Assembly: GCF_003234445.2 (NCBI RefSeq)
Contig: NZ_CP126269.1
Location: 3,534,001-3,598,000 of the forward strand
From: Curtobacterium sp. MCLR17_036
GTDB lineage: Bacteria > Actinomycetota > Actinomycetes > Actinomycetales > Microbacteriaceae
Direction of reading: 5' to 3'
Length of the DNA: 64,000 nucleotides
This document shows, one piece after another, positions 1-64,000 of the stretch. Under the pieces are notes generated by a model, which saw only the letters and a program-made list of their open reading frames with translations, was not told the origin of the DNA and ran no database searches. The position numbers and the translations under genes are program-made. How positions within the stretch are numbered: the stretch's first letter is position 1; every line of letters starts with the position of its first letter.

Positions 1-54
1 GACCCGGCGGCCGTGCTGACCGCGTACCTGGCGGGGGTACGGCGGCGGTCGTGA
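1..54 (+). CDS. C-terminal end of an unidentified gene (partial)
   Basis: The frame starting at base 1 is open and ends at a TGA at 52-54, giving a 17-residue tail rich in Ala and Arg. It ends 39 bases before the next gene on the same strand, which fits a coding 3' end, but there is too little sequence to name a family. It could be a chance open frame. Confidence 0.3.
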   Translation, partial: DPAAVLTAYLAGVRRRS

Positions 55-93
55 TCGCCGACGGGCTGGCGCCCCGAGGGGACGACGCCTACC

Positions 94-282
94 GTGGATG
101 CGATGTGGTGGTGGATCCTGACCGGAGCGGTGCTCGTGGGACTCGTCGCGTTGTGGCTCGTGATGCACCGGTACACGGACCTCGGCGCGCGCTCACGGCG
201 CTTCGACGGGTCCGAACCAGAGATCGCCGAGGCGCTCCGGCAGGCGGAGGCCGATGCAGCGCGCGGCCGGATGTACCCGTGA
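94..282 (+). CDS. Small single-pass membrane protein
   Basis: A 62-residue protein with one strongly hydrophobic segment (residues about 4-24, beginning WWWILTGAVL) followed by a charged, helical cytoplasmic tail with ExxEIAEALRQAEADAA character. The GTG start at 94 has a GAGGGG ribosome site at 76-81; an ATG at 103 is an alternative. I do not recognise the family. It converges on the MOSC gene with a 12-base gap. Confidence 0.5.
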   Translation: MDAMWWWILTGAVLVGLVALWLVMHRYTDLGARSRRFDGSEPEIAEALRQAEADAARGRMYP

Positions 283-294
283 TGGTCGCGGTCG

Positions 295-843
295 TCAGAC
301 GGGGCTGAGCGGCACGCGCTCCCCGGTCGGCAGCTCGACGCGGACGGTGTCGCCCGCCCGGATCGTCCCACCGGTGACGACGACGGCCATGACACCACCC
401 TTGCGCTCGACCGTGCCGTCGTCCGCGCGGCCGAGGACCGCGCGCAGCAGCCCCGGCTCGAAGCCGTTGATCTGCTGGCACGGGTTGCGGAGCCCGGTGA
501 CGCGGACGCAGGCCTCTGCTCCCAGGTGCAGCAGGGTGTCCGTCGGCAACGCGAGCAGGTCGACCCCGCGGGTCGTGACGTTCTCGCCCATCTGGCCCGG
601 CGCGACGGCGAACCCGGCGTCGGCGACCTCGTCGAAGAGCTCGGCGTGCAGCAGGTGCACCTGCCGCAGGTTCGGCTGGGACGGGTCGCGGGCCACGCGG
701 GACCGGTGCTGCACCGTCGTGCCGGCGTGGGCGTCGCCCTCGACGCCCCACCCCTCGACCAGGGTGATCGCGTCGACGACGGGCTTGCTGAAGTGGTGGC
801 CGCCGTCGGTGCTGACGGCGACGACGACGGATTCGGTGGTCAC
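295..843 (-). CDS. MOSC domain protein
   Basis: A 182-residue stand-alone MOSC (molybdenum cofactor sulfurase C-terminal) domain. Visible hallmarks are the opening stretch ending in VEGDAHAG, the central GQMGENVTTRGVDL block and the conserved cysteine in GLRNPCQQI, which in this superfamily is thought to handle sulfur or the molybdenum cofactor. Stand-alone bacterial MOSC proteins are usually assigned to sulfur transfer or to detoxification of N-hydroxylated compounds, like YiiM. I chose the GTG at 843 because upstream codons read as non-conserved Arg/Pro-rich sequence. It is divergent from the 945 gene, with an operator dyad between them. Confidence 0.85.
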   Translation of the reverse strand: MTTESVVVAVSTDGGHHFSKPVVDAITLVEGWGVEGDAHAGTTVQHRSRVARDPSQPNLRQVHLLHAELFDEVADAGFAVAPGQMGENVTTRGVDLLALPTDTLLHLGAEACVRVTGLRNPCQQINGFEPGLLRAVLGRADDGTVERKGGVMAVVVTGGTIRAGDTVRVELPTGERVPLSPV

Positions 844-904
844 GAGTCGAGTCTGGCGCGGAGTCCGGCTCGGCACCAGTGGCGGCCGCCGACACGGCCT
901 CGTA

Positions 905-932
905 GTGTTTGAGCACACCTGTACTCAAACAC
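905..932. promoter_or_regulatory. TetR-type operator dyad
   Basis: A 28-bp inverted repeat with arms GTGTTTGAG and CTCAAACAC. Counting one mismatch, the arms extend to 12 bp around a 4-bp centre (ACCT). It sits just upstream of the membrane protein gene at 945 that precedes a TetR gene (1504), so autoregulation by that TetR is the simplest reading. It could also reach the divergent MOSC promoter. Confidence 0.75.
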
Positions 933-944
933 TCGGGGGAACCA

Positions 945-1499
945 GTGACACTCGTCGCCGTCATCGTCTGCGAGGTCGCGTTCTGGATCGCGATCGTCGG
1001 GGGTCTCGTCGCGCGGTACCTGCTGCGCCGACCACGCCTCGGGGCCGCCCTGCTCGTCACCGCGCCCGCCGTCGACGTCGTCCTGCTCGCCCTGGTCACG
1101 CTCGACCTGCTCCGCGGTGCGACGGCGAGCTGGCACCACGGGCTCGCCGCCGTGTACATCGGGATGTCGGTCGCCTACGGTCACCGGATGATCGCGTGGG
1201 CGGACGTCCGCTTCGAGCACCGCTTCGCCGGTGGTCCGGCACCGCTCCGCCTGTCGGGTCGGCGGCACACCGCGCGCTGCTGGGGCGACGTCCTGCGCAC
1301 CGGCCTCGCCGTCCTCATCGCCGGGGGCATCATCGGCGCACTCGTCGCCGTGGTCGGCGACCCGGAGCGCACCGCCGAGTTCCAGGGCACCCTCGGGCTG
1401 CTCGCCGTGGTCTTCGGCATCGAGGTCCTCTGGGCGGTCAGCTACACGATCTGGCCGCGCAAGCCCACCGCGTCGTCGACCGACCCCGCCGTAGGCTGA
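945..1499 (+). CDS. Integral membrane protein, TetR-linked
   Basis: A 184-residue protein with about five hydrophobic segments: an N-terminal pair, a central pair flanking SWHHGLAAVYIGMSVAYGHR, and a C-terminal pair ending WAVSYTIWPRK. The GTG at 945 was chosen for the GGGGGA ribosome site at 935-940. No enzymatic motif is visible and I do not recognise a characterised family. It lies 4 bases from the following TetR gene in an evident two-gene operon under the 905-932 dyad, so it may be an efflux or stress-response membrane protein controlled by that repressor. That role is inference. Confidence 0.7.
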   Translation: MTLVAVIVCEVAFWIAIVGGLVARYLLRRPRLGAALLVTAPAVDVVLLALVTLDLLRGATASWHHGLAAVYIGMSVAYGHRMIAWADVRFEHRFAGGPAPLRLSGRRHTARCWGDVLRTGLAVLIAGGIIGALVAVVGDPERTAEFQGTLGLLAVVFGIEVLWAVSYTIWPRKPTASSTDPAVG

Positions 1500-1503
1500 C
1501 CGG

Positions 1504-2097
1504 GTGCCACGCCGTGTCGACCTCGAGGAACGGGGCGCCGTGGTCACCGCGGCCTGTCTCCGCATCCTCGAGCGCGACGGGTTGGCATCGCTGTCCGTGC
1601 GCAACGCCGCCGACGAGGCCGGGATCGCCGCCGCGTCGCTCCGCCGGCTCTTCCCCACCCAGCACGCGCTCCGCGAGCACTGCCTGACGATCATCGAGGC
1701 CCGCGTCACCGCGCGGCTCGCGGCGCTGCGGTCGACCGGGCGCGAGCTCGCGGTGGAGACGCTCGCCCAGGTCCTGCCGCTCGACGCCGAGCGCACGACC
1801 GAGGTCCTGGCGCAGGTGCAGCTCGGCGTCCTGTCGCGCACCGACGAGCACCTGGCACGCAGCGCCCGGCGACTGAACGCCGGGGTCGGCCTGGTCTGCG
1901 CACGCGCGCTCGACGCCCTGGCGGAGGCCGGCGCCCTCGACCCCGCGCGCGACCGGGCGGACGAGACCGACCGGCTGCACGCGGTGGTCGACGGCCTCGC
2001 GGTCGAGCACACCTGGGACCCGACGGCGAGGTCGGCCGAGCGCGTGCTGGCACTGGTCGGACTGCACCTGGACGGCCTGCGCGGCCCGCGCGGCTGA
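1504..2097 (+). CDS. TetR/AcrR family regulator
   Basis: A 197-residue protein with a TetR N-terminal helix-turn-helix (residues about 10-55: alpha-1 with AACLRILERDGLASLSV, recognition helix in AAASLRRLFPTQHAL) and an all-helical ligand-binding half. GTG start 4 bases after the stop of the membrane protein gene, so the two are co-transcribed. The most likely target is the 28-bp dyad at 905-932 in front of this operon. The effector cannot be told from the sequence. Confidence 0.85.
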   Translation: MPRRVDLEERGAVVTAACLRILERDGLASLSVRNAADEAGIAAASLRRLFPTQHALREHCLTIIEARVTARLAALRSTGRELAVETLAQVLPLDAERTTEVLAQVQLGVLSRTDEHLARSARRLNAGVGLVCARALDALAEAGALDPARDRADETDRLHAVVDGLAVEHTWDPTARSAERVLALVGLHLDGLRGPRG

Positions 2098-2272
2098 CGG
2101 CCCCGGTCGGGCGCCGCGCTCGGCGTGCGCGGTCCCGCCCGCCGCGGACCGCTTGCGTACTCCCGCCATTCGCCGTCGACACCCCGCCGTTCGGCGCCGT
2201 CCGGATCCGCCGGTCCCGGCCCCGTGGGTACGCTCGCGACCGCACCGCTCCCGACCCCAGGAGGCACCCGTC

Positions 2273-3256
2273 GTGGCACCCATCCGGTTCAGCACCGCTC
2301 GCGACGCCGAGGAGTGGGACGCGCTCGTCGCGCTGAGCCCTGGCGCCACCGGCTTCCACGACTGGTCCTGGCTGCAGCTGCAGGCCGACGTCTTCGGGTG
2401 GCGGTTCGAACCCCTCGTCGTCTCGGACGGGGACGAGCCGGTCGGGGTCTTCCCGGTGCTCCTGCGGTCCGGGTGGACGCGTCGACCGGCGGAGCCGCCC
2501 TTCCCGTTCGTCGGACCGCTCGTGCCCCCGGCGCTCCTGACGAGCACCCTCCGGGCGTTCCGGCGCTGGCAGGTCGGTCACGCCGTCCCGGTGGCGCGGT
2601 TCGACCTCGGGCCGGCGGTCGTCGCGGCCGCGGGCGTCGACCTGGCCCGCGCCGGGGTCGAGCAGACGCCTGACCGGACGTACGTCGTCGACCTCGTCGG
2701 CTCGTCGCCCGAGCAGATCGTCGCCTCGATGAAGAAGGGCGCCCGGTACTCGCTCCGCGCCGCGGGTCGCAACGCCGTCGAGGTCCGTCCCGCGCTCCCG
2801 GGCGAGCTCACCGCGTTGCTGCCGCAGGTCCTGGGCGAGTCGTACCGCAGCCGTGGCGTGCCCTCGCCCTACCCGGAGGAGATCGGCGCACGGGTCGAAC
2901 GCTGGGCGGCCGGCCGCGACGACGTCCTCGTCACCACGGCGGTCGTCGCCGGGGAGCCGGGCGGCGTGATCGTGGCACTGGCGAGCCACCCGGTCGTGAC
3001 CGGGTGGGCCGGCGGCACCCTCCGTGCACACCGCGCGGCGAACCCGAGCACCGCGCTCTTCCACGACCTGCTCGTGTGGTCGCTGCGCCGGGGGCACACG
3101 GCCGTCGACCTCGTCGGGCACGTCGACGACGGGATCGCCCGGTTCAAGACGTCCCTCGGCGCGACCGAGCGGGCGTTCGTGAACGTGGTCTCGTCGCCCC
3201 TGCCGCGGGTGGTCCGGACCGCCGCGGCCGCGGTGCGCGTGGGCGGCGCTCGGTAG
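2273..3256 (+). CDS. FemAB/GNAT-like acyltransferase
   Basis: A 327-residue protein resembling the BioF2-like/FemAB branch of the GNAT fold. It opens with SPGATGFHDWSWLQL and carries the family's SMKKGARYSLRAAGR block (about 150-165), then a second acyltransferase half (VLVTTAVVAGEPGGVIVALAS...) and a C-terminal block with AVDLVGHVDDGIARFKTSLG. Such proteins transfer aminoacyl or acyl groups to peptidoglycan, exopolysaccharide or lipid precursors; the substrate here is unknown. The GTG at 2273 is preceded by a perfect AGGAGG at 2259-2264. It stands alone and converges on the BCCT gene with a hairpin between them. Confidence 0.75.
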   Translation: MAPIRFSTARDAEEWDALVALSPGATGFHDWSWLQLQADVFGWRFEPLVVSDGDEPVGVFPVLLRSGWTRRPAEPPFPFVGPLVPPALLTSTLRAFRRWQVGHAVPVARFDLGPAVVAAAGVDLARAGVEQTPDRTYVVDLVGSSPEQIVASMKKGARYSLRAAGRNAVEVRPALPGELTALLPQVLGESYRSRGVPSPYPEEIGARVERWAAGRDDVLVTTAVVAGEPGGVIVALASHPVVTGWAGGTLRAHRAANPSTALFHDLLVWSLRRGHTAVDLVGHVDDGIARFKTSLGATERAFVNVVSSPLPRVVRTAAAAVRVGGAR

Positions 3257-3330
3257 CGGGCCCCGGAAGCGGGCCCGACCGGTTCGTCACGACGCCGCCC
3301 GGGCAGGACAGCGGTCGAGCCGACGCCAGG

Positions 3331-3376
3331 ACGGACGGGAGGCGCGGTGCCAGCCGACACCACGCCTCCCGTCCGT
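3331..3376. terminator. Hairpin repeat 1 (bidirectional terminator)
   Basis: Perfect 14-bp arms ACGGACGGGAGGCG (3331-3344) and its complement (3363-3376), with an inner GGTG/CACC pairing. It lies between convergent genes (ends 3256 and 3388). It is one of a family whose shared core is GGACGGGAGGC...GCCTCCCGTCC; see 9631, 15616, 22729, 25735 and 30438. There is no U-tract, as is common for actinobacterial terminators. Confidence 0.7.
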
Positions 3377-3387
3377 CCGTGGTCGCC

Positions 3388-5256
3388 TCAGCGACCCTCG
3401 GTCGTCTCCGATCCGTCGTGAGCCGTCTCGGTGTCGAGCCGCGCGTCGAGCGCGGGGTCCGGCGAGACGGCCGCCGTGTGCACGGGCGGGTCCGGTTCGA
3501 GCGCGACGTCCGGTCGCGCGTCGCGCGAGGATGCCGTGCGGTCGTGGCGCAGCCGCTCGCGGAGGACACGCCACGGCTTGCCGAGGCCGGTCTGGATGCC
3601 GCGTTCCGCGCGGGCGTCGACCTCGAGTCCGTAGTACTCGCCGACGCGTTCGAGCAGGAGCGCGCGCTCCGCGCGGTCGTAGGCGCGCCGCTCACGGGTG
3701 AAGGCGATGATCGTCGACCAGCAGGTCAGCAGGAGCACGACGCTGAAGGGCAGGGCCGTGGTGATGGCCGCGGTCTTCAGGGCGTTGAGTCCACCGGTGA
3801 GCAGCAGCGCGACCGCGAGCAGGGCCGAGACCCCGGCGAAGAACACGCGGAGCCAGTTCTTCGGCTCGATGTCCCCTCCGGAGGCGATCATCGCCATGAC
3901 GAGCGAGCCCGAGTCCGACGACGTCACGAAGAACACGCCGATGAGCAGGATCGCCCCGAAGGTGAGCACGATGCCGGCGGGCAGGTCGCCGAGCAGGGTG
4001 AACAGCGAACCCTCGACGTCGACGGTGCCGTCGGAGCCGACGAGGCCGCCGGACCCCTCCATCTGGCGGTGGATCGCGGCGCCACCGAGGACCGAGAACC
4101 AGAGCAGCGTGAGCGCCGTCGGCACGAGCAGGACGCCGAACACGAACTGGCGGACCGTGCGGCCCTTCGAGATGCGGGCGATGAAGATGCCGACGAACGG
4201 CGCCCACGACATCCACCAGCCCCAGTAGAACGTGGTCCAGGCGCCCTGCCACTCCTCGCCGGCCGCACCCTGCTGCGCCGTGACGTTGAAGGACATGCCG
4301 ACGAGGTTCTGCAGGTAGGCACCGGTCGACTGCACGAAGTCGCGCAGCAGGTACTGGGTGGGGCCGACGATGAGGATGAACAGCAGCAGCGCGGCCGCCA
4401 GGATCAGGTTGAAGTTGGACAGGATCTTCATGCCCTTGGTGACACCCGTCACCAGGGACACGATCGTCAGGGCCGTGATGACGGCGATGATGGCGATCTG
4501 GCTGACCGTGCTGCTCTCGGCGATGCCGGCGCTCTCGAGGCCGGCACCGATCTGGATGACGCCGAGGCCGAGCGAGGTCGCGACGCCGAACAGCGTGCCG
4601 ATGAGGGCGATCACGTCGATGACGTTGCCCCAGCCGCCCTTGACGCGGGAGCCGAGCAGTGGTTCGAGTGCCCAGCGGATGGACACCGGGCGTCCGCGGC
4701 GGTGGATCGCGTAGGCGAGCGCCAGGCCGAGCACGACGTAGATGGCCCACGCGTGCAGGCCCCAGTGCAGGAACGTCTGGGTCATCGCCTGCTGGGCCAG
4801 GGACTGCTCGTCGCCGGTGACACCGGGGCGGGGCGAGGCGAAGTGGCTGAGCGGCTCGGAGACGCCGTAGAAGACGAGGCCGATGCCCATGCCGGCGGCG
4901 AAGAGCAGGGCGAACCAGGAGCCGGTCGAGAACTCCGGCTCGTCCTTGTCCTTGCCGAGCTTGATGTCGCCGAACCGGCTGAAGCCGACGAAGACCGAGA
5001 AGCCGACGAAGAACGCGGCGATGAGCACGTAGTACCAGCTGAAGTTGCGGACGATGCCGCTCTGCAGCGCCGAGAACGTCGCCTCGGCGGACGCGGGCGC
5101 GATGAGCGTCCACGCCACGAACCCGAGGACGACGACGGCGGCAGGCCAGAACACCCAGGTCTTGAGTCGCGGGGAGGTGGTGACCGGGGTACCGAGGCGT
5201 TCGGTACCGTCTGCGGTCAGGGGAGCGGGTGGGTCTGTCGTTGCCATGTCATCCAT
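3388..5256 (-). CDS. BCCT family betaine/carnitine/choline transporter
   Basis: A 622-residue protein with 12 predicted membrane segments, of the BCCT family. Diagnostic stretches are GFSRFGDIKLGKDKDEPEFS, the GVSEPLSHF block, SIRWALEPLLGSRVKGGWG and FYWGWWMSWAPFVGIFIARI, the last carrying the Trp-rich substrate/ion site. These transporters import osmolytes such as glycine betaine with Na+ or H+. The cytoplasmic C-terminal tail (about 100 residues, ending HDGSETTEGR) is long and charged; such tails act as osmosensors in BetP. ATG at 5256 has a weak ribosome site, and an ATG at 5247 is an alternative. It lies 29 bases after the ArsB/NhaD-type gene, so it probably ends the operon starting at 9569. 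Confidence 0.92.
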   Translation of the reverse strand: MDDMATTDPPAPLTADGTERLGTPVTTSPRLKTWVFWPAAVVVLGFVAWTLIAPASAEATFSALQSGIVRNFSWYYVLIAAFFVGFSVFVGFSRFGDIKLGKDKDEPEFSTGSWFALLFAAGMGIGLVFYGVSEPLSHFASPRPGVTGDEQSLAQQAMTQTFLHWGLHAWAIYVVLGLALAYAIHRRGRPVSIRWALEPLLGSRVKGGWGNVIDVIALIGTLFGVATSLGLGVIQIGAGLESAGIAESSTVSQIAIIAVITALTIVSLVTGVTKGMKILSNFNLILAAALLLFILIVGPTQYLLRDFVQSTGAYLQNLVGMSFNVTAQQGAAGEEWQGAWTTFYWGWWMSWAPFVGIFIARISKGRTVRQFVFGVLLVPTALTLLWFSVLGGAAIHRQMEGSGGLVGSDGTVDVEGSLFTLLGDLPAGIVLTFGAILLIGVFFVTSSDSGSLVMAMIASGGDIEPKNWLRVFFAGVSALLAVALLLTGGLNALKTAAITTALPFSVVLLLTCWSTIIAFTRERRAYDRAERALLLERVGEYYGLEVDARAERGIQTGLGKPWRVLRERLRHDRTASSRDARPDVALEPDPPVHTAAVSPDPALDARLDTETAHDGSETTEGR

Positions 5257-5285
5257 GGTGCCTGGGATCGTCGCTGTGCGCCCAC

Positions 5286-6572
5286 TCAGACGAAGTAGCG
5301 CAACCACAGGTAGGGGAAGCAGAGGCCGACCGTGACCGCGGTCACGATCAGGCCGTACTTCGTGAACTCCCAGAACGAGATCGCGTGCCCGTTGCGCTTC
5401 GCGATGCCGGTCATGACGACGTTCGCGCTGGCGCCGACCGCCGTCAGGTTGCCGCCGAGGTCCGCGCCGAGGGCGAGCGCCCACCAGAGCGGACGGGCGT
5501 CGCCGCCGCCGGACTGCACGATGTCGGCGGTGAGCGGCGCCATCGTCGCGACGAACGGGATGTTGTCGACGATGCCGGAGAAGACCGCCGACCCGAACAG
5601 CAGCACACCGCTCGCGGCGAAGTAGTGGTCGCCGACGGCACCCTTCGCCGCCTGCCCGATGGTCTCGATGACGCCGAGGTTCACCAGCGAGCCGACCATG
5701 ATGAAGAGCCCGGCGAAGAACAGCAGCGTCTCCCACTCGACGTCGCCGAACACCCGCTTCGGCTCGAGCCGGGCCAGGAGCACGAGCAGCCCGGCGCCGA
5801 GCAGCGCGACGATGGCCGGCTCGAGCCCGGTGAAGGTCGACGTGACGAAGCCGACGAGCACGAGGCCGACGACGACGAGGGACTTCACGAGCAGGCCACG
5901 GTCGCGGATCGCCTCGCGCTCGTCCAGTGCCATCACCCGCTCGGCACGCTCGGCGTCGAAGGCGAACGTGCCGCGGAACAGGACGCGGCAGAGCCCGATG
6001 AGCACCGCGACGAGCACGACGATGATCGGCGCCAGCTCGGTGATGAAGTCGTTGAACCCGATGCCGCCGCGACTGCCGATGATGAGGTTCGGCGGGTCGC
6101 CGATGAGCGTCGCGGTCCCGCCGATGTTCGACGCGAACACCTCGGCGAGCAGGTACGGCACGGGCGACTTGCCGAGCCGCTGCGCGACGAGCAGGGACAC
6201 CGGGGCGATGAGCAGGATCGTCGTGACGTTGTCGAGGAACGCGGAGAGCACCGCGGTGATCACGACGAGCATCACCATGATCCGGAACGGACGCCCCTTC
6301 GCGATCTTCGACGACCAGATGGCCAGGTACTCGAAGAGCCCGGTCTGCCGCAGGATGCCGACGATGATCATCATGCCGAGCAGCAGGAACACGACGTTCC
6401 AGTCGATGCCCGTCTCCTCGGAGAAGAAGACGGCGGCGTCGTCGGTGGCACCGATGAGCACCATGAGGGCAGCGCCGCCGAGCGCCACGAGGACCCGTGG
6501 GAGCTTCTCGGTGGCGATGAAGACGTAGGCGACGACGAAGACCGCGATCGCCAGGACGACCTGGACGCTCAC
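5286..6572 (-). CDS. ArsB/NhaD-type ion transporter
   Basis: A 428-residue protein with about 11-12 membrane segments. The paired motifs FLDNVTTILLIAPVSLLVAQRL and ASNIGGTATLIGDPPNLII in the first half are repeated in the second half as FSGIVDNIPFVATMAPL and GADLGGNLTAVGASANVV, the internal repeat of the ArsB/NhaD (ion transporter) superfamily. Members move arsenite, Na+/H+ or dicarboxylates; sequence alone does not pick one. The GTG start overlaps the CBS gene stop as GTGA, and a CBS regulator upstream is common for ion transporters. Confidence 0.88.
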   Translation of the reverse strand: MSVQVVLAIAVFVVAYVFIATEKLPRVLVALGGAALMVLIGATDDAAVFFSEETGIDWNVVFLLLGMMIIVGILRQTGLFEYLAIWSSKIAKGRPFRIMVMLVVITAVLSAFLDNVTTILLIAPVSLLVAQRLGKSPVPYLLAEVFASNIGGTATLIGDPPNLIIGSRGGIGFNDFITELAPIIVVLVAVLIGLCRVLFRGTFAFDAERAERVMALDEREAIRDRGLLVKSLVVVGLVLVGFVTSTFTGLEPAIVALLGAGLLVLLARLEPKRVFGDVEWETLLFFAGLFIMVGSLVNLGVIETIGQAAKGAVGDHYFAASGVLLFGSAVFSGIVDNIPFVATMAPLTADIVQSGGGDARPLWWALALGADLGGNLTAVGASANVVMTGIAKRNGHAISFWEFTKYGLIVTAVTVGLCFPYLWLRYFV

Positions 6573-7045
6573 GCGGTCGGCCGTCCGTCCCAGTGCGCGA
6601 CGAGGGCGTCGAGGAGCCCGGGCAGCGTGACGAACGCCGGCTCGGACCGCGACGGGTCGTGCACGAGCGCGACCTGGGTGCGCGCGTCGACCATGCGGGC
6701 GGCCATCTCGACCGGGCCGGCGTCGGCCGGCACGACGAGCACCGAACGGACGGCGACGTCGGACGAGTCCACCAGGTCGCCGATCGTCCGGCCCTCGAGC
6801 CCCTGGCGCAGGTCCTCGAGTCCCACGTCACCGACGGTGTTCGTGAGCGACAGGTCGTCGAGCAGGTACCCGGGCAGCATGTAGCGGACGACGTCGACGC
6901 TCGAGACGACCGCGGACGGGTGCCCGTCGGCCTCGGCGACGACGAGGCCCACGAGGTCCTGCTCGGCGATGAGCCGCACGGCGTCGAGGGCGAGGGTCGA
7001 GCGGTCCACGACGACGAGTGTCGTGGCGATGTCGGAGGCGTGCAC
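6569..7045 (-). CDS. CBS domain protein
   Basis: A 158-residue protein consisting of a CBS pair: the first repeat has TTLVVVDRSTLALDAVRLIA and LVGLVVAEADGHPSAVVSS, the second RSVLVVPADAGPVEMAARMV and QVALVHDPSRSEPAFVTLP. CBS pairs bind adenosyl nucleotides and gate transporters or enzymes. The GTG start at 7045 has an AGGAG site 7 bases upstream. The GTGA overlap with the transporter gene that follows suggests it regulates that transporter. Confidence 0.85.
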   Translation of the reverse strand: MHASDIATTLVVVDRSTLALDAVRLIAEQDLVGLVVAEADGHPSAVVSSVDVVRYMLPGYLLDDLSLTNTVGDVGLEDLRQGLEGRTIGDLVDSSDVAVRSVLVVPADAGPVEMAARMVDARTQVALVHDPSRSEPAFVTLPGLLDALVAHWDGRPTA

Positions 7046-7059
7046 GGTGGAGCTCCTGC

Positions 7060-7344
7060 TCAGAAGTCGCGGGCCGAGGAACGGGGACTGCCGGGGGCGA
7101 CCCGACCGAGGTGCACCCGTCGCACGAGCCGGATCACCGGTCGGACGAGCAGCTGCACGCTGCCGATCAGGAACAGCCAGGTCCCCGCGGTGGTCGTCGA
7201 CTCCGAGAAGAACAGGATGCTGCCGACGATGAACCAGAGCGCCACCATGATGTCGTTGACGATGCTGATGGTCTCGTAGACGCCGCGGATGCGGAGTTCC
7301 TCCGGACCGACCTGCAGGGTGAGGTCGTGGTGCGCACCGCTCAT
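7060..7344 (-). CDS. YrhK domain membrane protein
   Basis: A 94-residue protein with two membrane segments around NDIMVALWFIVGSILFFSES and GTWLFLIGSVQLLVRPVIR, the layout of the YrhK-like domain. Function of the family is not established. The ATG at 7344 is chosen; a TTG 12 bases upstream is possible. It lies between the DUF2254 gene and the CBS gene in the minus-strand operon. Confidence 0.75.
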   Translation of the reverse strand: MSGAHHDLTLQVGPEELRIRGVYETISIVNDIMVALWFIVGSILFFSESTTTAGTWLFLIGSVQLLVRPVIRLVRRVHLGRVAPGSPRSSARDF

Positions 7345-7413
7345 CAGTGCATCCAACCAGCGTGCGGGGGCCGCGTCCGGGCCCCGTCCCCCACCGCGCC
7401 GGGACCTGTCCGC

Positions 7414-8724
7414 TCACTCCGGCACGGCCGCCGCGAGACGTGCACGCAGCCCGGCGACGACCTCGTCGAGGTGACCGCGCCGGTCCGGCGGCGCGACGGC
7501 GTCGAGCCTGCCGGCCAGGTGCAGCGCCGAACGGAGCACGATGGGGTGCTCCGCGCCGTACACGACGACCCCTTCGTACAGCGAGTCGACGAGCTCCTCG
7601 AGCGGCGGCCAGTGCACCGTGAGCCGCACCCGACCGGCGTCGCCGCGGTACCCGGTCACCGGAGCGGCGTCGCGCCACGCCGGGACGAGTGCCGTCGCCG
7701 ACAGGTCGAGCGCGCTCACCGCCGTGTACGGGTCGTTCGACCCGCTGGCCAGACCGCGCACGGCGATCTCGACGAGCTGCTGCAGGGCGAAGCGCACGTC
7801 CTGCACGGGCGTCCGGGCGGTCCCGATCGTGACCGCACCGCGGAGTGCGGCGACCGCCCGTTCGTCGACCACGACGGACGCCGGACCGGGTCCCGCGCCG
7901 CTGCCGGCGTGCACCACGACCAGGACGTCCCCGGCGATCACGTGGTCGCCGGGCATCGCCCGCAGGTCGACCAGGCGGTCGGTGTCGTCCGCCCAGGCGA
8001 CCAGCCGGTCCCAGCCGACGGACTGCACGTAACCGTCCCGGTCCGCGACGACGGGCACACCCTGCTCGGGCGCCGGTGCGACCGGGTCGCCGACCACGAC
8101 GTCGTCGTGCTCGGCGTCGTCGTGCTCGGCGTCGCGGTCGCGGTACGCCTCGTGCACCGCGCCGACCAGGTCGACCTGCACCCGCTTCTGCAACGAGGTG
8201 ATCTGCACGCTCGTGGCGATGTGGTGGATGAAGAAGACGAGCACCCCGACGTCGAGCACGCCGACCAGGACCGCGACGTGCACCGCGATGACGGGGACGA
8301 ACGCCGAGCCGTCGTCGACGTCCGTGTGCACCGACCGGAGCACCACGATCGCGTAGAGGAAGGTCGCGGTGAACGCGGCGAGGACCGCCTGGTTCGCCCG
8401 GTCCGCCATGAAGTTCCGCACGAGCCGCGGGCCGTACGTCGACGACGTGGTGGCGAGCACCGAGATCGTGATCGAGAACGAGGTGCCGGCGACGGTCAGC
8501 ATCGACGAACCGATCGTCGTCAGGATCGAGCGCCCGCCGCTGGCACTGAGGGCGTCGAGGAAGCCGATCTGCACGCCCGATGCCTGCACCGCACGGTCGA
8601 CGCCGACGAGCGACTCGGCGACCACGACCGCCAGCACCCCGGCGAGCGCCGGCAGGAACCAGAACGACTCGCGGATCTGCAGGGTCACGGCCCGCAGGGC
8701 GCCGGTCGGCGACGACCGCGTCAC
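7414..8724 (-). CDS. DUF2254 membrane protein
   Basis: A 436-residue protein of the DUF2254 family: four membrane helices in the first 190 residues (LPALAGVLAVVVAESLVG; TTIGSSMLTVAGTSFSITIS with the typical STYGPRLVRNFM; then two more) and a soluble C-terminal half containing the family's GSNDPYTAVSALD block. A short acidic/His repeat (EHDDAEHDDV) links the halves. Function is unknown; a channel-like role has been proposed from topology. The GTG start overlaps the FNT stop as GTGA, so translation is coupled. Confidence 0.85.
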   Translation of the reverse strand: MTRSSPTGALRAVTLQIRESFWFLPALAGVLAVVVAESLVGVDRAVQASGVQIGFLDALSASGGRSILTTIGSSMLTVAGTSFSITISVLATTSSTYGPRLVRNFMADRANQAVLAAFTATFLYAIVVLRSVHTDVDDGSAFVPVIAVHVAVLVGVLDVGVLVFFIHHIATSVQITSLQKRVQVDLVGAVHEAYRDRDAEHDDAEHDDVVVGDPVAPAPEQGVPVVADRDGYVQSVGWDRLVAWADDTDRLVDLRAMPGDHVIAGDVLVVVHAGSGAGPGPASVVVDERAVAALRGAVTIGTARTPVQDVRFALQQLVEIAVRGLASGSNDPYTAVSALDLSATALVPAWRDAAPVTGYRGDAGRVRLTVHWPPLEELVDSLYEGVVVYGAEHPIVLRSALHLAGRLDAVAPPDRRGHLDEVVAGLRARLAAAVPE

Positions 8725-9569
8725 CGATCAGCCTGTTCGCGACTCGACCGGTCGGGTTCGTCGGCCGAGTCCCGGCGTCGGTCGCCCACCAGCTCGGCGG
8801 AGCGCACGAGCCGCAGCGCCGTGACGAGCACGAGCCCGCCGAGCACGTTGAACAGCAGGGTGTACCCGAACCACCCTGCCCACTGCCCGAGCGAGACGTC
8901 GGCACCCGCCTGGATCGCCCCGAAGACGAGCAACGAGTCGAGGATCGAGTGGAACAGCTGCAGGCCGGACAGGGCGAACCCGCCGACCACGGCGGCGACG
9001 ATCTTCGCCGGGTCCGAATCGGTGCCCTGCTGCATCCTGGTCACGAGGGTGATCGTGCTGCCGCCGAGGACCGCGAGCATGGCGGTCTGCAGGCCGAACG
9101 GTGCGTCGACGTAGTGCCGTCCGCTCTCGATGAGCACCGTGTGCCACTGGGGGAACGCCTGCACGACGATCCACATGAACAGCCACCCGCCGGCCAGGTT
9201 GGCCAGGAGCGTGCCGACCCAGAGCCGCACCAGTTGCAGGGGCGTGCCCTGCCGGGCGACGAGCGCGGTGATCGGCAGCAGGAAGTTCTCGGTGAAGAGC
9301 TCGCTGTGCGCGAGGTACAGGGCGACGAGGCCGATGCTGAAGGCCAGTCCGGCGAGCAGGTGGTCGTCGGTCTGGTGCAGCACGGCCAAGTACGCCATCA
9401 CGCCGAGACCGATCTCGAGCCCCCCGGCGAACCCGGTGGTCAGGACGACGCGGATCGAGCGTTGCAGCCGCTCGGCGCCCTCCTCGACGATCGCGTCGAA
9501 GGACTCGTGGATCTCGTCCTCCACCGGGGCATCGCTGTCGCCCAGCTCGCGGCGTCGGTCATCGCTCAT
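8721..9569 (-). CDS. Formate/nitrite transporter (FNT) family channel
   Basis: A 282-residue protein of the FNT family with six membrane segments. It carries the conserved LAHSELFTENFLLPITAL block of the first repeat, a central NLAGGWLFMW and a second-half LQLFHSILDSLLVFGA. FNT proteins are pentameric channels for small monovalent anions (formate, nitrite, hydrosulfide). The N-terminal 40 residues are charged and cytoplasmic. ATG at 9569 is chosen; a GTG lies one codon upstream. It is the first gene of the operon running down to the BCCT gene. Confidence 0.85.
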   Translation of the reverse strand: MSDDRRRELGDSDAPVEDEIHESFDAIVEEGAERLQRSIRVVLTTGFAGGLEIGLGVMAYLAVLHQTDDHLLAGLAFSIGLVALYLAHSELFTENFLLPITALVARQGTPLQLVRLWVGTLLANLAGGWLFMWIVVQAFPQWHTVLIESGRHYVDAPFGLQTAMLAVLGGSTITLVTRMQQGTDSDPAKIVAAVVGGFALSGLQLFHSILDSLLVFGAIQAGADVSLGQWAGWFGYTLLFNVLGGLVLVTALRLVRSAELVGDRRRDSADEPDRSSREQADR

Positions 9570-9630
9570 CACCCGAACGTACCGACGCGTGCAGGGGGCG
9601 CCCGGAGGAACGCGGACGCGACCAGGGGGC

Positions 9631-9672
9631 GGACGGGAGGCGCGGCTCGGCCCCGCCACGGGCCTCCCGTCC
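9631..9672. terminator. Hairpin repeat 2
   Basis: Arms GGACGGGAGGC (9631-9641) and GCCTCCCGTCC (9662-9672), the same core as the other hairpin repeats. It sits 36 bases past the end of the ACR3/BASS gene and upstream of the FNT gene, in the right place to terminate the former. Confidence 0.65.
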
Positions 9673-9707
9673 GACCGTGGTGACGACCAGGGCACGTGGC
9701 GCGCCCG

Positions 9708-10673
9708 TCAGGTCGCGGCGGTCCCGCGGTCGGGCACGAAGCGCGGGACGAGTCGGACCAGCACGACCACGGCCACGAGCTCGACGAGGGTCTGCGTCAC
9801 CACGACCACGGGTGCGGACGACAGCGGCGGCGGCAGCGCCAGCGCGATCGGCAGCACCACGAGGGAGTTGCGGGTCACCCCGCTGAACACCAGCGCGCGG
9901 GTCCCCGGCACGTCGAGGCGGGCGAGGCGCCCGGCGGCGATGCCGAGCGGGACCATGACCACGACGAACGCGACGAAGACGGCCGCCACGGTGAGCAGCC
10001 CGGGCACCGACCCGCCGACCGTCCGGACCTGCGACGCGACGACGGCGAACAGGGTCGCCATGAGCAACGGGACCATCGCGCCGGCGGCGGCACGCTCGAC
10101 GAGCACGCCGGCACGTCGGTGCCGCGCCCACCACTGCACCAGGGCTGCCGCGACCATCGGGGCGGCGATGAGCACCAGGAAGGCGCGGACGAACGGCTCG
10201 ACCCGCACGGCGGCGAGCGCCTCCGGACCGGCGGACAGCAGCAGGAAGAGCGGCAGGAGCAGGACCTGCGCCAGCATCGTCAGCGGTGCGACGGCGAGGA
10301 GCCGGTCGGCTGCGCCCCCGGCGAGACCGGCGAACACGACGACGTAGTCGATGCAGGGTGCCAGCAGGACGAGCAGCACGCCGACGAGCAGTGCCGGTTG
10401 GTCGGCGACGACGCGCGACAGCAGGAAGGCGACCACCGGGACGACGACGAAGCCGAGCACGCCGACCGCGACGAGGAACCTGCCGTCGCGCAGTGACCGC
10501 CCGATGCCGACGAACGGAACGCCGAGGAAGGTCGCCAGGAGCAGCACGGCGAGCACCGGTTCGATCGCCGCGTCGAGGTGCCCCGCACCGGGCAACAGGG
10601 TGCCGACGACCGCCGCGACGGCGATGGTCGTCAGGTACAGCGCGACCTGGCGCCGCTCGAGCCAGGCCACCAC
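9708..10673 (-). CDS. BASS/ACR3-type transporter (arsenite or organic anion)
   Basis: A 321-residue protein with about 10 membrane segments. The block VLLAPCIDYVVVFAGLAGGAADRLL (about residues 90-115) matches the conserved Cys-containing motif of ACR3-type arsenical pumps, and SGVTRNSLVVLPIALAL matches the second half-repeat of the bile acid:sodium symporter superfamily. Arsenite efflux is likely for the family but unproven here, with no ArsR or ArsC nearby. No ribosome site precedes the GTG at 10673; the stop of a 22-codon ORF lies 2 bases upstream, suggesting coupled translation. Confidence 0.75.
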   Translation of the reverse strand: MVAWLERRQVALYLTTIAVAAVVGTLLPGAGHLDAAIEPVLAVLLLATFLGVPFVGIGRSLRDGRFLVAVGVLGFVVVPVVAFLLSRVVADQPALLVGVLLVLLAPCIDYVVVFAGLAGGAADRLLAVAPLTMLAQVLLLPLFLLLSAGPEALAAVRVEPFVRAFLVLIAAPMVAAALVQWWARHRRAGVLVERAAAGAMVPLLMATLFAVVASQVRTVGGSVPGLLTVAAVFVAFVVVMVPLGIAAGRLARLDVPGTRALVFSGVTRNSLVVLPIALALPPPLSSAPVVVVTQTLVELVAVVVLVRLVPRFVPDRGTAAT

Positions 10674-10675
10674 CG

Positions 10676-10744
10676 TCAGCGCCGTGCGCGGGCGAGCAGC
10701 GCGACGGCGACGAGCCCCGCGACGACCGCAGCGATCCAGACCAT
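10676..10744 (-). CDS. Tiny single-pass membrane peptide, copy A
   Basis: A 22-codon ORF whose product starts MVWIAAVVAGLVAVALLA and ends in Arg-rich RARR: one transmembrane helix with a basic C-terminus (inside). GGGG (10758-10761) lies 13 bases from the ATG and 4 from a GTG three codons upstream, so the exact start is unsure. A second copy at 15681-15749 keeps the reading frame, the stop and nearly every residue, which supports real coding. It ends 2 bases before the ACR3/BASS gene. Confidence 0.55.
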   Translation of the reverse strand: MVWIAAVVAGLVAVALLARARR

Positions 10745-10823
10745 GCCGACCACCGTTCCCCTCTGTGTCGGCTCCAGTGTGCCAGCAGCGGGCCGCGGTC
10801 GAGCGGTACACCGCGGGGAGGCG

Positions 10824-10870
10824 TCACCGCCACGTGCGCTGCACCCGGTCCGTCCAGGTGACGACGACCG
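10824..10870 (-). pseudogene. Displaced 3' end of blh
   Basis: On the minus strand this reads VVVTWTDRVQRTWR followed by TGA, the same as the C-terminus of the intact blh gene (VVVTWMDRVQRTWR, stop at 15827) apart from Met to Thr. The rest of blh is absent here; the frame runs upstream into unrelated sequence beside the MFS gene. It is a recombination scar rather than a gene. Confidence 0.75.
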
Positions 10871-10911
10871 GGGCATCGACGGCCGTGCCGCCACCGGGCG
10901 CGCCCGTCCGC

Positions 10912-12210
10912 TCACCGCCCGCTCGGTGGCGCCGCCCCCGTCACCGGCCCGACCGCGAGGAGTGCCGGGTCGCCGATCCGTCGGAGCGGCGACGCGACGA
11001 CCCAGACGACCGTCAGGAGTGTGCCGGCGCAGCCGATCGCGATGCCGGTCCGCGTGCCGAGGGCCTCGCCCACGACGCCGCCGACGGCCGCGCCCACCGC
11101 GACGACGCCGTACGACAACCAGCGCATCGTCGCGTTGACGCGACCGAGCAGGTCGTCCGGTGTGCGGAGCTGCCGGAGGGTCAGGGCGACGACGCTCGAC
11201 AGCGACGTGCCGGCGCCGTTGACCGCGAACACCGCGACGAGCACCCCGAGGACGACCGGTGCCGTCCAGGACACGTCGACGACGGGCAGGACCGCCAGGG
11301 CGAGGCACTCGGCCGCAGCGCAGGCGACCATCACCGGACCGGCTCCGAAGCGGCGCACGCTCGACGGGGCGGCGGCCGCTCCGAGGACGGCTCCCACCGC
11401 GCCGAGCCCCAGGACGATCCCGAGGGTGCCGGCCGTCAGCCCGAGCGTCCGGACGGCGTGGACGGTGAAGAGCACCATCACCCACTGCGCGAAGAGGTTG
11501 TAGATCGCGGCGAACCCGAGCAGCCCGATCAGGTACCGGTCACGGCGGACGAACAGCAGCCCGTCGCCGAGGTCCCGCAGGGCGCTCCGCCCCGAGCGAC
11601 CCGGCCGGCGCTCCGGCGTCGCGATCCCGACGAGCGACACCGCGGACACGACGTACGTCACGGCGTGGGCGAGCAGCGCCCAGGGCGCGGACAACACCTG
11701 GACGAGGAGGCCGGCGAGGCCCGGGCCGCCGACCTCCGCCGCCGAGGCCGTGGCCTGCAGGCGTCCGTTCGCCCGCTCGAGGTGCGCCCGGTGCACGACC
11801 GTCGGCAGGAACGACTGGTAGGCCACCTCGAACGCGACCGTGCCGACCCCGAGCAGGCCGACCGCGAGGACGAGGGTCGGCAGCGTGAGCCGACCGGAGA
11901 ACGCGAGGACGACGACCGCGACGGTCAGGACGGCGCGTGCGACGTCGGCGGTGACGAGGACCGGCCGCCGTCGGCACCGGTCCACCAGCACGCCGAGCGG
12001 CAGCGCGAGCACGAGGAACGGCACCCAGCGGGCGGCACCGAGGAGCCCGACCTCGGCGGCCGACGCGTGCAGCACGATCACCGCCAGCAGCGGTACCGCG
12101 AGCTCGCTGACCTGCGCCCCCACCGAGGAGGCCCCCTGGGCGACCCAGAAGCGCGCGAAGTCGGGGCCGAGCCCGGGGCGGCGTGCACTAATGCTCTCGT
12201 CGTCGATCAC
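10912..12210 (-). CDS. MFS exporter (EntS-like MFS_3)
   Basis: A 432-residue protein with 12 membrane segments and the loop 2-3 motif LPLGVLVDRCRRRPVL typical of major facilitator drug/siderophore exporters. The start FARFWVAQGASSVGAQVSELAVPLLAV and the VAFEVAYQSFLPTVV block match the MFS_3 (enterobactin exporter EntS-like) group. The substrate is unknown. The GTG at 12210 has no obvious ribosome site. It is divergent from the CGNR gene; ACTAATGC boxes lie between them and inside its first codons. Confidence 0.85.
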   Translation of the reverse strand: MIDDESISARRPGLGPDFARFWVAQGASSVGAQVSELAVPLLAVIVLHASAAEVGLLGAARWVPFLVLALPLGVLVDRCRRRPVLVTADVARAVLTVAVVVLAFSGRLTLPTLVLAVGLLGVGTVAFEVAYQSFLPTVVHRAHLERANGRLQATASAAEVGGPGLAGLLVQVLSAPWALLAHAVTYVVSAVSLVGIATPERRPGRSGRSALRDLGDGLLFVRRDRYLIGLLGFAAIYNLFAQWVMVLFTVHAVRTLGLTAGTLGIVLGLGAVGAVLGAAAAPSSVRRFGAGPVMVACAAAECLALAVLPVVDVSWTAPVVLGVLVAVFAVNGAGTSLSSVVALTLRQLRTPDDLLGRVNATMRWLSYGVVAVGAAVGGVVGEALGTRTGIAIGCAGTLLTVVWVVASPLRRIGDPALLAVGPVTGAAPPSGR

Positions 12211-12266
12211 GCGTTAGACAGTGACAGGCCGACGACTAATGGCGCAAGGGCGGATCGCGCATTAGT
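12187..12266. promoter_or_regulatory. Three ACTAATGC/GCATTAGT boxes
   Basis: ACTAATGC at 12187-12194, ACTAATGGCGC at 12235-12245 and GCGCATTAGT at 12257-12266. The last two form an inverted repeat over the divergent promoter region. These AT-containing boxes stand out in GC-rich sequence and are the natural candidate operator for the CGNR protein encoded beside them. Confidence 0.55.
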
Positions 12267-12274
12267 GTTGGAGG

Positions 12275-12868
12275 ATGGTCACGGCAGACACGGCCCCGCC
12301 GTTCCCCCGGGTCGGCGGGCACCCCGCGTTCGACCTCGTCGACACGGTCCACTGGCGCCTCGACGAGCGGCGTGCGATCGACACGTTGGCGTCGTTCGAC
12401 GACGTCGTCGCCTGGTGCGCGCAGTTCGGTGTCCTCGCCGACGAACCGGACGCCCTGCGGTCGCTGGCCCGACGGGATCCCTCGGGTGCCGCGGAGGAGC
12501 ACGCCGCCGTCCTCGCCCTCCGCGAGGCGGTCCACGACGCGGTGTTCGCGGCGTCCCCGTCCGCCGTCGGGCTGATCGCGCGGGAACACGTCGCCGCCCT
12601 CGCGCGCGCCTCGCTCGTCCGGGGGCCGGACGAGCGGTCCTGGTCGTGGCGTGTCCCGACCGACCTGACGGGTCCACGAGCGGCGATCGCGATGCTCGCG
12701 CAGGACCTGGTGACCTCCGACCTCAGCGCGGCACGGCAGTGCGCCGACGACGCCTGCGGCTGGGTCTACCTGGACACGTCGCCGCGGCACAACCGCGTCT
12801 GGTGCACCGCGGCCGGGTGCGGCAACCGCAACCGGGTGGCGCGGCACCAGGCGCGGAAGCGGGCCTGA
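12275..12868 (+). CDS. ABATE/CGNR zinc finger regulator
   Basis: A 197-residue protein. The N-terminal ABATE-type domain starts with the typical VGGHPAFDLVDTVHWR. The C-terminal CGNR zinc finger reads CADDACGWVYLDTSPRHNRV then WCTAAGCGNRNR, keeping all four zinc cysteines and the CGNR signature. Family members are thought to be stress-linked transcription regulators. GGAGG abuts the ATG, which is too close for normal initiation, so a leaderless mRNA is possible. It probably controls the divergent MFS exporter. Confidence 0.85.
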   Translation: MVTADTAPPFPRVGGHPAFDLVDTVHWRLDERRAIDTLASFDDVVAWCAQFGVLADEPDALRSLARRDPSGAAEEHAAVLALREAVHDAVFAASPSAVGLIAREHVAALARASLVRGPDERSWSWRVPTDLTGPRAAIAMLAQDLVTSDLSAARQCADDACGWVYLDTSPRHNRVWCTAAGCGNRNRVARHQARKRA

Positions 12869-12887
12869 CCGGGCGGGACGTCGCCGA

Positions 12888-13535
12888 CTAGGCGGACAGG
12901 AAGCGCAGGACGGCCAGCACCCGTCGGTGGTCGGACGGCGTCGCCTCGAGCCCGAGCTTCGCGAAGACCGCCGTCACGTGCTTCTCGACGGTGCCACCGG
13001 ACAGGAAGAGCGCCTCGGCGATCGCCGCGTTCGAGCGCCCCTCCGCCATGAGCCGCAGGACGTCGGTCTCGCGGGCGGTCAGCTGGTCGAGCCGGTCCCG
13101 GAGCGGACGGGGTGCCTGCACGAGCGCGGCCGCCACCTCGGGGTCGAGCACGACGTGTCCGGCGGCCACCTGCTGCAGCGAGTCGATGAACGTCGTGACC
13201 TCGGCCACCCGGTCCTTGAGCAGGTAGCCCACCCCGACGGTCGCCACGTCGAGCAGCGCACGCGCCCACCCGACCTCGGCGTACTGCGAGAACAGCAGCA
13301 CGCCGACCTCCGGGCGGGCGGCCTTCAACCGGACGGCGGCCCGGACGCCCTCGTCGGTGTGCGTCGGCGGCATGCGGATGTCCATCACCGCGACGTCGAC
13401 CTGCTCGGACGCGATCGCGGGCAGCACGGCCTCGCCGGTCCCGACGGCGGCGACGACGTCGTGGCCCCGGCCCTGCAGCAGCGCCGCCAGGCCCTCGCGG
13501 ACGATCGTGTTGTCGTCGGCGATGACGATCCTCAC
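12888..13535 (-). CDS. NarL/LuxR-type response regulator
   Basis: A 215-residue protein: receiver domain (acidic pair in VIADDN, phosphoacceptor Asp52 in VAVMDIRMP, Lys in YLLKDR) and a C-terminal LuxR helix-turn-helix (LTARETDVLRLMAEGRSN ... SGGTVEKHV). The GTG start overlaps the stop of the sensor kinase gene as GTGA, so it is the partner of that kinase. The target may be the neighbouring MFS or unknown genes. Confidence 0.93.
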   Translation of the reverse strand: MRIVIADDNTIVREGLAALLQGRGHDVVAAVGTGEAVLPAIASEQVDVAVMDIRMPPTHTDEGVRAAVRLKAARPEVGVLLFSQYAEVGWARALLDVATVGVGYLLKDRVAEVTTFIDSLQQVAAGHVVLDPEVAAALVQAPRPLRDRLDQLTARETDVLRLMAEGRSNAAIAEALFLSGGTVEKHVTAVFAKLGLEATPSDHRRVLAVLRFLSA

Positions 13536-14869
13536 GACGGTCCCCCGCTCGGCATCGTCATGGTGACCGTCGTCGGGCCTCCCACCGGGCTGTCGAGGAC
13601 GAGCCCGCCGTCGACGGCACGCAGGCGCTCGAGCAGACCGCCCAACCCGGTGCCGTGGCCGTCCGGACGGGGCATCGAGACGTGCGCCCCGCCGGAGCCG
13701 TCGTCGCGGACCGTGACGACCAGGTCCGTCCCGTCCGTCGCGACGTCGACCGAGGCGCCGGTGGCCCCCGCGTGCTTCGACACGTTCGTCAGGAGTTCCA
13801 GGACCCCGAAGTACGCCACCCCCTCGATCACCGGCGCCGGCCGGACCGGCAGGTCGACCCGGAGCGTCACCGGGAACGGCGTGCGCGAGCAGGCGGAGGC
13901 GAGCGCCGCCTCCAGGCCCGCGTCGAGGACCGGGGGGTGGATGCCGCGAGCCAGCGCGCGCAACTCGACCAGCGCCTCCTTCGTCGACGCGTGCGCCTGC
14001 GCGACCAGCACGCCGACGTCGTCGCCCGCGCCGTTCTCCAGGCGGTCACGGGCGTCGCCGAGGGTCATGGCCAGGCCGACCAGGCGCGCCTGCGTGCCGT
14101 CGTGCAGCTCGCGCTCGATCCGTCGCAGGGTGGTGTCGGCGTCCACGACGGCGGCGTCGCGCGACGCCGTGACCTCGGCGAGCCGACGTCGACGCGACCC
14201 CGCTCCGAGCATCGACCGGATCACCAGACGCTGCACGGAGCCGAGACCGTGGTTCACGGCGGGCCAGACCGCGAGGAGCACGACGACGCCGAGACCGGCG
14301 AAGGCCACCTGCAGCGGGACGGTGTCGACGAAGACGCCGAGGAACTGGGCGCCGCGGTGCGGACGACCGTCGGCACCGATCTGCTCCGGCAGGAACCCGC
14401 CCCAGACGGCGTGGGTGACGGCACCGAGCGCCGAGACGAGCACGGCGACCGACACGGCGAAGGTGACCGTCGTGACGACGAAGCCGACGACCAGGTAGGC
14501 GACCGCGCGCCAGGTCGATCCGTCCGTCAGGCGGGTCGTCGCCCAGGCGAGCGGTCCGCCCCGACGCGGACGCGGCGTGGGCGCGGCGACCCGCTGGCCG
14601 AGCAGGGCGGCGGACATCCGGCGGGTGACGGCCGCGAACCAGGCCGAGCCGCCGACCAGGAAGGCGGTCACGACGATGCCGAACCAGGTCAGCGCCGACG
14701 GCAGCCCCAGACCGACGGCGAGCGCGAACCACACCAGCCCGCCGATCGCGATCGGCAGGTGGGCCGCGTGGAAGGCGAACTGCCGCCACGTCGCGGCCGC
14801 GAAGAACCCGGACGCGAAGCGGAACCGGGGAGGAGTGGGTGCCGGGTGGGCAACGGGCGTGTGGGACAT
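13532..14869 (-). CDS. NarL-group sensor histidine kinase
   Basis: A 445-residue membrane sensor kinase. About five or six hydrophobic segments lie in residues 30-205 with no large extracellular domain. Then comes the HisKA_3 dimerisation domain with the phosphoacceptor His256 in IERELHDGTQARL, and an ATPase domain with the N box at Asn362 (ELLTNVSKHA) and the glycine boxes DDGSGG and GTGLGGLLERL. The ATG at 14869 has GAAGAGG upstream. It phosphorylates the coupled regulator at 12888. Membrane-embedded sensing suggests a membrane or cell-wall signal, which is inference. Confidence 0.92.
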   Translation of the reverse strand: MSHTPVAHPAPTPPRFRFASGFFAAATWRQFAFHAAHLPIAIGGLVWFALAVGLGLPSALTWFGIVVTAFLVGGSAWFAAVTRRMSAALLGQRVAAPTPRPRRGGPLAWATTRLTDGSTWRAVAYLVVGFVVTTVTFAVSVAVLVSALGAVTHAVWGGFLPEQIGADGRPHRGAQFLGVFVDTVPLQVAFAGLGVVVLLAVWPAVNHGLGSVQRLVIRSMLGAGSRRRRLAEVTASRDAAVVDADTTLRRIERELHDGTQARLVGLAMTLGDARDRLENGAGDDVGVLVAQAHASTKEALVELRALARGIHPPVLDAGLEAALASACSRTPFPVTLRVDLPVRPAPVIEGVAYFGVLELLTNVSKHAGATGASVDVATDGTDLVVTVRDDGSGGAHVSMPRPDGHGTGLGGLLERLRAVDGGLVLDSPVGGPTTVTMTMPSGGPS

Positions 14870-15002
14870 GCGACCTCTTCGTGACGTCCAGGGGCTTGCG
14901 GGGCCTGATCAGCTTCGCGACGGCGGCGCACCGGTGACACCCGGCCAGCCCCCGACCCGGTACCGGAGAACCCGGGTACCGCCCGCCGCGGTACGCGGAC
15001 CG

Positions 15003-15515
15003 TCAGTCCGCGTGGGCCGGTGGCCAGACGACGGAGAAGTACTCGAAGACGATGTCCTCGTGCTCCGACCACACCGCGCCGCGCGCCCGGCAGGTCCGCT
15101 CCCAGAAGCGACGGTGCTCCCGCTGCCAGCTCCGCAGCGACCGGTCGTCCTCGCCCTCGGCGTGGGCGAAGGCGGCGTCCGCGCTGTCGAACGGTCCGAT
15201 GCGCAGGGCGGTGCTCCGGATGACGATGCGCGGTGCCCCGGTGCTGTCGCAGGCGATCCAGTGCGAGCCGATGCGCGGCAGCGGGTCCCCGCGGTGCGCG
15301 AACTCGGAGACGAGCTCGGCGGTGGCGCGCTTGCCGCCGTCCAGGACGATCTGCAGCAGCTCGTCGGCGAGCCGCGCCGTGTCGCCGAAGTGCTCCACCG
15401 TGTGCTCGTCGTCCACCTGGCCGAGCGGCCGCGAGCCGACGTACTCCGCCCACATCGCCGCCGCCGCGGTCCGGTCGGGGGCCAGCACGGGGGTCACGTC
15501 GAGAGCGTCGTCCAC
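15003..15515 (-). CDS. ASCH domain protein
   Basis: A 170-residue ASCH-domain protein. The strand/helix pattern RIVIRSTALRIGPFDSADAAFAHAEGE with the downstream WQREHRRFWER is characteristic. ASCH domains have a PUA-like fold and are thought to bind RNA or modified nucleosides; some relatives hydrolyse N4-acetylcytidine. The GTG start at 15515 lacks a strong ribosome site. It stands alone between the histidine kinase and the tiny ORF copy B. Confidence 0.8.
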   Translation of the reverse strand: MDDALDVTPVLAPDRTAAAAMWAEYVGSRPLGQVDDEHTVEHFGDTARLADELLQIVLDGGKRATAELVSEFAHRGDPLPRIGSHWIACDSTGAPRIVIRSTALRIGPFDSADAAFAHAEGEDDRSLRSWQREHRRFWERTCRARGAVWSEHEDIVFEYFSVVWPPAHAD

Positions 15516-15615
15516 GGGGCCATGCTGTCAGACCGCACGCCGGTCCCGCGGCGCCCGGCGCGCCGGACCCGACGTCGCCAGGTCGGGTCGCGTCCGTCAG
15601 CGCGACCGGGCCGTC

Positions 15616-15657
15616 GGACGGGAGGCACGGTGCGGGCCCGCAGCGCGCCTGCCGCCC
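15616..15657. repeat. Hairpin repeat 3 (decayed)
   Basis: The left arm GGACGGGAGGC is intact, but the right arm reads GCGCCTGCCGCCC with substitutions, so only part of the stem can form. It is a degenerate member of the same hairpin family, located beyond the end of the blh/tiny-ORF unit. Confidence 0.5.
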
Positions 15658-15680
15658 GGTGGGTGGCGGCGGAGACGGCG

Positions 15681-15749
15681 TCAGCGCCGCGTCCGGGCCA
15701 GCAACGCGACGGCGACGAGCCCCACGACGACCGCAGCGATCCAGACCAC
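15681..15749 (-). CDS. Tiny single-pass membrane peptide, copy B
   Basis: A 22-codon ORF with a GTG start, product VVWIAAVVVGLVAVALLA then RTRR. It differs from copy A (10676-10744) at only three of 22 residues. The leader is also shared, including CAGAGGGGnACGGTGGTCG. It lies downstream of blh on the same strand with no gene after it, unlike copy A, which leads into a transporter. Confidence 0.5.
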   Translation of the reverse strand: MVWIAAVVVGLVAVALLARTRR

Positions 15750-15873
15750 GTCGACCACCGTCCCCCTCTGTGTCGGGCCCGGTCTGCCAGCTGGACCGGC
15801 GCGGCGGGCCGGCGTCGTAGGACGCGTCACCGCCACGTGCGCTGCACCCGGTCCATCCAGGTGACGACGACCG
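15681..15873. repeat. Direct repeat of about 195 bp, copy B
   Basis: The partner of 10676-10870, same orientation. Here the sequence runs continuously into the intact blh gene, so this copy is the original context of the blh tail. The middle (15775-15825) is the most diverged part of the pair. Confidence 0.85.
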
Positions 15874-16873
15874 CGTGCGGTGTCGTGAGCGCCGCGATGA
15901 GGGCGAGGTACACGCCGAGGTCGGCGCGACGCAGCACGACCGCGAGCACGACGAGCATCGCGACGGCGATCGCGGTGATCGGCCACGCCTGTCGCATGAA
16001 CCGCAGGAACGGCGCAGCCAGCCGGCCGTGGTGCAGGTCCTCCGCCGAGGCGCCGTCCGTCAGCTCGAGCCGCACGATGTGCCGCACCGAGTGCCAGAGG
16101 GTGAAGTAGAGGCCGACCGCCAGGACCGGTGGGACGGTCGCGAAGAACACCAGGAGCACGACGTACTCGGCGCCCTGGCGCCACAGCGAGCCGCCGGCCC
16201 GGTGCACGACGACCAGGTGCAGTGCGACGAGGGCGAGGACGAACGCCGCCCCCGCGAGCCGGGCCCCGGCGGGCAGTCCGGCGTCCGCGGCACCGGCGGC
16301 CGTGCCGCCACCGAGCGCGGCGGTGGTGCCGGTCACGACGAGCAGGGCGGCGGCGGGCTGCGCGACGAACGGCACGAGCATCGGCAGCGCGCCCCGCACC
16401 GCGACGGTCAGGCCCGCACCGAGCCGTCCTGCGGCACCGTCGTCGAGCAGGCGGTCGACGAACAGGTCGCCCTGCCCCCAGTGGAACCAGGTGACGGCGA
16501 TGAAGGCGAGGAAGCCGGCCAGGGGCGCGGCGGCCCAGAGCGCCGCGGTGGCGGTGCCGACCACCAGGTAGAGCACGACCACGAGCACGACGGACGTCCA
16601 CGTGCTCGTCCCCGGACGCAGCCGGGCGGGCACGAGGTGGTCGAGGGCGCCGTGCGGGAGCCCGAACACGAGGATGCTGGCCGCGAACGGGACGAGCTGC
16701 ACCGCCATCGGGATCGGTGCACCGGCCAGGTGCACGACGGCGCACACCGCCGCGACGACGACCAGCGCGACGGTGACGGGGGCGAGGACCCGGTCGGCCA
16801 CCCACATCCGGAGCGCGGGAGCGACCTCGGACGTGCTCGTGGGTGCCGGGTCGGCCCGGACGAGCGCGGTCAT
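15827..16873 (-). CDS. blh: Brp/Blh beta-carotene 15,15'-dioxygenase
   Basis: A 348-residue membrane enzyme of the Brp/Blh family, which cleaves beta-carotene into two retinals. The metal-binding histidines are visible in FGLPHGALDHLVP, TWFHWGQGDL and LYFTLWHSVRHIVRLE, spread over about eight membrane helices as usual. Its ATG overlaps the crtY stop by four bases, so the two are translationally coupled. The product supplies the chromophore of the rhodopsin encoded upstream in the same operon. The last codons are duplicated at 10824-10870. Confidence 0.93.
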   Translation of the reverse strand: MTALVRADPAPTSTSEVAPALRMWVADRVLAPVTVALVVVAAVCAVVHLAGAPIPMAVQLVPFAASILVFGLPHGALDHLVPARLRPGTSTWTSVVLVVVLYLVVGTATAALWAAAPLAGFLAFIAVTWFHWGQGDLFVDRLLDDGAAGRLGAGLTVAVRGALPMLVPFVAQPAAALLVVTGTTAALGGGTAAGAADAGLPAGARLAGAAFVLALVALHLVVVHRAGGSLWRQGAEYVVLLVFFATVPPVLAVGLYFTLWHSVRHIVRLELTDGASAEDLHHGRLAAPFLRFMRQAWPITAIAVAMLVVLAVVLRRADLGVYLALIAALTTPHAVVVTWMDRVQRTWR

Positions 16874-18204
16874 GCCGGCCGCCGGGAGTGGTGCCGCATG
16901 TTCCGCGGGTGCGTGTCCCGCTGCCCGAGCCGGACGAGCGCATCGGCGAGCGTGCGGACGAGTGCCGCCAGGAACGGGCGCTTCTGCAGCGCGAGGACGA
17001 TGCGGATGTCGTCGACCGTGGTGGACCGCTCGCTCATGAAGCGGACGACGAGCGGCCCGGGCAGTGCGAGGAGCCGTCGGAACGCCTCGGCCGCCTGCTC
17101 GGGGCGGTCGCGCAGGAACCGCAGGAACACGGCGTCGAGGAACCGCGTGCGCGGGTGGTCCCGGAGCGCCGGGACGGGGGTGCCGGCAACGAGGTGACGG
17201 GCGACGGCGACGCTGTGGCGGTTGCTGCGGGCGAACCCGTAGCCGCTGCTGGGCCGGGTGGTCCCGACGACCGTCTCGAGCCGGTCGACCCCCGCGGGGT
17301 GCCACCGGTCGTCGTGCCGGCCGGTCAGGTCCGCAGGGGGCACGTCGGTCATGGGGATGCACCCGGACTCCTCGTCGGCGGCCCGCCACTCCCCCGGGTC
17401 GAGCCCCCAGCGCCGGCCGACGTACTCGGCGATCGCGGCACGGTGGTCGAGCGGGTCGGCCGGGTCCGGGGTGAACACGGTCGACTCGACGAGTGCCCGG
17501 GTGGTGGACACGGGCAGGACGTAGACGAAGCGGACCGGGCCACCGGGCCGCTGCCCGGTGAAGTCCATGAGCGTGACGGTCGTCGGGTCGAAGACGGGGC
17601 GGTCGGTGTCGATCCACTGACCGACGAACCGCTGGTGCAGCAGGACCCGTCCCGCCGGCACGACCTCGGGGCACCGCGGCCCGCGGGCGTCGAGGACGGT
17701 GACGGACCGGACCGACCCGGAACGGGTGTGCACCGTCCTGGTGTCGGCGTCGCCGGAGATCGAGGTGGCGGGCGTGCCGTCGACGACCGTGACGTTCCCG
17801 GAACGGGCCAGCCGTCGCTCGGCCGCGGCTCGGCGGTCCGCGCCGCGGACGAGCACGTAGGGGTGGTCCGGATCGGTCCCGGTGCTGGTGCCGCGGTCGG
17901 TCCGCACGTCCCAGCGGTCCCACGACGCCGACCGGGCCTCGGGCAGCGGGTCGCTGCCGTCGTCCCACGAGCACCACGACCGGGGGTCGTCGCCGGTCCG
18001 GCCCTCGAGGACGAGCACCGAGGGCGAGCCCGGCAGCGCGGCCAGCTGTGCCGCGGTGGCCAGACCGGAGCACCCGCCGCCGACGATCGTCACGTCGACG
18101 GTCGCCGGCAGCTGGGCCCGGGACGGGCCGGGGGCCGGAGCGCTGCGCGCTCCGACCCCCGGGTCCACCGCGACGTGTCGGTCAGTGGCGACCAAGGTGC
18201 TCAC
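16870..18204 (-). CDS. crtY: Lycopene beta-cyclase CrtY
   Basis: A 444-residue flavoprotein of the CrtY type that closes the rings of lycopene to give beta-carotene. The N-terminal dinucleotide site is VTIVGGGCSGLATAAQL (about 37-53). The middle has FVGQWIDTD, LMDFTGQ and FVYVLPVSTTRALVESTVF, and the PSSGYGFARS block typical of the family lies near residue 290. The GTG start at 18204 sits inside the rhodopsin 3' end (23-base overlap). The N-terminal 35 residues are an unusual Ala/Pro-rich extension. The upstream crtE, crtB and crtI genes are not in this window, so lycopene must come from elsewhere. Confidence 0.92.
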   Translation of the reverse strand: MSTLVATDRHVAVDPGVGARSAPAPGPSRAQLPATVDVTIVGGGCSGLATAAQLAALPGSPSVLVLEGRTGDDPRSWCSWDDGSDPLPEARSASWDRWDVRTDRGTSTGTDPDHPYVLVRGADRRAAAERRLARSGNVTVVDGTPATSISGDADTRTVHTRSGSVRSVTVLDARGPRCPEVVPAGRVLLHQRFVGQWIDTDRPVFDPTTVTLMDFTGQRPGGPVRFVYVLPVSTTRALVESTVFTPDPADPLDHRAAIAEYVGRRWGLDPGEWRAADEESGCIPMTDVPPADLTGRHDDRWHPAGVDRLETVVGTTRPSSGYGFARSNRHSVAVARHLVAGTPVPALRDHPRTRFLDAVFLRFLRDRPEQAAEAFRRLLALPGPLVVRFMSERSTTVDDIRIVLALQKRPFLAALVRTLADALVRLGQRDTHPRNMRHHSRRPA

Positions 18205-19102
18205 CGGCAGCGCTGCCGGAGTGCTGCGTGTGGTGGACCGTGGCGGTGTTCGGGATGGTGCCGTCCGAGAGCTTCTCGGACGAGATCCAGAGCGCCTCGG
18301 GCAGGGTGTCGACCCCGGCGCGGACGTCCTCGGCCGAGCGGAGCTTGGCGATCTTGTGGATCATCGAGCCGAAGCCGACCTTCGCGACGATGTCCGCGGC
18401 CGACAGGATGACCTGCATCCAGGTGATGACGGCGCCGCCGTGGCCCCAGCCCTGCAGGCCGAAGACGATCGGGTAGGCCAGCCACGTGACGATGAGCAGG
18501 ATGCCGGTGTTGCGGAGCGTCCCCGCCGCCTCGGTGCCCCGGAGGTCGCGGCCGCCCTTGACGACGACGTAGACCACGAGCACGTACAGGACGACCATGA
18601 AGATGCCGGAGATGATGCCCCAGAGCCACAGGGCGCCGGTGTTCGTGCCCGAGTCGATGACGACGCCGCCGATGAAGCCGGTGCTGATCATCAGGAACGC
18701 GGCGGCGATGCCGACGGCGCGCAGGCGGCGGGCCGCGGCGCCGACGAGGGTCGCGACGGCGAGGAGCTCGATGACGAGCAGCGGGACGGTGACGGTCCAG
18801 TCGAAGTACCGCGGGGCCCACGACAGGATCGCGTTGGCGTTCGGGACCCACGAGTCGCCCTTGCGCTCGTAGCCGAGCGCGAACTCGATGACCAGCAGCA
18901 CGTAGGACAGGAAGGCGATGCCGGTGATGCACATGCCGGCGTAGACGCCGGACCGGAACCGGCCGGTGATCTCGTTCGTCGACACCCACGACTTCACGAA
19001 GAACGCGAAGAGGGCGAGGCCGGCGACGGAGAGTGCGTAGACGATGATCGAGTGCTCGGCGAGCGACAGGGTCGCGTTCCACGGAGCGAGTGCATCGGGC
19101 AT
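18182..19102 (-). CDS. Type-1 rhodopsin, DTE-type light-driven proton pump
   Basis: A 306-residue seven-helix microbial rhodopsin. Helix C reads RYFDWTVTVPLLVIE, giving acceptor Asp101, Thr105 and donor Glu112: the DTE motif of proteorhodopsin and xanthorhodopsin-like outward proton pumps. The retinal lysine is Lys241 in SAADIVAKVGFG, with counter-ion Asp237. Leu109 occupies the spectral tuning position and suggests green absorption. The helix B histidine that pairs with the acceptor in proteorhodopsin appears as Ser66 (GIAFLSY). Gly162 in LWGIISG aligns with the glycine that leaves room for a carotenoid antenna in xanthorhodopsin. The C-terminal tail of about 55 residues is soluble. ATG at 19102 has GGAAGGACC upstream. 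Confidence 0.95.
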   Translation of the reverse strand: MPDALAPWNATLSLAEHSIIVYALSVAGLALFAFFVKSWVSTNEITGRFRSGVYAGMCITGIAFLSYVLLVIEFALGYERKGDSWVPNANAILSWAPRYFDWTVTVPLLVIELLAVATLVGAAARRLRAVGIAAAFLMISTGFIGGVVIDSGTNTGALWLWGIISGIFMVVLYVLVVYVVVKGGRDLRGTEAAGTLRNTGILLIVTWLAYPIVFGLQGWGHGGAVITWMQVILSAADIVAKVGFGSMIHKIAKLRSAEDVRAGVDTLPEALWISSEKLSDGTIPNTATVHHTQHSGSAAGEHLGRH

Positions 19103-19264
19103 GTGGGGGTCCTTCCAGGTGTGAGCATGCGGCGATCGAGCTGTCCGCCGAGGAGAACGTGCTCCCGCCCGGATCGACCGATTTCCAGGTACGGCTGCGA
19201 ACGGGGTACGAACGCGTCCGTAACGTGACAGCACCGAGCGAACGCCCGAGCTCGACGAGTCGTC

Positions 19265-19280
19265 TCACCCCCAGGGGTGA
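19265..19280. promoter_or_regulatory. Perfect palindrome in rhodopsin/regulator intergenic region
   Basis: TCACCCCCAGGGGTGA: 7-bp perfect arms around CA, ending 17 bases before the ATG of the divergent response regulator gene. The position suggests autoregulation by that NarL-type protein. Control of the rhodopsin promoter (start 19102) is possible but it lies 160 bases away. Confidence 0.6.
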
Positions 19281-19297
19281 AACAGGGAGGATCCACC

Positions 19298-19939
19298 ATG
19301 CCGGAGCGCATCCGCGTCGCGCTCGTCAACGACTACGAGCTCGTCCTGCGCGGGCTCGCCGACATGCTCGCGCCGTTCGCCGACCGGCTCGAGATCGTGC
19401 AGCTCGACGCCCGTGAGCGGGTCTCGGTGAACGTCGACGTCGCGCTCTACGACACGTTCGCGCAGCCGGAGCCCGACGACGAGGACGTGTCCCGCCTCGT
19501 GACGAACCCGAAGATCCGCACCGTCGCCGTCTTCACCTGGAAGATGGACGAATCCCTGATCAGAGCCGCAACCTGCCGGGGCGCCACCGGGTACTTCGCG
19601 AAGAGCATCTCGGGCGCGGAGCTCGCCGACGGCCTGCTGCGCGTGGCCGCTGGCGAGTCGGTGATCGGGTCGCCGAGGCGACGCGTGCCGAGCGGCCCCG
19701 GCGTCGACTGGCCCGGTCGGGAGCACGGCGTCTCGGACCGGCAGTCCGAGATCCTCGCCCTCATCACGCAGGGCAAGCGCAACGCCGAGATCGCCGAACT
19801 GGTCCACCTGAGCCCGAACACGGTGAAGACCCACATCCGCACGCTCTACAGCAAGATCGGCGCCGTGAACCGGGTCGACGCGGTCCTGTGGGGATCCGAA
19901 CACGGCTTCCGGCCGGACCACCGAAGCATCGACCGCTGA
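19298..19939 (+). CDS. NarL-type response regulator divergent from rhodopsin
   Basis: A 213-residue protein with a receiver domain (acidic NDYE, phosphoacceptor Asp52 in VALYDTF, Lys in YFAKS) and a LuxR helix-turn-helix (VSDRQSEILALITQGKRNAEIAELV, SPNTVKTHI). ATG at 19298 has GGGAGG at 19285-19290. No sensor kinase is adjacent, so it is an orphan. Its position opposite the rhodopsin-crtY-blh operon makes it the candidate regulator of light-harvesting genes. Confidence 0.9.
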   Translation: MPERIRVALVNDYELVLRGLADMLAPFADRLEIVQLDARERVSVNVDVALYDTFAQPEPDDEDVSRLVTNPKIRTVAVFTWKMDESLIRAATCRGATGYFAKSISGAELADGLLRVAAGESVIGSPRRRVPSGPGVDWPGREHGVSDRQSEILALITQGKRNAEIAELVHLSPNTVKTHIRTLYSKIGAVNRVDAVLWGSEHGFRPDHRSIDR

Positions 19940-19980
19940 GCGGCCGGAAAGCGCACAGACCGACCACCGGGCAGCGGACG

Positions 19981-20583
19981 TCAGGTCGGATCGGCACCCA
20001 GGGTGAGCGCCCGCTCGAACGCCGCACGCGTGTCGTCAACCAGGCGTTCCGGGCGGCCCGACAATGCCCGGGCGGTGGCGGAGCAGGCCAGGGCGATCTG
20101 CCCGGCGAAGCGCGCCGTCGGCTCGTCCCAGCCGCCGTCCACCAGGAGGGCGCTCAACCGCTCGGCGACGAGCTGTGCCTTCGCGGCACTGCGCCCCCGG
20201 AGCTCGGTGCTCGCCGCGACGAGCCGTTCGTGCCGGGCGAAGTCCTCGGGGTCCTCGGTGACGTGGGCGCAGAGACGCAGCACCAGGGGCTGCAGCGCTG
20301 CGACCGCGCTCCGCGCCGACCGGTCACCGGGGTCCACGTCGCCCAGGTGCTCCGCGGTGAGGGCCTCGAGCAGCGACTGCTCGCGGGCGAACACGACCTC
20401 CTGCTTGTCGCCGAAGTGGCGGAAGAACGTGGTCCGCCCGACCTCGGCCCGCTCGGCGATGTCGGACACCGACACGTCCGCGAAGCCGCGCTCGGCGAAC
20501 AGCTCGCCCGCGGCACGCACGATGCGGTCCCGGGCGGCACGCTGCTTGCGCTCGATGAGCGGGGGCGTCTGAGGCACCTGCAC
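19981..20583 (-). CDS. TetR/AcrR family regulator
   Basis: A 200-residue TetR protein. The DNA-binding domain spans about 15-65 (IVRAAGELFAERGFADVSVSDIAERAEVGRTTFFRHFGDK). The GTG start at 20583 is chosen, with a second GTG two codons later. It is divergent from the SnoaL-like gene at 20687, with the GGTACTGAGTACC dyad between, so it probably represses both. Confidence 0.88.
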   Translation of the reverse strand: MQVPQTPPLIERKQRAARDRIVRAAGELFAERGFADVSVSDIAERAEVGRTTFFRHFGDKQEVVFAREQSLLEALTAEHLGDVDPGDRSARSAVAALQPLVLRLCAHVTEDPEDFARHERLVAASTELRGRSAAKAQLVAERLSALLVDGGWDEPTARFAGQIALACSATARALSGRPERLVDDTRAAFERALTLGADPT

Positions 20584-20626
20584 AGGCTACCGCCCACCGC
20601 GAGTACAGAGGTATTGCGTTCCGTTT

Positions 20627-20639
20627 GGTACTGAGTACC
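20627..20639. promoter_or_regulatory. Operator dyad GGTAC-TGA-GTACC
   Basis: A 13-bp perfect palindrome with a 3-base centre in the intergenic region between the divergent TetR (start 20583) and SnoaL-like (start 20687) genes. It is the best operator candidate there. Confidence 0.55.
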
Positions 20640-20686
20640 ATCAGCCGTGACGGTCACCGCGGCCGTCGGACGGAAGGACGAACGAC

Positions 20687-21121
20687 ATGGCTGTGCACAC
20701 GGACGACGACAGGCTCACGGAAACCGACGACCACGTGGCGATCGGCGAGGTGCTGGCCCTGGTGGGCCACGTCTTCGACGACGGCAGGCTCGACGAGATC
20801 GGGTCCGTCTTCACCACGGACGTCGTGTACGACATGAGCGCGCTCGGCATGCCGGTCATCACCGGGATCGACGGCGCACGGGCCGCAGCAGGCGCGATGG
20901 CCGAGCACGGCCCGGTCGCGCACCTCGTCACGAACGTGGTCGTCGCCGGCCGGAGCGGCGACGAGGCGACCGTCGACTCGAAGGGGCTCATGCTCATGCC
21001 CGACGGATCGGTGACCGCCGTCGTGAACCACGACGTCGTGCGCCGCGAGCCCGATGGCTGGCGGATCGCCGAGCGGCGGATCGTCCCCGCCCGAGCCGCC
21101 CGAGCCGAGGACGCCGCCTGA
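20687..21121 (+). CDS. SnoaL-like/NTF2-family protein
   Basis: A 144-residue protein of the NTF2 fold. It begins with the usual helix (IGEVLALVGHVFDDGRLDEIGSVFTTDVVYDMS) and continues with curved-sheet strands (HLVTNVVVAG, GLMLMPDGSVTAVVNHDVVRREPDGWRIAERRI). Members are small isomerases, hydrolases or ligand binders; no catalytic set can be assigned. The ATG has GGAAGGACG upstream. It is probably controlled by the divergent TetR. A 15-base repeat covering its stop codon is duplicated immediately after it. Confidence 0.8.
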   Translation: MAVHTDDDRLTETDDHVAIGEVLALVGHVFDDGRLDEIGSVFTTDVVYDMSALGMPVITGIDGARAAAGAMAEHGPVAHLVTNVVVAGRSGDEATVDSKGLMLMPDGSVTAVVNHDVVRREPDGWRIAERRIVPARAARAEDAA

Positions 21122-21142
21122 ACGACGAGGACGCCGCCTGAG

Positions 21143-21181
21143 CGCCGAGGGCCCTGCTGCACGAGCGGCAGGCCCTCGGCG
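21143..21181. terminator. Bidirectional terminator hairpin
   Basis: Perfect 11-bp arms CGCCGAGGGCC (21143-21153) and GGCCCTCGGCG (21171-21181) around a 17-base loop, between the convergent SnoaL-like and SDR genes. It is unrelated in sequence to the repeated hairpin family. Confidence 0.75.
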
Positions 21182-21189
21182 CGACTGGT

Positions 21190-21975
21190 TCAGACCAGGT
21201 CGGGTCGGCGGATGCTCTCCGCACCGCCGTCGATGAACACGACCTGACCGGTGACGTGCGTGTTCTCGGCACCGGCGAGCCACGCCAGGAGCGCTGCCGG
21301 GGCGGTGGGCGGTGCGGCCGGGCCGTTGAGCGGCGACGGCGCCCCGGCGTCGAGCGCGGCGCGTCCCTCTGCGGTCTGCAGGGCACCGGCGGTCATCGGC
21401 GTCTCGATCACCCCGGGAGCGATGGCGTTGAGCGCGATGCCGGCTCCGGCCCACTCCGGGTCCTTCGCGTGGTGCCGCACCCACTGGGCGATCGCCTTCT
21501 TCGTGGTGGAGTAGATCGCGCTCGACCCGGCGGCGTTCGTGGCGGTCCCGATGCGCTCGGCCTCGGCGCGGGCCCCCGGTTCGTCGGCGGCGAGCAGGCG
21601 CTCGTACAGCCCCTCGTCGACCTCCTCGAGTGCGGCGAGTGACGCGACGACGACCGCACGCGGGGCGTCGGAACCGGCGAGGAGCGGCCGGAGCCCCTCG
21701 AGCGTGGCGATCGCGCCGAAGTAGTTCACCCCGACGGTGACGGGGCTCGCCGCCACCAGGCCGGCGACGGCGACGACCGCGTCGATCCGCCCGCCCGAAC
21801 GCTGTGCGACGTCGTGGACGAGGGCGGTGCGCCCCTCGGCGGTGCTGAGGTCGGCGACGACGTCGGCGTCCTTGACGTCGACGCCGATCACCTCGTGCCC
21901 GTCCGCGCGGAGGCGCTCCGCCGTCGCCTTGCCGATGCCGGACGCGGTGCCGGTGACCACGTAGGTCCTGCTCAT
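21190..21975 (-). CDS. SDR family oxidoreductase
   Basis: A 261-residue short-chain dehydrogenase. The nucleotide site is TGTASGIG (8-15), the cofactor-specificity Asp is in VIGVDVKD, and the catalytic Tyr-Lys pair is in SAIYSTTKKA. The arrangement, with an insertion after ASLAALEEVDEG and a C-terminal TGQVVFIDGG, resembles 3-alpha-hydroxysteroid dehydrogenase/carbonyl reductase-like SDRs. The substrate is unknown. ATG start at 21975. It may be controlled by the TetR gene upstream on the same strand. Confidence 0.88.
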   Translation of the reverse strand: MSRTYVVTGTASGIGKATAERLRADGHEVIGVDVKDADVVADLSTAEGRTALVHDVAQRSGGRIDAVVAVAGLVAASPVTVGVNYFGAIATLEGLRPLLAGSDAPRAVVVASLAALEEVDEGLYERLLAADEPGARAEAERIGTATNAAGSSAIYSTTKKAIAQWVRHHAKDPEWAGAGIALNAIAPGVIETPMTAGALQTAEGRAALDAGAPSPLNGPAAPPTAPAALLAWLAGAENTHVTGQVVFIDGGAESIRRPDLV

Positions 21976-22055
21976 GGTGTTCCTTCCGTCTTCTTCGACG
22001 TCGGCGCGTCACGTGACGCGCGAGCTCCGCTCGGGTGGCGGAGAAGTCCTGCGGC

Positions 22056-22658
22056 TCAGTCGGGACCGACCAGCCAGTCCGGCATCACGGCGAGCAGCCG
22101 TGCGACGATGCGCTCCTGCTGCGCCGGGGCGTCCGCTCGGAGCCACGTCGTCAGCAACGCGACCGCGCCGCCGGCGATGAACCGCGCGGTGTCCGACCGG
22201 TCGAGCCCGGCCGGCACGCGGTCACCGAGCGCCTCCATGGTGGATGCGACCTGGTCCGCGTAGGCCGCCACGACGGTCTCGTGGACGCGGCCCGACAACC
22301 GCCAGTCGAGCGAGGCCCGGTAGAACGGGTACCGCGCCGCCAGGTGTTCGACGAGACGGCGGTTCGACGCCAGCGCCAACCGCCGTCGGTCGTCGCCGGC
22401 GGCAGCGGCCCGCCCGCGCAGGTCGTCGAGGCCGATCTCGCGGAACGCGTCGACGAGCATCGCCACCGCGAGTTCGTCGAGGTCCGAGAACTGGGCGTAG
22501 AACGCGCTCCGGCTCACGCCCGCAGCGCGCACGACGGCGTTGACGGACACCTCGGCGGTGTGGTCCTCGGCGACGAGGTGTTCGGTCGCGGCGATGATCG
22601 CCGCGCGCGTCCGCGCGGGGCGGGGATCGGCCGCGCGGGTCGGGAGGCTTCGCTGCAC
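22056..22658 (-). CDS. TetR/AcrR family regulator
   Basis: A 200-residue TetR protein with helix-turn-helix AAIIAATEHLVAEDHTAEVSVNAVVRAAGVSRSAFYAQFSD at about 20-60. The GTG at 22658 is chosen; further upstream the frame is not TetR-like. It lies 80 bases upstream of the SDR gene at 21975 on the same strand and behind a strong 24-bp operator, so it is probably autoregulated and controls the SDR. Confidence 0.87.
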   Translation of the reverse strand: MQRSLPTRAADPRPARTRAAIIAATEHLVAEDHTAEVSVNAVVRAAGVSRSAFYAQFSDLDELAVAMLVDAFREIGLDDLRGRAAAAGDDRRRLALASNRRLVEHLAARYPFYRASLDWRLSGRVHETVVAAYADQVASTMEALGDRVPAGLDRSDTARFIAGGAVALLTTWLRADAPAQQERIVARLLAVMPDWLVGPD

Positions 22659-22675
22659 GGGCGCCAGCCTACGAC

Positions 22676-22699
22676 TTTTCCGGTCACCTGTCCGGAAAA
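22676..22699. promoter_or_regulatory. TetR operator TTTTCCGG-N8-CCGGAAAA
   Basis: A perfect inverted repeat with 8-bp arms and an 8-bp centre (TCACCTGT), immediately upstream of the TetR start at 22658. The AT-rich outer arms stand out in this GC-rich region. Confidence 0.75.
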
Positions 22700-22728
22700 T
22701 GCTTGCAGCGGCCGACGGGACCACGGAC

Positions 22729-22770
22729 GGACGGGAGGCGCGGTGCCAGCTGGCACCGGGCCTCCCGTCC
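22729..22770. terminator. Hairpin repeat 4
   Basis: Arms GGACGGGAGGC (22729-22739) and GCCTCCCGTCC (22760-22770), plus a perfect inner palindrome CGGTGCCAG/CTGGCACCG. Only one position of the 42 bases fails to pair. It lies just beyond the stop of the truncated sigma factor gene (22780). Confidence 0.7.
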
Positions 22771-22779
22771 GCCGGGTGG

Positions 22780-23184
22780 TCACGATCGCGACCCGGTCGC
22801 CGATCGGGGGCGGTCGTCCACCGGGGTGACGCGCAGGGCGACGCTGGCGTCCTCGAGGCGCTCGGGCACGGCGACCCGGGACATCGCCCGGTCCGCCCGC
22901 CGCTGCGAGCGCCAGTGCCGGTGCAGCAGGTTCGACGCGATGTCGAACAGCCACGGCAGCGGCTCCTGCCGGTCCGGGTCGAACGACCCCCACCGGACGA
23001 GCGCCGTCACGAACGTCTCGCCGAGGATGTCCTCGGCGCTCTGCAGGTCGGTCCGACGCGCGAGGTAGAGCAGGATGCGTCGACCGTGCTCGTCGAACAG
23101 TCGACCGAGCTCCGCGGCTCCTGGTGGGGGGGGGTTCTCGGTGGTCACAGTTGGTGTTGCGCGGTCCTGGGTGGAGAGTTCCAT
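22780..23184 (-). pseudogene. ECF sigma factor, region 4 missing
   Basis: A 134-residue frame that contains a good sigma-70 region 2 (LGRLFDEHGRRILLYLARRT, AEDILGETFVTALVRWGSFD, PWLFDIASNLLHRHWRSQRR). It then stops after about 30 non-conserved residues, with no region 4, the part that binds the -35 element. Normal ECF factors are about 170-200 residues. The truncation falls 10 bases from hairpin repeat 4, which may mark the rearrangement. ATG at 23184 is tentative. It is probably non-functional, though a region-2-only protein cannot be excluded. Confidence 0.65.
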
Positions 23185-23236
23185 CTTCGCCGCGGCGGGG
23201 CGTGTCCGGGCGCGCGGGTCAGGAGGTCGGAGCCGA

Positions 23237-23255
23237 TGTGGCAGTTTCTGCCACA
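23237..23255. promoter_or_regulatory. TetR operator TGTGGCAG-TTT-CTGCCACA
   Basis: A perfect 19-bp palindrome with 8-bp arms, 14 bases upstream of the ATG at 23269. If translation instead begins at the ATG at 23236, the operator would lie inside the first codons. Either way it is placed to block transcription of the TetR/SDR unit. Confidence 0.75.
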
Positions 23256-23268
23256 GGCGAGTAGCGTG

Positions 23269-23853
23269 ATGATCGTGCACGACGACGTCCTCCCACCGCT
23301 CGAAGCGTCGCGCCTGCGTGCGTCGGAACGCTGCGCCGAGCTGTTCACCGACCGCCGGAGCGTCGACCTCACGGTCGCGGAGATCGCCGAGGCGATCGGG
23401 ATCTCGCAGCGCACGTTCCACCGGTACTTCCCGATCAAGGCGGACTCGGTCAGCCCCCTGTTCGACTGGACGACCCGTCGGTTCAACGCCGCGGTCGCCG
23501 GGACAAGCACGTCCGTCGACGTCCGCGACGTCCTGCAGGGGGCCTTCGCGGCGTCGCTCGGCGGCAGCGTCCGCGAGCGCACGGCAGCGCTCTTCCCCCT
23601 GGTCTTCCGCGACGCCGAGATGTGGTCCGTGTTCCTGCGGAAGGTGCACGACGGCGAGCGCTCGCTCGCACCCGTCCTCGCACCGCACCTCGGGCTGGAG
23701 CCCGACACCTCCCCCGCTCGCGCTGCCGCAGCCGCCGTCGCCAGTTCGACCCGGATCGCACTCGAGTCGATGGTCACGACCGGAGCCGACCCCGAGGCGG
23801 TCTACCTGCAGACGATCGACGCCTTCGCGTCAGGAGCCATCCGCCGACGATGA
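23269..23853 (+). CDS. TetR/AcrR family regulator
   Basis: A 194-residue TetR protein: helix-turn-helix ASERCAELFTDRRSVDLTVAEIAEAIGISQRTFHRYFPIK, then a helical ligand domain. Start choice is open. ATG 23269 gives a normal-length N-terminus and leaves the operator in the promoter, implying a leaderless mRNA; ATG 23236 has a perfect AGGAGG 9 bases upstream but would put the operator in coding sequence. It precedes the SDR gene at 23924 on the same strand and probably regulates it. Confidence 0.87.
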   Translation: MIVHDDVLPPLEASRLRASERCAELFTDRRSVDLTVAEIAEAIGISQRTFHRYFPIKADSVSPLFDWTTRRFNAAVAGTSTSVDVRDVLQGAFAASLGGSVRERTAALFPLVFRDAEMWSVFLRKVHDGERSLAPVLAPHLGLEPDTSPARAAAAAVASSTRIALESMVTTGADPEAVYLQTIDAFASGAIRRR

Positions 23854-23923
23854 CGGATCGCGCCGTCGGACCGGCCCCACGACGGCGCGCAGACACGAGG
23901 GCCAGGACAACGAGGGAACAACC

Positions 23924-24760
23924 ATGACAGGACTGCTCGACGGCAAGGTCGCCATCGTCACCGGCGGGACCAGCGGCATCGGTCTGGCGACGGTCGAACG
24001 ATTCGTGCAGGAAGGCGCCAAGGTCGCCATCGCCGACATCCAGGACGACCTCGGCGGCGCCGTCGCCGACCGCCTGGGCGAGGACGCCCTGTACGTGCAC
24101 ACCGACGTCACCGACGAGTCGGCGATCGAGGCGCTCGTCGCCACGACCGTCGACCGCTTCGGCAAGCTCGACGTCATCCACAACAACGCGGGAGCGCAGG
24201 GCGACCCGTCGTCGATCCTCGAGATCGGTTCGGCCGGGTTCGACAAGACCCTCGCCCTGCTCACGCGCTCGGTGGTGCTCGGACACAAGTACGCCGCGCG
24301 CCAGTTCCGGGCGCAGGGCACGGGCGGATCGATCATCTCCACCGCGTCCGCGGCAGGGCTGCAGGGTGGCTGGTCAGCAGCGGGCTACACGATCGCGAAG
24401 CACGCCGTCGTCGGCGTCGTCCGGCAGGCCGTCGCCGAACTCGCCCCCCTCGGCATCCGCTCCAACGCGATCGCACCGGGCATCATCATGACGCCGATCA
24501 TGGCGCGCACCTTCGGCGTCCCTGTCGAGGAGGCCGTGCCCTTCGCCGACTTCCTCGCCGACCGGCTCGGGTCGACGCAGCCGCTCCAGCGCACCGGGAC
24601 CGCCGAGGACATCGCGAAGGTCGCGACGTTCCTGGCGAGCGACCTCGCCGACTACGTGACCGGCGTGACGATCCCGGTCGACGGTGGCGCGACCGCCGTC
24701 ACGCAGGGCAGCTTCGCGACGGACGTCGTCGCCGCCGCGGCGGAGTACAACCAGCGCTGA
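23924..24760 (+). CDS. SDR family oxidoreductase
   Basis: A 278-residue classical SDR. The cofactor motif is TGGTSGIG (14-21), the specificity Asp is in VAIADIQDD (NAD preferred), HNNAGAQ is present, the catalytic Ser lies in ISTASAAGL and Tyr-Lys in AGYTIAKHAV. The C-terminus has YVTGVTIPVDGGATAV. The family reduces or oxidises alcohols and ketones; substrate unknown. The ATG has GAGGGAA upstream. It lies 70 bases after the TetR gene, likely one operon under the 23237 operator. Confidence 0.9.
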   Translation: MTGLLDGKVAIVTGGTSGIGLATVERFVQEGAKVAIADIQDDLGGAVADRLGEDALYVHTDVTDESAIEALVATTVDRFGKLDVIHNNAGAQGDPSSILEIGSAGFDKTLALLTRSVVLGHKYAARQFRAQGTGGSIISTASAAGLQGGWSAAGYTIAKHAVVGVVRQAVAELAPLGIRSNAIAPGIIMTPIMARTFGVPVEEAVPFADFLADRLGSTQPLQRTGTAEDIAKVATFLASDLADYVTGVTIPVDGGATAVTQGSFATDVVAAAAEYNQR

Positions 24761-24831
24761 CCGACACGGGACGGTCCCGGCCGCTGCGGGCACGCGGACC
24801 CGCCGCGGCCCGGGGCCGGTACGTTGCCCAC

Positions 24832-25047
24832 ATGGACGTCGACACCGTGAGCGCGAAGGTCCTCGGCACCGGCGCGATCATCCTCGGCCTCGTCTTCGTC
24901 GTGACGTCGGTCGTGCGGCTCTGGCGTCCGGACGCCGACGTGCTCCTCGTCGTGCTCAACGCCGCCCTCGGTGTCCTGCTGCTCGTCGTCGGGGTGCGGC
25001 TCTGGCGTCGTGCGCTCCGCGGCCGGCAGCGGAGGGACGACCGGTAG
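24832..25047 (+). CDS. Small two-helix membrane protein
   Basis: A 71-residue protein with two hydrophobic segments (LGTGAIILGLVFVVTSVV and VLLVVLNAALGVLLLVVGV) and a very basic C-terminal tail. I do not recognise a family. GC-rich inverted sequence at about 24777-24815 separates it from the SDR gene and may end that transcript. Confidence 0.6.
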   Translation: MDVDTVSAKVLGTGAIILGLVFVVTSVVRLWRPDADVLLVVLNAALGVLLLVVGVRLWRRALRGRQRRDDR

Positions 25048-25088
25048 CCCGGGGACGACGCGGTCGCTCCTGCGCAGTGACGTCCGGA

Positions 25089-25628
25089 TCAGGGTCGCCG
25101 ACGGCCGCCGAACGGTGCGTCCACGTCGTCGGGACGGCCACGCCGGACCGCAGCAGCGAGCACGGCGGCCCCGACGGTGACGGTGACCACGACGAGGATG
25201 CCGAGGGCCATCGCACCGGTCGACCGGTCCTCGTAGTTCGACCAGGGCAGCCCGAGCGCCCACTGCACCGCCGGACCGAGGACGAGCAGCACGCCGGCGG
25301 GGACGACGACCACGACCGCCTTCCGCACCCCGCTCCAGGCCGGCCGGAGGAGCACGACCGCCCCCGCGAGCGCGGCGACGGCCACAGCCCCGTGGACCCA
25401 GGACGTACCGGACATCCGCCAGCCGTCGTGCGCGAGCCAGTCCTCGACGGCCCCGACGGTCAGCTCCCACGCGAGCGGGTCGTGGCCGTGACGGCCGGAC
25501 ATGACGGGCAACGGCCAGCCGATGACGGCGAGGACACCCGCGAGCACGCTCACCGCACCGAGCACCACCGCCCACGCTCGCGGCCCGACCGCGGGTTCGA
25601 CGTCGAACTCCGGGATGCCCACGCGCAC
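25089..25628 (-). CDS. Putative membrane protein
   Basis: About 179 residues with four hydrophobic segments (AWAVVLGAVSVLAGVLAVIG; WVHGAVAVAALAGAVVLL; AVVVVVPAGVLLVLGPAVQW; LGILVVVTVTVGAAVLAA). There is an exposed region between the first and second containing HGHDPLAWELTVGAVEDWLAHDGWR. The family is not recognised. The start is unsure: GTG at 25628 or 25622, or GTG 25700 with an extra non-hydrophobic N-terminus; none has a strong ribosome site. Confidence 0.6.
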   Translation of the reverse strand: MRVGIPEFDVEPAVGPRAWAVVLGAVSVLAGVLAVIGWPLPVMSGRHGHDPLAWELTVGAVEDWLAHDGWRMSGTSWVHGAVAVAALAGAVVLLRPAWSGVRKAVVVVVPAGVLLVLGPAVQWALGLPWSNYEDRSTGAMALGILVVVTVTVGAAVLAAAVRRGRPDDVDAPFGGRRRP

Positions 25629-25734
25629 GAGGCTACTGCCGGCCCGGACGGACCAGCGGCGCGCGCCCTCCGCGCGCTGCGACACGGGCGCGTCCTGCAC
25701 GTCGGACCAGGTCGCGCAGCCCGCGCCGACGACG

Positions 25735-25774
25735 GACGGGAGGCACGGGTCGGGCCCGACCCGCGCCTCCCGTC
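25735..25774. terminator. Hairpin repeat 5
   Basis: A 40-base self-complementary sequence, GACGGGAGGC ... GCCTCCCGTC with inner CGGGTCGG/CCGACCCG and a single A/C mismatch. It lies 16 bases beyond the stop of the PPOX-family gene (25791), which it probably terminates. Confidence 0.7.
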
Positions 25775-25790
25775 ACCGACGGCGGAGCGT

Positions 25791-26288
25791 TCAGAGCTGG
25801 ACGGTGTCGTTCTCGATCGCGTCGCGCTTCGGCTCGCGCGTGACCGCGGCCCGGACCGTCTGGGCGACGAACGCGACCGTGCTGTCCGGACCCTCCCAGT
25901 ACTCGGCGGAGTCGGTCTCGATCTTCAGCAGGGTCAGTCCGGGGGTCTCGAGCTCCTCGGGGAACCAGGCGCGCAGGGGCTTCGACCACAGCGCCTCGGC
26001 CTTCTGGCGGTCGTGCACCACCGTCGCCCGACCGGTCACCGAGGTCCACGAGTGGCCCTTGGTGTCCGAGAACGACACGTTGACCTCGGGGTGGCTCCCG
26101 ATCTGCTGCACCTTGGCCGAGTCCTCGTAGGCGAAGAACCAGAGGTCGCCGTCGAACTCGGCTTCCTGCAGGGCCATCGGGCGGCTCACGTGGCGGCCGT
26201 CGGTGGTCATGGTCGTCAGCATCGCGACCTTCGCGTCGCTGACCAGGTCGGCGACGTGACGCTGTTCCGGAGTGGTGGAGTCGGTCAT
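25791..26288 (-). CDS. Pyridoxamine 5'-phosphate oxidase-like flavin/cofactor-binding protein
   Basis: A 165-residue split-barrel protein of the general stress protein 26/PPOX-like group. It begins VADLVSDAKVAMLTTMTTDGRHVSRPMALQ, then DLWFFAYEDSAKVQQIGSHPEVNVSF and VTGRATVVHDRQKAEALW. Relatives bind FMN, F420 or FAD and are often stress-induced; a catalytic role is not certain. The ATG has GAGGAG upstream. It is monocistronic, ending at hairpin repeat 5, and divergent from the TRAP cluster. Confidence 0.85.
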   Translation of the reverse strand: MTDSTTPEQRHVADLVSDAKVAMLTTMTTDGRHVSRPMALQEAEFDGDLWFFAYEDSAKVQQIGSHPEVNVSFSDTKGHSWTSVTGRATVVHDRQKAEALWSKPLRAWFPEELETPGLTLLKIETDSAEYWEGPDSTVAFVAQTVRAAVTREPKRDAIENDTVQL

Positions 26289-26422
26289 GGTGGAGCTCCT
26301 CATCGTGCTGCGGTTCCTGCCAGTCCACCACCGCGATGCCGTGCGCGTTGCGAGGTTCGACGGTCGGTGACGAGCCCGAGTCCCTTGACGTGTGCCGACG
26401 CTGCTGCTTTGCTCTATCAACA

Positions 26423-26441
26423 GATGCAAGAACGTTGCATC
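26423..26441. promoter_or_regulatory. Operator GATGCAA-GAACG-TTGCATC
   Basis: A perfect inverted repeat with 7-bp arms and a 5-bp centre, 36 bases before the TRAP permease start. A possible -35 TTGACG lies at 26385-26390. IclR proteins bind sites of about this kind, and an IclR gene sits in the cluster, so it is the probable IclR operator. Confidence 0.65.
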
Positions 26442-26476
26442 AGGTGAAATGACCCTCAACGGAGAGTGAGTCGCAC

Positions 26477-27823
26477 ATGGGTTTGGCCGTCTGGGCGCTG
26501 ATCGCCTACATCGGCACGATCGTGATCTGGAGCGTGGCGCTCCGCCGCGGTATCGGCGAGGGGATGGTCGTCGGGTTCCTCGTCGTCTGCGCGTTCGGCG
26601 GCACCCGGTTCCTCGAGCTGCTGGTGTTCGGGTTGCAGGACGCCTTCAACGAGGAGATCGTGTTCGCCGCGCTCGCCTTCACGTTCGTCGGGTTCCTGTT
26701 GGCGTCGACCGGGGTCATCGACCGGCAGGTCGAGATCCTCAACTCGTTGCTCGGCCGGCTGCCCGGCGGGGCCGGCTACGTCGCGACCGTGGGCTCGGCG
26801 CTGTTCGGCTCGGTCGCGCACTCCGGGTCCGCGAACGCGGCGACGCTCGGCACCGTCACCATCCCGTGGATGAAGCGGTCGCAGTGGCCCGCCCCCGTGG
26901 CTGCCACCGTCGTCGCGGGGAACGCCGGCAACGGCACGGTGATCCCGCCCAGCGCCTCGTTCTTCATCCTCATCGGTACCGCGACGGTCGCACCGCTCAT
27001 CACGATCGGCGAGCTCCTGCCCGCGATGTTCGTCGCCGCCGGGTGGTGCGTGCTGTGGCGCTTGATCGTCATCGCCTACTTCGTCCGTCGGCACCGCATC
27101 CAGCGCGTCCCGGCAGAGGACATCAGCCCCTTCCGCCAGTCCTTCCGACACGGGTGGACGTCGCTGCTCGTGTTCCTCGGCATCCTCGTCCCGGTGTTCG
27201 TGACGCTCGGCCCGAGTGGTGCGTTCGTCACGGACGCGCTCGGCGAGGACGCGGCCGACACCATCAGCATCGTCGTCTGGATCCCCGTGCTCCTCGGCCT
27301 GCTGGCACTGCTCCTCGGCCGGAAGAAGCTGCCGAAGGGCACCCGAGGGTGGTACGACTTCGTCGCGAAGACCGCGCCGCGCTACCGCGACATCGGTGCG
27401 ACCCTCGTCTTCGCGTTCGCCGGCGGTGCCGTGCTGACCGAGCTCGGGCTCGCCGACCAGCTCGCGGCCGTGCTCAACGGGTTGGACGCCTCCCCCGTCG
27501 TGATGAGCGTGATCGTCGCCGTGATGGTCGTGCTGGTCGCCGGCCCGCTCAGCTCCACCGCGACCATCGCCACGATCGGCGGCATCGGCTTCAGCGTCCT
27601 CGTCGTCGCCGGTGTCGACCCCGTGCTGGCCGCCTGCGTCGTCCTGGTGGCGGCCTCGACCGAGGGAGCCTCGCCGCCCGGAGCGTCGGCCATCTACATC
27701 GCGACCGGGATCGCGGGGGTCAACCCGGTGAAGACCTTCGTCCCGCTCGTGGTCCTGTACGTCGTCCCCATCCTGCTCATCGCCGCGCTCATCGGGCCGG
27801 GCTGGCTGCCCGTCCCCCACTGA
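26477..27823 (+). CDS. TRAP transporter large permease (DctM-like)
   Basis: A 448-residue protein with about 12 membrane segments. Conserved TRAP-M stretches are HSGSANAATLGTVTIPWMKR followed by GNAGNGTVIPPSASF, and in the second half GPLSSTATIATIGGIGFSVL and STEGASPPGASAIYIATGI. TRAP transporters use Na+ gradients to import carboxylates delivered by a periplasmic binding protein. No binding-protein gene is present in this cluster. GGAGAG precedes the ATG. It is first in an apparent operon with 27855, 28121, 28805 and 29594. Confidence 0.85.
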   Translation: MGLAVWALIAYIGTIVIWSVALRRGIGEGMVVGFLVVCAFGGTRFLELLVFGLQDAFNEEIVFAALAFTFVGFLLASTGVIDRQVEILNSLLGRLPGGAGYVATVGSALFGSVAHSGSANAATLGTVTIPWMKRSQWPAPVAATVVAGNAGNGTVIPPSASFFILIGTATVAPLITIGELLPAMFVAAGWCVLWRLIVIAYFVRRHRIQRVPAEDISPFRQSFRHGWTSLLVFLGILVPVFVTLGPSGAFVTDALGEDAADTISIVVWIPVLLGLLALLLGRKKLPKGTRGWYDFVAKTAPRYRDIGATLVFAFAGGAVLTELGLADQLAAVLNGLDASPVVMSVIVAVMVVLVAGPLSSTATIATIGGIGFSVLVVAGVDPVLAACVVLVAASTEGASPPGASAIYIATGIAGVNPVKTFVPLVVLYVVPILLIAALIGPGWLPVPH

Positions 27824-27854
27824 ACCCGTCCCCACCGATCGGAAGGACTGCACC

Positions 27855-28124
27855 ATGGCAGACCCCACGGGACCCACGACGGGTCCGACCCGGAAGCGCA
27901 TCGCCACCGGCATGACGGCCGTGTTCGTCGTCCTGCTCGTCTCGATGCTCGCGCTCGGCACCGTCATGGTGCTGCTGCAGCTCGTCGGCGTCCTGGTCCT
28001 CGACGCCGCGCTCGTCTCCGCGGCCGCAGCCGCCCTCGCCCCGTGGACGTTCGGGGTCGGCGGCGCCCTCGGCATCTGGACCCTGCTCCTCGCCTACGCA
28101 CACGGATGGAAGTCGAACGAATGA
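27855..28124 (+). CDS. Short TRAP small-permease-like membrane protein
   Basis: An 89-residue protein with two strongly hydrophobic segments (AVFVVLLVSMLALGTVMVLLQLV, and ALAPWTFGVGGALGIWTLLLAY). Its place after the large permease suggests the DctQ role, but DctQ proteins normally have four helices and about 150-190 residues. It is therefore either a reduced form or an unrelated partner. Its TGA overlaps the next ATG. Confidence 0.6.
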   Translation: MADPTGPTTGPTRKRIATGMTAVFVVLLVSMLALGTVMVLLQLVGVLVLDAALVSAAAAALAPWTFGVGGALGIWTLLLAYAHGWKSNE

Positions 28125-28771
28125 CCGAGCACACCCAGCACACCGAGCACACCGGGCACACCGAGCACACCGAGCCCACCGTCACCCAGGACGTCGTCGA
28201 CCGGCTCGGCGCCCTGCCGGTCGCGAACATCGGCGACGCCATGCAGCGCCTCGGCGTCGTGGACGCCGAGATCGGGCCCGTCTGGCGCGGTGCGCGCACC
28301 GCCGGGACCGCGCGCACCGTCGAGGTCGCGGGCGGCGACAACGCCGGCGTCCACGAGGCGCTCGACACCCTGCGGCCGGGCGACGTCCTCGTCGTGAACG
28401 GCCACGCCGTCCGTGACCGCGCCCTGGTCGGCGAGCTCATCGCGGAGCGCCTCCGCGCACGCGGGTGCGTCGGACTCGTCGTCGACGGCGCCGTCCGCGA
28501 CGTCGGCGACCTCGAGGAGATCGGCTTCCCGGTGTTCGCCCGCGCCGTCACCCCCGCCGGCCCCTACCGCAACGGACCCTTCCGCGTCGGGCTGCCGGTG
28601 GCGATCGGCGGTGTCGTCGTCCACCCCGGCGACGTCGTCGTGGCCGACGGGGACGGCGTCGCGGTGGTGCCCGCAGCCGAGGCCGCCGAGGTGCTCACCC
28701 GAGCAGAGGCGAAGCACGCCGACGAGACCCGGATCCGCGACGAGATCGTCGCCGCGTCGAGGTCCGAGTGA
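28121..28771 (+). CDS. RraA/HMG aldolase family protein
   Basis: A 216-residue RraA-fold protein. It has VANIGDAMQRLGV, GDVLVVNGHAVRDRALVGEL, the metal/substrate block GLVVDGAVRDVGDLEEIGFPVF and VVVHPGDVVVADGDGVAVVP. Members with the DG-x-RD signature are divalent-metal aldolases or decarboxylases acting on 4-hydroxy-4-methyl- or 4-carboxy-4-hydroxy-2-oxoacids. With a carboxylate transporter and a dehydrogenase beside it, a catabolic aldolase is more likely than an RNase E regulator. The N-terminus is an odd repeat (HTEHTGHTEHTE) rich in His, Thr and Glu, encoded by a CACACCGAG tandem repeat. The start overlaps the previous stop as ATGA. Confidence 0.85.
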   Translation: MTEHTQHTEHTGHTEHTEPTVTQDVVDRLGALPVANIGDAMQRLGVVDAEIGPVWRGARTAGTARTVEVAGGDNAGVHEALDTLRPGDVLVVNGHAVRDRALVGELIAERLRARGCVGLVVDGAVRDVGDLEEIGFPVFARAVTPAGPYRNGPFRVGLPVAIGGVVVHPGDVVVADGDGVAVVPAAEAAEVLTRAEAKHADETRIRDEIVAASRSE

Positions 28772-28804
28772 CGGTGCGGCGAGACGGTCCGCCACAATGG
28801 CGTC

Positions 28805-29560
28805 ATGGCAACCGACGGGCAGACCTCCCAGCCGACGGTCCGCAGCGTCGAACGTGCGCTCGACGTGCTCGAACTCCTCGAGCGGAGCGCCCGCCCGCTC
28901 CGGCTGGTCGACCTGAGCCGGGGCACGGGCCTGCACGCCGCCACGGCGCTGCGCATCGTCGGTGTACTGCAGCGCCGCGGCCTGGTGCAGCACGACGGCG
29001 GGGAGTACCGACTGGGAGCGGGAGCGCTCGGTCTGGCGCACGGCTACCTCGTCGGCGACCCGCTCACGACCCGGGCACGCGGTGTGCTCCAGCAGCTCGC
29101 CGACTCCACGCACCTCACGACGTCGCTCTACGTGCGCACCGGCGAGGAGCGCATCCTCACCGCGCGCGTCGACGGCCGGGACCCGTTGCGCTACCAGTTG
29201 CCGGTCGGTCGGCGGCTCCCCCTGGTGGTCGGCGCCGGCAAGACGATCCTCGCCTTCACGACGCCGGAGGAACGCGACGACATCCTCGCGCGCCACGGCG
29301 ACACGTCGGACGCGAACGGCCGCACGGTGCCCGCGGACGAGCTGCGCTCGTCGCTCGACGCGATCCACCGGGACGGCTTCCACGTCTCGATCGCCGAGCG
29401 TGACGTCGCCGTCGCCGCGGTCAGCGCGCCGGTCTTCGACCAGCGCGGAGCCGTGATCGGATCCGTCTCGGCGTCCGGTCCGGCAGAACACAACGACAGA
29501 GCGGGACTGGAGGCACTGGTCCCGGAGGTCCGTCGGGCCGCGCAGGCGGTCGGTCGGTAG
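28805..29560 (+). CDS. IclR family regulator
   Basis: A 251-residue IclR protein. The N-terminal winged helix (SVERALDVLELLERSARPLRLVDLSRGTGL, ATALRIVGVLQRRGLV) is followed by the effector domain (VRTGEERILTARVDG, GAGKTILAF, AVSAPVFDQRGAVIGSVSASGPA). It probably senses the carboxylate or an intermediate handled by the cluster, and acts at the GATGCAA dyad 26423-26441. Confidence 0.92.
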   Translation: MATDGQTSQPTVRSVERALDVLELLERSARPLRLVDLSRGTGLHAATALRIVGVLQRRGLVQHDGGEYRLGAGALGLAHGYLVGDPLTTRARGVLQQLADSTHLTTSLYVRTGEERILTARVDGRDPLRYQLPVGRRLPLVVGAGKTILAFTTPEERDDILARHGDTSDANGRTVPADELRSSLDAIHRDGFHVSIAERDVAVAAVSAPVFDQRGAVIGSVSASGPAEHNDRAGLEALVPEVRRAAQAVGR

Positions 29561-29593
29561 GAAGCGAGCCACGGCTCGCAGGAGAGGAACACC

Positions 29594-30358
29594 ATGCGAG
29601 TCGGGTTCATCGGTCTCGGCGAGGCCGGGTCCATCTACGCGGCGGCCGTCGTCGCCGCCGGTCACGAGGTCCGGGGCTTCGACCCCGCCCCCGCACCGGC
29701 TCCGGACGGCGTCGAGCGGCTCGGCTCCGTCGGCGAGGTCGTCGCCGCCAGCGAGCTGACGATCGTCCTGACCGGAGCCGCCCTCAGCCGCTCGATCGCG
29801 GAGGACGCCGCGCGGGCGATCACCCCCGGCGCGGTCTACGCGGACTTCACGACCGCCTCGCCCGAGGACATGGTCACCGCGGAGCAGGGCATCGTCGCGG
29901 CCGGTGGTCGGTTCGCGGACGTCGCGATCCTCGGCCCGGTACCGCTCAAGGGCGCCGCGACGGAGACGATCGTGTCCGGCGGGGCAGCGGACGTCGTCGG
30001 GGAGCTGCTCACCTCGCTCGGGTCCGACGTCGAGCACGTCGACGGCCCGGCCGGTACCGCGACCTCGCGGAAGCTGCTGCGGAGCGTGCTCATGAAGAGC
30101 CTGGCGACCGTCGTCGTCGAGGCACTCGAGGCCGGCCGCGCCGCGGGCTGCGAGGACTGGGTGCACGCGCAGATCGCGGCGCAGCTCTCCGGGGACGCCG
30201 ACGCGAAGATCGAGCGGTACGAGTCGGGCAGCCGGAAGCACGCCGTGCGACGGGCGCACGAGATGCAGTCCGTGTCGGAGTACCTCGAGCGCCTCGGCGT
30301 GCGCCCCGAGATGTCGGCCGCGTCGCGCCGGGTGCTCGAGCGGCTCGCCGCCGCGTAG
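29594..30358 (+). CDS. NAD-binding 6-phosphogluconate dehydrogenase-like oxidoreductase
   Basis: A 254-residue beta-hydroxyacid dehydrogenase relative. The Rossmann motif is RVGFIGLGEAGSIYA, and the substrate-type motif DVAILGPVPLKGA replaces the usual DAPVSGG. A helical C-terminal half containing SRKLLRSVLMKSLATVVVEALEAGRAAG resembles DUF1932, with the catalytic Lys expected in RKLLRS. It probably oxidises or reduces the hydroxyacid or keto acid related to the RraA reaction. It ends just before hairpin repeat 6. Confidence 0.82.
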   Translation: MRVGFIGLGEAGSIYAAAVVAAGHEVRGFDPAPAPAPDGVERLGSVGEVVAASELTIVLTGAALSRSIAEDAARAITPGAVYADFTTASPEDMVTAEQGIVAAGGRFADVAILGPVPLKGAATETIVSGGAADVVGELLTSLGSDVEHVDGPAGTATSRKLLRSVLMKSLATVVVEALEAGRAAGCEDWVHAQIAAQLSGDADAKIERYESGSRKHAVRRAHEMQSVSEYLERLGVRPEMSAASRRVLERLAAA

Positions 30359-30437
30359 CGGCCAGCGCCGGCGACGAGTAGCGGGTCCCCTCCGGCGCGG
30401 TCACCGCGTGCGGCGCGGCGTTCGCGACGTGCCGGGA

Positions 30438-30485
30438 GGCGGACGGGAGGCGCGGGTCGGGCCCGACCCGCGCCTCCCGTCCGCC
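30438..30485. terminator. Hairpin repeat 6 (perfect 48-bp palindrome)
   Basis: The 24-base left half GGCGGACGGGAGGCGCGGGT(CGGG) is exactly complementary to the right half at 30462-30485, with no mismatch and no loop. It lies between convergent genes ending at 30358 and 30492, so it can terminate both. It is the best-preserved member of the hairpin family. Confidence 0.8.
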
Positions 30486-30491
30486 CTCGGT

Positions 30492-31205
30492 TCAGCCCGC
30501 CAAGGCTGCCGCGATGCGCGCGTCGCGCGTGCCGGGCTGGTCCGTCAGCGCCGTCTTGACGAACTCGGACCACGGGTCGACGAGCACCTCGGTCGCGTCG
30601 GACTCGACGCCGGCGAGGACGGCGTCGACGACCGCCTGCGGGCTGACCTTCGGTCCGTCCCATCCGCGGGTGATGTCGGTGTCCGCGGCACCCAGGTGCA
30701 CCGCGGTCACGAGGGTGCCCTGTTCGGCGAGCTCGAGCCGGGCGCTGTTCGTCAGCGCCCACTCCGCCGCCTTGGCTGCGTGGTACGCACCCGCGCCCCG
30801 GGTGCTGAACCAGCTCAGGGCGGAGAGGACGTTGACCGCTGCTCCCCCGCCGTTCCGACCCAGCACCGGCGCGAAGGCCCGGAGCATCGACGCGGTGCCC
30901 CAGAAGTGCGTGTCCATCTCACGGTGCGCGAGCTCGAGGTCCCCCGTCACGAGGTCGGCGCCCGTCGAGATGCCGGCGTTGTTCACGAGCAGGGTGGTGT
31001 CGCCGGCGCGGGCCGCGGCGGCGGCCACCTGGTCGGCGTCGGTGATGTCGAGCGGCAGCGCGACGACCCCCTCGAGGTCGATCGACTCCGGTCGACGGGC
31101 GGTCGCGTAGACGGTCGCGCCGCGCTCGACGAGCTGGCGGGCGAACTCGCGGCCGAGGCCCCGGTTCGCGCCGGTGACGAGGGCGACTGCTCCGCTGATC
31201 TGCAT
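30492..31205 (-). CDS. SDR family oxidoreductase, MerR-controlled
   Basis: A 237-residue short-chain dehydrogenase: TGANRGLG cofactor motif, LPLDITD, LVNNAGIS, catalytic Ser in NVLSALSW and Tyr-Lys in GAYHAAKAA. The C-terminus ends DARIAAALAG. The ATG has GGAAGGACC upstream. It is divergent from a MerR regulator, with a textbook MerR-type promoter between them, so it is likely induced by a small-molecule stress sensed by MerR. Confidence 0.9.
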   Translation of the reverse strand: MQISGAVALVTGANRGLGREFARQLVERGATVYATARRPESIDLEGVVALPLDITDADQVAAAAARAGDTTLLVNNAGISTGADLVTGDLELAHREMDTHFWGTASMLRAFAPVLGRNGGGAAVNVLSALSWFSTRGAGAYHAAKAAEWALTNSARLELAEQGTLVTAVHLGAADTDITRGWDGPKVSPQAVVDAVLAGVESDATEVLVDPWSEFVKTALTDQPGTRDARIAAALAG

Positions 31206-31245
31206 GGTGGTGGTCCTTCCGTGTGGGTTGTACCGTGACCGTAGG

Positions 31246-31265
31246 ACCTGACACCAGTGTCAGGT
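31246..31265. promoter_or_regulatory. MerR operator within an over-long promoter spacer
   Basis: ACCTGACACCAGTGTCAGGT is a perfect 20-bp palindrome. On the minus strand it lies between a -35 TTGCAC and a -10 TACGGT spaced by 20 bp instead of 17, the hallmark of MerR-activated promoters, directed at the SDR gene. Confidence 0.82.
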
Positions 31266-31294
31266 GCAAGAGCGGAGCCACGAGGAGGGCCGGC

Positions 31295-31669
31295 ATGCGG
31301 ATCGGGGAACTCGCCGAGGCGACCGGAGCGAGCGTGCGGTCGCTCCGCTACTACGAGCAGCAGGGGCTGCTGCGGTCGGAACGGACCGGTGGCGGCCAGC
31401 GTGACTACGGGGACGCCGCCGTCGCGTACGTCGAACTGATCCGGCACTGCCTGCGCGCCGGACTGCCGACGAAGGTGATCGCCGAGATCATGCCCTGCAT
31501 GCGCAGCGGCCGGACGACCGCCGCGCAGCGGTCGCTGCTGCAGGGGGAACGCGCCAGGCTCGCGACGCAGATCGCCGAGCTCACCGAGCTGCAGGACCGC
31601 CTCGACCGCTTCATCGACGATGCCGAGGTCCGGGCCGAGCCGGTCGGGGCAGAGCCCTCGGTGGCCTGA
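31295..31669 (+). CDS. MerR family regulator
   Basis: A 124-residue MerR protein. It starts MRIGELAEATGASVRSLRYYEQQGLL, the standard winged helix, followed by RLRL-type GGGQRDYGDAAVAYVELI and a coiled-coil dimer helix (QGERARLATQIAELTELQDRLDRFI). The C-terminal effector region is minimal, and the Met-Arg-Cys pattern of metal sensors is absent. ATG at 31295 has GAGGAGG upstream. It is the evident activator of the divergent SDR gene. Confidence 0.92.
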   Translation: MRIGELAEATGASVRSLRYYEQQGLLRSERTGGGQRDYGDAAVAYVELIRHCLRAGLPTKVIAEIMPCMRSGRTTAAQRSLLQGERARLATQIAELTELQDRLDRFIDDAEVRAEPVGAEPSVA

Positions 31670-31685
31670 GCGTCCCCGTCGGGCG

Positions 31686-33452
31686 CTACTCGACGGTGAC
31701 CACCCTGGCGGCGGACGGCATGCCCTTGCCTGCTGCGTTCACCGCGACGACGGTGACCTGGTTGTTCCCGGCGGGCAACCCGGTGAGCGTCAGCGGGCTC
31801 GACGTCCCGGACACGGTCTGCTCGGAGTGGAAGCCGGAGAGGACGTAGCTCGTGATCGGCAGTCCGCCGTCACTCGCCGGCGCGTCGAACGTCACGGTGA
31901 CCGAGCCGGGACCGGTCGTCGTCCCGGTGACGGTCGGTCGACCCGGAGCCGTCACGGTCACCGGGGCGGTCCCGAAGGACGTGGACGCGGCCTTGCTGAC
32001 GTTCCCCGTCCCGTCGACGGCGAACACGGCGATCGTGTACTGCTGCCCCGTCGGCAGCTTCGGCACGGCTGCGGAGGCGCCGGTGACCACCAGCGGCACA
32101 CCGCTCTGCGCGGTCGCGCCGGCACCGTCGCCCTGCACGAGTCGAGCGACGACCGAGGTCGCGTCCTTCGAGGCCGAGGACGTCCACTTCACCTTCGTCG
32201 GTGTCGCCGAAGCGACGCGGACCCCGGTCGGGGCCGCGGGTGCCGTGACGTCGGAACGCGCCTGCCACTGCAGCGTGCCGTGCTGCGCGATCTTGTCCGC
32301 GCAGTACTGCGTGAACGACATGTCGACCGTGGCAGGCAACCCGGTCACCGGGTCCAGAGCGAACTGCTTCACCGTCATCGTGCCGGTGGTGTCGCACCCG
32401 TAGGAGTCCACCGTGGTGACGATCGAGTACTTCCCGCTGGGTGACGTCTTCGTCGTCCCGAGCGGGAACGCCTTGCCGTACGGACCACCGAGCCTGACGC
32501 TGACGATGCCGCCGCTGCCGTCCAGGTCGTCCGCCCGGAACCACCAGTCGAGCGCGGCGTACGAGATGAGCATCTGGGTCGAGCCGGAGGTGGCCTTCGT
32601 CGTCTTGCCCTTGTTGACCATGTCCTTCCCGGAGGAGGTGATCATCGTCTTCCCAAGGAACGCCGAACCGGTCAGCGCCACCGTCTGCGTCGTCGCCCCG
32701 ACGGGCAGGCTCACCGCAGCCGTGGCGGGCCCGGCAACCCTCGGACGGAAGTTGATGGAGAACGTGCAGGTCGCGTCGGCGGCGAGCGTGGCGGCGCAGG
32801 TGCTGTTGCTGACGGAGAACGACTTCGCGTCCACCCCCGTGACGACGGGCTTCCCCAACGACACCGGCGCTGTTCCCGTGTTGTGGACCGTCTGGACCTG
32901 GCTCTTCTTCGGCAGCCCGATGAAGCGCTTCTCGAACACGACGTTCCGTGCGCCGAGGACCACCGAACCGGCCGGGTCCGAGCCGAAGCGGAACTCGCCG
33001 ATCCCGGGGACGACCGCGTCGAACCGGGTGATCCGACCGTTCGTCGGGTCGGACTCGAGGTCGAGGACGGTGAAGTCCCCGTAGATGTCCGTCCCGTCGA
33101 TCTCGAGGCTCGGGAGCGCCTCGCTGTGTTGGCGGTTGGGATCGAGCCAGTAGGCCCCGGTCGTGAGCGGCTTCCCCTCCGGAGGGGTCAGCCGGAACGA
33201 CCCGCGCTTCGACCCGGTCGTGCGCGCGCTGACACCGTGAGTGGTGTCGGCGGTGACGACCTCGATGTCGTCCCCGTCGGCGAACTCGGCGTCGCCCCGG
33301 GTCTGGTACCAGGGGGATGCGATCTGCAGGACCGCCCCGGGCGTCGCGGCCGCGTCTGCTGCGTCTGCTGCCGATGTGCCGATGGTGCTGATCAGTCCTG
33401 CGGTGAGGAGGGTGACAGCGCTCATGGCTGCCGAGCGGGCGATGCGCCGCAT
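31686..33452 (-). CDS. Secreted protein with choice-of-anchor D and fibronectin III domains
   Basis: A 588-residue exported protein. The signal peptide starts MRRIARSAAMSAVTLLTAGL and probably cleaves near the Ala-rich stretch at 28-36. The region around 160-270 has a choice-of-anchor D-like Ig fold (TVHNTGTAPVSLGKPVV, CAATLAADATCTFSINFRP). Two fibronectin III domains follow at about 405-500 (APAAPTGVRVASATPTKVKW) and 500-588 (GRPTVTGTTTGPGSVTVTF). No catalytic domain or LPXTG anchor is visible. A surface or matrix-binding role is plausible. ATG at 33452 has only a weak ribosome site. Confidence 0.8.
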   Translation of the reverse strand: MRRIARSAAMSAVTLLTAGLISTIGTSAADAADAAATPGAVLQIASPWYQTRGDAEFADGDDIEVVTADTTHGVSARTTGSKRGSFRLTPPEGKPLTTGAYWLDPNRQHSEALPSLEIDGTDIYGDFTVLDLESDPTNGRITRFDAVVPGIGEFRFGSDPAGSVVLGARNVVFEKRFIGLPKKSQVQTVHNTGTAPVSLGKPVVTGVDAKSFSVSNSTCAATLAADATCTFSINFRPRVAGPATAAVSLPVGATTQTVALTGSAFLGKTMITSSGKDMVNKGKTTKATSGSTQMLISYAALDWWFRADDLDGSGGIVSVRLGGPYGKAFPLGTTKTSPSGKYSIVTTVDSYGCDTTGTMTVKQFALDPVTGLPATVDMSFTQYCADKIAQHGTLQWQARSDVTAPAAPTGVRVASATPTKVKWTSSASKDATSVVARLVQGDGAGATAQSGVPLVVTGASAAVPKLPTGQQYTIAVFAVDGTGNVSKAASTSFGTAPVTVTAPGRPTVTGTTTGPGSVTVTFDAPASDGGLPITSYVLSGFHSEQTVSGTSSPLTLTGLPAGNNQVTVVAVNAAGKGMPSAARVVTVE

Positions 33453-33631
33453 TGCGTGGTCCGTTCTGTCCCCGTGCACGCTCCGGACAGAGCGGCGACT
33501 CGACGCTATCGGCCAGCGGTCGAGCTGTCCGTCCGAGGAGACGACGGCTCCATCGCTCCGCCGAGACCAGCGCCTCGACCCCACGTGCCCGGACGACGCG
33601 ACCTGCTCCCGACGCGCGACAGTCCCCTCGA

Positions 33632-34396
33632 TCAGTCGGTGCGGGTCTCGACCTGGCCGCCGTCGACCAGGAACTCCGACCCGGTCACGAAGCTGGCTCG
33701 GTCCGAGGCGAGGAACAGCACGACCTCCGCGATCTCGGCGGGGTCCCCCACCCGGCCCAGCGCCGTGTCCGCTGCCATCTGCGCGAGCAGCGCCGACTCG
33801 CGTTCCGGGTCGCCCTTCGCGATGCCTCGGAGTCCGGGTGTGTCCGTCGGGCCGGGCACCACCGTGTTGACGCGGATCCCACGGGGTGCCAACTCGGCCG
33901 CCCAGACCCGGGCGAACTGGCGGATCGCTGCCTTGCTCGCCGAGTAGATCCCGAACCCGGGCGAGCCGGTCGCCGCGCTGGTCGAGCCGGTGATGACGAT
34001 CGAAGCCGATGCGCCCATCAGCGGGAGTGCTCGCTGGACCGTCAGCGCGGTACCGAGGACGTTCCGTCCGAAGGTCGCGTCGAAGTCCGCTGCGTCGAAC
34101 TCGTCGATGGTCGCCAGGCCCGTGCCCCCGCCGGCGTTGGCGAAGAGGACGTCGAGCGAACCGCTCCGCTGCGCGATCGTCGCGAACACCTCGTCCAGGC
34201 CCGCAGGGTCGGCGACGTCGCCGCGCACGCCCACCGCGCGGGGGCCGAGGCGATCGACGGCCGCGCTGAGCTCGTCCTGTCGTCGGCCCGTCAGGTACAC
34301 CGTGCCGCCTTCGTCGACGAAGCGCTGCGCGGCTGCGAAGCCGATCCCGGTGCTCCCGCCGGTGACGAGGATGGTCTTTCCGTCGAACTGCCCCAT
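33632..34396 (-). CDS. SDR family oxidoreductase
   Basis: A 254-residue classical SDR: TGGSTGIG, LTGRRQDEL (Arg pair suggests NADP), FANAGGG, catalytic Ser in ITGSTSAATG and Tyr-Lys in FGIYSASKAA. The C-terminus has FVTGSEFLVDGGQ. The ATG has AGGAG 7 bases upstream. It is divergent from a TetR gene with two operator boxes between, so it is likely repressed by that TetR. Confidence 0.9.
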   Translation of the reverse strand: MGQFDGKTILVTGGSTGIGFAAAQRFVDEGGTVYLTGRRQDELSAAVDRLGPRAVGVRGDVADPAGLDEVFATIAQRSGSLDVLFANAGGGTGLATIDEFDAADFDATFGRNVLGTALTVQRALPLMGASASIVITGSTSAATGSPGFGIYSASKAAIRQFARVWAAELAPRGIRVNTVVPGPTDTPGLRGIAKGDPERESALLAQMAADTALGRVGDPAEIAEVVLFLASDRASFVTGSEFLVDGGQVETRTD

Positions 34397-34430
34397 GAGG
34401 GTCTCCTGCTCAGTCGGTTCCGCGCGCCCG

Positions 34431-34477
34431 TTCTGGACCGCTCGGTTCACCATACACAGGTTCTGGACCGGTCGGTC
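34431..34477. promoter_or_regulatory. Two repeated operator boxes TTCTGGACCGNTCGGTY
   Basis: TTCTGGACCGCTCGGTT (34431-34447) and TTCTGGACCGGTCGGTC (34461-34477) form a direct repeat 30 bp apart, about three helical turns. Each contains a near-perfect or perfect GACCG-NN-CGGTC palindrome. They lie in the divergent SDR/TetR promoter region and are the probable TetR binding sites. Confidence 0.75.
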
Positions 34478-34498
34478 AGGAGTCTCTAGGATGTCCTC

Positions 34499-35092
34499 AT
34501 GAGCAGGCCGAGGACGTTCGACGAGGAGACGGTGCTGCGGAGCGTCGAGCAGGAGTTCTGGGACCGCGGGTTCGCCGCGACCAGCATGAGCGACATCATG
34601 GCCGCGAGCGGCCTCGGCAAGGGCAGCCTGTACGCGGCGTTCGGCGACAAGGAAGCGATCTTCGACCGGGTCTACGAGCTCTACTGCGACGATGCGACAG
34701 CCGCCGTGCGCGCGGCGCTCGGCGGACCGGACGAATCGGCGTTCGAGCGGCTGCGCAGCCACCTCGTCCGAGCTGCGACCCGACGGGGGTCGTCAGGAGT
34801 CGAGCGGGCCTGCCTGCTCGCCAAGACCACCGCCGAGCTGGCCGCGCGCCGACCGTCGGTCGCCGAGCGGTCTCGCCGGACCTTCGAGGACCTCGCCGGG
34901 ATCCTCGCCGCCTGCGTCGCTGCCGGCCAGCGAGCCGGGGACGTCGATCCCCGACTCGATCCGGTGCGAACGGGCAACTCCCTGCTCGCGACGCTGCGAG
35001 GGCTCGAGGCGCTCGGTGAGTCGGGCGTCGACGAGCAGGTCCTCGTCGACGCGGCGGACAGCGCGATCGAGGTCCTCGCCGCTCGTCGGTGA
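34499..35092 (+). CDS. TetR/AcrR family regulator
   Basis: A 197-residue TetR protein beginning MSRPRTFDEETVLRSVEQEF, with helix-turn-helix SMSDIMAASGLGKGSLYAAFGDKEAIF, and the tail typical of the AcuR/NemR-like group (ERACLLAKTTAELAARRPSV, then GLEALGESGVD). It probably represses the divergent SDR at 33632 and itself through the 34431/34461 boxes. It is the last clearly chromosomal-type gene before the accessory region. Confidence 0.9.
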   Translation: MSRPRTFDEETVLRSVEQEFWDRGFAATSMSDIMAASGLGKGSLYAAFGDKEAIFDRVYELYCDDATAAVRAALGGPDESAFERLRSHLVRAATRRGSSGVERACLLAKTTAELAARRPSVAERSRRTFEDLAGILAACVAAGQRAGDVDPRLDPVRTGNSLLATLRGLEALGESGVDEQVLVDAADSAIEVLAARR

Positions 35093-35243
35093 CGCGCGGT
35101 CGTGGGCGGGCGGTGTCACGACCCGGCTCGACTCCGCCGCCGACGGCGACGACACCCGTGGTCGGCGTGCTGATCGGGCACGTCGAGCCGTCCGGCGAGC
35201 GATCCGCTCTCGGACGTGTTGGCCCGAGACCGGATCGGCCTGG

Positions 35244-35828
35244 TCAGCGGTCGGGGTGAGCTTGGCGGTCGATGCAGCGGTAGACGGTTGCTCGTCCGAT
35301 GCCGAACAGTTCGGCGAGTTCGGCGACCGAGTGCGTGCCGGCTTCGTGCACCTCAAGGAGATGTCGTTGCTGCGCGGCACTGAGCTTGGGCTGTCGGCCG
35401 CGCAGGTGCCCCTTGGCCTTGGCGATCTGCATCCCCTCGCGCGTCCGGGCTCGAATCAGGTCTGATTCGAACTCAGCCACCATCGCGAGGACGTTGAACA
35501 GCAGCCGGCCTACGGGGTCGTTGGGATCGTGGACTGAGCCCCCGATGTTGAGCTTGACGTTCTTCGCGGTGAGCTCGTCGACGATGTCCTTCGCATCGCG
35601 GAGGCTCCTGGCTGATCGATCCAGCTTCGCGATCACCAGGGTGTCGCCGTCACGGCAGGAAGCGAGCGCTTCGCGGAGACCGGGTCGTGAACGATTTGTG
35701 CCGGTCAAGCCGTGGTCGGTGTGGATGTTGGTCGGAAGGACTCCAAGCCGTTCAAGCGCGATGCGCTGGGCGGTGAGGTCTTGTTCGTAGGTTGAGACGC
35801 GGGCGTACCCGATGAGGAGAGCATTCAT
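35244..35828 (-). CDS. Serine recombinase (resolvase/invertase)
   Basis: A 194-residue small serine recombinase. The catalytic Ser is in IGYARVSTYEQD (residue 12), with the Arg-rich active-site block IAKLDRSARSLRDAKDIV, the E-helix region and the C-terminal helix-turn-helix (HSVAELAELFGIGRATVYRCI). Its length fits TniR/Tn3-type resolvases and Hin-type invertases. It lies at the left edge of the accessory region, about 14 kb from the tnsABC-tniQ operon, and might be the resolvase of that element. That link is inference. I saw no obvious res site beside it. Confidence 0.9.
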   Translation of the reverse strand: MNALLIGYARVSTYEQDLTAQRIALERLGVLPTNIHTDHGLTGTNRSRPGLREALASCRDGDTLVIAKLDRSARSLRDAKDIVDELTAKNVKLNIGGSVHDPNDPVGRLLFNVLAMVAEFESDLIRARTREGMQIAKAKGHLRGRQPKLSAAQQRHLLEVHEAGTHSVAELAELFGIGRATVYRCIDRQAHPDR

Positions 35829-35881
35829 GGCGCGAGGATCGGCTTGCTGCGCCGTGCTTGCGTCGTCTCACTTCCGATCCT

Positions 35882-36373
35882 TCAACGGCCGCGGAGGATT
35901 CGTTGAGTCACTGCGGCTAAGTCTTCACCCGGGAGGATCGGCTGCTCCGTCACGAACGGGAGCGGGTCCCATCCGCGGAACCAAGCGCGCATTTGGTCCT
36001 GGCTGACCTCGGACGCCAGCGAACGTCCCGCGTGCCGCCGCAGGGTCTCCTCGAATGTGAGGTCAAAGGCATAGAAGCGGGCATCGGTCGACATGCTCGA
36101 AATCCGATCCAGCATCGTTGCGTAGCCGGCGGACTGGAAGATCCCTTCTAAAACGACGTCATGGCCGGCCCAGAGGCAGTGTTTCGCTGCGACTTCGAGG
36201 AGCGCGGCGTGCTCCATGCCGTCAGCGTGACCGGCGTCCGCGCGCTCCTTGAAGATCGTCCGCCGGAAGTGGTCTTGACTGAGGACCGCGGTGGGCCACC
36301 CCAGCTCCTGTTGCAGCTGCGCCGCGAGGGTCGACTTGCCAGAGCCAGAGGCACCGCGGATCACGATGAGCAC
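35882..36373 (-). CDS. P-loop kinase (AAA_33/zeta-like)
   Basis: A 163-residue small kinase. Walker A is GASGSGKST near the N-terminus, followed by SQDHFRRTIFKERAD, EGIFQSAGYATMLD and a lid region ARFYAFDLTFEETLRRHAGR. It resembles nucleoside/gluconate kinases and zeta-toxin-type kinases; the substrate is unknown. GTG at 36373 is chosen, with a second GTG three codons later. It sits alone beside palindrome a, like the other small genes of the cassette-like region. Confidence 0.75.
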   Translation of the reverse strand: MLIVIRGASGSGKSTLAAQLQQELGWPTAVLSQDHFRRTIFKERADAGHADGMEHAALLEVAAKHCLWAGHDVVLEGIFQSAGYATMLDRISSMSTDARFYAFDLTFEETLRRHAGRSLASEVSQDQMRAWFRGWDPLPFVTEQPILPGEDLAAVTQRILRGR

Positions 36374-36407
36374 GACAAGCAGGCTAGGACGTCGCCGGTG
36401 TGCGCGC

Positions 36408-36437
36408 TGTCTCGATAGCCGATCGGCTATTGAGACA
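36408..36437. repeat. Palindrome a of the TAGNCGATCGNCTA family
   Basis: A 30-bp palindrome TGTCTC-G-ATAGCCGATCGGCTAT-T-GAGACA, perfect except for one symmetric mismatch. On the minus strand its TAG (36429-36427) is the stop codon of the MarR fragment. Other family members lie at 37243, 37406, 43392, 44045, 44706 and 45154. Confidence 0.8.
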
Positions 36438-36596
36438 TCGGCGCGAGGCGTTTCAGGAGCTGTACCAGGCTTTCTCGCTCTTGTGCACTGAGTTTCATCA
36501 GCAGCGCTTCTTCCGTGGCGAGGTGCTCGGGAAGGACGCTGTCCTGGATGCAAGCCGCTGGGATGGCAGTCGTCCTGCTCTGCGTCACCACGGCCG
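36427..36596 (-). pseudogene. MarR regulator 3' fragment
   Basis: An open frame whose last residues MKLSAQERESLVQLLKRLAP look like the C-terminal helix of MarR proteins. It has no start and no DNA-binding domain; it begins right at the stop codon of the GNAT gene (36597). It ends in MSQ followed by the TAG of palindrome a. I read it as the remnant of a truncated MarR gene. Confidence 0.5.
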
Positions 36597-37160
36597 TCAG
36601 GCGGCGGGCGCGTCCTGCTCTGCGCCGTGACCGGCAGTAAGCACCATCCCGTACAAGGCCACATCGGCTCGCTCCGGGCTCAGCGCAAGAGCGGAGCGAA
36701 GAGTGCCCTCGTGCATGAAGCCCAGGCGCTCCGCTACTGCTCGACTACGGGTGTTCAAAACCGCCGTTCGAATCTCGACTCGCGCTAAGCCTTCTGCGCG
36801 CGCCTCATCGATCAGTGCTTCGCATGCCCGGGTCACCACTCCCTGTCCCTCATGCGCTGCAGCGATCCAGAATCCCAACTCTCCGATGCCGGCATACCGG
36901 TCGAGGCGTAGCGATGCGCTCCCGACGGGCTCGTCGCCACAGGTGATCATCAAGGGGAGACTCGTGCCCTGCTCGTAAAGCGCTATCGCGAACGAGGCGT
37001 ATGCCTCAGCAGATTCGAGGGTCTGCTCCGGAGCAGCCCAAGGTTCCCAGGCTCGTAGGCGCGACAGCTCGTTGAGGGTCAGATCATGCATCACTTCGAC
37101 CGTCGAACCATCACGCAGAGCAAGGCCGTATCCATCGCCGAGGTCGTGAGGCAAACGCAT
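36597..37160 (-). CDS. GNAT family acetyltransferase (RimJ/RimL-like)
   Basis: A 187-residue acetyltransferase of the ribosomal-protein-acetylase type. Motif A region is GELGFWIAAAHEGQGVVTRACEALIDEA (acetyl-CoA binding), followed by RVEIRTAVLNTRSRAVAERLGFMHEGTLR. Substrate unknown; many stand-alone members inactivate small molecules. ATG at 37160. It lies between palindromes a and b. Confidence 0.88.
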   Translation of the reverse strand: MRLPHDLGDGYGLALRDGSTVEVMHDLTLNELSRLRAWEPWAAPEQTLESAEAYASFAIALYEQGTSLPLMITCGDEPVGSASLRLDRYAGIGELGFWIAAAHEGQGVVTRACEALIDEARAEGLARVEIRTAVLNTRSRAVAERLGFMHEGTLRSALALSPERADVALYGMVLTAGHGAEQDAPAA

Positions 37161-37242
37161 GAAATGACGTTACTGCAACTCCACTCACCGAGCCGAGGAA
37201 CGACTCCTGTGACGGGTCGCCCGGCCTCCACCGCTCGCCAGC

Positions 37243-37268
37243 GTCCGATAGCCGATCGGCTACCGGAC
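37243..37268. repeat. Palindrome b
   Basis: A 26-bp palindrome with arms GTCCGATAGCC and GGCTACCGGAC around GATC, one symmetric mismatch. Core TAGCCGATCGGCTA. It lies between the GNAT gene and the 36-residue membrane peptide gene. Confidence 0.8.
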
Positions 37269-37285
37269 ACTCCTAAGCTCGGGCT

Positions 37286-37396
37286 ATGGGGATGAACAAG
37301 GATCAGCGGCTGGCCGTCATCATCGGGAGCACGGTGGCAATAGTCATGGGACTCGGGATCGCCATCTCAGGAGGACTTGGCCTGTTCGGTTTGTGA
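37286..37396 (+). CDS. Tiny membrane peptide in a cassette
   Basis: A 36-residue ORF starting MGMNKDQRLAVIIGSTVAIV with a single hydrophobic helix, ending at a TGA 9 bases before palindrome c. It is flanked by palindromes b and c and so has the cassette layout of its larger neighbours. No clear ribosome site; the family is not recognised. Confidence 0.4.
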   Translation: MGMNKDQRLAVIIGSTVAIVMGLGIAISGGLGLFGL

Positions 37397-37405
37397 TCGA
37401 ACTAC

Positions 37406-37431
37406 CTCGCAGACCGATCGGCTACCGAGAC
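37406..37431. repeat. Palindrome c (one arm degenerate)
   Basis: The right half CGATCGGCTACCGAGAC matches the family; the left half CTCGCAGAC is degenerate. The broken oxidoreductase gene begins directly after it. Confidence 0.65.
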
Positions 37432-37434
37432 AGG

Positions 37435-37802
37435 GCGAGAGGCGACGCGATACGGTGCGTCCTCGCCGCCGTGGCCGAGCCCGTCGACGTGCTGCTCAAC
37501 CTCGCGCCGATCGAGCCGGACGAGTTCGCGGCCGCGGTCGCCCTCGTCCGGGACGGCGGGGTCGTCGTCAGCACGACGGCGTTCATGGCCACCCCGGACG
37601 ACGCCTCTCGTGGAGTCCGAGCGGCGACCGTCTTCGTCCGGCCTGACCGGGACCGCCTCCGGCAGCTCGTCGCCCTCGTCGACGACGGCTCGCTGACGGT
37701 CGAGGTCACGCGGCGGATCCCGCTCGCCGAGTCTCGGCGCTGCACGCCGAAGGGGCGGCTGGCCGGGTCGCCGGCAAGGTCATCGTGCTCCCCGCGATGT
37801 GA
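37435..37802 (+). pseudogene. Zinc-type quinone oxidoreductase 3' fragment, frameshifted
   Basis: The frame reads AEPVDVLLNLAPIEPDEFAA and GGVVVSTTAFMATPDDASRG, then VRLDRDRLR-like strands and VTRRIPLAE, the C-terminal third of an NADPH:quinone reductase/alcohol dehydrogenase. The expected end (ALHAEGAAGRVAGKVIVLPA, then TGA at 37800-37802) continues in another frame after a one-base loss near 37731-37737. The 5' two thirds are missing; homology starts just after palindrome c. It is therefore both truncated and frameshifted. Confidence 0.75.
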
Positions 37803-37806
37803 ACTT

Positions 37807-37839
37807 TAAGACGGTCGCGGCAAGGCCGCGACCGTCTTA
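37807..37839. terminator. Intrinsic terminator hairpin
   Basis: A 15-bp perfect stem TAAGACGGTCGCGGC / GCCGCGACCGTCTTA with loop AAG, 4 bases after the pseudogene's stop. It is probably the original terminator of the oxidoreductase gene. Confidence 0.8.
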
Positions 37840-37959
37840 GCATTTGCGCTCGGCAGCGCTGCGGGCGAGGAGACTGACGGTCTCCTGCGCGGTGGCGCAC
37901 TCAGCTCTGGCCGGCCGATCAGCTTTCGATGCGTGCACATGCCAAAAGCGACGGCGGTG

Positions 37960-38541
37960 TCACGCGCGTACCGCCGAGACCGCCCGGTCGTAGAGCTCGC
38001 TGAGGTCGTACTGACCATCCCCTCGCACCCATTCCCGAGAGGCAGCATCGAGGCAGGTAAGCGCCGCAGCCACGATGGCGTGCGCGCGGAGGTCGCGGTC
38101 GTCCGTGTCCGCGAGACGAGCGGCAATCAGGGGCACGAACATTCCCTGCCAACGGAGCCGCTTCTCGATGTGGCGAGCCAGCAGCGACGGAGTGTCGAAG
38201 AGCATGCGGCCGAGGGCGAGCATGGATGAGCGGTCGAGAGTCAGTATTTCACCGGCCTCAGTGAACGCTGCGCGGATCGCAGCCCACGGTTCTTCGTCCT
38301 CCGGGCGCACCTTCAGCGCTTCGGCGATAACGGCACCCCTGGCGACCAGGTCGCCGAGGACCACGTCCTCCTTCGTGCCGAAGTAACGGAAGAACGACCG
38401 CCGCGAGACCCCGACGCTCTCGAGAATTTGATCCACCGTTGTCGCCTCGAACCCCTGCCGGAGGAACAGGTCGACCGCCGTGCGGGTGATCTCGTCGCGC
38501 ACAGCCGTTCGCTGGCGGTCCCATGCTGTCGTTTCGGTCAT
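37960..38541 (-). CDS. TetR/AcrR family regulator
   Basis: A 193-residue TetR protein with helix-turn-helix ITRTAVDLFLRQGFEATTVDQILESVGVSRRSFFRYFGTKE and a MftR-like C-terminal helix pattern ending CLDAASREWVRGDG. ATG at 38541. It is divergent from the SDR at 38599, with a 31-bp operator between the two, so it very likely represses both. Confidence 0.9.
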   Translation of the reverse strand: MTETTAWDRQRTAVRDEITRTAVDLFLRQGFEATTVDQILESVGVSRRSFFRYFGTKEDVVLGDLVARGAVIAEALKVRPEDEEPWAAIRAAFTEAGEILTLDRSSMLALGRMLFDTPSLLARHIEKRLRWQGMFVPLIAARLADTDDRDLRAHAIVAAALTCLDAASREWVRGDGQYDLSELYDRAVSAVRA

Positions 38542-38555
38542 CTAACCATTCTATG

Positions 38556-38586
38556 TGCCTTCTTGGCACTGCGTGCCAAGTAGGCA
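38556..38586. promoter_or_regulatory. 31-bp TetR operator
   Basis: Inverted repeat with core CTTGGCAC-TGC-GTGCCAAG and outer TGCCT/AGGCA arms, each offset by one unpaired T. It occupies most of the 57-bp gap between the divergent starts 38541 and 38599, so bound repressor would cover both promoters. Confidence 0.85.
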
Positions 38587-38598
38587 TAAAGTGCCAGG

Positions 38599-39405
38599 GT
38601 GGCCTACGACCTCTCGACCCAGACGATCCTGATCACCGGAGCGAGCTCCGGGATCGGTCATCGGTTCGCTGTCGACCTCACCGCCCGGGGCGCCGCTGTC
38701 GTCCTCGTTGCGCGGCGCCGCGACCGCCTGGAGCAGCTTGCCGCCGACCTCCGCCGTGACCACGGCAGCACCGTAGAAATCATGGCTGCTGATCTGACAT
38801 CGCCGACGGCGGGTCTTGACCTGCGGGCCGCGGTCGGGGAGCGAGGGATGCGCATTACCGGCCTCGTCAACAACGCCGGCTTCGGCACGTTCGGCCCGTT
38901 CGTCGACGAGGAAGCAGAACGACTCGAGGCCGAGGTCGCCCTCGACGTGATGGCACCCGTTCGGCTCACCTCCGCGTTCCTGCCTGATCTACTTGCCGCT
39001 GAGCGCGGCTTGCTGATCAACGTCGCGAGCATGGCTGCGTACAGCCCGAGTCCGCGGATGGCCGTCTACGGTGCGGCGAAGGCGTTCGTGCTGAGCTTCA
39101 CCGAATCCCTGTGGGCCGAGCTCCGTGGCACGGGTATCACTGTCTTCGCGTTGTCGCCCGGTGCCACGAGCACCGAGTTCAACAGCGTCGTCGGGACAGA
39201 GGACGCGACCGCCGGGGCGGCGATGCGATCCGCCGGGGACGTCGTAGCCACCGCACTGGCGCACCTCGACTCGCGAAACCCGGGACCGAGCGTGATCGAC
39301 GGGAGGGCCAACCGCATCGCGGCCAGCACGATGCGGCTACTCAGTCGTCGTCGGACCGTCGCCCTCATGCATCGGGTGACCGACCCCGTGCGCCGCCATC
39401 GATAG
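38599..39405 (+). CDS. SDR family oxidoreductase
   Basis: A 268-residue SDR of the DltE/YqjQ-like group: TGASSGIG, LVARRRDRLEQLAADL (Arg-rich NADP site), NNAGFGTFG, catalytic Ser in NVASMAAYS and Tyr-Lys in AVYGAAKAF, then SPGATSTEF. The GTG start at 38599 has no ribosome site, and a possible -10 (CATAAA) lies about 10 bases upstream, so a leaderless mRNA is likely. Confidence 0.88.
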   Translation: MAYDLSTQTILITGASSGIGHRFAVDLTARGAAVVLVARRRDRLEQLAADLRRDHGSTVEIMAADLTSPTAGLDLRAAVGERGMRITGLVNNAGFGTFGPFVDEEAERLEAEVALDVMAPVRLTSAFLPDLLAAERGLLINVASMAAYSPSPRMAVYGAAKAFVLSFTESLWAELRGTGITVFALSPGATSTEFNSVVGTEDATAGAAMRSAGDVVATALAHLDSRNPGPSVIDGRANRIAASTMRLLSRRRTVALMHRVTDPVRRHR

Positions 39406-39490
39406 CCCTCTTGTCGAGCGGGGCAGCGTTCGACCGTCAACATGATCAAGGTCCCGCCACTGCCACAGGCGGCCTTCCTCGGCGCCGTCC

Positions 39491-39811
39491 TCAGGAGTGC
39501 AGGACGCGAGTTCCGGTGACGGTCGTCCGTGGGAGACGTCCGGCGCGCGAATGCCCGACCATCCCGTCCCCGTTCACGAGCACGTCGAATTCGAGATTGA
39601 GGCGCATCGGCTTGGTGATGCTCTGTGACCAGGTGACGTGCTCCCCAGTGCTCGTGTCCTCGACGCGGACATCGCGGAGCGGCACGTCTTCTCCTCTGCC
39701 TGTAGCCGCGCCGACGATGATCCCCCTATCGGCGGTGAACTGCATCCTGGCGTTAATGGTGCCGATCGGCGTTCGCATCGAGAGGTCCCAGATACCGGGG
39801 AGGGTGCTCAT
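39491..39811 (-). CDS. Hypothetical protein, lipocalin/DUF-like strand-rich
   Basis: A 106-residue, mostly beta-strand protein (LPGIWDLSMRTPIGTINARM, TWSQSITKPMRLNLEFDVLV). The opening GIWDLSMRTPIG and the later GDGMVGHSRAG resemble small fatty-acid-binding or lipocalin-like barrels that bind hydrophobic ligands, but I cannot assign a family. The ATG has AGAGGAAC upstream. It lies just downstream of the DJ-1-type gene on the same strand, probably as an operon. Confidence 0.6.
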   Translation of the reverse strand: MSTLPGIWDLSMRTPIGTINARMQFTADRGIIVGAATGRGEDVPLRDVRVEDTSTGEHVTWSQSITKPMRLNLEFDVLVNGDGMVGHSRAGRLPRTTVTGTRVLHS

Positions 39812-39840
39812 GATCAATCGTTCCTCTGGTGGTAGTGGGT

Positions 39841-40494
39841 TCAGGCGGGAAGCGGAACAGGGCCACGTGCTGACCACACGGTTCCGCGACGCTCGTACTC
39901 GAAGAGTTCCTCGACGGCGTGGGCGATACGTGGCCCGTGCATACGTTCGAGCAGGTACAGAGCGAGGTCGAGGCCAGACGTCACACCGCCGGCAGTGACG
40001 AGGTCCCCGTCGTCGACGACCCGGGCGCGAACCACAGTCGTCCCCGTGGCCTCGAGGACGTCATTGCCCATCGTGTGCGTCACGGCGGTCCGCCCTTCTA
40101 GGAGGCCGGCCATCGCGAGAGCGAGCCCACCGCCGCAGACCGTCGCGACGATTGTGTCCGGTGCCGCGAACGCCCGTCGCATCAGGCTCGGCAGGGCTGT
40201 CTCGGCCAAGCCGGCGAGGATCACGGGGATGATGCGTTCCGTGTCGGGATCGCCGTGCACCGGGCCGGAGGCCCCGGGGACGATTACAACACCGGGAGCC
40301 TCGGGCATAAGGACGTGCTTCGCCTTCAGTTGCAGTCCGCCGGTTCCGCTCGTGACCGGACCTGGTGCATCAAGCCCGACGAGACGGACGTCGATGATCC
40401 CTCCGAGCGCATCCGAACCGGCGTTGAGTACTTCGAATGGTGCGATGACGTCGAGGGGATCGAAGCCCTCGTAGAGGACGATCTGGGCGATCAC
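39841..40494 (-). CDS. DJ-1/PfpI family protein
   Basis: A 217-residue DJ-1/PfpI-fold protein. It starts IVLYEGFDPLDVIAPFEVLN, and the nucleophilic cysteine sits in the elbow ATVCGGGLALAMAGLL, followed by THTMGNDVLEATG and TAGGVTSGLDLALYLL. Relatives include isonitrile hydratases, glyoxalase-type enzymes and amidases. The GTG has GAAGGA upstream. Divergent from the GlxA-type regulator, which has the same fold in its sensor half; the pair probably forms a response unit. Confidence 0.88.
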   Translation of the reverse strand: MIAQIVLYEGFDPLDVIAPFEVLNAGSDALGGIIDVRLVGLDAPGPVTSGTGGLQLKAKHVLMPEAPGVVIVPGASGPVHGDPDTERIIPVILAGLAETALPSLMRRAFAAPDTIVATVCGGGLALAMAGLLEGRTAVTHTMGNDVLEATGTTVVRARVVDDGDLVTAGGVTSGLDLALYLLERMHGPRIAHAVEELFEYERRGTVWSARGPVPLPA

Positions 40495-40597
40495 AGCGGG
40501 TCCTTCCGGGCGGCGTATCGGGCTGACATGATGACGCTACGGAGTGACACGATTTTGCACGAGTGGCCGATGAGCCAACGTGTGCGAGGATCTCGCC

Positions 40598-41554
40598 ATG
40601 CACCGAGTGGTCGTCCTGGCGCTCCCCGACGTGATCGCTTTCGACCTCACCACTCCAGTGGAGGTCCTCGGGCGCGCGGTAGATGCCGCTGGGCTGCCGC
40701 TCTACCGCCTGCGCGTCGCCGGACCGGACTCGACCGTCCCATCGGGCCCGCTGGGCATCGCGGTCCCCTACTCCCTCGCGGAGACCGCAGCCGCTGACAC
40801 GATCATCGTCCCGGGGCGGAGCGACCCGAGCGCCCCCCTCGACGATGAGGTCCTCCATGCTCTCCGGGACGCCGCGCGACGAGGTGCCCGTATCGCGTCG
40901 ATCTGCGTTGGAGCCCTCGATCTGGCGCAGACCGGGCTGCTCGACGGCCTGCGGGCGACGACGCACTGGCGGGCGGTTGACTTGCTCGCGACCCGGCACC
41001 CCGAGGTCGAAGTCGTACCGGAGGCGCTCTACGTCGACAACGGACAGCTCCTCTGCTCGGCGGGAGCATCCGCAGGTATCGACCTCTGTCTGCACCTCGT
41101 CGACCGCGACTTCGGGGCTGGGGTCGCGGCGGACACCGCCCGGACTGCGGTGGTGCCCCTCACCAGAGAGGCTGGACAGGCCCAGTTCATCAAGGACGAC
41201 AGAGTCGGGAGCACGAGCCTGACCTCGGTCCTCGAGTGGATCGAAGCGAATGCGGCCGAGCCAATCACCGTCGCGGACATCGCCGCCATAGCCGCCGTGA
41301 GTGCCAGGACCCTCAACAGGCGATTCATCGACGAGCTACGGCTTCCCCCGTCCCGATGGCTGATCAGGGCGAGAGTGCGCATCGCTCAACAGCTTCTCGA
41401 GACTACCGATCTCTCGGTCGACCAGATCGCCGCGCGATCCGGTCTGGGCTCGCCGGCGAATCTCCGCGCACGGTTCGCAGACGTAGTCGGCACGAGCCCT
41501 GCCCGTTACCGCGCGGCCCTGACCGTCGCGGGGCGGGCCTCCGTGTCCGGATGA
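40598..41554 (+). CDS. GlxA-type AraC regulator with DJ-1-like domain
   Basis: A 318-residue protein. The DJ-1/PfpI-like sensor domain occupies residues 1-165 (VVVLALPDVIAFDLTTPVEV; elbow SICVGALDLAQTG; THWRAVDLLATRHP), and an AraC helix-turn-helix pair lies at about 215-310 (ITVADIAAIAAVSARTLNRRF; DQIAARSGLGSPANLRARFADVVGTSPARYR). ATG at 40598 is chosen. It probably regulates the divergent DJ-1 gene and its neighbour. Confidence 0.92.
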   Translation: MHRVVVLALPDVIAFDLTTPVEVLGRAVDAAGLPLYRLRVAGPDSTVPSGPLGIAVPYSLAETAAADTIIVPGRSDPSAPLDDEVLHALRDAARRGARIASICVGALDLAQTGLLDGLRATTHWRAVDLLATRHPEVEVVPEALYVDNGQLLCSAGASAGIDLCLHLVDRDFGAGVAADTARTAVVPLTREAGQAQFIKDDRVGSTSLTSVLEWIEANAAEPITVADIAAIAAVSARTLNRRFIDELRLPPSRWLIRARVRIAQQLLETTDLSVDQIAARSGLGSPANLRARFADVVGTSPARYRAALTVAGRASVSG

Positions 41555-41580
41555 CGATCCTTGAACGAGTCCGGTTAGGG

Positions 41581-41838
41581 CTACTCCTTCGCGGCTTCTC
41601 GTTTCCACTTCCGCACCGTGGTCGTCGACACTCGTGCGTCCGCCGCGACAGACCGGATCGACCCGCCAGCACGCAACGCAGCGAGGACCGCGGCCTTCCG
41701 CGCGGTGCTCGCCCTCGCGGTCCGGCGCACCTGCTGCGCCTGTACCGGATGCGCCGCGCGTTGACGTTCGTGCCGCACCACCGCGGTGGACGTTGCGATT
41801 GCGTCTGACACGGCGCCGCTGCCAGGGAACAGATCCAC
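41581..41838 (-). pseudogene. DNA methylase C-terminal remnant with HTH
   Basis: An 85-codon frame starting DLFPGSGAVSDAI, which resembles the S-adenosylmethionine-site end of phage-type DNA modification methylases. It is followed by a basic linker and a helix-turn-helix tail (RKAAVLAALRAGGSIRSVAADARVSTTTVRKWKRE). The frame stays open upstream to about 41927 but without methylase sequence, so the catalytic body is missing. The HTH tail alone could be functional. Confidence 0.45.
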
Positions 41839-41930
41839 GACCTCATCGACGGCAAGGTCAGCGCGCAGGTGGACGCATCGGCAGACAAGGCGCCGTTGAC
41901 TGCGGGGCGCAACCGGCGTAACTTGCCCCT

Positions 41931-42383
41931 ATGGAAAGTCGGGAACCGGACCAGACAGCCCTGCGCGCGTCGTTGCGTGCAGCGAAACATACGGAGACAA
42001 CTGCCGCTCAGGCGAGCAAGGCCCCGTTGTGGTTCTACGCATGCTCCGGAGTACTGCTTGCTGCCCTTAGCTTGGTCGTCAGCCTGGGCACGCCTATCTG
42101 GATTGTAGTTGGGGGCTTGGCCGCTCTCGCTGTCGGTCGCCTGCTGTACAGCATTCGGCGGTCAGCGTCCGGTTCGACTGTCGGTGGTCTCCGATCAGGA
42201 CGAGCGTCACTCTGGACGTATGCCCTGCTGCTTGTCATCCTCGGGCTCATGGTTCTCGGGCGCTTCATCACAGTCGGGTCGAGTAACTTGCTGCTACCAG
42301 TGCTCATCGCCGTCGTTGTCTTCATCGCGACCATTGCTTATGGTGCCATCTACGAACGCAGTCGAGGTCATGTCCATCGGTGA
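41931..42383 (+). CDS. Four-helix membrane protein
   Basis: A 150-residue protein with four hydrophobic segments in two pairs (WFYACSGVLLAALSLVV and TPIWIVVGGLAALAVG; LWTYALLLVILGLMVLGRFI and LLLPVLIAVVVFIATIAY) after a polar N-terminus of about 30 residues. The family is not recognised. Codon use is less GC-biased than in the left half of the window. Its 3' end overlaps a small regulator gene, so the two form a unit. Confidence 0.7.
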   Translation: MESREPDQTALRASLRAAKHTETTAAQASKAPLWFYACSGVLLAALSLVVSLGTPIWIVVGGLAALAVGRLLYSIRRSASGSTVGGLRSGRASLWTYALLLVILGLMVLGRFITVGSSNLLLPVLIAVVVFIATIAYGAIYERSRGHVHR

Positions 42384-42684
42384 AATCCTGGGTCAATTTT
42401 CCGCGGCTGACTTCAACGAAGTTATTCATGCGCCTAAGAGGCTGACAATATGTGCCTACCTCAGTGTGGTAGACACTATGGAGTTCTCCGCTCTACGGGA
42501 GATCCTCGGGCTTTCGGAGTCGGCTCTCAGCAAACATCTCGCCACGCTGAGCGCAGAGTCCTACGTGCAAGTCAGCAAGATTTCTCGCGCAGGTCGCACT
42601 CGCACGACGGTTCGGCTTACGGGGAAGGGCCGCTCGGCCTACTCGCGTCACGTGGCGGCGCTGCGCGCGCTGCTTCGCGAGTAG
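42370..42684 (+). CDS. Small winged-helix regulator (MarR/ArsR-like)
   Basis: A 104-residue winged-helix protein: HAPKRLTICAYLSVVDTMEF, recognition region LREILGLSESALSKHLATLS, and a wing KISRAGRTRTTVRLTGKGRS, ending in a helix. It matches the stand-alone transcriptional regulators of about 100 residues that are often fused to or paired with membrane proteins. ATG at 42370 has GAGG upstream and overlaps the membrane protein gene by 14 bases. Confidence 0.82.
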   Translation: MSIGEILGQFSAADFNEVIHAPKRLTICAYLSVVDTMEFSALREILGLSESALSKHLATLSAESYVQVSKISRAGRTRTTVRLTGKGRSAYSRHVAALRALLRE

Positions 42685-42700
42685 GCCGAACGGGATAGCT

Positions 42701-43210
42701 CTACGTGCCAGTGGCGCAGGAAAGGATCGTGCCTCCCACCGTGGCCGAGGTGGAAGCGATCCAAAGCACCGTGATCCCGTCGGTGGCCAGTACCGCGAGT
42801 GCCGTACCGACAACGCCAATTGCGCAGCCCAGGTTACTCAGGTCGGGGTCTGCGATCGTGCCGGCCGTTGTGAGGGAAATCGTCTGCACAAACTGACCGC
42901 TCTCGTAATACTGCTGAATCGCGGCACCCTTGCAGTCAGTGGTCTTTTCACCGATTTCCAGCGTACGGATTGATCCGTCCGAGTTGACGCAGTTGTAGTA
43001 GAACTTCCCCGCAACGTAGTTCGGGGAAGCGATAGCCTTCGTTTCAACAGCCCCCGAGCTTGCAGTGTTCACGGTAGCTGCGTCCGCTGCAACGTCCTGC
43101 TGAACGCTTTGTTCGAATGTGGCTCCCGAACTTGGCGCGGCGATAAATAAACTTCCCATCACGGTAGCAACGGACACGAGGCCCGCTGTCAATCGTCTTG
43201 AAAACATCAT
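42701..43210 (-). CDS. Secreted hydrophobic two-Cys peptide precursor, unknown
   Basis: A 169-residue exported protein. The signal peptide (SRRLTAGLVSVATVMGSLFI, cleavage near APSSGA) is followed by a polar middle (VAGKFYYNCVNSDGSIRTLE, KTTDCKG) and a strongly hydrophobic Gly/Ala/Thr/Ser-rich C-terminal segment of about 45 residues. That segment starts LSNLGCAIGVVGTALAVLAT and ends in a second Cys (GGTILSCATGT). Such a C-terminus recalls pore-forming bacteriocin-type peptides, but I recognise no family. ATG at 43210 has AAAGGA upstream. It converges on the membrane protein/regulator pair at 41931-42684. Confidence 0.6.
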   Translation of the reverse strand: MMFSRRLTAGLVSVATVMGSLFIAAPSSGATFEQSVQQDVAADAATVNTASSGAVETKAIASPNYVAGKFYYNCVNSDGSIRTLEIGEKTTDCKGAAIQQYYESGQFVQTISLTTAGTIADPDLSNLGCAIGVVGTALAVLATDGITVLWIASTSATVGGTILSCATGT

Positions 43211-43391
43211 TGTTCCTTTCGACAGTTCCAGTGGTGGTTTCTCAGTGGAACTATCGATGCTATGAGCCTTCTCAGGTGGTGTCACGACCCGTTACTCGAT
43301 CGTGACTTGAGGCGGCTGATCCACGCGACCTTGCTTCTGGGTCTTTTCGCGCACCTCCGCCCGCTGCAAGGCGAGCACCGCAAAGTCTGTC

Positions 43392-43413
43392 CCGTTAGAC
43401 GATCGTCTAACGG
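43392..43413. repeat. Palindrome g (perfect, 22 bp)
   Basis: CCGTTAGACGATCGTCTAAC then GG: a perfect palindrome with core TAGACGATCGTCTA and outer GTCC/GGAC flanks, about 80 bases upstream of the GNAT gene at 43491. Confidence 0.8.
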
Positions 43414-43490
43414 ACGCGGCATTCGTGTTCCCCGACTGGCTATTGGGGGCGCTGCTGGCGCTTGTGCGCTCAGTCGAGGAGAGTGGGCGG

Positions 43491-44054
43491 ATGCGCTCGA
43501 TCGTCACGGACAGACTGATTCTTCGTCCCTGGGAGGAAGGCGACGCCGACTTTCTGTTCGACCTCGAATCACGCTGGGAGACCGTAAGGTACTTGGGCGC
43601 TGATCCCACGCCGATGCGGAGCAAGAGCGAGGCGGTCGCCTCGATCCAGCGACGGCGGGCACTCGATCACCCGGTGCACGGGGTCTGGGCGATCGCGCTC
43701 CGAGACTCGAACGCGCTTGCGGGCAACCCCTTACTGAAGCCTGCACACCTCTCGGCCGGAGCTTCTGGTGAACGTCCCGTCGAAATCGGCTGGCACCTGC
43801 ATCCGAGCGCTCAGTCGCTCGGGTTCGCGACGGAGGCCGCAGCCGGCGCCCTCACTGACGCTGCCAGCCGTGGGCTTGCTTCCGTGCTCGCGGTCACCGA
43901 CCCGAGGAACAGTGCCTCGCACCGGGTATGCCGTCGCCTTGGATTCGCCGAGGAAGGGGTAACGAGCCGTTTCTACGACAGCCCGCAGCTCGTCTTCTCT
44001 CGTGTTCTGTCGGGGGACACACCCCCAACTCCCGCAAGCCAGACCGTCCGGTAG
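43491..44054 (+). CDS. GNAT family acetyltransferase (RimJ/RimL-like)
   Basis: A 187-residue acetyltransferase starting MRSIVTDRLILRPWEEGDADFLF. The acetyl-CoA region is PVEIGWHLHPSAQSLGFATEAAAGALTDAA and the C-terminal block is VTDPRNSASHRVCRRLGFAEEG. ATG at 43491 has GAGGAGAG upstream. Its stop codon TAG (44052-44054) belongs to palindrome d. First of three consecutive small genes with this architecture. Confidence 0.9.
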   Translation: MRSIVTDRLILRPWEEGDADFLFDLESRWETVRYLGADPTPMRSKSEAVASIQRRRALDHPVHGVWAIALRDSNALAGNPLLKPAHLSAGASGERPVEIGWHLHPSAQSLGFATEAAAGALTDAASRGLASVLAVTDPRNSASHRVCRRLGFAEEGVTSRFYDSPQLVFSRVLSGDTPPTPASQTVR

Positions 44055-44072
44055 CCGATCCGGAAACGGACG
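44045..44072. repeat. Palindrome d (imperfect), overlapping a stop codon
   Basis: Outer arms CGTCCG/CGGACG and a core TAGCCGATCCGG that is only partly symmetric. The TAG is the stop codon of the GNAT gene 43491-44054. Confidence 0.6.
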
Positions 44073-44105
44073 ATTCCGGCGACGTCGGGTGCCTAGGCTC
44101 TGCTC

Positions 44106-44708
44106 ATGGAGCAATGGGCAACCCCGAGCCTGAGTAACAGGGTGGCGCGTTTGGAACCGCTGTCCCTCGTGCACGCGGCAGACCTCGCGCGAGCAGTCTC
44201 GGTCGGCGCGCTCTGGCGAACCTGGTACACCCACATCCCAGCGCCCGAGCAGATGCACGACACCATCGAAAGCCGCCTCGCGCTCCAACGCGACGGCCGC
44301 ATGGCCCCTTGGGCTGTCATCGACGTGCGTAGCGATCGAGCGGTCGGGATGACGACCTACTGCAACCTTGACCCCGCCAACCGGCGACTCGAAAGCGGTT
44401 CTACGTGGCTCGGCAAGGAGGCCCAGCGGACCGGCCTCAACACCGCGACGAAGCTCCTGCTCCTCACGCGAGCGTTCGAGGAGCTGGGGTGCTTGGCTGT
44501 TGAGTTCCGTGCCCACTGGCACAACCACCAGTCACGTCGAGCAATCGAGGGACTTGGGGCGAAGCAAGACGGGGTACTTCGGAAGCACACCGTGTTCGAG
44601 AACGGCACGATCCGGGACACGGTGGTGTACTCCATCACCGACGACGAGTGGCCCACCGTCAAGTTCGCACTCCACGAGCGCCTTGCCACCAGCGCCGCGT
44701 CTCAGTAG
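44106..44708 (+). CDS. GNAT family acetyltransferase
   Basis: A 200-residue RimJ/RimL-type acetyltransferase: SNRVARLEPLSLVHAADLAR, GMTTYCNLDPANRRLESGSTWL, the acetyl-CoA loop KEAQRTGLNTATKLLLLTRA and FRAHWHNHQSRRAIEGLGAKQDGVLRKH. Ends in AASQ followed by the TAG of palindrome e. ATG at 44106, 51 bases after the previous stop. Confidence 0.9.
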   Translation: MEQWATPSLSNRVARLEPLSLVHAADLARAVSVGALWRTWYTHIPAPEQMHDTIESRLALQRDGRMAPWAVIDVRSDRAVGMTTYCNLDPANRRLESGSTWLGKEAQRTGLNTATKLLLLTRAFEELGCLAVEFRAHWHNHQSRRAIEGLGAKQDGVLRKHTVFENGTIRDTVVYSITDDEWPTVKFALHERLATSAASQ

Positions 44709-44719
44709 CCGATCCGTTA
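44706..44719. repeat. Palindrome e core TAGCCGATCCGTTA, overlapping a stop codon
   Basis: A variant of the 14-bp core, partly palindromic, preceded by TCTCAG like the TCTCGA of copies a and f. Its TAG terminates the GNAT gene 44106-44708. Confidence 0.55.
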
Positions 44720-44748
44720 GTGCAACAGTGGGGGGTTAGGTTCACTCC

Positions 44749-45156
44749 ATGTCCGATGACAATCTGTCGCTCACAGTGACCTCAGATGCCTCGATCACAG
44801 CGGTCTGGTTCGCACTCACCGAAGGTCGCGACAGCTGGTGGCCGGAACTCTCACTGAGGCCGGAAGTCGGCGCCGCGGTGCGTGAGACGTGGACCGAGGA
44901 CGGGCGGGAGCAGTACGCCGATGGTCACGTCACGGAAGCTGCCCCACCGAACACGCTCGGTTTCGTGTGGCAGCAGGCGGCTTGGCCTACGCCGCTGCAC
45001 GTTCGATTCGAGATCGAGCAGGCCGGCCGAGGCAGTCTCGTAACCCTGAGCGAGGATGGCTTCGCGCAGCTGACTCACGGGTCGGACGTCCGATCGGCGC
45101 ACCAGGAAGGCTGGGCGTTCCACCTCACGAACCTGCTGGCCGCAGCGTCTCGATAG
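44749..45156 (+). CDS. SRPBCC/AHSA1-type protein
   Basis: A 135-residue START-like (AHSA1) protein: LSLTVTSDASITAVWFALTE, WWPELSLRPEVGAAVRETWT, GFVWQQAAWPTPLHVRFEIE, and a long C-terminal helix GWAFHLTNLLAA. The fold binds hydrophobic ligands; function unknown. It ends AASR followed by the TAG of element f. ATG at 44749, 40 bases after the previous stop. Confidence 0.8.
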   Translation: MSDDNLSLTVTSDASITAVWFALTEGRDSWWPELSLRPEVGAAVRETWTEDGREQYADGHVTEAAPPNTLGFVWQQAAWPTPLHVRFEIEQAGRGSLVTLSEDGFAQLTHGSDVRSAHQEGWAFHLTNLLAAASR

Positions 45157-45167
45157 CCGGTCGTCCA
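45154..45167. repeat. Degenerate element f, overlapping a stop codon
   Basis: TAGCCGGTCGTCCA, preceded by GTCTCGA exactly as in palindrome a. The left half matches the family, the right half is degenerate. The TAG ends the SRPBCC gene. It is the last family member seen in the window. Confidence 0.5.
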
Positions 45168-45384
45168 GTAGACCTCCGGGTGCTTGCAGGCGGCCCCGGC
45201 TCCCTACGGCCCGAATCCGGGGCGAACCTGTCTCACATAGATGGTCCGCGAAGTCTCTCAGTTCACGTACGCCATACGAACGCCTCACGATGCACGGATT
45301 CCGAACCGTCCTCTGGTCGACGTCGCCCTTCCTACTGCCGAGAAACGTGTCGACTTCTGTGTTTCAGACTCGCTGCGTGGCAGT

Positions 45385-45508
45385 GGGACAAGTCAGCTGG
45401 CGGACGACGACAACCCCTGTCAACGTACTCACTACTTGTCGCCAATACGCCTGACGCGATTCGCAGTCAACGTGCATGTCACTCAGCTCGACCAAATAAC
45501 TTGTCGCC
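45385..45508. repeat. Clustered short repeats in a gene-free stretch
   Basis: ACTTGTCGCC occurs at 45434-45443 and 45499-45508, GTCAACGT at 45419-45426 and 45466-45473, and an inverted near-copy GGGACAAGT at 45385-45393. The whole stretch 45157-45806 contains no gene I can support. Clustered binding sites of this kind are found at the ends of Tn7-like elements, so this may be the cargo-side end of the tns element. That is inference. Confidence 0.35.
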
Positions 45509-45806
45509 GAATCGCGTACCGCCTCGATTAGGCTGCGGGGCACCCGTTCACGACTGTGCGGGTGTGCGATCCCTGTGAAGGGTTACGTGCCTGCCGTCCT
45601 CCTCGCGAACACAAACGATGCGCGGGATCGCGCGCATGCCTGCGAGAGCGATCCGTCTCGCGACAGCGCACCCCTCAACGCAGTCGCTGATCATGAGTGG
45701 ACTGGCCAACGCGTGGTAGCTGAGCCGGCGCTGGACCATGGTGCCGGAGGCTCGTGACTTCGGGACTGTACCAACGCCTGCCAACAATTGCCCGGCCGTT
45801 CACTGG

Positions 45807-46625
45807 TCAGACCACGGAAAGCGGGTCGTTGCGTCGGTCAAACTGATCTAGGAGTTCTTCGACCATGTTTAGGGCCGCGTCAAAGAACATTGAAACGGTG
45901 ACGAAACTGGACGTGACGTTGAAGGAGGCCGACCGGCCGTCGAACTCCTCGACCTGCTGACGCTCGAGGACCGCTGTCATCATGCTCGTGTTCCCGTGCG
46001 CGATGCCGCTCGCCATCCTCCAGATGACCAGAGGCGGGTGGTGCCGAGGCGGAACCATGGTCTCTATCGAGCGAAGCCGGTCGGTAACCGGTTCAAGCTT
46101 CGTCAGGTCTGCTCCCACGAGACGGGGGCGAGCGTTTGCCTGGTCTTTGAGGCGTTCTTCTACAACCTCGAATCGCGGGTCAGATTTTCCGAGATCGCTC
46201 AGAACTGACCGGAGCTGCCGCCGATTCTCGCGGGTCAGCCTCATAGATCTCAGCAACCGTTCATCGCGCGCGGCGGGCTGAAGCAGCCACAGCCCTGTTC
46301 CTGCCACTTCGATTGCGCTCCGGATCAGAGTGAACGATGACATGGCTAGCAGGGCCCCGCCACTGCTCTCGACGCTGACCTGCAAGCCGTGAAGATGGTC
46401 CAGCGCAGCGCCGAGGAGGTTAACAATCTGGTCGGGAACAGAATTGTACGGAGCCGCCGCGCTGTCACCGGCGAGTGAGGATTTGGGGCGTACCGCTAAC
46501 TGCTGGTAGCGGTCATCGAGTCGATCCCGCCGCGCGAATCCGAACTGTAGAAACAGCAACCCACGCTCGGCATCCGCGTCCGCCTCACGATTGTCATAGG
46601 GGCCCGAGACTTCGGTGTCATCCAC
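45807..46625 (-). CDS. Hypothetical protein, helical, DUF-like
   Basis: A 272-residue protein, mostly alpha-helical and without signal peptide. Notable stretches are VPDQIVNLLGAALDHLHGLQ, MSSFTLIRSAIEVAGTGLWLLQP, RLTRENRRQLRSVLSDLGK and a later MASGIAHGNTSMMTAV. The pattern of helices with IRSAIE and an AHG motif resembles uncharacterised proteins that are often annotated as hypothetical in actinobacterial islands. The GTG start at 46625 lacks a strong ribosome site. No function can be given. Confidence 0.65.
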   Translation of the reverse strand: MDDTEVSGPYDNREADADAERGLLFLQFGFARRDRLDDRYQQLAVRPKSSLAGDSAAAPYNSVPDQIVNLLGAALDHLHGLQVSVESSGGALLAMSSFTLIRSAIEVAGTGLWLLQPAARDERLLRSMRLTRENRRQLRSVLSDLGKSDPRFEVVEERLKDQANARPRLVGADLTKLEPVTDRLRSIETMVPPRHHPPLVIWRMASGIAHGNTSMMTAVLERQQVEEFDGRSASFNVTSSFVTVSMFFDAALNMVEELLDQFDRRNDPLSVV

Positions 46626-46994
46626 GCTCTCATCATGCCTTGATGCTGGCCCGGGTGTCGTGGTGCTTCCAGTGTGAGGCGCCGGACGCGGCTAGGTGCT
46701 GAACGAATTCGCCGGAGCAAACTGCTTCAGCGCGTGGTCCCCTAGCCGCATCTGGTCCGATGCATCGCCATCACGGGCCAGCTCACGGGAGGAGGGACGC
46801 CGCGAGCCGGCGCACGCGACTATCGCGACTGCCCGCGGAAGCGTGAGTTTCGAGTGGTCGGATTGGCATCTTCGGTAGGAGCGCGCCAAACTTCGACGAG
46901 GCCGCGAAAGCGAAGCAGTCTCAGTGATCGCGGCTCGTCTCGCAGTACACCGGCAACCGAGGCTGCATGATGGGGGTTGAATCAGGGAGGAATC
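46626..46994. other. Gene-free stretch
   Basis: Short overlapping frames on both strands (for example 46696-46878 and 46692-46889) show neither domain sequence nor a clear ribosome site. I see no repeat or strong hairpin. It probably holds the promoter of the gene pair starting at 46995. Confidence 0.4.
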
Positions 46995-47453
46995 ATGGCG
47001 ATACTCGGCGTCAACGGCACCGCAAACGAACTTTGGCTCGCAGTCGTCTCGGAGGACGGTGACGTCCTAGATGCCCAGTTGCGAATCCTGCCTGCACCCG
47101 ATTCGCCGCTCGCAACGCAGATCCGCACTGCCCTTGATGAGGCCGAGCGACTCATCTCAGCCAACGGCATCACAGTCGTAACCATTCTCGAACCCGAGAC
47201 GGGCCGATTCCAACCCAGCTACTTCCAATCTGTGGTGAGGATCTCCCTGGAATCGGCGGTGGTGCTTGCCGCAGACCGAGCAGGTATCCCGTCTGTTCGG
47301 CGGAGCCGAAAGTGGGTCCGCTCCGCGCTAGATCTTCCGAAGAACGGTGCGCTCTCGGGGCACGTCGGGGCTATCGTCGATGCTCATCCCCCGCACTGGA
47401 CTGGGAAACGGGATCTCGCCGCTCTCGCGGCGCTTGCGGAGCGTCTCTCCTGA
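46995..47453 (+). CDS. Unknown protein, possible RNase H-like fold
   Basis: A 152-residue protein. The opening ILGVNGTANELWLAVVSEDG, the central VVTILEPETGRFQPSY and LESAVVLAADRAGIPSVRRS recall the strand-helix order of RNase H/RuvC-type folds, but the usual first catalytic Asp is Asn here (GVNGTA), so activity is doubtful. GGGAGG lies 4 bases from the ATG. Its TGA overlaps the next ATG (TGATG), so it is coupled to the protein kinase gene and probably its partner. Confidence 0.6.
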   Translation: MAILGVNGTANELWLAVVSEDGDVLDAQLRILPAPDSPLATQIRTALDEAERLISANGITVVTILEPETGRFQPSYFQSVVRISLESAVVLAADRAGIPSVRRSRKWVRSALDLPKNGALSGHVGAIVDAHPPHWTGKRDLAALAALAERLS

Positions 47454-48586
47454 TGGCGATCTTGGGCGATAACGCGCGGGTCCGCAGGGTGCTTCACGCT
47501 CCCACCTACAGCTTCCTGCGCACCATCGACGAGGGCAGCGCTGCTGAGACCAAACTCTACGAGCACACCGTTCTCGGCGGTCTCCGTGTACAAAAGTCGA
47601 TTTCCGTGCTTGGCCTCCCTGACGGCGTCGCCCGTAGTGAGCCGCGTCTTCTCGAAAGCATGGATCACCCTCGTCTCATCAAAGTCAGGGACGCGCAGTG
47701 GGATCCAGATTACGATGAGTCGCTAAAGGTGATCACGTTCACCACTGACTATTATGAAGGCCAGAGCATTCATGCCGCACTGAACGAGGGCCACGCATTC
47801 GGCACTGCGGATGCTGTCGCAATCATCGACTGCGTTCTCGATGCGCTGCACTACCTCCACGTCTCCGCAGGGGTCGTCCACCGCGATGTGAAGCCAGGCA
47901 ACGTGATGCTCAACGCAGCGCGGAATCAGGGTTTCGTTGGCGACTTCGGGAGCGCTGCTCACCTGGATGCCGACTCGCAGCAGGTAGATGCGGCCGGCGG
48001 GACATTGCTCTACCGACCACCCGAGTACTCCTCCGGGTTGCTCGATGCGCGTAGCGACCTGTACTCGACCGGGCTGACAATGTTCGAGTTGCTGAACGGC
48101 CCATTTGATTACCAAGCACTAGACGGCAATGTCCTGTTGCAGCGAGTGGAAGCGGGCAAGCCCGCTCTCACGCCTCGGCACCTCAGATTTCAGCCATGGG
48201 TGAGCCCAAGTCTGATGACGTTCGTTCGACGATTGATCGCCACAAAGCCGGAAAGCCGATTCGCTTCGGCCGACGAGGCCCTCAGATCCCTACGAGGGCT
48301 GAGATATGTGGACTGGACTCCCGTCAGCTCTACAGAGTGGATCGGGAAGTGGCCGCCGCGCCAGGTGAGCGCACGCCAACGAATGCTTAGAGTGAGTTCT
48401 GAACATCTGGGCGGACGCAACGTCGGGCACGTCAGTGTGACGGCAGCCACCAGCATGGATGGCGGGCGGACATGGAGGCGTTATGCGCGCTTCGCGCGCC
48501 GCGCTCCTGAGGTGGAAGGCGCAGAAGCCCTTGCTCTTGTGTTCCGAGACGTCGAGGCTGCTGCCCAGTCGGTAGCAACTCGGTAG
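47453..48586 (+). CDS. Serine/threonine protein kinase
   Basis: A 377-residue kinase without transmembrane segment. Catalytic parts are the probable ATP lysine Lys48 (GLRVQKSISV), HRD loop VVHRDVKPGNVML (143-153), DFG loop VGDFGSA (164-166) and an APE-equivalent RPPEYSSG. The N-lobe is short with no normal glycine-rich loop. After residue about 285 a basic C-terminal domain (WIGKWPPRQVSARQRMLRV, GRNVGHVSVTAATSMDGGRTWRRY) is not part of the kinase fold. It overlaps the upstream gene by one base. The association suggests a two-gene system, possibly anti-phage, as other stand-alone kinases are; this is inference. Confidence 0.88.
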   Translation: MAILGDNARVRRVLHAPTYSFLRTIDEGSAAETKLYEHTVLGGLRVQKSISVLGLPDGVARSEPRLLESMDHPRLIKVRDAQWDPDYDESLKVITFTTDYYEGQSIHAALNEGHAFGTADAVAIIDCVLDALHYLHVSAGVVHRDVKPGNVMLNAARNQGFVGDFGSAAHLDADSQQVDAAGGTLLYRPPEYSSGLLDARSDLYSTGLTMFELLNGPFDYQALDGNVLLQRVEAGKPALTPRHLRFQPWVSPSLMTFVRRLIATKPESRFASADEALRSLRGLRYVDWTPVSSTEWIGKWPPRQVSARQRMLRVSSEHLGGRNVGHVSVTAATSMDGGRTWRRYARFARRAPEVEGAEALALVFRDVEAAAQSVATR

Positions 48587-48939
48587 ACCTCACTTGCCTG
48601 CTCAGCCGGAAGGCGGCTCAAGAGCTGCCTCGCCTCGGCTTGGCGGCCCGAGGCGAGCACAAACCCCGCCCGAGTGCTGTGCTCGACGACTTGCAGCGAA
48701 CCAGTCGTCACGGCGTCCCACAGCGCGCCGGTTACCCCGGGCACTCGCAGCCCTACTTCGGGGTCGGGTCGCCATACTCGGGGTACGTGGAAACTAGCTA
48801 GAACTTCGGCACCGCTTGCAGTTTGGCTGAGACCTGTAAGCGCCGCATGCGCGAGCCTGTGGTCGCGAGCATCTAGCCACTCGACGCCTCCAACAGCCAT
48901 CATGGTTGTAAGGAGGTTTGACATACCTCGCTTAGTCAT
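48481..48939 (-). CDS. Hypothetical protein antisense to the kinase 3' end
   Basis: A 152-codon frame starting MTKRGMSNLLTTMMAVGGVEWLDARDHRLA and including LASFHVPRVWRPDPEVGLRVPG. The first 115 residues look like a folded protein, possibly PIN/VapC-like in size and strand pattern. The last 35 codons run antisense to the kinase gene and are Arg/Ala-rich. ATG 48939 or 48924 could start it. It is divergent from the 48967 gene with a dyad between, as in toxin-antitoxin pairs. No catalytic acids can be assigned. Confidence 0.45.
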   Translation of the reverse strand: MTKRGMSNLLTTMMAVGGVEWLDARDHRLAHAALTGLSQTASGAEVLASFHVPRVWRPDPEVGLRVPGVTGALWDAVTTGSLQVVEHSTRAGFVLASGRQAEARQLLSRLPAEQASEVYRVATDWAAASTSRNTRARASAPSTSGARRAKRA

Positions 48940-48957
48940 ACATCTAAGGTAGCGAGG
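48926..48957. promoter_or_regulatory. Nested inverted repeats between divergent genes
   Basis: CTTAG (48931-48935) pairs with CTAAG (48944-48948), and CCTCGCT (48926-48932) with AGCGAGG (48951-48957). The dyad covers the start region of the 48939 gene and the leader of the 48967 gene, as expected of an autoregulated divergent pair. Confidence 0.5.
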
Positions 48958-48966
48958 AGGTCAGAC

Positions 48967-49296
48967 ATGGCAGAGACACGACACTCAGTGAATGCCGCAG
49001 AGCTGCTCCGCACCAGCCGCGACCGGCAGGTCAGCTTGCGCTTGCAGCTCGCTTTGGACCAGCGACTTGACGCCCTCGTCGAGCGCGCTATCGATGCGGG
49101 TGAGCGGACCACAAGGGCGGAAGTCCTGCAAGCACTCGTGCTCGATTGCGAGCTGGATGGCGCAGAGCTCGGAGATCGGCTGCGCCATCTGCGAACTGCC
49201 ACTTGTGGGGATGCCGTGCTGGACCACTCAGTCCCTGACGACAACGTCTTGCAGTTCTTGGGTCGTAAGCCTGGTCCGCGCACGCGGCGCGCTTGA
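48967..49296 (+). CDS. Small putative DNA-binding protein (RHH-like)
   Basis: A 109-residue, mainly helical protein: RQVSLRLQLALDQRLDALVERAIDAG then RTTRAEVLQALVLD. A strand followed by two helices with a TTRAEVLQAL second helix is the pattern of ribbon-helix-helix regulators/antitoxins. The ATG has GAGGAGG upstream. It is divergent from 48481-48939, possibly its antitoxin or repressor. Confidence 0.55.
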   Translation: MAETRHSVNAAELLRTSRDRQVSLRLQLALDQRLDALVERAIDAGERTTRAEVLQALVLDCELDGAELGDRLRHLRTATCGDAVLDHSVPDDNVLQFLGRKPGPRTRRA

Positions 49297-49509
49297 TGGT
49301 GCTGCGCTGAGTTACTACGGATTGTGGCGGTAGCCCGGCGGCAGAAGCACCGCCGACGGTTGCTGAGTAGCGATTGCGTCTGCGCTGCGAACGATCCCGG
49401 CGGATCTCTCACGTTTCGTGCGTCTTAGGAAACCTCCACATGCGGACCATGGTGGCAACGGGCGACGTAGAGCTCAAAGTTGCCGGGCGATTAGGGCCAC
49501 GGGCGAGGC

Positions 49510-51585
49510 CTAGTTGTAGAAGGGCTCTGCGTAGTCGAGGCGCGAGTTCCAATCGATCGTGGTCCGCGGCTGTCCGCTCCGCACAGGTCGCTCGGCAAGG
49601 GCCCATCGAACGTGGCGTGGGCTTCGCTGCAGGTCCATCGCCAGGTGAGTGAGGGCGTACTCGCCCGCACGCACCCGATCGTGCAGCTGAGTGAAGTCGA
49701 TGTCGTCAAGTTCTGGCGCGAGCGGTGAAGCGGATGGTCTCCATCGCGGCGGTGCCCACACGAGGGGTTCGTCCTCGAAGGCGCGAACGAACCCGACCTC
49801 GGAGAATGTGCCGTCCATGCGGTGTTTTGGGAGCCAGGCGGTGAGGTAGTCGTCGATTGCGGCCTGGAGCTCAGCACTCATCGTGGTGAGGAAGCGGGTG
49901 TAGTTGGCCGCGTCTGGGCTACCTAGTTGGAATTCGAGGTGCTGCGGAAGGTCGCGGGTACCGGCGGCGGTGAGTCGTAACCACGCGTAGCGCTGAGCGT
50001 TCAGCAGCCTTCTGCCTCTGCCAGGGTGCTCTCCGACGCTGCTACTCAGTAGGTGCCAGTCCGCTTCGGGGAGTAAGCCGCTCCATCGGAGGTATCGGCG
50101 CGCGACGTAGTTGATGGGCGACGGGTTGAGACGGAGCCATCCTGCTAGCTCTCCGAGTTGCTGAAGCACTGCAGTCGCCTGTTCAGGGGTGCCGAGCATG
50201 GAAGGGCGGAGCTTCCGGCCGATCCCGGCGATTCGTTCGCTACCGCCTTCGATTCCAACACCGGCGACACGGAGCGCGTCCGCGAGTCCTCGCTGTAAAG
50301 CGGAGGGATCGGTGATGTTGTCGACGCCGAGGGGGTTCGCCCAGGTCGGCCACATGAGAGGTGGAATGAGGACGTCGGTGAGGGGTTGTTCGGTCGCCAG
50401 GGCGAGGGTGTTCCACGACCACCCGGTGCGCTCGATCCGTGGGTCCGGTTTCTCAAAAGCGACGATGAGTTCCGCGAAGCCGGGCGACACGGCGGTGGCG
50501 TGCACGAGCCGTTGCATGTCGGGAAGGTCTCCGTCGAGCGCCCGGAGCACTCTCCCTCGCATGGGCGCGCCGATGCCTGGCCAGAACTCGAGGAGGTGCG
50601 ATGCGCTGCCGGGGCCCGACAGCTCCTGGGTGGTGCGGACGGGTCGCGAGAACGTGATGCGCCGAATCGTCGCACTGACCTCTGGCTCGGGGTCAGTTGC
50701 AAGGCGGTGTGCCGCCCCAATGAGCGCGCTCATCGCGAGCGCGTCGCGAGGCGGTGTGGTGCCGATCCGTTCGGTGTCCTCAATGAGTCCCTCGAGCGCG
50801 TCTCGTGGGACGTCCGACAGGCTGCTGACCAGGTCGATGTCCCGCGTTCCAAGAAGTGCGATGGCGATACCGCGAAGCGTGCTCGTGTCGACCACACGCC
50901 GGCGGCGGTCCGTTTCGACCCAGGCCTTCGATAAAGCGACCTGAGCCCGATAGGCGGGGCTCGAGTCGAGAACCGGCGCTTCAGGCCAGCTTTTGGTGAG
51001 GGTGTGCCCGCAGATGCCTCCGAAGGGGAGTGCTGCGTGGCACTGGTTCGGGTTACGGCTCTCGACCTCCATGATGTTGGCTTCGATGATGGGGCTACTG
51101 CACGCGGGGCAGTCGTCGCGGAGGGGTGTGTGGTGCTTCAGGCAGAGGAAGGCCCACCATGTGCGCCAGTAGGTGTAGAAGACGCCGGGTCGTTCCGCGA
51201 GGCACTCCGGGCAGTACCTTGTCCCGCCGCCGCGAGTCCAGTTATGTGATTGGGAGGGCTTCCCGTCTGGGCGTATCGCGACGAGGTCCGGTGCGAGGTG
51301 CGACATCACGGTTGTTTGGAGTAGCTGCGGGTCGCAGTCGAGTCCGCCCGTGATGCCTGCGGTGGCTTTGGGGTGGAGCACGTTTGGCAGCCGGTCCCGG
51401 AACGTGCGGGGGAGGTCGTACAAGCCGCACCAGTGGGCGATGACGACGGCCGGTTGACCGTAGAAGTACCCGATCCGGCGGAAGAGGCTCGGCAACCATT
51501 CGTGCTCGAACACGGTGATCGTAGTTCCCAGTGGACGGACGTCGGCTGCGCCGATTTTGTAGGGCTGGTTGGGTGCGCGGGTCAT
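49510..51585 (-). CDS. tniQ: TniQ/TnsD family target-selection protein
   Basis: A 691-residue TniQ-domain protein. The zinc motif is visible as YCPEC (Cys125, Cys128), FLCLKHHTPL (Cys148, His151) and DDCPAC (Cys159, Cys162), the core of TniQ. The long helical C-terminal part makes it TnsD-sized rather than a short TniQ, so it probably recognises a specific DNA target and recruits TnsC. The ATG at 51585 overlaps the tnsC stop as ATGA. It is the last gene of the tnsABC-tniQ operon. Confidence 0.9.
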   Translation of the reverse strand: MTRAPNQPYKIGAADVRPLGTTITVFEHEWLPSLFRRIGYFYGQPAVVIAHWCGLYDLPRTFRDRLPNVLHPKATAGITGGLDCDPQLLQTTVMSHLAPDLVAIRPDGKPSQSHNWTRGGGTRYCPECLAERPGVFYTYWRTWWAFLCLKHHTPLRDDCPACSSPIIEANIMEVESRNPNQCHAALPFGGICGHTLTKSWPEAPVLDSSPAYRAQVALSKAWVETDRRRRVVDTSTLRGIAIALLGTRDIDLVSSLSDVPRDALEGLIEDTERIGTTPPRDALAMSALIGAAHRLATDPEPEVSATIRRITFSRPVRTTQELSGPGSASHLLEFWPGIGAPMRGRVLRALDGDLPDMQRLVHATAVSPGFAELIVAFEKPDPRIERTGWSWNTLALATEQPLTDVLIPPLMWPTWANPLGVDNITDPSALQRGLADALRVAGVGIEGGSERIAGIGRKLRPSMLGTPEQATAVLQQLGELAGWLRLNPSPINYVARRYLRWSGLLPEADWHLLSSSVGEHPGRGRRLLNAQRYAWLRLTAAGTRDLPQHLEFQLGSPDAANYTRFLTTMSAELQAAIDDYLTAWLPKHRMDGTFSEVGFVRAFEDEPLVWAPPRWRPSASPLAPELDDIDFTQLHDRVRAGEYALTHLAMDLQRSPRHVRWALAERPVRSGQPRTTIDWNSRLDYAEPFYN

Positions 51586-52748
51586 ACTGCCCATGCCGGC
51601 CAGTCGGTGGACCACGAGAGCCGGCCCGACTCCCAGAGCCGTATTCGCTCTTGTCGGCCCTGCGCTACGCGGTCTTCCACGCCACCGTCATCGAGCAGCG
51701 CCCGTGTGATGCGCTGAGATGGGGTTCGCATCGCCCCGATGCAGGCGTCGGTGACGAGGGTTGCAAGAGAGTTGGCGTATCCAAGCGTGGACACCCAGAG
51801 ATATTCCTCGAACCGCTCGCTGAGGACTCGTTCCCCGGGTTCGTGACCCTCGAGCCGCAGTCGGTCGTCCAGCCGGCCCAGGAGCGTTCGCCATTCCTTC
51901 ACCTGTTGCGGCGTCCGGTGCTCGTACCGTGAGAAGTCGATGAACGCCCACCGCGCCTCTGATTGCATGCGTGCGGCGTTCTGCGCCGCGGTCTTCTGCC
52001 GCCGGAACACGCTGCGCATGTTGTGGCCGCCCATCACGAGCCGGAAACCCTGGTTCTGGAGCGCTTTGAGCGCGTCGTGGAGGTATCGCCCGTATTGGCC
52101 GTCGTAGTTGACCATCTGCATCTCGTCGAGGAAGATCCACCGCACCCCGTGACGCTGCGCGGCCATGGTGAAGGACGCATGCGGGTCGTCGCCGGTGGGG
52201 ACGCCGAGACTCGAGCAAAGCGTTCGGAAGAGGGACTTCGGTGTGGGGTTGCCCTGCAGCGAGTGCCAGATGACCGGTCGCCAGGTTGACCGGTACGTGG
52301 GGTCGGACTCGACGAGACCGTCTTCGAGATCAAGCCGGCGGTTCCATGCGGACTCGGTTATGGCGCGCATCGCGACGTGTTTCAGGAAGAAGGTCTTTCC
52401 GACGCCTGACTCACCGGTGATGAAGGGAGCTGCGAGGAGGTCGGGTGCTCGTCCCGGTTTCGGTTCGGGGAGGGCCGCGATGCGCCGTTCGGCGAGGCGG
52501 TATTGGCCGGTCCGCATGTAGGGCCATGACTGGTACCACTGCTGCATGCGGCGTTCCCGTCGGCGTCGAGCGTCAGCGTCGAGGCGGAGGAAGTCAACTC
52601 GGGTCATGCGGCCGGGGTCGGTACCGGCGCGCAGTGCGATCTGCTCGACGAAGTGCTGATCGACCGGTGCAAGCAGTCGCCAGCTCCTCTCCGGGTGTGG
52701 GTCATCGCCGAACAGTTCGACGATCTCTTCGGGCAGCGTGCTGCTCAC
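51582..52748 (-). CDS. tnsC: TnsC/TniB AAA+ transposition ATPase
   Basis: A 388-residue AAA+ protein: Walker A GESGVGKT (112-119), Walker B WIFLDEMQ (Asp208-Glu209), sensor-like LVMGGHNMRSVFRRQ, and a C-terminal region with HRTPQQVKEWRTLLGRLDDRL. TnsC/TniB couples the target-bound TniQ to the transposase and controls insertion. The GTG start overlaps the tnsB stop (GTGA), and its stop overlaps tniQ. Confidence 0.92.
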   Translation of the reverse strand: MSSTLPEEIVELFGDDPHPERSWRLLAPVDQHFVEQIALRAGTDPGRMTRVDFLRLDADARRRRERRMQQWYQSWPYMRTGQYRLAERRIAALPEPKPGRAPDLLAAPFITGESGVGKTFFLKHVAMRAITESAWNRRLDLEDGLVESDPTYRSTWRPVIWHSLQGNPTPKSLFRTLCSSLGVPTGDDPHASFTMAAQRHGVRWIFLDEMQMVNYDGQYGRYLHDALKALQNQGFRLVMGGHNMRSVFRRQKTAAQNAARMQSEARWAFIDFSRYEHRTPQQVKEWRTLLGRLDDRLRLEGHEPGERVLSERFEEYLWVSTLGYANSLATLVTDACIGAMRTPSQRITRALLDDGGVEDRVAQGRQERIRLWESGRLSWSTDWPAWAV

Positions 52749-54820
52749 GCATACTCCTCGAAGAGGTCCGAGTCGAAGTCGTCAGCGCCATCGGTCAGGA
52801 ACTCCAGGACGGAGTCCGGCAAGTCTGCTCCCGCGTCGGGCAACGCTTCGATGCCATCACCGGGGGAGGTGGTGCGCTCCGACCGGACGGTGCCGTGATC
52901 AGCGGCAAGCAGCCGATCGAATTGAGCGGCGTACATCTCCTCGTTTCGGGTACTGCCTGCTCGTCGGACAGCAAGGAGGGCGTTCTGGTGGCGCCATGTG
53001 GTCACGAGTTCGATGAGCCGCTTCTGCGCTTCTCGAGGTGAGAACGAGCCCGGTTGGATGTATGCGCGAGCACGGTCCACCGTGAAGTCGCTGAACGGCT
53101 CGGTGTCGTCGTCGAGTCCAACCCAAGGAACTTCCCAAGCGTTGCCATCGGGGTCGAAGCAGTACATCCGACGCAGGTCCGACGGATCGTAGAACATGCG
53201 GGCGACCCCGCCTGGCGCCGCTCCGGGAACAGCGAGGAGGGTCTCAAGGATCGGGGCGTGGTAGACGAACTTCTTTCTCGTCACACCGAACGGACTGATG
53301 GCGAGCACGTCACTGTCGAGGAAACGGATCCACTCGTTCCGCCAGGCAGGGATCTGGACGCATCCGTACTCTTCCGCGAGTTCGATCCACCGCGCGTTGG
53401 GGCTGATTCGGCGTCCGGTGAGAGGGAGGAGGCCTCCGTGTACGGATGTGTTGTGGAGGTCCGTCCATTCGCCGTCGCGGTCGAAGAGCTCTTCCCAGGT
53501 CAGGCACGCTTCCCGCTCGGCGGCGCTCCCGCGGGTGTCAACTGACCCGGACACGTAGCCCGGCTGCTTGGACTCGAACTTCGTCTTGTCTGTGCCGAAA
53601 TGCCGCTCGAGCGCAGCCTTCATTCGAGGGTCCGTGACACGCGCTGGTTCCACGTCGATGCCGAGCCGGTGCAGCGCCGCGAGAACGAGTCGGTTGAGGA
53701 ACTCCGTCCCGTTGTCGGTGAGCAGCCTTCGCGGGGGGATCGGGAACCGGGTGATCGCACGAGGGATTCCGGCAAGAGCTCGCGGGTGGGGTTTGCCGTC
53801 AACGAGCACGGGTCCTTGGTCGTGGACCATGCTGCGGAAGGCGTCCGCGAGTGCAAGATTCGCAGCGAGGCCTCCGACGTTATTGCTGATGGCGCGTCCG
53901 GTGATGAGGCGGGAGGCGACGTCCATGGTTTTCGTCATCGTCGGGCGGAACGTAGAAGCCTTCGGGTCGGGCGCGTAGGGGTCCCAGACATAGACGTTGG
54001 AAGTCGTGCTGTCGATGAACCACAGCTCGCCGGCGCGCTTCGGCAGTCGTCGCTGCAGGGCAGGTTTGGGGCTCTTGGACTTCGTCTGCAGCTCAGCGGT
54101 CTTGCGACGTTTCAGCCGAAGGTGCGGTTTCCGTGCGAACACGTCGCTCTGGATGCGGTCGTAGACGCTCTGACTTGGGGCGGTTTCGCCGTGCTCCGTC
54201 TGCAGCCAGGCGGCGAACAGGACGTACTTGCTCTCCGATGGGAGGTACGAGCCGAACTCGCCCTCGGTAAGGAACTCCTCCACCCAGTGCTCCATCCGCG
54301 GATGTACGCGGTGCCCGCGATTGGCGAACACGCGACCGTCCAGCAGATTGTCCTCACCGAGCGTCGCGTCGCTCAAGGTGCGTGAGATGTAACGCTGCGC
54401 ACTTTTCACATCGACGCCGCGCTGTCGAGCGATCTCTTGAGCGATCGCGCGCTTCCGCCGCTTCTCGTCGAACTTCGCCGGATCCCAGCTCGGTTCGATA
54501 GAGGTGTCGGCAGCATCGCCCGGGCGCCGGCCGGTCTCGATCCACGCCAGCAGATCCCTCTTGCTCTGAAAGTTTCGCTTAGCAACCTCGGACAAGTTGT
54601 CGTGGATCGCATCGAGACGATCGCTGACCATCGGCGGGGCCGCGTCGTCGCGCGACATGAGTGCGGCGACCTCTGCTTCGCGCATCATCGGCGGCGTCAT
54701 CCCGGCAGCGTCCCTGAGCTGCACCCAACCGCCGCTGCGCCGTTGAATGACGAGCGGTTGTCCCTCGACGACGACCGTCTCGCCGACCTCCACTGATCGC
54801 CGCCACTCAGACTTCGACAT
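52745..54820 (-). CDS. tnsB: TnsB/TniA DDE transposase
   Basis: A 691-residue transposase of the Tn7/Tn5053 family. The N-terminal helix-turn-helix part (about 80-250) is followed by an rve core with catalytic Asp270 (GELWFIDSTTSN), Asp369 (LLTDNGTEFLN) and Glu405 (MKAALERHFG); the last two are 35 residues apart as in DDE-35-E enzymes. A Mu-type C-terminal barrel (FVYHAPILETLL, VARMFYDPSDLRRMYCFDPDG) comes next. The acidic tail DDFDSDLFEEYA probably contacts TnsC. ATG at 54820 lies inside the end of tnsA. Confidence 0.95.
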   Translation of the reverse strand: MSKSEWRRSVEVGETVVVEGQPLVIQRRSGGWVQLRDAAGMTPPMMREAEVAALMSRDDAAPPMVSDRLDAIHDNLSEVAKRNFQSKRDLLAWIETGRRPGDAADTSIEPSWDPAKFDEKRRKRAIAQEIARQRGVDVKSAQRYISRTLSDATLGEDNLLDGRVFANRGHRVHPRMEHWVEEFLTEGEFGSYLPSESKYVLFAAWLQTEHGETAPSQSVYDRIQSDVFARKPHLRLKRRKTAELQTKSKSPKPALQRRLPKRAGELWFIDSTTSNVYVWDPYAPDPKASTFRPTMTKTMDVASRLITGRAISNNVGGLAANLALADAFRSMVHDQGPVLVDGKPHPRALAGIPRAITRFPIPPRRLLTDNGTEFLNRLVLAALHRLGIDVEPARVTDPRMKAALERHFGTDKTKFESKQPGYVSGSVDTRGSAAEREACLTWEELFDRDGEWTDLHNTSVHGGLLPLTGRRISPNARWIELAEEYGCVQIPAWRNEWIRFLDSDVLAISPFGVTRKKFVYHAPILETLLAVPGAAPGGVARMFYDPSDLRRMYCFDPDGNAWEVPWVGLDDDTEPFSDFTVDRARAYIQPGSFSPREAQKRLIELVTTWRHQNALLAVRRAGSTRNEEMYAAQFDRLLAADHGTVRSERTTSPGDGIEALPDAGADLPDSVLEFLTDGADDFDSDLFEEYA

Positions 54821-55949
54821 CAGCACGCCATACGACGGACATCGAGTCGAACGGGCGGAACATGTCAGTCAGAAGCGCGCGCCGCCACAACATCCGTCGG
54901 ATCAGCATGAGCGCCCACTCGAGGCGGTATCCCGAAGCCTCAAGACGCTCTGCAAGCACCCGCGCCGGTAGAGCTTCGTCGCATAGCGCTAGCGCAGCGG
55001 CACTCCAGAGAGCGTATGACTCTTCCGGCACCCTCGCCTCAGTGAGCAGTTCCAGATTCCGTCGGTAGCGCCGCGATATCCCCGTCCACACCAGATACCC
55101 CATGCCCATCGCGTGGACCGCAGCCTCGACGTGAGGACGCTTGGCAACCCAGTCCTCGCTCATAGCGTCCTCGGGGGTCTTGACGTCGAGAACCAGAGGG
55201 ATGCGGCCGGGGCTGAGGAGCGCCGAATCAGGGGTGTGGCTGACTGCAGGTGAGTTCTTTGGCCAGGTCAGAGTGAACGGTTGACCGGCGATGTGGTGGA
55301 TGGCGGAGTGGAAGTCCGCGACGGTCATCATGGTCCGCTCGTGGTGAGACTCGCAGCCGACATGGTGGCCGTTCGTGTGCAGCCAGGTGCTGACCGGCTT
55401 GTTCTCTTGCTCGAGCCGGCGCGCGAAGTTCCTCATTGGCAGCACCGACCACAGCGCGTCTTGATCGAAGTCGCTGAAGCGTTCGGTCTCGACATGTCTC
55501 CCGTCGAGGGAGTACGAGACCGTCACGACGTCCTGCATGCCGGGGGCCGGATCGATATCGAGACGCCGTCGCCCTCTCGAAGGGCTCCCCACTCGGATAC
55601 GACGCGGGTGCCACCCTTCAAATGACGGATCGAACACGGGTTTCGAAGCGGCGTCGCCGGGCCCAAACCAATCCGTGAGGACCCGTAAGGGATCTGCATG
55701 CTCGAAGGGATCGGGCGCGCTCGCCTGCGCTTTGCGCTTGGAGCGTCGGACCAGCTCTTCACCGTGCTCGCCAGCCCAGCTCGGCGAGTCGGTCACCGGA
55801 ACTACCCGCGGTGGAAGTCGGCGCCACAATGGCGCCTCGCCCCTCGGCGAGGGTTGTCCGATACCGGCTGGGCCGCCAGCGAAACGGAGCTCTGGCTTGC
55901 TTCGCGGATCGCTGTTCGTCGGCTGTCCGTATGGCGGAGGGTTCTGCAC
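54807..55949 (-). CDS. tnsA: TnsA-like endonuclease
   Basis: A 380-residue protein with a TnsA-type nuclease core: Glu200 in CESHHERTMM, Asp241 in TPDSALL, and the Asp255-x-Lys257 pair in PLVLDVKTPE, the pattern of the restriction-like fold that nicks the 5' ends for cut-and-paste transposition. It has an N-terminal extension of about 130 residues beyond Tn7 TnsA and a C-terminal TnsC-contact-like helical domain. Its overlap with tnsB indicates one operon. Presence of TnsA means cut-and-paste rather than replicative movement is expected. Confidence 0.85.
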   Translation of the reverse strand: MQNPPPYGQPTNSDPRSKPELRFAGGPAGIGQPSPRGEAPLWRRLPPRVVPVTDSPSWAGEHGEELVRRSKRKAQASAPDPFEHADPLRVLTDWFGPGDAASKPVFDPSFEGWHPRRIRVGSPSRGRRRLDIDPAPGMQDVVTVSYSLDGRHVETERFSDFDQDALWSVLPMRNFARRLEQENKPVSTWLHTNGHHVGCESHHERTMMTVADFHSAIHHIAGQPFTLTWPKNSPAVSHTPDSALLSPGRIPLVLDVKTPEDAMSEDWVAKRPHVEAAVHAMGMGYLVWTGISRRYRRNLELLTEARVPEESYALWSAAALALCDEALPARVLAERLEASGYRLEWALMLIRRMLWRRALLTDMFRPFDSMSVVWRADVEV

Positions 55950-55954
55950 AGGAT

Positions 55955-55977
55955 CAGACCGTAGAGGCTATGGTCTG
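55955..55977. promoter_or_regulatory. Operator dyad in front of tnsA
   Basis: CAGACCGTAG-AGG-CTATGGTCTG: 10-bp arms with one mismatch, six bases upstream of the tnsA start and just after the HTH gene. It is placed to let a repressor control the tnsABC-tniQ operon. Confidence 0.7.
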
Positions 55978-55996
55978 CTTATACAAGTGGTTTTTA

Positions 55997-56269
55997 TTAC
56001 TCGTTGGGGTTGCTATGAGCGTCTGTTGCGCGGGCAGCGCGCACCCAGTTGGAGACCGAGGGTTGGCTCACTCCGACCGCCTCAGCGATCCTTGTCGTCG
56101 TCAGTCCGATGGCATGCGCCTCGATCGCGAGCTGAACGCGTCGTTCTGCCGTTTCGCGGAAGAGGGCTTCGGCCTGACGAAGCTCGTCGAGGAGTTGCTC
56201 TGCACGAGCCTCGTCAGTGACGGTCTTCCGAGGCTTACCTGCTCGACGTGGCGGGGTGGGTGTGGTCAT
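55997..56269 (-). CDS. Small HTH regulator upstream of tnsA
   Basis: A 90-residue protein with a long N-terminal helix (ARAEQLLDELRQAEALFRETAERRVQLAIEAHAIGL) and a clear helix-turn-helix (TTTRIAEAVGVSQPSVSNWV). ATG at 56269, 47 bases upstream of tnsA on the same strand, with the dyad 55955-55977 in the gap. It is the likely repressor of transposition. Confidence 0.72.
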   Translation of the reverse strand: MTTPTPPRRAGKPRKTVTDEARAEQLLDELRQAEALFRETAERRVQLAIEAHAIGLTTTRIAEAVGVSQPSVSNWVRAARATDAHSNPNE

Positions 56270-56592
56270 CGACCTGTTCCGATCTGCGTGAGGAGCGTCG
56301 GAACCGCACTTGCGCCACGGGCGGGCACATGGAAGTATCCGACGCGGAGTCCGCTCGAATCGGAAGTAGCCTTCTCGGTTTCAGTCTGCACGGCGCACGA
56401 TTTGCCGATCGTTTGCCGCGGGGTCGACATCGACCCTTGCGAGTCGTGCCTGCAAGTCATCCTAGCTCCCGCCCTCTGTCATTGCCCCTGCTCCGGCCTC
56501 GTACCTGGGCGGCTCTATTCTTCCTCGTTTACGAGCAGAATCGACGGATACCGGGGGGAGGCTGCCCGCGGCCGGGCGGCGTCGCCGGTGGA
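56270..56592. other. Gene-free stretch upstream of the tns regulator
   Basis: No credible ORF. It contains short repeats such as TTTGCCG (56401-56407 and 56412-56418) but no match I can see to the ACTTGTCGCC repeats at 45.4 kb. The tnsA-side end of the transposon is expected about here, but I could not identify a terminal sequence. Confidence 0.4.
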
Positions 56593-57600
56593 ATGGCTCA
56601 CCGCACGCCGGGATGTGCAGCCGCCGCCGGACCTGCTCGAGACACGGCTCTGGACGTGACGGGCGTGCCATCGAACCCTGAGGCGTGGGAGGGCAAGGCC
56701 CCTCGACACGCAGGGCAGCAGGTCACCGATCCGGTGCTGGTCGCCTTGCGTGACGCGATCGTGTCCGGGGCGCTCCGTCCGTCCGAAGCGATGGCGCTGA
56801 TCTCTGACCACCTCGAAGGCAGCCGCCCGAACAGAACCGATGACACAACTGCCACCCGCGCGATGGCGCTGGCGGATGCCGCCCATGGGGCTGAGGGCAT
56901 TGCCGTTTTAGACCCGTACGCCCGGGAGCTCGCCCGCTGGGTCGCCGAGGGACGAATGAGCGGCGACGAAGCGGTTGCCTTCGTCACCGCACTCATCGAT
57001 GCCGGAGCAAACCTCGTGGATCCGGATAGGCCGCCAGAGCCCGACTACCAGGTTGCAACGGCGCCACCGGGTATTGATCCGCCCCACGTGGTCAAACGCG
57101 GCGACGTCCTGAAGCCCGCACTCTCAGCTCGCTCTTCCGAGGATGCCCAGTCGGAGTCCGGAAACCAAGCGGACCCCATCACTGCGCCGCGTCGCAACTC
57201 GGGCGCCGCGCAGTTCCCCTCGAACTCCCACCCAAACGCGCTCTCTGACCGGATCGGGCCGTTCTACGACGCCGCGGGCCTGCGCGGCTGGTTTCAGATC
57301 AGCAACGAGGCAGTCGACGCGCGGGTTCAAGGAGGCCAGCTGCTTGCCGTTGTGACTGCGGATGACTTCCGCCTGTTCCCCGCGTTTCAGTTCGATGCGG
57401 TCGGCCAACCTCTTCCTCGACTGTCCGAGGTACTCGTGGAACTCGATCCAGAAGCGGACGATCCGTGGGGCGACGCCGTATGGCTGAACGCTCCAAGCGA
57501 TGACCTCGACGGCCTCACCCCCGCAGCGGCGCTCCGAACTGAGCGAGCCGACGACGTGATCCGTCTCGCTCGTCAAGCGGGAGCGTTCCGATCTGGATGA
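56593..57600 (+). CDS. Putative antitoxin-domain protein (MbcA/ParS/Xre-like C-terminus)
   Basis: About 335 residues. The C-terminal 110 residues (IGPFYDAAGLRGWFQISNEAVDARV, LFPAFQFDAVGQPLPRLSEVLVEL, DPWGDAVWLNAPSDDLDGLTPAAALR) match the toxin-binding MbcA/ParS/Xre (DUF2384-like) domain found in antitoxins of RES-type toxins. The long N-terminal part is unknown. No RES toxin gene follows; the 230 bases after it hold only fragments, so the partner may be lost. The start is uncertain: ATG 56593 or GTG 56656/56665, none with a strong ribosome site. Confidence 0.6.
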   Translation: MAHRTPGCAAAAGPARDTALDVTGVPSNPEAWEGKAPRHAGQQVTDPVLVALRDAIVSGALRPSEAMALISDHLEGSRPNRTDDTTATRAMALADAAHGAEGIAVLDPYARELARWVAEGRMSGDEAVAFVTALIDAGANLVDPDRPPEPDYQVATAPPGIDPPHVVKRGDVLKPALSARSSEDAQSESGNQADPITAPRRNSGAAQFPSNSHPNALSDRIGPFYDAAGLRGWFQISNEAVDARVQGGQLLAVVTADDFRLFPAFQFDAVGQPLPRLSEVLVELDPEADDPWGDAVWLNAPSDDLDGLTPAAALRTERADDVIRLARQAGAFRSG

Positions 57601-57832
57601 GACACGCTGGACGGCGACGTGCGGTTGCAGTTCGCCGCCCCGACCGTCGAGACAGATGCGGCGCGATGCGTTCCTCGTCGACGGCGATTGCTTCGACCGC
57701 CGGTGTGCCTGTCGTCTGCATCACGACGCCGACGATCGGACGGCCAACTAATTGTGGCCTCCGCTCGATCTACGCGCCTTGAGGCTCGATCGCGCCGGCG
57801 GCACTTAGCAGGACTTCGTCTAGGTTCGAGGG
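57601..57832. other. Gene-free stretch
   Basis: Only short frames occur, one beginning at an ATG overlapping the previous stop (57597-57782, 61 codons, Arg-rich, no domain). It may be a degenerate remnant of a partner gene for the antitoxin-like protein. The promoter for the GTPase operon should lie at its right end. Confidence 0.35.
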
Positions 57833-58978
57833 ATGAAACCGTTGAAGGTTGCTCGGGAACAGCAGATTGCCGTGTTCGGTGAGTCGGGTAGTGGGAAGAC
57901 AGTGTTGCTGTCGTCGTTCTACGGAGCGGCGCAGGAGCCGGCGTTCGTTCGAGACAGTGTGTACAAGATCACCGCGGACGACACCGCGCAGAGGAATCGG
58001 CTGCATCAGAACTTCCTCGGGATGCGAAACTCTGGCATCGCTCCTGAGTCGACTCGCTACACCGCGACCCGGTACGTGTTCTCGATCACCCGTCGCCCCA
58101 CGGCAGGGGGGAAGGGCAAAAAGCCAGCGACGGAGGAGTTGCGGTTGGTCTGGCACGACTACCCAGGGGAGTGGTTTGAGGAGGATCCCTCGACCGCGGA
58201 GGAACTTGTCCGTCGGGGTGAGACGTTCAAGGCGCTGGTCGGCTCAGACGTGGCAGTCCTGTTAGTCGACGCGCAGCGGCTGGTCGACAACGCCGGCGAA
58301 GAAGAGCGGTACTTGAAGGCGCTGCTGACGAACTACATCGCCCACGTCTCGAAGGTGCGCGGCGAGCTCTTACCCGATGGGAAGCGGCTAGCGCGCTTCC
58401 CCAGGGTCTGGCTCTTCGGGCTGTCGAAGGCGGACTTGCTGCCGGAGATGGACGTGACGGGGTTCCGCGACCTGCTGGTGGAGAAGGCCGGGCAGGAGAT
58501 GACGCTGCTACACGAAGAGCTCGCGGCGTTCGTCGAGGAGCCGGACGCATTCGCGCTTGGCGAGGACTTCGTGCTGCTGTCCTCAGCGCGCTTCGAGCCG
58601 GGGAAGATCGACGTTGACCAGCAGGTCGGGGTCAAGCTGATGTTGCCGATCGCTGCGATTTTGCCGTTCTCTCGGTACGTGCGGTGGGCAGGGGCCATGC
58701 GCCGTGGCAGCAAGGTGGCGAAGGAGCTACTGGACCGGTCCGGTCCCGTCCTTGCGTTCGTCGCGACGAAGTTGAAGCTGCCGGGCCCGTTGAAGCTCAT
58801 CACGGTGGCGTTGCCGTTCGTCATGGACCCTCTCCTTGACCACAGCCGAGACAAGCTGGAGGACGCGTACAACACGGCGAAGGTTCGGCACGACTTCCTC
58901 ACCGCGGTGCTGCTCGGCTTCCGCCTCGAGCTCGACCACGCTGTCGATGACAAGGTGTTGATCGAGAGCCCGAAGTGA
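57833..58978 (+). CDS. TRAFAC-like P-loop GTPase
   Basis: A 381-residue GTPase-like protein. Walker A is AVFGESGSGKTVLLSSF (13-29), a DxPG-type switch block is RLVWHDYPGEWFEED, and the base-specificity motif region is LFGLSKADLLPEMD. The C-terminal hydrophobic stretch (GPLKLITVALPFVMDPLLD) may attach it to membranes. It resembles the GTPase of actinobacterial GTPase/GTPase-associated pairs. Its stop overlaps the start of the 58975 gene as GTGA. It lies immediately upstream of a restriction-modification gene. Confidence 0.8.
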   Translation: MKPLKVAREQQIAVFGESGSGKTVLLSSFYGAAQEPAFVRDSVYKITADDTAQRNRLHQNFLGMRNSGIAPESTRYTATRYVFSITRRPTAGGKGKKPATEELRLVWHDYPGEWFEEDPSTAEELVRRGETFKALVGSDVAVLLVDAQRLVDNAGEEERYLKALLTNYIAHVSKVRGELLPDGKRLARFPRVWLFGLSKADLLPEMDVTGFRDLLVEKAGQEMTLLHEELAAFVEEPDAFALGEDFVLLSSARFEPGKIDVDQQVGVKLMLPIAAILPFSRYVRWAGAMRRGSKVAKELLDRSGPVLAFVATKLKLPGPLKLITVALPFVMDPLLDHSRDKLEDAYNTAKVRHDFLTAVLLGFRLELDHAVDDKVLIESPK

Positions 58979-59322
58979 ACTTCCTCTGGTCCACCCGCGG
59001 GAAGACGTGGGGATTCCGCTTCCTCCACACGGCAGGCCTGGCCAACCCGCTCGCGGTCTACGAAGACGCGTTCGCCGGGACAGAAGGCACACCAGAGACC
59101 TTCACGAGACGCAACGGAACGCTTGCGGTGCGCTTCCCTGATCCCGATGGACGTACAGACCGAGCAGGGCGGGTCATCCCGCACGAGTTCGTCGTTCTCG
59201 CACCAGATCACGCCAATCTGCAGGACGCAGCCGCTGCACGTCGAACGCTGTGGGACGAGGTCAGGGAACCGTACGCGGCGGTTTGGGATCAGCCGTCGCC
59301 GCCGTCTCCAGACGCAATCTAG
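58975..59322 (+). CDS. GTPase-associated small protein
   Basis: A 115-residue protein starting NFLWSTRGKTWGFRFLHTAG, with FTRRNGTLAVRFPDPDGRTD and HEFVVLAPDHANLQDAAAARRTLWDEV. No known catalytic motif. The GTGA overlap with the GTPase gene indicates coupled translation and probably a physical partner. The WSTRGKTWGFRFL opening is typical of small proteins co-encoded with such GTPases. Confidence 0.65.
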   Translation: MNFLWSTRGKTWGFRFLHTAGLANPLAVYEDAFAGTEGTPETFTRRNGTLAVRFPDPDGRTDRAGRVIPHEFVVLAPDHANLQDAAAARRTLWDEVREPYAAVWDQPSPPSPDAI

Positions 59323-59418
59323 TAGGCAAAGTGGCCCGGTCGGGCGGATACGATTTCGGGGGTGCTCGTGCCGATCTAGCGGTTCTGAGTGTGTTGGCTG
59401 TGATGAGGGGCACGAACG

Positions 59419-62400
59419 ATGACATCGATCCATGACCTGCTTGCCGAGTACGCGCAGATTGCGCCGGACACCCGCACGAAGGGGCGCCTGTTCGAGCGTC
59501 TGACGAAGGTGTTCCTGACGACGGACCCCACGTGGACGGCCCGGTTCGACGAGGTGTGGCTGTGGCAGGACTGGCCCGGCCGCGACGGCAAGCCCGACAC
59601 CGGTATCGACCTCGTCGCCCGCGAGCGGCACGGCGGGGGCTGGTGTGCGATCCAGTGCAAGTTCTACGCCCCCACCTCCACCATTCAGAAGGGGGACCTG
59701 GACTCGTTCTTCACCGCGTCGGGGAAGCACCCGTTCACGTCGCGGATCGTGGTCGCGACGGCCCCGCTGGGCAAGAACGCGCAGGACGCGATGGTCGGGC
59801 AGGGTCTGCCGTCGAACCAGATCCCGATCGATGAGTTCGACCAGTCCGACATCGACTGGTCGACATACTCCTTCGACAAGCCCGACGAGGTCGCACCGCC
59901 GAAGAAGAAGCAGCTCCGCCCCCATCAGCAGGAAGCGCTCGACGCCGTCCGGTCTGGGTTCGCTGACCATGACCGCGGAAAGCTGATCATGGCGTGCGGG
60001 ACCGGGAAGACGTTCACCAGTCTCCGCATCGCGGAAGACGTCGCCGGTGCCGGGGGGTCGGTTCTGTTCCTGGTGCCCTCGATCGCGTTGCTGTCGCAAA
60101 CGTTGAAGGAGTGGTCCGCGGAACGCGCGATGGACATGCGGGCGTTCGCGGTCTGCTCGGACAGCAAGGTCGGCCGTGTCTCTGAGGACTTCACCGTCGC
60201 CGACCTCGCCTACCCGGCGACAACCAACACCGCGCAGCTGTTGACGGAGGTCGCGAAAAGCTCAGCGCCCGACGGACTGACTGTGTTCTTCTCCACCTAC
60301 CAGTCGATTGACGTCATCGCGAAGGCGCAGGCCGAGGGGCTGGCGCCGTTCGATCTGGTGATCTGTGACGAAGCGCACCGCACCGCCGGGTTCATCCGGC
60401 AAGGCGCGGAAGAGTCCGCGTTCCTCCGGGTCCATTCGGACGATTCGATCCAGACGCAGGCGCGGCTCTACATGACCGCGACGCCGAAGATCTACGCCGA
60501 GTCCGCCCGCAGCCAGGCGGACGAGAACGCGGCGGTGCTGTACTCGATGGACGACGAAGCCGTGTTCGGGCCCGTGTTCCATCGGCTTGGGTTTGGGGAA
60601 GCTGTCGAACGGGACCTCCTCACCGACTACCGGGTCCTGGTCCTCACGATCGATGAGGACTCCATCGGGTCCGCTTTCCAGGAAACCTTCGCCGCCGACG
60701 GGGAACTGAACATCCCCGACGCTGCCCGCATCGTCGGGATCTACAACGGCCTTGCGAAGCGGGGCGTGCAGGGCATCGACACGACCGCCCCGAACGCGCA
60801 CAAGCCGCTGCGCCGGGCGGTTGCGTTCTCCCGTTCCATCGCTGACTCGAAAACCGTCCGCGGATACCTCAACGGCTATGACGGTGTCGACGGCGTCCGT
60901 GCGGACAGCCTCGCCGGAGCCCGCATCGACCGGGACGCCGACGGCGACGAGCAGACGTTTCGCCTCGAAGCGGACCACGTCGACGGCGGGATGAACATCC
61001 TCGAACGGAACCAGAAGCTCGACTGGTTGAAGGCCGACACGGCGGGTGAGAACGTGTGCCGCATCCTCACCAACGCCCGCTGCCTCTCCGAAGGTGTCGA
61101 CGTGCCCAGCTTGGATGCGGTCATCTTCCTCAACTCCCGCGACAGCCCCGTCGACGTCGTCCAGTCCGTCGGCCGCGTCATGCGAAAGGCCCCTGGCAAG
61201 GACTACGGCTACATCGTCCTCCCGATCGCAGTGCCCGCGGGGCAGTCACCCGAGCAGGCACTCAACGACAACACCAAGTTCAAGGTCGTCTGGGACGTCC
61301 TCCGTGCGCTCCGTGCGCATGATGAACGGTTCGAAGCGAAGATCGAACAGATCGACCTCAACGGCCGCACGGACACCGGCCCCGTCATAGGCACGCACTA
61401 TGACGACCACGACCTGCCCGAGCCAGCACCGGGCACGGCGACCCCAGAGACGTCGCAGATTCCGCTCGACATGAGCGTTCTGGGGGCGGACTGGCAGAAC
61501 GCCATCTACGCCCGCATCGTCGACAAGGTCGGCGAACGCGACTACTGGGAGAACTGGGCCAAAGACGTCGCCGACATCGCCGGCCGGCAGATCGCGCGCA
61601 TCACCAGCCTCGTCGACGGCTCCAACGAGAGTCTGCGGACCGAGTTCACTCGCTTCGTGAAGGGACTGCAGGACAACCTCAACCCGGGCGTCAGCGAGCC
61701 GCAGGCGATCGAGATGCTCTCCCAGCACCTCATCACCCAACCCGTCTTCGATGCCCTCTTCGCCGGCCACGCCTTCAGTGACCACAACCCGGTGTCGCAG
61801 GTCATGCAGCGCATGGTCGACGCCCTCGAAGAGCAGAACCTCACCACCGAAACCAGCGACCTCGCTGGCTTCTACGCCGGCGTGCAACGCACCGTCGCCG
61901 GGATCACCGACGCGTCCGGCCGGCAGACGATCATCAAGCGGCTGTACGAGAAGTTCTTCACCGGCGCCTTCCGCGGCACCTCCGAACGGCTCGGCATCGT
62001 CTACACACCCAACGAGATCGTCGACTTCATCCTCCGCAGCGCCGACCGGCTCTCCCGCGACCACTTCGGCGCCGGCCTCACCGACCACGGCGTCCACGTC
62101 CTCGACCCATTCACCGGTACCGGCACCTTCATCGTCCGACTCCTGCAATCCGGCCTGATCACCCCGAGTGATCTCGCGCACAAGTACCGTCACGAGCTCC
62201 ACGCGAACGAGATCGTGCTCCTGGCGTACTACGTCGCCGCCGTGAACATCGAGGCCACGTACAACGGCCTCCAGGGCGGTGAGTACGTGCCGTTCCCCGG
62301 CGTGGTCCTCACCGACACGTTCCAGACCGCTGAGGACGACGACACCTACGACGATCAAGGCGTGTTCGGCGACAATAACGAACGCGTGAAGCAGCAGAAC

Positions 62401-64000
62401 GCCCTCGATATCCGCATCATCGTCGGTAACCCGCCCTACTCATCTGGGCAGGACTCCGCCAACGACAACAACCAGAACCTCAAATACCCCTACCTCGACA
62501 AGCGCATCGCCACCACCTACGCGGCCCGGTCCACGGGGCAGAACAAGAACAGCCTCTACGACTCCTACATCCGCGCCATCCGGTGGGCATCCGACCGGAT
62601 CAAAGACCACGGCATCGTCGCCTACGTCACCAATGGCGGCTTCCTCGACGGCAACACCGCCGCCGGCCTCCGCCTCGCCCTCCAAGACGAGTTCACCGAG
62701 CTCTACATCCTCAACCTCCGCGGCAACACCCGCACCTCCGGCGAGCAGGCACTCAGAGAGGGCGGCCAGACCTTCGGCCCTGGCAGCCGCGCCACGATCG
62801 TCATCTCCCTGCTGGTGAAGAACCCGGACCGGCCGTCCTCCAGAACGATCCACTACCGCGACATCGGGGACTACCTCACCCGCGACGACAAACTCGGACT
62901 CCTCGAGCAGTATGGAGACTCCGACGGCGTCCCGTGGCGGCAGATTACCCCGAACAAACACGGCGACTGGATCAACCAACGCAACGACGCCTTCGCGGCC
63001 TTCACCGCGATCGGGGATCGCAAAGCGCCCGAGACGGCGATCTTCCGTAGCTTCTCAGCCGGGCTACAAACCAACCGGGACGCCTGGGTATACAACTCGT
63101 CTGAACCAGCCCTTCGCGGCAACGTCACCAGCATGATCGACGCCTACAACGCCGAACTCGACCGCTGGCAACGCGCCGGCCAACCCCAACCTGTCGAAAA
63201 CTTCATCGACACCGATCCCCAACGCATCAGCTGGTCTTCGTCGCTACTCGCCCGCTTCAAACGTAAAGAGCGAATCAACGTCGGCAGCAACCAAATCACA
63301 ACAAGTATTTATCGTCCCTTCAACCGTCAGCAGCTGTGCTTCGACCCTCGCCTCATTCACCGGCCCGCTCAGCACGCGTCGTACTTCCACTCGGGCCAGC
63401 GCAACCATGGCTTCTACTACGTGGGAGCCGGTTCGGCAGTCCCTTTCTCGGTCTTGATGATCGACGCAATCCCTGATCTGCATGTGACCGGAGCCGGGTC
63501 GGGCGGTCAGTTCTTCCCTCGGTACGTGTACGACGTCGAGCCACAGGGCGGAACGTTTGCGCTGTTCGACGGACCACAGCGGCGCGACAACATCACCGAC
63601 GCCGCCCTCGCCACCTACCGACAGCTGTACGGGCAGGAAGTCACTGCTGATGACGTGTTCTTCGCTGTTTACGGACTCTTGCACTCCGAGGACTACCGAC
63701 GCGAGTTCGACGCTGATCTGAAGAAAATGCTGCCGCGCATCCCGGAACTGACAGATCCGGCCGACTTCCGGGCGTTTGCGGCGGCAGGTCGGGCGCTGTC
63801 CGAGCTGCACATTGGGTACGAAAGCGCCGACTTGTACCCGGTAGAGCTCAGTGGGCCGATTCCCGCTGACCTGCGCGTGACGAAGATGCGGTACGGCGGC
63901 AAGGCGGGCAACTGGGACCGTACGGTCATTCACGTAGCGCCCGGCGTGACGATCAGTGGCATCCCAGCCATGGCGCACGAATACAAGCTTGGCTCTCGGT
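59419..64000 (+). CDS. Type ISP single-polypeptide restriction-modification enzyme (3' end beyond window)
   Basis: At least 1527 residues from ATG 59419, still open at the window end; the family is about 1,570-1,600 long. Domains in order: Mrr-like nuclease with Asp64 (TGIDLVARE) and Gln79-x-Lys81 (AIQCKFY); SF2 helicase-translocase with Walker A MACGTGKT (190-197), DEAH box ICDEAHRT (315-322), YMTATPK and QSVGRVMRKAPGK; helical coupler (about 690-860); N6-adenine methyltransferase with motif I VLDPFTGTGTF (894-904) and catalytic NPPY (1004-1007); C-terminal target-recognition region from about 1130. LlaGI/LlaBIII-like enzymes recognise a short asymmetric site, translocate and cut invading DNA, while methylating one host strand. 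All key motifs are intact. Confidence 0.93.
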   Translation, partial: MTSIHDLLAEYAQIAPDTRTKGRLFERLTKVFLTTDPTWTARFDEVWLWQDWPGRDGKPDTGIDLVARERHGGGWCAIQCKFYAPTSTIQKGDLDSFFTASGKHPFTSRIVVATAPLGKNAQDAMVGQGLPSNQIPIDEFDQSDIDWSTYSFDKPDEVAPPKKKQLRPHQQEALDAVRSGFADHDRGKLIMACGTGKTFTSLRIAEDVAGAGGSVLFLVPSIALLSQTLKEWSAERAMDMRAFAVCSDSKVGRVSEDFTVADLAYPATTNTAQLLTEVAKSSAPDGLTVFFSTYQSIDVIAKAQAEGLAPFDLVICDEAHRTAGFIRQGAEESAFLRVHSDDSIQTQARLYMTATPKIYAESARSQADENAAVLYSMDDEAVFGPVFHRLGFGEAVERDLLTDYRVLVLTIDEDSIGSAFQETFAADGELNIPDAARIVGIYNGLAKRGVQGIDTTAPNAHKPLRRAVAFSRSIADSKTVRGYLNGYDGVDGVRADSLAGARIDRDADGDEQTFRLEADHVDGGMNILERNQKLDWLKADTAGENVCRILTNARCLSEGVDVPSLDAVIFLNSRDSPVDVVQSVGRVMRKAPGKDYGYIVLPIAVPAGQSPEQALNDNTKFKVVWDVLRALRAHDERFEAKIEQIDLNGRTDTGPVIGTHYDDHDLPEPAPGTATPETSQIPLDMSVLGADWQNAIYARIVDKVGERDYWENWAKDVADIAGRQIARITSLVDGSNESLRTEFTRFVKGLQDNLNPGVSEPQAIEMLSQHLITQPVFDALFAGHAFSDHNPVSQVMQRMVDALEEQNLTTETSDLAGFYAGVQRTVAGITDASGRQTIIKRLYEKFFTGAFRGTSERLGIVYTPNEIVDFILRSADRLSRDHFGAGLTDHGVHVLDPFTGTGTFIVRLLQSGLITPSDLAHKYRHELHANEIVLLAYYVAAVNIEATYNGLQGGEYVPFPGVVLTDTFQTAEDDDTYDDQGVFGDNNERVKQQNALDIRIIVGNPPYSSGQDSANDNNQNLKYPYLDKRIATTYAARSTGQNKNSLYDSYIRAIRWASDRIKDHGIVAYVTNGGFLDGNTAAGLRLALQDEFTELYILNLRGNTRTSGEQALREGGQTFGPGSRATIVISLLVKNPDRPSSRTIHYRDIGDYLTRDDKLGLLEQYGDSDGVPWRQITPNKHGDWINQRNDAFAAFTAIGDRKAPETAIFRSFSAGLQTNRDAWVYNSSEPALRGNVTSMIDAYNAELDRWQRAGQPQPVENFIDTDPQRISWSSSLLARFKRKERINVGSNQITTSIYRPFNRQQLCFDPRLIHRPAQHASYFHSGQRNHGFYYVGAGSAVPFSVLMIDAIPDLHVTGAGSGGQFFPRYVYDVEPQGGTFALFDGPQRRDNITDAALATYRQLYGQEVTADDVFFAVYGLLHSEDYRREFDADLKKMLPRIPELTDPADFRAFAAAGRALSELHIGYESADLYPVELSGPIPADLRVTKMRYGGKAGNWDRTVIHVAPGVTISGIPAMAHEYKLGSR

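Follow-up and report, generated by a model that had tools for sequence, protein, structure and literature searches.

Arrays of mobile single-gene units bounded by 28-bp palindromes in Curtobacterium, with a small serine recombinase as candidate engine

Curtobacterium is a genus of soil and plant bacteria. The window analyzed here, a 64,000-nucleotide stretch of the genome of Curtobacterium sp. MCLR17_036, contains a series of small genes interspersed with copies of a 28-bp imperfect palindrome, whose consensus in the seven elements e1 to e7 is GTCYCGNTAGCC-GATC-GGCTANCGRGAC. A gene for a small serine recombinase lies at one end of the series. The features between 35189 and 45408 are as follows (sites carry no strand).

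35189..35216: site s0, degenerate (9.2 bits); its right half forms the 3' end of the recombinase unit
35244..35828, minus strand: small serine recombinase of 194 aa, Resolvase (PF00239, 7.6e-36) and HTH_7 (PF02796, 8.6e-10); candidate cassette recombinase
35864..35891: site s0', very degenerate (matrix score -7.4), between the recombinase and kinase units, seen in an upstream alignment of ten relatives
35882..36373, minus strand: small P-loop kinase-like cassette gene, 163 aa (Pfam AAA_33, 4.3e-12)
36409..36436: site e1 (47.4 bits)
36427..36663, minus strand: C-terminal remnant earlier called 'MarR', translation ending LAPMSQ before its stop, the core TAG of e1
36597..37160, minus strand: GNAT acetyltransferase cassette gene (Pfam Acetyltransf_3, 1.1e-17)
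37242..37269: site e2 (43.7 bits)
37286..37396, plus strand: cassette gene for a 36-aa hydrophobic peptide with its own TGA stop, read from the sequence
37404..37431: site e3 (17.4 bits)
43389..43416: site e4 (39.5 bits)
43497..44054, plus strand: GNAT acetyltransferase cassette gene, stop is the core TAG of e5 (Pfam Acetyltransf_3, 3.7e-24)
44045..44072: site e5 (25.4 bits)
44106..44708, plus strand: GNAT acetyltransferase cassette gene, stop is the core TAG of e6 (Pfam Acetyltransf_3, 6.2e-16)
44699..44726: site e6 (22.1 bits)
44749..45156, plus strand: AHSA1/SRPBCC cassette gene, stop is the core TAG of e7 (Pfam AHSA1, 8.2e-12)
45147..45174: site e7 (23.5 bits)
45161..45408: likely a further unit past e7, far end without a recognizable site (matches in genomes G346 and G301)

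A sequence-only reading of the window had proposed seven related elements with a shared core. The elements are real: a hand-weighted 28-bp matrix of two half-sites, built from 26 seed sites of which three come from the window, scores all seven at 17.4-47.4 bits and finds no match of at least 10 bits in the reversed window. Across all 18 sequences scanned together with the window, 83 matches of at least 14 bits contrast with 2 in reversed sequence. The shared core holds for five of the elements. With up to two mismatches, the 14-bp core has seven matches in the window against 1.5 expected, five of which are elements from that reading (36416, 37249 and 43396 exactly, 44706 and 45154 with two mismatches), whereas the elements at 37406 and 44045 are missed and require the 28-bp matrix. 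The remaining two core matches (18462, 21485) are not in the array and appear to be fortuitous. Four exact cores occur in the 3.64-Mb genome, three of them in the window, and a sequence model of the site at E<=0.05 finds 12 distinct places that all fall within three clusters: the window (7), 656-659 kb (2) and 1651-1661 kb (3). The weaker model matches that appear up to E 2 are spread more widely over the genome. The motif is not common genome-wide without relation to genes, nor is its gene order kept in all relatives.

The site model has a match in 66/66 Curtobacterium genomes searched, and the loci fetched show arrays; named arrays include those of C. flaccumfaciens CP121450 and of plasmid pC1a. 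In 69 loci (531 kb), each picked for at least one exact core, 220 sites reach at least 13 bits, compared with 5 in reversed sequence. When loci were aligned, 103 of 540 interior alignment ends were no more than 25 bp from the centre of a site in each of the two loci, compared with 2% for an average position, although these counts are not independent because the comparisons reuse overlapping loci and related genomes. Individual units recur in other species: G301 carries e1-e2 at 98% identity and G302 carries e4-e5 at 95%, in both cases with unrelated flanks and a switch to unrelated DNA inside the palindromes. Unit e2-e3 is found again in G325 (twice), G301 and others, and 35880-36427 matches G346 at 75%, terminating within e1. 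Past e7, 45139-45408 is 80% identical to G346 and 45151-45408 is 77% identical to G301, both matches ending at 45408. As in integron arrays, single-gene units bounded by sites are thus found in unrelated contexts, and from these comparisons we take the units between sites to be mobile cassettes. The earlier proposal of an undescribed, integron-cassette-like mobilization of single genes at sites other than attC is borne out by this recurrence of exact units. Its strain-level form, gain or loss of one unit between two kept neighbours, found no example among the loci compared, which include no empty-site pair. In the close genomes G324 and G325 the array is largely colinear except for one 10-kb inversion, which ends ~40-56 bp off the sites at a ~50-bp inverted repeat, shows no break at sites, and neither supports nor refutes cassette recombination.

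To localize the exchange point, we counted breakpoints at 23 of 34 comparable cassette ends, namely those whose outside DNA is <45% identical, in units of 120-3500 bp. For this count and for those of stop codons, orientation and central dinucleotides, sites of at least 15 bits were taken and 15 loci were left out as isolated or operator-like (L165, L166, L177, L193, L195-L198, L209, L210, L212, L221-L224). Identity is 0.90 in the inner half-site, 0.68 in the outer half and 0.28 beyond; the outer half is near the random level, since unrelated halves give 0.643 +/- 0.031. Exchange therefore occurs near the palindrome centre. Because homology breaks inside the palindrome, the site is best described as the junction of two cassettes and not as an inserted element, which leaves the earlier idea of a palindrome inserting at stop codons unsupported. 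The same data bear on a reading in which the sites are ordinary palindromic repeats near stops (terminators, REP-like elements or operators) and the units spread by ordinary homologous recombination. Sites do often lie at gene ends, and double core copies precede an operon in Mycolicibacter and Mycolicibacterium in an operator-like manner. We nevertheless consider this reading very unlikely, given the sharp identity change near the palindrome centre, units with unrelated DNA on both sides, the restriction of sites at E<=0.05 to three genome clusters, and recombinase genes bounded by the same half-sites.

At the centre of 298 sites the dinucleotide is AT in 267, GT in 20, AC in 10 and CC in 1. 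The arms show no sign of pairing as a folded strand: among 86 distinct sites, 66.8% of cells are paired versus 66.9% in shuffles, and covariation is 0.191 versus 0.192 in shuffles (86 of 206 sequences used, from a site pool without 10 loci and without sites <17 bits). We propose from this that the site is recognized as double-stranded DNA, and a single-strand hairpin was rejected as the site's form for want of a covariation signal. Halves reshuffled by central crossover would also wipe out such a signal.

Stop codons at cassette ends had featured strongly in the sequence-only reading. The core TAG indeed stops the frames ending at 44054, 44708 and 45156 as well as the minus-strand remnant that ends at 36427, but the generalization that palindromes supply the stop codon applies to a minority: the core TAG stops the main ORF in 39/139 cassettes. 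Site TAGs close frames of at least 100 codons in 108/360 cases versus 575/3455 for other TAGs (open frames of <100 codons running off a locus end were dropped). That stops often lie within the site probably reflects genes extending as far as the cassette's end. The name 'MarR' for the remnant is unconfirmed, since Pfam gives no match at E<=0.01 on 36430-36669 in its frame. Under a longest-ORF rule, neighbouring cassette genes lie on the same strand in 32 cases and on opposite strands in 23. GNATs are the commonest cassette family in a scan of 135 ORFs (at least 90 aa and at least 45% of the unit, drawn from 223 units with an ORF), judged on the best 25 of 69 families and with some ORFs on the wrong strand because of the longest-ORF rule.

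These features invite comparison with integrons, whose cassettes likewise form arrays of small single genes of diverse function between recombination sites. A degenerate or unusual integron, with attC-like sites acting as folded single strands under an IntI-type integrase, would accommodate small diverse genes in arrays with GNATs commonest, variable yet palindromic sites, and a stop codon at the cassette end in part of the cassettes. The 28-bp site lacks RYYYAAC/GTTRRRY boxes in attC order, its arms do not covary, the break falls near the centre and not at one end, and genes lie in both orientations. We found no linked IntI-type tyrosine recombinase, no hairpin-pairing attC, no crossover near a site end and no single orientation of genes; the recombinase linked here is a small serine enzyme in a cassette-like unit. 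A published scan reports no complete integrons in Actinobacteria and describes integron arrays without a nearby recombinase, termed CALIN (PMC9024848). On balance, an integron of this kind is extremely improbable.

Which enzyme might act on the sites? None of the genome's 3 Phage_integrase matches lies in the window, and the recombinase linked to the array falls under PF00239. Its closest solved structures are Gin invertase (3.2e-27) and the gamma-delta and Tn3 resolvases; the catalytic serine and arginines are intact, with ARVST and LDR..AR motifs aligning with those of Gin and gamma-delta resolvase. The sequence-only reading had named this gene as a suspect, and the 194-aa Tn3/Gin-type enzyme (35244-35828) emerges as the best candidate engine, judged by the half-sites that recur at constant positions near most of its close relatives. 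Most of these have a half-site upstream at a fixed distance, and several are bounded by half-sites in a cassette-like manner. In clade 1 (10 loci, recombinases 95-100% identical), a right half ending GAGAC aligns at one place just upstream in 7/10, and in 5 of those 7 the site at -63/-64 scores at least 4 bits; L256 and L263 have no upstream fixed-place site. Downstream, a site of at least 4 bits stands at +612 from the ATG in 6/10, the window's s0 included; by eye, homology stops at this point in 4. In 3/10, a 12-17-bit site stands at +680/+682. In clade 2 (11 Curtobacterium loci, recombinases 68-71% identical), a site of at least 4 bits stands between -136 and -138 in 5/11, and visual inspection adds a comparable half in 2 others, giving an upstream site in 7/11, while L269, L270, L272 and L275 have none at that place. 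In G218 and G260, one and the same right half opens 6/6 clade-2 loci, 153 nt ahead of the GYARVS motif; the DNA beyond it is unrelated, and whole-site scores run from -0.6 to 16.8 bits. Many clade-2 elements have a GT centre and should not pair with AT sites.

A perfect palindrome lies 119 bp from a related gene in a Mycobacterium MAG. Of 5 plasmid recombinase genes, 2 are preceded at 132-146 bp by a site of 13-15 bits (Clavibacter, Arthrobacter); the other 3/5 have no upstream site, nor do other serine recombinases adjoining arrays (L034, L205, L208). In the window, the recombinase unit is flanked by two weaker sites, of which the upstream one at ~35864 is degenerate and was recognized by alignment to relatives alone. 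A recombinase at least 68% identical to the window's occurs in only 21/66 Curtobacterium genomes, and the draft genome G031 (about 80 contigs) has a 20-site array and no resolvase domain at E<=0.001. Arrays in genomes without such a recombinase would be orphan arrays or served by another enzyme.

Another possibility is that the same mobile cassettes are moved by a tyrosine recombinase, either a divergent tandem pair of recombinase-like proteins or the host's XerC/XerD, for which the 28-bp site would serve as a dif-like target; dif is also 28 bp long. A Phage_integrase search found the pair bordering the G257 array on one side and, in the window's genome, ~1.2 kb away from the second array; it is matched in 7/10 genomes with fetched arrays (weakly in G295) though in only 43/299 overall. 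Strong Phage_integrase proteins occur in 11/11 genomes, and we expect XerC/D among them. However, 20 further pair loci of 20 kb each contain no array and only three matches of 10-16 bits, the consensus of 62 distinct pair proteins lacks both the box I arginine expected after 'GL' and a conserved tyrosine, and the pair's Pfam match of 17.4 bits is under its cut-off. Moreover, an almost invariant central dinucleotide between variable flanks is the pattern seen with serine recombinases. The pair was dropped as the engine because of the array-free loci and the unconserved catalytic residues; kept as a rival, tyrosine-mediated movement seems unlikely.

We consider it highly probable that the elements are cassette-array junctions recombined by a small serine recombinase of the window type, its binding and cutting being inferred. 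Each cassette would begin with a site's right half, end with the left half of the following site and, as a rule, contain one small gene. A dimer of the Tn3-resolvase/Gin-invertase-type enzyme (the window's and its relatives) would bind two ~13-bp half-sites as double-stranded DNA, cut at the central AT dinucleotide and rejoin halves of different sites, so that cassettes are excised, possibly as circular intermediates, inserted or inverted. Because AT is its own complement, a cassette may enter in either orientation. The recombinase gene itself may be carried as a cassette-like unit, its crossover half-site lying a fixed distance upstream, where resolvase modules have resolution site I.

We read the system as an equivalent of integrons and dif modules that is built on a serine recombinase. 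In the dif modules of Acinetobacter, adaptive genes are reported to lie between two short recombination sites and to spread as modules (PMC6449649), and units between short sites spread likewise here. Those modules are tied to host dif and Xer tyrosine recombinases, whereas here a serine recombinase is encoded beside some arrays. The pdif sites are 28-bp inverted repeats; the array sites, in our estimation, resemble resolvase half-sites and not dif. With Tn3 TnpR/res the system shares a small serine recombinase (Resolvase and HTH_7) and a site upstream of its gene, and the outer parts of the array site presumably match res site I. Crossover at Tn3 res occurs at the AT/TA dinucleotide of site I, and transposons that have exchanged there stay identical on one side and differ on the other (PMC7157771). 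Unlike res, isolated site-I-like copies stand here in long arrays of single-gene cassettes. Conserved blocks between the upstream site and the recombinase gene might or might not correspond to accessory sites II and III; array sites stand alone. DNA invertases (Gin/Hin/Pin), which include the closest solved structure, have crossover sites of two half-sites around a 2-bp centre, but act on one invertible segment, in contrast to the many arrayed sites and the exchange of units between genomes seen here.

Among the matches listed from open-licence PMC literature (titles and abstract openings), such arrays are undescribed. We think it rather likely that they constitute a third independent bacterial cassette system, actinobacterial 'serine integrons', in which double-stranded 28-bp palindromes serve a cassette-borne resolvase-type recombinase as sites for shuffling single genes in either orientation. 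If so, 'serine integrons' would be genus-wide in Curtobacterium and common to Frondihabitans and Frigoribacterium, would play in Actinobacteria the part played by integrons in Proteobacteria, and, with other recombinase chemistry and another site, would show that cassette arrays evolved more than once. The arrays would be a reservoir of small adaptive genes that software seeking attC and IntI is not expected to report. The proposal can be tested, since the enzyme family is known, the 2-bp centre of the 28-bp site hardly varies and specific arrays can be named; the system might also yield a two-orientation cassette tool.

Two minor features concern the half-sites. On stop-codon selection the counts point both ways: TGA occurs in 39 half-sites versus 11.7 expected and TAA in 22 versus 56.2, the expectation assuming independent columns, and the half at a gene's 3' end is better conserved, a weak effect (p 0.049).

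The seven related elements that the sequence-only reading had singled out in the window are 28-bp imperfect palindromes, and they proved to be real: with a matrix of two 14-bp half-sites, hand-weighted from 26 seed sites, they score 17.4-47.4 bits, and the reversed window holds no match of at least 10 bits. Across 18 scanned sequences, matches of at least 14 bits numbered 83 forward versus 2 reversed. The exact core occurs four times in the whole genome (3.64 Mb, single contig), and a sequence model built on 86 sites, R1, matches 12 positions at E<=0.05, every one of them in one of three clusters; weaker matches are more scattered over the genome. The genome-wide search that had been set as a test returned clustered sites, so this motif is no repeat spread across the genome.

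Clusters of R1 sites in the Curtobacterium sp. MCLR17_036 genome
36409, 37242, 37404, 43389, 44045, 44699 and 45147 of the window: sites e1 to e7 of the window array
656-659 kb of the genome: cluster of R1 sites
1651-1661 kb of the genome: cluster of R1 sites; the genome's third array, locus L367 (G000:C1:1645001-1665000)

The exact 14-bp palindrome is present in 14/299 genomes of the family, compared with 2/299 for the reversed pattern, and in six of seven sampled genomes of the genus. R1 matches all 66 Curtobacterium genomes searched (weakest best E-value 0.0017; surroundings viewed in part of them). A longer pattern, applied to one genome per species, gave 65 stretches: 45 from Curtobacterium, 3 from Frondihabitans, 2 from Frigoribacterium and 15 from elsewhere. 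Together with 4 viral contigs, each likewise picked for at least one exact core, these contain 220 sites of at least 13 bits versus 5 in reversed sequence.

As judged from sequence comparisons, the sites almost certainly bound mobile gene cassettes with a crossover near the palindrome centre. A blastn comparison of array loci put 103 of the 540 interior alignment ends no more than 25 bp from a site centre in each of the two loci aligned, a zone that covers 2% of positions on average; the locus pairs overlap and are not independent. Single units, each running from the right half of one site to the left half of the next, recur in foreign surroundings. Unit e1-e2 is 98% identical in genome G301 and e4-e5 95% identical in G302; in both cases the two halves facing the unit match, the outer ones do not, and past them the DNA is unrelated. 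Copies of the e2-e3 peptide unit stand at 86-89% identity in G301 and the same-species genome G325, and several named loci carry the unit too, some in the window's orientation and some in the opposite one. Among 233 units (median 745 bp), 34 ends were comparable and 23 had unrelated flanks. Over these 23, identity was 0.90 in the inner half, 0.68 in the outer half and 0.28 beyond; because the outer value is near that of random half-sites (means of 23: 0.643 +/- 0.031), the crossover lies within the few central bases. The comparison of strains suggested earlier for gain or loss of single gene-plus-palindrome units yielded no case between conserved neighbours among the loci compared.

The central dinucleotide of 298 distinct sites is AT in 267, GT in 20, AC in 10 and CC in 1. 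The arms vary independently (66.8% paired cells, 66.9% in shuffles), which favours two half-sites read in double-stranded DNA over an attC-like fold and agrees with the earlier view that the sites look unlike attC; the same independence is also expected if a central crossover reshuffles the halves. The consensus CGTCCGATAGCC-GATC-GGCTATCGGACA has ends that we take to be those of Tn3/gamma-delta res site I, fitting a resolvase half-site. An account of Tn3 transposons puts the exchange at the AT/TA dinucleotide of res site I, with hybrids that agree on one side of it and differ on the other (PMC7157771); many of the cassette ends show this pattern too.

The cassette engine probably is or was a serine recombinase of the resolvase type, for example the one that the window encodes.

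Candidate recombinase of the window
35244-35828: recombinase of 194 aa with Resolvase and HTH_7 domains

Its nearest solved structures are Gin invertase and gamma-delta resolvase, with whose catalytic serine and arginines it aligns. Relatives occur in ten Curtobacterium genomes at 95-100% identity (clade 1) and in eleven more, one partial, at 68-71% (clade 2). In clade 1 the gene has cassette-like boundaries. Just upstream, by alignment, a right half ending GAGAC stands at one place in 7/10 loci with different DNA outside it, and five of those seven score at least 4 bits as a whole site. Downstream, 6/10 score at least 4 bits at +612 from the ATG, 27 bp past the stop; by eye, homology ends there in four loci, and in most others it continues towards a site near +682 (12-17 bits in three). 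Five of the 11 clade-2 Curtobacterium loci carry a site of at least 4 bits at -136 to -138, and two further loci a similar half by eye. In genomes G218 and G260, one right half marks the start of 6/6 clade-2 loci, 153 nt ahead of the GYARVS motif, and the DNA outside is unrelated. The G105 recombinase has intact sites upstream. In one Mycobacterium MAG, a related gene lies 119 bp away from a perfect palindrome. Of five plasmid recombinase genes, two (on Clavibacter pCM1 and on an Arthrobacter plasmid) are preceded at 132-146 bp by a site of 13-15 bits; the other three have none above 0 bits. On plasmid pC1a (Curtobacterium sp. C1), an ASCH-domain gene flanked by sites of 27.5 and 39.4 bits directly adjoins a related recombinase.

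The earlier nomination of the 35244 recombinase is supported by half-sites around most close relatives, but 45/66 Curtobacterium genomes have no close relative, and another enzyme may act in such arrays. Genome G031 has 20 sites within ~29 kb, and a domain search of this draft found no resolvase domain (E<=0.001). Some loci of either clade lack a site at the fixed place, and the sites of many clade-2 recombinases have a GT centre, which most array sites do not. More distant serine recombinases near arrays (L034, L205, L208) have no site upstream. Integrons offer a parallel to arrays that lack such a recombinase, since part of their literature records attC clusters without integrase (PMC9024848).

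The cassette system resembles integrons and dif modules in how it works, and the proposed likeness to integron cassettes holds at that level, but the system fails the integron tests made here; no description of such a system appeared among the literature matches listed. In 135 scanned cassette ORFs, counting the best 25 of 69 families matched, the main GNAT family occurs 14 times, MFS transporters 5, AAA_33 kinase-like proteins and HAD 3 each, and NUDIX, AHSA1, beta-lactamase-fold and resolvase 2 each. Neighbouring genes run in the same direction in 32 cases and in opposite directions in 23 (longest-ORF rule). That the palindrome supplies the stop codon was true, by the core TAG, of a minority of cassettes (39/139).

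Synteny with G325 ends near window 30356, and from there to 62000 every match found is short or weak; the array therefore lies in DNA that G325 lacks. For the array region, G325 offers two copies of the peptide unit, a GNAT-like match at 69%, one at 79% to the oxidoreductase fragment that follows e3, and a small number of shorter matches. This truncated oxidoreductase-like fragment (37433-37809) begins directly after e3, just as the first reading had it, and its DNA matches 5/5 compared genomes at 74-82%. L367 has stretches in common with C. oceanosedimentum (95%), C. caseinilyticum (93%) and plasmid pC1a (80%).

Other repeats and rearrangements were also seen. A short interspersed repeat at window 22704-22799, unrelated to the cassette sites, has dozens of copies on both strands across G325, and a second at 30403-30485, with several G325 matches, lies at the border where synteny ends. 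One inversion between close genomes has breaks that are not at sites.

Inversion between close genomes
G324:C27:214971-225024 versus G325:C37:545129-555170: 10-kb inversion (loci L360-L366)

Its ends are ~50-bp inverted repeats containing GAGCGAAGCTGC, and a similar repeat adjoins clade-2 recombinases. Divergent tyrosine-recombinase-like proteins occur as tandem pairs at L031:5982-9104 and L102:2013-4096; they lack the arginine of box I and have no conserved tyrosine, and 43/299 family genomes contain a match, often as two adjacent genes. In Mycolicibacter and Mycolicibacterium, two core or near-core copies stand 23-24 bp apart (L177:713-763, L210:3984-4035, L209:5696-5747, L165:2772-2822), before an operon where inspected, and probably form an operator unrelated to the cassettes.
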